Source of the DNA: Nitrososphaerales archaeon TH5894
Lineage (GTDB): Archaea; Thermoproteota; Nitrososphaeria; Nitrososphaerales; Nitrososphaeraceae
Direction: 5' to 3'
DNA: 11,314 bases
Assembly: GCA_014523485.1 (NCBI GenBank)
Contig: JAATVK010000028.1
Location: forward strand, 1 to 11,314
Part shown: piece by piece, positions 1 through 11,314 of the stretch
Layout: the number at the start of each line of letters is the position of its first letter
How positions within the stretch are numbered: position 1 is the first letter of the stretch
Notes under the pieces: generated by a model
What the model saw: the letters and a program-made list of their open reading frames with translations, nothing else
The model's database searches: none
Told to the model about the DNA's origin: nothing
Program-made: the position numbers and the translations under genes

Positions 1-21
1 TTTTACTCTACCTTATTATTA

Positions 22-43
22 TTTAACAAGTTGATTTGTTAAA
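22..43. repeat. Perfect inverted repeat, 8-bp arms, 6-base loop
   Basis: TTTAACAA at 22-29 is the exact reverse complement of TTGTTAAA at 36-43, with GTTGAT between. It could form a stem-loop in RNA from either strand. On the minus strand it is followed by AT-rich sequence, so it could mark a transcript end, but no gene beside it is visible in the window. In DNA this AT-rich, an 8-bp match may also be chance. Confidence 0.4.
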
Positions 44-154
44 ACTCTAAAGCATACATCTACTTTTAATCTTATTGTAAACCTAGTTCATACCTAACAA
101 TAAAATATCAGTACAAAATATTCTTAAAATGAAAAGCAATACAGATTGAATAAT

Positions 155-327
155 TCATTTTTCTTCTTTTACAAGAGTGGTGTAATTATTGGTTTTTGGA
201 TATGGTTCTTTACTAGCTATTTGTATAAGCTGGACATTATAATAATTTCATGAAAGCATTTAGAACATATACTATAATTGCAACAATATTTAGCATATTG
301 AGAAATATTATATTTTCTCAAGTCATC
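155..327 (-). pseudogene. Possible decayed gene fragment with a cysteine cluster
   Basis: Reading leftward from 327, a 36-codon open stretch (no ATG; a TTG lies at 321-319) encodes a protein-like sequence with the segment YAKYCCNYSICSKCF, giving a CC-x4-C-x2-C pattern like a small zinc site; it stops at 219-217. An overlapping frame, open from 247 to the stop at 157-155, continues with IASKEPYPKTNNYTTLVKEE, which looks like a charged C-terminus. One frameshift around 230-247 would join the two. I do not recognise a family. In DNA this AT-rich, open runs of 30-40 codons occur by chance, so this is only a weak suggestion of a broken gene. Confidence 0.18.
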
Positions 328-568
328 TCATCTTTTTTATAAAGTCTTTTTTGTAGCTACTTACTCTTTTTCTTAACTATATTTTAGAATAATACAGATA
401 TAAAAACAAGATATAAATTATATTATCGTAATAATAAATAAAATTTATTAGCTTACAAATGTGAATTTTTTTTATTATTAATAACATAATAAATCATATT
501 ATTAAATCCTGAATTATCACTGTATATTTAATTAATACGAAATATGAAGATATCGTTATAGAATAAAA

Positions 569-844
569 TCATAAATTTAAGTATTTTAACTCTTTTTCTA
601 AAAGTATATCCTCTACATCGATATTCGAATTATTTATCATTTCTTCTTTATCGACTAATCTGAATTGACTTTGTTATATGAAATAGGTTAATGGTTGTTA
701 TTTCTATAAAATACGTATTCTAGCATGTTGAATAAAAAAACATTCTGATTCTTTTCCAAGATTCTCTGGAGTAATTAATCTTTTTATTTTCAAATTAATA
801 TATATACTAATTGGACAAATAAAAATCCCGTAATGTATAGATCC
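569..844 (-). pseudogene. Possible decayed gene fragment, unknown family
   Basis: Two minus-strand open stretches lie close together. The first, 844 to 707 (46 codons, no ATG), contains RLITPENLGKESECFFIQHA. The second, 673 to 572 (34 codons, one internal ATG), contains FRLVDKEEMINNSN and ends with a lysine/glutamate-rich tail. About 30 bases with stops in all useful frames separate them. The composition is more protein-like than the surroundings. Runs of this length are expected a few times by chance in 1 kb of such DNA, so confidence is low, and I can name no family. Confidence 0.17.
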
Positions 845-946
845 TTATTTATATTACAATAAAATAACAGTATAATTTATTTGATCTGAAGTTAATACAC
901 TATATCCAGAAAAGAATTTTTTTCATTAACTTAAAGAAAGGTATAT

Positions 947-971
947 AGAGTACTCTTTTGATTCAAGAGTA
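947..971. repeat. Palindrome AGAGTACTCT overlapping a 7-bp hairpin
   Basis: AGAGTACTCT at 947-956 is a perfect 10-base palindrome. Overlapping it, TACTCTT at 951-957 pairs with AAGAGTA at 965-971 around a 7-base loop. AGAGTA therefore occurs twice in direct orientation 19 bases apart. It lies 50-75 bases beyond the elp3 stop, and in the elp3 direction it is followed by T-rich sequence, so it may be a transcript end for elp3. An operator for an unseen gene is the alternative. Confidence 0.35.
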
Positions 972-1020
972 TATCTTTTACATATAATAACTTTTTATAG
1001 GTTTAATGAAAGCTATATAA

Positions 1021-2616
1021 TTATTTCAATTGTTTTGTGACATAGGGACCGTTTTGAAGATATCCTAATTTCCGATAATAAGCCCGAGTTCCAATTGCAC
1101 TAATGACAGAGATTGTATCTACTTGAAACTCATCTTGCGAAATTTTTTCTGCTTCTTTCATTAAACGCAAACCAAGACCACCATGTTGGAATGCTAAAGA
1201 CCCTTTTTTTTGTCCAACATCTACTACTTGTCCATAGACATGTAATTCTCTGATGATCGCAGAGGATTTATTATTGGCATAATGTAATTCATTTCTATGA
1301 GAAAATGGAATATTTCTCAATCTCAGAAATCCAAACAATAAATTTTTATCTCTATTTTCCATAGATAAAAATACTTCTTTTCCTTTCGATGCAATGTAAT
1401 CGATTCTATTGAGTATTATTTCATCTTGATTAAAATTTTCAAGTTTTTGTAGTCCTGCTTCTCGACATCTTATGCAATTACATTTCAAGCCCAAGTCCTT
1501 TAATTTTTTTATAGCTATTTGGCGTATATTTCCCTTTTTTGGTCCTGCTATAATATCTGAAGTTTCAATTTCTCTTTGAATTCTCATTATTCTAACCCAA
1601 GGTGGTATTAACTTTTTTACTTCAACAAGAATATTTACTATATCTTCTTCGGTATAAGCATCATATTTTCTATTCATATACAATTTATATAATCCAGTAT
1701 TTTTGAGAACTAAAGTTGGATATATTTTAAGCATATCTGGTTTAAATAAATCATTTTCTAACAATGTTTTAAATCCCTTAATATCACTTTCTACTGTAGA
1801 ACCGGGCAGACCAGGCATCATATGTGCGACAATTTTGTATCCACAATTTCTAGCAATTTGGAATGACTGTTTAACATCTGTTAAATTGTGTCCTCTGTTA
1901 ACCACTTTATAGATATTCTCCTGTAATGTTTGGACACCTATTTCAATTCTTGTTATTCCTAGTTCTAACATCAAATCTAAGTGTTTTTCTTTACAATAGT
2001 CGGGTTTTGTTTCAACTGTAAACCCTACACACCGAATCTTCGCTTGTTCATTTTTTCTACAAGATTCCTCTAGAGTAGTAGAAGAAAGGTCATCATTTAA
2101 AGCGTCAAAACATTTTTTAACAAATTCTCTCTGGTAATTTTCTGGCATGAATGGAAAGGTTCCACCTACAATTACTAGTTCAATTTTAGTAATATTATGT
2201 CCTCGTTGATAGAGTTGATTAAGTTTTGACTTTATCTGGTAATATGCATCATATTCAAAAGACTGTGCTATTTTCGTGGCGGGTTCTGTTCCAACATAAC
2301 TCATTGGAGTATTATATTCCGGTCCACCCGGACAATAAATACATTTACCATGTGGACACTCATACGGTTTTGGCATAACTGCAATTACTGCAACACCAGA
2401 TGCAGTTTTCGCTGGTTTAACTACTAGAACATCTCTGTAATTACTATTTTTTGGAAGATAAGGTATGATATGTTCTTTCTTTGGAACCACAGTCAATTTA
2501 TAAGTAGAACATGTTAAACTTATAATTTTGTTGATTTCTTTTAGGGACATATTACTATTATTTTCCAATTTCAGTGCAATAGATTTACAGGCTTGAGAAT
2601 AGCAAATAGATTCCAT
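1021..2616 (-). CDS. elp3: Elp3-type tRNA uridine(34) carboxymethyltransferase (radical SAM + acetyltransferase)
   Basis: This 531-residue protein is archaeal Elp3, which acts alone, without the eukaryotic Elongator partners, to place a carboxymethyl group on C5 of wobble uridine 34 in tRNA, using S-adenosylmethionine and acetyl-CoA. The radical SAM domain spans about 60-385. The 4Fe-4S ligands are C87, C92 and C95 in CPHGKCIYCPGG, the compact CX4CX2C spacing typical of archaea. VGGTFPFMP follows near 149-158, then ETKPDYC at 202-208 and GVQT at 227-230. C379, C381 and C384 (CNCIRCRE) form the family's zinc site between the domains. The C-terminal GNAT domain (about 390-531) shows the acetyl-CoA loop QHGGLG at 477-482 and the YYRKLGY element at 513-519. 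The length is normal and no domain is missing. It is divergent from the DHH gene. A start at M23 is possible, but the ATG used here gives the usual N-terminus. Confidence 0.95.
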   Translation of the reverse strand: MESICYSQACKSIALKLENNSNMSLKEINKIISLTCSTYKLTVVPKKEHIIPYLPKNSNYRDVLVVKPAKTASGVAVIAVMPKPYECPHGKCIYCPGGPEYNTPMSYVGTEPATKIAQSFEYDAYYQIKSKLNQLYQRGHNITKIELVIVGGTFPFMPENYQREFVKKCFDALNDDLSSTTLEESCRKNEQAKIRCVGFTVETKPDYCKEKHLDLMLELGITRIEIGVQTLQENIYKVVNRGHNLTDVKQSFQIARNCGYKIVAHMMPGLPGSTVESDIKGFKTLLENDLFKPDMLKIYPTLVLKNTGLYKLYMNRKYDAYTEEDIVNILVEVKKLIPPWVRIMRIQREIETSDIIAGPKKGNIRQIAIKKLKDLGLKCNCIRCREAGLQKLENFNQDEIILNRIDYIASKGKEVFLSMENRDKNLLFGFLRLRNIPFSHRNELHYANNKSSAIIRELHVYGQVVDVGQKKGSLAFQHGGLGLRLMKEAEKISQDEFQVDTISVISAIGTRAYYRKLGYLQNGPYVTKQLK

Positions 2617-2650
2617 AATAATTACTTAATAACGTAAATACAAAGAGAGA

Positions 2651-2660
2651 TTTAAAAATA
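2651..2660 (-). promoter_or_regulatory. TATA-like element for elp3
   Basis: On the minus strand TATTTTTAAA lies 35-44 bases before the elp3 ATG. With archaeal TATA-to-start spacing of about 25 bases, transcription would begin near 2626-2635, leaving a leader of roughly 10-20 bases. There is no clear Shine-Dalgarno sequence before the ATG. The surrounding DNA is so AT-rich that other TATA matches exist. Confidence 0.35.
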
Positions 2661-2791
2661 TGTATTATTAAAAGTGTTATATTATAAAGATATTCACTTA
2701 CTGGTAGATCATTCTCAAAATAGAGACAAAAATTACTAAACATTAATTGAAACGACCTTGAGACGATGGTTGAGGATTAACATAATCAATA

Positions 2792-2799
2792 CTTATAAG
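2792..2799 (+). promoter_or_regulatory. TATA box for the DHH-YrdC-THUMP group, leaderless start
   Basis: CTTATAAG ends 22 bases before the ATG at 2822. That spacing puts the transcription start at or next to the start codon, implying a leaderless mRNA as is common in Thaumarchaeota. No Shine-Dalgarno sequence lies between it and the ATG. It would drive the first gene of the rightward group. Confidence 0.5.
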
Positions 2800-2821
2800 A
2801 AAATAAAACTAATACAAAATA

Positions 2822-3778
2822 ATGAAAGTTACATTATTTTCTCATGAATCAGATGTTGATGGGATCTTTTCTTCTTCTATCGGTTTAATTCGGTATCCCC
2901 AGGCGAGAACTTTTTTTCTAGATTACAGCAAAGAAAGTTTTATGAAAATAATTAATCAAATTTTTTTTTCAAAAGAATTAGATGAGAAAAATATTTTTAT
3001 TGTATCAGATCTCGGTTTTAACGATAGTTTGTTAAGTATTTTTAAAAGTACTTTTTTAGGTTGCAAAAAATCACATAATGAAGTTATCTGGGTTGATCAT
3101 CATCCATGGTCTAAAAATACAATAGATGAAGTAAATCCATTTGTCGAGTTAATATTGGATAATTCAGGAATAAAATGTGCAGCTGAATTAATGTATGAAC
3201 GTTTTTTATTGGATAATGCCTATGCTAAACATTTAGCTAATTTAGCACATACAATAGATTTTTTTACTAAGTCTCACTATCTTACTCCATTACCAGAAAT
3301 TATAAGATACTACCTAAATTTTAATGACTCATATGAAAGATTAGCAAAACTTGCTCATAAGATATCAAATGGAATATTATGGGATATTGATATGAGTGAG
3401 GATTATACAAAATATGAAACCTTGAGAGATACAGATAAAAAATTAGTATTAAATGACTTAAATATTAAGAAAATAAATGAGTTGAATGTTGTATTTGTTA
3501 GGTCATCACCATATATCCAAACAAGCTTATTTTCAGAAGAGGTATTCAATCTCACCAATGCAGATGTTGCTATATTTTATGGAAAAAATGGTAAAATAAG
3601 TATTAGAAGAAATAATGACAAAATTGATTGTAATGCAATCGCTTTAAATTTAATTGACGGAGGAGGTCATAAATTTGCTGCAGGAGGAACAGTACGAAGT
3701 GATCCAAATAAATTAGAGGACATTATTTCAGAAATTGAACAAATAATTCTTAAATTAAAAACATCCCTGAATAAGTAA
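2822..3778 (+). CDS. DHH-family phosphoesterase (NrnA/NrnB/RecJ-like)
   Basis: This 318-residue protein has the full set of DHH superfamily metal motifs. SHESDVDG at 7-14 carries the first aspartates (D11, D13), VSDLG at 61-65 has D63, WVDHHPW at 90-96 is the name-giving DHH motif, and HTID at 143-146 has the fourth aspartate. The C-terminal DHHA1 domain ends with GGGHKFAAGG at 280-289, the substrate-binding glycine loop. Members use two metal ions, usually manganese, to hydrolyse phosphodiesters in short oligonucleotides, cyclic dinucleotides or single-stranded DNA. At this length, without extra domains, it resembles archaeal NrnB-like (COG2404-type) proteins more than full RecJ, but the substrate cannot be told from sequence. 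All catalytic residues are present, so it should be active. It leads a rightward gene group, with a 48-base gap to the YrdC gene. Confidence 0.88.
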   Translation: MKVTLFSHESDVDGIFSSSIGLIRYPQARTFFLDYSKESFMKIINQIFFSKELDEKNIFIVSDLGFNDSLLSIFKSTFLGCKKSHNEVIWVDHHPWSKNTIDEVNPFVELILDNSGIKCAAELMYERFLLDNAYAKHLANLAHTIDFFTKSHYLTPLPEIIRYYLNFNDSYERLAKLAHKISNGILWDIDMSEDYTKYETLRDTDKKLVLNDLNIKKINELNVVFVRSSPYIQTSLFSEEVFNLTNADVAIFYGKNGKISIRRNNDKIDCNAIALNLIDGGGHKFAAGGTVRSDPNKLEDIISEIEQIILKLKTSLNK

Positions 3779-3805
3779 ATTATATAATTAGCGTTTACTT
3801 TAATT
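3779..3805 (+). promoter_or_regulatory. TATA-like sequences before the YrdC gene
   Basis: The 48-base gap after the DHH stop holds ATTATATAATTA at 3779-3790 and TTTACTTTAATT at 3794-3805. The second ends 21 bases before the ATG at 3827, right for a leaderless start. The gene may therefore have its own promoter in addition to read-through from the DHH gene. Base composition alone makes such matches common. Confidence 0.3.
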
Positions 3806-3826
3806 CAAAATAAATCAAGAAATAAA

Positions 3827-4456
3827 ATGATAATACTGGATGGTAAAAAAGAAGAGGACTTGATCAAATGTAAAGAAATAATTATCAATGGAGGAATAAT
3901 TGTGTTTCCTACAGATACTATTTATGGTTTAGGTTGTGATCCCTATAACGAAAAATCTGTAGAAAAAATTTTTAGATTGAAAAATCGTTTACTAGAGAAA
4001 GCTCTACCTATTCTAACTTGTGACATTAGTCATGTAGAAGAAATAATGATTTTAGATGAAAATGGAAGAAAATTAGCTAATTCTTTTTGGCCTGGTCCTT
4101 TAACTATCATAGGTACTTTAAAAGATAACTATATTCCAAAAATAATTACGGCAGGTAAACAAACCATTGGTATGAGAATTCCGAATAATATAGTAACATT
4201 AACTTTGTTAAAATATTGCAACTTTTTAGTTGGTACCAGTGCTAATATTTCAAATGAAAAATCCTGTTTATATGCTAAGGAAGTAATGAAATCTCCTCTG
4301 GTTGGATATGATGCTATAGTAATTGGAAATGAAAAGAAAACTAATAATCATTTTTCTTTAAAAGGTTCAACAATAGTTGATGTGTCTACTTCTAATATCA
4401 AGATAGTTAGAGAGGGAGTCATAAAATCGGAAACTATTTACCAAATTTTAGATTAA
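3827..4456 (+). CDS. tsaC: Threonylcarbamoyl-AMP synthase, YrdC-domain only (t6A tRNA modification)
   Basis: The 209-residue protein is a YrdC/Sua5-family enzyme. It makes threonylcarbamoyl-AMP from threonine, bicarbonate and ATP; the KEOPS complex then transfers the group to A37 of tRNAs reading ANN codons. PTDTIYGLGCD at 28-38 is the family signature, K52 and R54 form the KxR pair, K58 lies in the usual KALPIL-like strand, and PGPLT (89-93), RIP (117-119), GTSAN (136-140) and STIVD (181-185) line the nucleotide pocket. VREG at 194-197 closes the domain. The Sua5-specific C-terminal domain found in many archaea is absent, so it is of the shorter TsaC form. The next gene begins 8 bases after its stop, with no visible Shine-Dalgarno site, so the two are very likely co-transcribed. 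Confidence 0.92.
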   Translation: MIILDGKKEEDLIKCKEIIINGGIIVFPTDTIYGLGCDPYNEKSVEKIFRLKNRLLEKALPILTCDISHVEEIMILDENGRKLANSFWPGPLTIIGTLKDNYIPKIITAGKQTIGMRIPNNIVTLTLLKYCNFLVGTSANISNEKSCLYAKEVMKSPLVGYDAIVIGNEKKTNNHFSLKGSTIVDVSTSNIKIVREGVIKSETIYQILD

Positions 4457-4464
4457 TTATAATA

Positions 4465-5016
4465 ATGAATTTTAATTTATTGGTTACAACTTACAGACAT
4501 AGAGAATATGATGCTGTTGATGAATTAAATGTGATTCTTCAACGATTTGGTTTTGAGGCGCAGATTATAGAAATCCAAAAGGTATCTGGTATAATTCTTG
4601 CATTAGCTAATTTAAATCCATTTGAACTAATAACAAAATTCAAGAAATTATTGACAGAAGAACCCTGGCAATTTAGGTATATATTAAGAGTGATACCTAT
4701 TGAGAAAACTCTCTATACGGATATTAAAAATATTGAAATAGAAGGAAAGAACCTTGCATTGAAGAAAATTAAAGTAAATGAATCATTTAGAATCTCAATA
4801 GAAAAAAGACATACATCAACAAGAAGTAAAGAAATAATATCATCTATTGCAAATAAACTTACTAGATATCAAGTTTCATTAGAGAATCCTGATTGGATCA
4901 TATTAATTGAAATCATAGGCAATAAAACCGGAATTTCAGTATTGAAGGAAAGAGATATTTTTAATTCAATAATGGAAAAAAGAATGGCAGGGTATTCAAT
5001 AGAATCGTCAGGCTAA
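4465..5016 (+). CDS. THUMP-domain RNA-binding protein (COG1818/Tan1-like)
   Basis: This 183-residue protein has no methyltransferase or other enzyme domain. The C-terminal half is a THUMP domain: the IEKRHTSTRSKEII segment at 112-125 and NPDWIILIEIIGNKTGISVL at 141-160 match its core strands and helix, and the N-terminal 60 residues form an alpha/beta lead-in. THUMP domains bind the acceptor end of tRNA. Stand-alone versions include yeast Tan1 and human THUMPD1, which help the Kre33/NAT10 acetyltransferase form N4-acetylcytidine at tRNA position 12; by analogy this protein may present tRNA to an archaeal TmcA-like acetyltransferase, though no such gene is in the window. The 8-base gap to the YrdC gene supports a tRNA-modification role. 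The domain assignment is firm, the partner is inferred. Confidence 0.82.
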   Translation: MNFNLLVTTYRHREYDAVDELNVILQRFGFEAQIIEIQKVSGIILALANLNPFELITKFKKLLTEEPWQFRYILRVIPIEKTLYTDIKNIEIEGKNLALKKIKVNESFRISIEKRHTSTRSKEIISSIANKLTRYQVSLENPDWIILIEIIGNKTGISVLKERDIFNSIMEKRMAGYSIESSG

Positions 5017-5113
5017 TTGTCAGAAATGCCTCCAAATATAAAGATAAATAAAATAAATATTTGAACCTAAATTGCTTTAAACATTAAATCAAATTCTAAA
5101 TTTTATTAAAAAA

Positions 5114-5126
5114 ATATTATTAAATA
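5114..5126 (+). promoter_or_regulatory. TATA-like element for pyrB
   Basis: ATATTATTAAATA ends 21 bases before the pyrB ATG at 5148, placing transcription start at or just before the start codon. The 131-base gap after the THUMP gene is much larger than the gaps inside the upstream group, which also suggests that pyrB has its own promoter. Between the element and the ATG lies a pyrimidine-rich tract without a Shine-Dalgarno site. Confidence 0.42.
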
Positions 5127-5147
5127 GTCCTTATTCTCTTTTTATTT

Positions 5148-6086
5148 ATGTTTAGTAAAAATCATTTTTTTGGCAAAGATATAGTTTCAATTAGAGATTT
5201 TTCGAGAAATGATTTAGAATTTATATTTGATTCAACAGATAAAATTCAACAATTAACACCTGAGGAAAAAAGTGAACTAGGCAAAGGAAGAACATTAGGT
5301 TATATTTTTTATGAACCCAGCACTCGAACCAGAATGAGTTTTGAAGCTGCTATGGCAGCTCTGGGGGGAAGTTCAATAGGAATTTTTGATTCAAAATTTT
5401 CAGCTATAGAAAAGGGCGAATCTCTTGCTGATACTATAAGAATAATAGACTTGTATTCTGATGTTATAGTACTTAGACATGCACGTGATGGCTCAAGCAG
5501 ATATGCAGCTGAACTTTCGTCTAATCCCATAATTAATGCAGGAAGTGGAAGTGAAGAACATCCAACACAGGCAATGCTTGATTTGTATACGATTTTTAAG
5601 GAAAAAGGTAGGATAGATAATTTGACAATTGGAATAGTTGGTGACCTAAAATATGGCAGAACTGTATACTCTTTATTGTATGGATTAAAAAATTATCATG
5701 TAAATGTACATTTAATTTCCCCACCTAGCCTGGCAATTAGAAAGGAGTCTATTTTTGAATTTGAAAGGATCATGAACATTAACCATTACGATTATCTTGA
5801 TGATATAATTCCCCAACTTGACGTACTATATGTTACAAGAATACAAAAAGAAAGATTTCCTGATACTCAGGAATATGAAAAAGTAAAAGGCACTTATCGA
5901 ATAGATGAAAAAATATTAGATGATGCTAAAATTGACCTGTCAATTATGCATCCTTTACCAAGATTAGATGAAATTTCGCATACTATAGATAATACTAAGA
6001 ATGCAATTTATTTTAAACAGGCGGCATATGGAAAGGAGTTACGTTCAGCTTTATTGGCTTTAATATTAAATGAGGATCCTTTTTAA
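5148..6086 (+). CDS. pyrB: Aspartate carbamoyltransferase catalytic chain
   Basis: The 312-residue protein catalyses the first committed step of pyrimidine synthesis, joining carbamoyl phosphate and aspartate to give carbamoyl-aspartate. The carbamoyl-phosphate loop FYEPSTRTR is at 54-62 (S58, T59, R60, T61). S85 and K89 in SAIEKGES match the loop contributed by the neighbouring subunit (E. coli S80 and K84). R110-H111, HPTQ at 138-141, DLKYGRT at 166-172, R231 in TRIQKERF and HPLPR at 268-272 complete the active site. Length is normal for a catalytic chain. In many archaea the regulatory chain gene pyrI follows at once; here the next gene is nrdJ on the other strand, so no pyrI is present beside it. 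Any allosteric control would need a pyrI elsewhere in the genome. Confidence 0.96.
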   Translation: MFSKNHFFGKDIVSIRDFSRNDLEFIFDSTDKIQQLTPEEKSELGKGRTLGYIFYEPSTRTRMSFEAAMAALGGSSIGIFDSKFSAIEKGESLADTIRIIDLYSDVIVLRHARDGSSRYAAELSSNPIINAGSGSEEHPTQAMLDLYTIFKEKGRIDNLTIGIVGDLKYGRTVYSLLYGLKNYHVNVHLISPPSLAIRKESIFEFERIMNINHYDYLDDIIPQLDVLYVTRIQKERFPDTQEYEKVKGTYRIDEKILDDAKIDLSIMHPLPRLDEISHTIDNTKNAIYFKQAAYGKELRSALLALILNEDPF

Positions 6087-6200
6087 GGGTTTGTATTCTC
6101 TTATTAAGTTTTGGCATTAGTTTAGTTCCTATCTTTAGAAATTATTAAATCATGACTTGAACATACCTGATTTTAATTATTTCAAATAAAAATGGGATTT

Positions 6201-6210
6201 CACATATGTG
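6201..6210. repeat. 10-base palindrome at the 3' end of nrdJ
   Basis: CACATATGTG is a perfect palindrome that directly follows the nrdJ stop codon. On the minus strand it is followed within about 15 bases by ATTTTTATTT. A 4-bp hairpin plus a T-rich tract may help end nrdJ transcription between the converging pyrB and nrdJ genes. The stem is too short to be convincing as an intrinsic terminator by itself. Confidence 0.3.
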
Positions 6211-8946
6211 TTAACTTGATACACAACTACTGAATCCACATTCAATACACATATTACAACCTTCAGTAATGATAAGTTTGGATTGACATAATGGACAAAT
6301 CTCGTCTTCATAAATTTCTGGAGGAGGTTTTTGTCTGAAGTCTATAGGCTCTGTACCTTTATACTTTTTTTGTGTCGATAGTGGTATGTCATCTACAACA
6401 TCATCAGTTACTTCAACATCCTTCGTTTCAATTAGCTTTGAAACATAATGAATAACATATGGTTCTTTTATTTGTGATTGAATGTATTCCTTGACGTAGT
6501 TGCTAGGTTTTACAATAAACGATTTTTCTAAGGTATTAGTCCCTGTAATATGTAAAACTTGTTCATTTCGTGAACCATCTCGATATACAGTCACTCCCTT
6601 TAATCCCAGTTCATGAGCGAGTAGATAAGATGATTTGACGTCCTCAACGGTTACATCACCTGGCATGTTAATAGTTTTCGCTATAGCATTACTTATCCAT
6701 CTTTGCCAGACAGATTGCGCCATTATATGATCTGTCCAATGAATATCAATTGCTGTTGTAAATAAGGACTGCATCCATTGTGGTATCTCATTTAATCCTC
6801 TAACTGATCCGTAATTATTAGCTATTTTTGTTAAGATATCGTCGTTATACAGACCATTTTCTTTTAATACACTTTCAAATATTTTGTTAGTATAGAAAAA
6901 TCGACCTACAGTTACTCGTTTTTCAAAAACTAAAGCAAAGACTGGTTCTACTCCGTTAGAACAATCTGCTATCATAGAGAGAGTGCCAGTAGGTGCTATA
7001 GTGGTAGTCCACGCATTACGAATGCCGTATTTCTGGATTTTTTCAATTAAAGAATCCCAATCATAAGAATGATTGTGTTTCGGTGTTTCATAATAGCCAG
7101 CGACAGGAATTTTTTCTGCTACATAGTCACTTTTTTTGAATAATGGAAACGAACCTCTTGATTTAGCAATTGCTATGCTTTCTTCCATACTATAATAAGT
7201 TAAAGTTTCAGCAAGTTTGTTCATGAATTCGTACCCTTCTCGAGAAGTATAAGGAATTCGTAATGAAAATAAAAGATCTGCTATTCCCATTATTCCTAAT
7301 CCTATTCGCCTTGTAAGTTTTGTATTATAGTCTATTTCATCAACAGGATATTTATTAGCATCGATAACATTATCTAAAAATCTCGAAGAGATTCTTATAG
7401 CTTGTTCAAACCTAGGCCAATCAAAATCATACATTCCATCTGCCTTGCGTTTTACAAAATTTGATAAATTAATGGACCCAAGGTTACAAGATTCATATGG
7501 ATATAATGATTGTTCTCCACAAGGGTTTGTAGCTCTAAGGCGTCCTTCTTTTGCTTTAATACATGGATTGTATTTATTTATGTTATCAAAGAAGATAATA
7601 CCTGGTTCTGCACTCTTCCACGCACTTAAGGATATAAGATCAATCAGTTGATGGGAATCTATCTGTTTAAGTGGCTCATGTGTTCGTGGATTTCTAAGAG
7701 TATATTTATTATTATTATTAGTATTAATAAGTGCCCTCCAAAAATCTTCCCATAACCCAACGCTGACGTTAAAATTTTCAAAAACACCAGGTTTTGTTTT
7801 TGCAGTAATAAATTTTTCGATGTCTGGATGCCACACTTCTAGAATCCCCATATTTGCTCCACGTCTTTTGCCACCTTGTTTAACAACATCTGTGATTGTA
7901 TCTATAATCCGCATAAAGGAAGCAGGACCAGAAGCGACTCCTGAGGTAGATGCAACTATATCACCTTCTGGTCTCAAATCAGAATAATTAATTCCTACAC
8001 CTCCTCCAGATTTAAAAATCATGGCTGCATCAGAAGATGTTTTCATGATTTTTTCCATGTCATCAGGCATATCCAAAACAAAACATGCCGAAAGTTGTCC
8101 TAAACGAGCACCGGCATTCATTAATGTAGGAGTATTGGGAAGAAAATCTTTGGATACCATTAAGCCATAATATTCTTTTATCCTGTCCTCATAAGAGCTA
8201 AACTTGCCTTGGAAAATTAATTTTAAAAGATCTTTAAAAGAGATTTTCATCTGTCCTTTAGAAGCTAACTGTGTGTATAATCTAATTATTGAATCAAAAT
8301 GATATTTGTTCAAGTAATATGATCCTATCTTTAGTTTAAGATCAAAGTCACTTATTTTATCATAATATGCAGTGGCCTCTGCAATATTTTGTTCGTATCC
8401 ACCAGATATATGAAAGATAAGTGGGTCATGTAAGAGGTCAGGTATAGCCACTAAAATAGCTACACGTTCAAACATTTGCTTAGGAGCTTCAATGATTTCA
8501 TTATTCTCATTTCTTAAAAGATAACGCGAAGATAAGACACGTAGAGAATTTATATCAAAATCCTTATCTATTTCATCAAGGTTTTTCTTATTAAGGATTT
8601 TTATTTTATCTTCTCTTATTTTCCTCCTTTCGTGTCTATAAAGAATGTAAGCTTTTGCAGTATCAGATAATCCCTCTTCAATAAGGATTGACTCAACTAT
8701 ATCTTGAACATCCTCAACACTTGGTATGAAAGATTTATCAAATGAGCTACTATTGAGGGTCATTTTTTTTAAGACTTTTTTAACTAGCCCCTCTGCTAAT
8801 TGAAAATTAGGTTTCCCTGTTGCAATTAAAGCTTTATAGATTGCCTGTGCTATCTTTGATTCATCAAAATTGACTACTCTACCATCTCGTTTTTTTATTT
8901 TAAATACCGATTTATTTTTAGTTTTATCTATTTCTGATACTCCCAT
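6211..8946 (-). CDS. nrdJ: Adenosylcobalamin-dependent ribonucleotide reductase (class II)
   Basis: This 911-residue enzyme reduces ribonucleotides to deoxyribonucleotides using a radical from adenosylcobalamin, so it works with or without oxygen. An N-terminal ATP-cone (about 14-107) begins with KIKKRDGRVVNFDESKI, the canonical form, indicating allosteric control of activity by ATP/dATP. The reductase barrel follows: LPNTPTLMNAG at 269-279, C288 (first redox cysteine), FKSGGGVGINYSDLRPEGD at 311-329, NPCGE at 474-478 with thiyl-radical C476 plus N474 and E478, C487 in SCNLGSINL (second redox cysteine), and the phosphate loop APTGTLSMI at 651-659. The C-terminal tail CPLC (884-887), C897, C900, C903 and C908 is the cysteine-rich end typical of large NrdJ proteins and shuttles reducing power to the active site. 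A short Asn run near 408-413 is encoded by AAT repeats. It lies 209 bases downstream of the putative regulator on the same strand. Confidence 0.95.
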   Translation of the reverse strand: MGVSEIDKTKNKSVFKIKKRDGRVVNFDESKIAQAIYKALIATGKPNFQLAEGLVKKVLKKMTLNSSSFDKSFIPSVEDVQDIVESILIEEGLSDTAKAYILYRHERRKIREDKIKILNKKNLDEIDKDFDINSLRVLSSRYLLRNENNEIIEAPKQMFERVAILVAIPDLLHDPLIFHISGGYEQNIAEATAYYDKISDFDLKLKIGSYYLNKYHFDSIIRLYTQLASKGQMKISFKDLLKLIFQGKFSSYEDRIKEYYGLMVSKDFLPNTPTLMNAGARLGQLSACFVLDMPDDMEKIMKTSSDAAMIFKSGGGVGINYSDLRPEGDIVASTSGVASGPASFMRIIDTITDVVKQGGKRRGANMGILEVWHPDIEKFITAKTKPGVFENFNVSVGLWEDFWRALINTNNNNKYTLRNPRTHEPLKQIDSHQLIDLISLSAWKSAEPGIIFFDNINKYNPCIKAKEGRLRATNPCGEQSLYPYESCNLGSINLSNFVKRKADGMYDFDWPRFEQAIRISSRFLDNVIDANKYPVDEIDYNTKLTRRIGLGIMGIADLLFSLRIPYTSREGYEFMNKLAETLTYYSMEESIAIAKSRGSFPLFKKSDYVAEKIPVAGYYETPKHNHSYDWDSLIEKIQKYGIRNAWTTTIAPTGTLSMIADCSNGVEPVFALVFEKRVTVGRFFYTNKIFESVLKENGLYNDDILTKIANNYGSVRGLNEIPQWMQSLFTTAIDIHWTDHIMAQSVWQRWISNAIAKTINMPGDVTVEDVKSSYLLAHELGLKGVTVYRDGSRNEQVLHITGTNTLEKSFIVKPSNYVKEYIQSQIKEPYVIHYVSKLIETKDVEVTDDVVDDIPLSTQKKYKGTEPIDFRQKPPPEIYEDEICPLCQSKLIITEGCNMCIECGFSSCVSS

Positions 8947-8969
8947 ACAATTCGCCGTCCAAATTCAAT

Positions 8970-8981
8970 CTATATCTTAAA
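8970..8981 (-). promoter_or_regulatory. TATA-like element for nrdJ
   Basis: On the minus strand TTTAAGATATAG lies 24-35 bases before the nrdJ ATG. This is the spacing expected for a leaderless or very short-leader archaeal transcript. The 209-base gap after the upstream gene, with a T-rich tract at its far end, agrees with an independent nrdJ promoter rather than simple co-transcription. Confidence 0.42.
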
Positions 8982-9089
8982 TGATATAACACTTAAATTT
9001 TATTATTATGCAACATAATTAGCTAAAAATCCTATCAATAAATTAGTTTACTTTTCTCTACGGATAGTACATAATAATATATTAGAAAA

Positions 9090-9123
9090 TAACTAGTTAA
9101 ATTTTTTGTTCGTGTAACAGAAC
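9090..9123. promoter_or_regulatory. Candidate operator upstream of nrdJ
   Basis: TAACTAGTTA at 9090-9099 is a perfect 10-base palindrome. Next to it, GTTC at 9108-9111 and GAAC at 9120-9123 form a spaced inverted repeat, overlapping TGTT-N5-AACA at 9107-9119. Winged-helix dimers often bind such sites. They lie 145-180 bases before the nrdJ start, within the gap that separates it from the putative regulator gene, so they are candidates for its binding site. Short AT-rich palindromes also arise by chance. Confidence 0.25.
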
Positions 9124-9136
9124 GTGACTAAGTTTA

Positions 9137-9155
9137 AGAAAAAATAATAGAAAAA
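9137..9155 (-). terminator. T-rich transcript end of the HTH/ATP-cone/NrdD-like gene
   Basis: Directly after the stop codon at 9156-9158 the minus strand reads TTTTTCTATTATTTTTTCT. Archaeal transcription often ends at such T tracts without a hairpin. It would separate this gene's transcript from nrdJ, although partial read-through is possible. Confidence 0.42.
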
Positions 9156-11294
9156 TTATGTCAAAATAGAAGAAATTTTAAAAGAATCACATTTCTTACA
9201 AATTTTTAAATTAGAGATAAAAAAACGTTCTCCACATATATTACATATGGAGAAGTTCTGAGCAAGATAAAAAAAAGGAAGCTTAGCAGATGATTTAATA
9301 ACCTTTTTTACATCATTATTGTCATTAACATTTGTAATATCCAAATCAATAGAAACGCCTCCTTTTAAAAGTCCTTCAACAGATGAATAATATTCTATTA
9401 TTGGCTCCAAATCAAGGGAATCTGAAACAATTTTTTCGCCATCGAGAATTAATCCTTGAGAATAATTCGTATTTTTGTCAGTATTATTCGTTAATGATTT
9501 TCCATATTTCTCAACATCCAAGTCTTTAAATCGAAACGTACTATCGTCTTTTAGCATTGTTATCCTAATTTCTGCATTTCCGTGATTTTCTTTGTTTTTC
9601 TCATTGATTATATCAACAGCAGTTTGAATAACCTTTTTTATCACATTCTGACCCTCGTTATTTTCAGGATGATATCCTAAAATATCATAAACAGATTCCT
9701 GAATTCCTACTAGATTAACCATAGCATCGATTTTTCCCAATTGCAAATTAGATGTCGATTGACTTACTATAGGAATTGTTCCATTTTGAATTAAATTCAA
9801 AATTGAGAGAAAACGTTGGGTTATTATAGAAAGAAGAGGCTTTAATAATATTGCCAATCTTGCCCTGAAATAGGTTTCATCTTTATTCGATTGATATGCT
9901 ATTCTTGGGAGATTAATTGATAAAGATTGTAATACAACAACTGTACTTGTGTTCGGCATTTCTTCAGATTTACATAATCCATACCGTGAGCGAACTTTCT
10001 TTTTTGAAAAAGATATAATCCCTCCGGATTTGGCAAGCTGTACAAGTTTATCAATAAAAGGATCAATATGATCAAGGTCATCATAAACAAAGGAAAGAGC
10101 TATGGTAGGAATGGCTGTAATGGATATATATTTTTCATATCCCTCTAAGAGAGAATTAACAATAGAAATATCATAATTACTCGAGTTAATAGATAATGTA
10201 ACACGTGGAGAGAACGACCCATAGGAGGAGATAGTAGAGGTTAAAAAGAAAATATTTTCTATATTATCTCTCAGGAGTGGACCTGTTTCGCTATTCTTTT
10301 GGATAAAGTCTAAAAATCCTTCAATAACAATTTCTCTTGAGGCTTCCCTGCTTAATAAGGAAAGAATAATTGAGACAATAGATGAAGGTGTTAGCACTGT
10401 ATTGGCTTGAAAGATCCTAGAGACTGTTAGATATCGTCCTTTAATACCTTCAAAAATATTGATTATAGAATTGATATTAGTAAAAATTACATCTGGAATA
10501 ATATTCCAAAATCCACTTTTACCTATATTGATCTCTCCAGTCAAGTGCATATCAACAATATCCTTTGGTAAAGAACTGTTCAAAAGATACTCTGTAAAAA
10601 TTGACTCAGATGTTTTAACAACAAGATCGGGAATTTCCATACTACTAATGCTAGTGTCATGAATAAGAGATACCATATCTGATGGAGGTAGGCCTAATCT
10701 TGCGAGCTTATTTCTATAATCATCATATCCATGCTCAACTAATATGGAATTAGTCATTTCCCTTATAAGTGAAGATGTAAGATAAGAGGTTTGAAGTTTA
10801 TAAATTTTATTTTCCACCTCTTCTGTAATTTTATGGGCAAGTTCTAAGGGCATATTAGCTTCTCTGACTAAAGATTGGATTATTTTGTTGGAATCGAATT
10901 CTTCAATTGAGGGTTTTGTAGTCCTCACATATAATTTACCACTTTCGATAATAGATCTTTCTTCAATTTGACGTGCGAGACTTAATACTAATTTACCGAG
11001 GTTAGTAATTGTATATCGTCTTTCTGCTTTATTAAGAGATACCAAGGATTGACGTAGTAATTTTCTTAAATGATAGGCGAACTTGCCTGATTCTTTTTTG
11101 GATTTGAAGCCAGCAAGAGATTTTAATTCAGAATAAGTCAAAGGACCTTTAGAATAAAGAATTCGAAGAATATCTATACGATTTGGGCTAGCCATAACGG
11201 AAAATATCATTCTGACCCTTCGAGAGGCGGATTCGAGAATACTTCCACGTTTGGGTCCTGTCTTATTAACTATTTGTGATTGTACTCGCTCCAT
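9156..11294 (-). CDS. Winged-helix/ATP-cone/NrdD-like fusion, putative nucleotide-sensing regulator
   Basis: A 712-residue three-part protein. Residues about 25-110 form an ArsR-like winged helix (SPNRIDILRILYSKGPLTYSEL, then a helix with KFAYHLRKL and the wing RRYTITNLGKLVL), a DNA-binding fold. Residues about 119-207 are an ATP-cone ending in GYDDYRNKLARLGLPPSDM, but its start reads VRTTKPSIEEFDSNKI, lacking the usual KRDG. The rest resembles anaerobic ribonucleotide reductase NrdD: MHLTGEINI at 249-257, INLPRIAYQSN at 460-470, VNLVGIQESVYDILGYHP at 526-543, and a zinc site C684-x2-C687-x11-C699-x2-C702. It ends 10 residues later, without the glycyl-radical loop; only one other cysteine exists (C441), and HIHD is replaced. 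It is probably not an active reductase but a regulator, perhaps of nrdJ next door. The frame stays open to the window edge upstream of the ATG, so the start may be earlier. Confidence 0.78.
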   Translation of the reverse strand: MERVQSQIVNKTGPKRGSILESASRRVRMIFSVMASPNRIDILRILYSKGPLTYSELKSLAGFKSKKESGKFAYHLRKLLRQSLVSLNKAERRYTITNLGKLVLSLARQIEERSIIESGKLYVRTTKPSIEEFDSNKIIQSLVREANMPLELAHKITEEVENKIYKLQTSYLTSSLIREMTNSILVEHGYDDYRNKLARLGLPPSDMVSLIHDTSISSMEIPDLVVKTSESIFTEYLLNSSLPKDIVDMHLTGEINIGKSGFWNIIPDVIFTNINSIINIFEGIKGRYLTVSRIFQANTVLTPSSIVSIILSLLSREASREIVIEGFLDFIQKNSETGPLLRDNIENIFFLTSTISSYGSFSPRVTLSINSSNYDISIVNSLLEGYEKYISITAIPTIALSFVYDDLDHIDPFIDKLVQLAKSGGIISFSKKKVRSRYGLCKSEEMPNTSTVVVLQSLSINLPRIAYQSNKDETYFRARLAILLKPLLSIITQRFLSILNLIQNGTIPIVSQSTSNLQLGKIDAMVNLVGIQESVYDILGYHPENNEGQNVIKKVIQTAVDIINEKNKENHGNAEIRITMLKDDSTFRFKDLDVEKYGKSLTNNTDKNTNYSQGLILDGEKIVSDSLDLEPIIEYYSSVEGLLKGGVSIDLDITNVNDNNDVKKVIKSSAKLPFFYLAQNFSICNICGERFFISNLKICKKCDSFKISSILT

Positions 11295-11314
11295 TGCACC
11301 GGTTATGAATAACA

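Follow-up and report, generated by a model that had tools for sequence, protein, structure and literature searches.

Locus and domain architecture

The window, by which we mean the whole 11,314-nucleotide stretch of archaeal DNA that was analysed, carries on its reverse strand a 712-residue open reading frame (9156..11294) whose product, called the regulator below after its predicted role, is a single chain with a winged helix of ArsR type, then an ATP-cone and then a body of NrdD fold with a zinc ribbon. This build had been proposed in a first-pass annotation of the locus, and it is borne out by Pfam, by PDB profile matches, by structure models and fold searches, and by comparison with relatives. 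The winged helix occupies residues 18-117 (10944..11243), where the Pfam models HTH_20, above its gathering score, and DUF7347 match and where PDB profile searches return ArsR-type DNA-binding proteins. Its modelled elements are helices at residues 18-34, 37-49, 54-60 and 66-81, a wing of two strands (85-88 and 93-96) and a helix at 98-117. This domain was of low confidence in a first structure model and was resolved in a second, built with sister-class sequences added; the Foldseek and VIA match lists are occupied by the barrel, and the assignment of the head to the ArsR type comes from sequence profiles and model topology. Many of the invariant columns of the family alignment fall in the winged helix.

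The ATP-cone, which is of archaeal type, follows at residues 122-193 (10716..10931; PF03477, 40 bits, together with alignment columns) and has a VRT[ST] variant where a KRDG-type motif would be expected. Residues 227-704 (9183..10616) match PF13597 above threshold and, in the structure model and fold searches, have the barrel fold of class III ribonucleotide reductases (RNRs). The structural comparison proposed in the annotation thus relates the body to NrdD, and the head has winged-helix topology in the second model. The zinc ribbon (C684/C687/C699/C702) lies at 9189..9245. Single-sequence PDB searches with the whole protein and with the ATP-cone alone returned nothing usable.

Downstream on the same strand, beyond a 209-bp gap (8947..9155) that contains the presumed nrdJ promoter, lies nrdJ (6211..8946), identified by domain and family profiles as a class II RNR with an ATP-cone of its own and presumed to be the target. 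It is followed on the forward strand by a convergent pyrB, encoding aspartate carbamoyltransferase (5148..6086), which adjoins the same block in several other lineages. The remaining neighbours (1021-5016) are ordinary ones: an Elp3-like radical SAM protein, a DHH phosphoesterase, Sua5/YrdC and a THUMP protein.

Loss of reductase activity

Catalytic residues were read from an alignment of 69 family rows, corresponding to 66 distinct proteins (three deep members were entered twice), with five NrdDs encoded beside regulator-type genes as references, among which the L210 frame stops before the radical motif. The position of T4 NrdD Cys79, codon 269 (10488..10490), is Val in the window protein and Cys in none of the 69 rows. 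The position of the thiyl Cys290, codon 440 (9975..9977), is Leu in the window protein and Cys in two rows, both from the sister lineage (L204 and L206); Cys441, one residue further on, is not conserved and is Ser in an 86% relative. The glycyl-radical Gly occurs in three rows (L200, L206 and L208); 40 of the 41 class-set rows have lost it along with the tail, and the window protein likewise stops before any glycyl-radical motif. Two of the three catalytic residues survive in L206, and all three in no row. All 69 rows retain the NLPR Asn (T4 N311) and all four Cys of the zinc ribbon, and none has the second His of HxHD (0/69). Judged by these columns, the reductase body is catalytically dead across the family.

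In NrdD the second His of HxHD holds the substrate triphosphate, as described in a section of PMC11226230, and its loss makes a triphosphate-sensing role of that site less likely, which weakens the earlier suggestion that the old substrate site reads nucleotide pools. The domain search put forward in the same annotation did recover PF03477 and PF13597, and it fell far short of the NrdD NCBIfam equivalog TIGR02487 (50.4 bits against a cut-off of 326).

Database naming of the family is divided: many records (P0038, P0055, P0123 and others) are called anaerobic ribonucleoside-triphosphate reductase, and some JGI and NCBI records (P0011, P0012, P0131 and P0200) an ArsR family regulator or helix-turn-helix protein. 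The former names and the PF13597 match would make the protein a working anaerobic reductase to which a DNA-binding domain has been added. This is nevertheless most improbable and is rejected here, given a score so far under the equivalog cut-off, the loss of HxHD and catalytic residues that never occur together.

Gene neighbourhood

In the named loci, which are the best 80 of 357 relatives, nrdJ lies directly downstream on the same strand in 66; among the other 14, eleven end within 545 bp and three have more downstream sequence (L065, L069 and L106). Thirty-five deep loci, picked by hand, comprise 21 tandem arrangements, three convergent ones (f20), in which regulator and RNR share no promoter region, and 11 without an adjacent RNR. 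In groups f18, f21 and f22 the regulator stands apart from any nrdJ (11 loci, one without downstream sequence), and several deep families have as neighbour a distant nrdJ, with identities of about 30-39%. A further 20 loci represent the sister lineage, 12 of them in genomes listed for the class of genome G416 and the other eight not placed. Here an RNR is directly downstream in six (five NrdD-type, one nrdJ), and 14 have no RNR next, two of these with under 450 bp downstream. An NrdD-type match is next on the same strand in 17 G416-class genomes among the matches listed (counted by eye; three overlap the 20 sister-lineage loci). The position directly upstream of nrdJ, which the first-pass annotation had taken as support for a regulatory role, is thus conserved across the order, with nrdD in place of nrdJ in the sister class. 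Since nrdD may occupy this slot there, the regulator would appear to stay while the reductase class changes, and on what we regard as the simplest history one class of reductase replaced another within a fixed slot whose regulator was kept.

Some nrdJ genes are themselves unusual. The nrdJ of L148 and those on G014:C34, G001:C10 and G028:C6 have frames of about 1150-1700 codons in which intein-like insertions split the profile matches, and extra nrdJ copies with ATP-cones occur away from the regulator in G192, G196, G197, G203 and G001 (L174-L178).

The convergent pyrB of the window belongs to a layout, pyrB facing an RNR that is preceded by the regulator, which is kept with either a class II or a class III reductase inside. 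Across the 154 loci scanned, pyrB was found in 33: it is downstream and convergent in 27, one of which overlaps by a few bases, downstream on the same strand in five and upstream in one. It directly adjoins the regulator in six loci, as is possible where the RNR is absent. In L195, L196, L201, L207, L209 and L211 pyrB is convergent beside the regulator or its RNR, and in L203 pyrI takes that place. These associations, together with the ArsR-like head and the four invariant Cys, could indicate a regulator of other genes or signals, either of pyrimidine supply or of a response to metal, redox state or oxygen, sensed at the zinc ribbon or at a site like that of ArsR. We consider this unlikely, as the gene directly downstream is nearly always an RNR in Nitrososphaerales-type loci, a convergent pyrB shares no promoter with the regulator, no pyrB turned up in the named loci of Nitrosopumilus type, and the zinc ribbon is a legacy of NrdD.

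Candidate operator

Of 116 regions upstream of the regulator gene, 35 contain a 16-bp palindrome, GTNAAN6TTNAC, picked after inspection of the sequences; for other genes at the same loci, 12 of 742 upstream regions do so. Thirty of the 35 sites lie at -56 to -58 in the wider family of the window, just above a TATA-like stretch, and these sites come from related genomes. In 17 deep loci the palindrome occurs in seven gaps before the RNR and in five regulator upstream regions, where shuffled sequences gave means of 0.14 and 0.08, and in two of 92 control upstream regions. With a looser score, applied to one representative per 75% cluster only, 13 of 34 gaps and 18 of 48 upstream regions pass, against shuffle means of 3.3 and 3.8.

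The exact palindrome is present in seven of 88 gaps overall. The gap of the window (8947..9155) has no exact copy, the near relatives L060 and L061 are one mismatch away from it, and the upstream region of the window regulator is cut short to 20 nt by the contig end. For the broken copy L173 (in G089), whose regulator falls into two frames and has about three tandem repeats of its 3' end, the upstream region was measured at the wrong fragment. A related pattern, GTYAAN5-6TTGAH, was counted post hoc in 35 of 66 named gaps and in three of 434 controls. None of the 20 sister-lineage loci contains GTNAAN6TTNAC within 200 nt upstream of the regulator or in their six gaps. The regulator-nrdD gap of L197 holds another AT-rich palindrome, TTTATACAAAAAAATTGTATAAA, and TATACAA pieces occur in the gaps of L199, L204 and L213; palindromes of the TTTATACAAAAAAATTGTATAAA type are possibly the operator of the sister-class regulators. 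That palindromes precede the regulator gene and, in deep lineages, also nrdJ suggests regulation both of the regulator itself and of the RNR, and these candidate operators strengthen the reading of the head as a DNA-binding domain.

ATP-cone and nucleotide sensing

A part of PMC9110341 gives V48, K50, R51, E56 and K62 as the nucleotide-contact residues of NrdR, and we mapped these onto the regulator cone by spacing. In the class set V123 and E131 are invariant and position 137 is always K or R (41/41 each), and positions 125 and 126 are T/S and S/T in 40 of 41 rows; hence the positions of V48, E56 and K62 are kept, and K50 and R51 are replaced by T/S. The VRTS motif is common to two of the five neighbouring NrdDs (L197 and L213), so the regulator cone was probably inherited from an NrdD of this kind. 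The NrdDs of L199 and L210 have the second half of the cone in common with the regulator but not the VRTS motif, and the cone of the L204 NrdD is canonical. The predicted role of the cone is to sense nucleotides, a reading against which the missing K50/R51 equivalents count.

In six lineages (G096, G166, G187, G189, G247 and G276) the regulator, in each case beside an RNR, has the only ATP-cone found, and Pfam detects none in either of the two neighbouring RNRs tested from them. A trans-acting cone would make sense in such genomes, and this, along with the conserved reductase fold and a gene that adjoins both RNR classes, lends plausibility to a pseudoenzyme partner that would modulate NrdJ or NrdD by binding to the reductase itself and use the winged helix for dimerisation, not gene control. 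The invariant columns of the winged helix and its profile matches to ArsR-type DNA-binding proteins, the palindromes that recur ahead of the genes and the persistence of the protein where no RNR is adjacent all speak against such a partner, which we regard as quite improbable.

Distribution in archaea

The regulator has matches in 360 of 400 genomes of its class and in 215 of the 220 better ones. E-values are below 1e-20 for 355 of the 360, and the other five are weak (above 1e-7) and cover only the head or a fragment. Its nearest named relatives include Nitrososphaeraceae, Nitrosopumilus, Nitrosarchaeum and Nitrosotalea. Full-length relatives are present in Bathyarchaeia; of 120 proteins listed, the nine that carry an organism name are all labelled Bathyarchaeia or a group within it. 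The wider profile matches 330 of 398 in the phylum and 147 of 151 genomes in the class of G416, figures that mix regulators with weak matches and with genomes matching through NrdD alone. Family f81 of the latter class has NrdD-type matches without a winged-helix regulator among the matches listed, a possible lineage-wide loss. In an unrooted tree the seven NrdDs included form one clade, and a single origin of all regulators is not decidable from the tree alone.

NrdR (TIGR00244) reaches its cut-off in none of 150 class genomes, five weaker matches lying beneath it, and does not match any part of the window protein. This agrees with the description of NrdR as 'rare in archaea' in the part of PMC9110341 cited above, and supports the premise of the first-pass annotation that archaea generally do without it. 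NrdJ is above its cut-off in 94 of 101 class genomes, and NrdD in only four of 150, with sizeable matches below cut-off in G055 and G016. The present findings correct the naming by which an anaerobic reductase is ascribed to these archaea.

Proposed mechanism and significance

On the explanation that we favour, and think likely from the sequence comparisons, a class III reductase gave rise to a transcription regulator specific for RNR genes. Next to the gene of the working enzyme, this inactive copy with its DNA-binding head is probably an on/off switch, for which bacteria use another protein. The NrdR-like role suggested by the first-pass annotation is supported in its main part, the association of reductase genes with an inactive reductase that carries a DNA-binding head, and is weakened for sensing at the substrate site. 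By gene context and build, our best reading is that the protein acts as a functional counterpart of NrdR from outside the NrdR family.

We envisage that the conserved heads would bind the palindromes as a dimer, and that ATP/dATP or another dNTP would bind the ATP-cone and so supply the signal. The state of the cone might then pass to the winged helices through the barrel dimer, for which the barrel would be mainly scaffold and allosteric lever, and binding to DNA close to the promoter would change with nucleotide state. Repression at high dNTP would be the likeliest direction, by analogy with NrdR. One might go further and suppose, tentatively and with more doubt than confidence, that a whole reductase turned transcription factor reads the dNTP pool through both of its inherited allosteric sites, the ATP-cone and the specificity site at the dimer interface, so that transcription of the working reductase tracks both the amount and the balance of dNTPs, and that this is the ancestral RNR regulator of Thermoproteota, kept while class III and class II reductases were swapped alongside it.

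These findings bear on the control of DNA precursor synthesis in archaea that lack NrdR. They offer a specific, near-universal candidate RNR regulator for the class of ammonia-oxidising archaea, with relatives in Bathyarchaeia and with predicted operators that can be tested in vitro; if the proposal is true, it would show clearly that a metabolic enzyme can become the regulator of its working counterpart. No report of the protein was found among the titles and abstract beginnings searched, a search that left out most subscription journals and so leaves absence in print unproven, and the main texts of PMC9669993 (no occurrence of the terms) and PMC9531940 (three unrelated passages) do not mention it.

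Comparison with known systems

The closest functional parallel is NrdR, the bacterial RNR repressor. Both proteins combine an ATP-cone with a DNA-binding domain and are encoded next to RNR genes, and the regulator keeps three of the NrdR contact positions. The K50/R51 pair is not shared. The candidate palindromes before RNR genes and the regulator gene would be a further parallel, though they differ from NrdR boxes and were not found in the window gap or the 20 sister-lineage loci. Whereas NrdR has about 150 residues and binds DNA through an N-terminal Zn-ribbon, the regulator has an ArsR-type winged helix and a full, dead NrdD barrel; with this different architecture and no TIGR00244 match, membership in the NrdR family is rejected. 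Class III NrdD (PF13597; PDB 1h7b, 4coi, 8p23 and 9d3x) resembles the regulator in the fold of the whole body, the NLPR Asn and the zinc ribbon, but the regulator lacks the Cys79 equivalent, the thiyl Cys, the glycyl radical and HxHD, and has gained a winged helix. ArsR/SmtB regulators such as HlyU, CadC and CzrA share the helix order and sequence profile of the head, although the window protein does not reach the HTH_metalloreg cut-off (23 bits against 55), no result points to a metal site and, unlike in those regulators, the effector part is a reductase.
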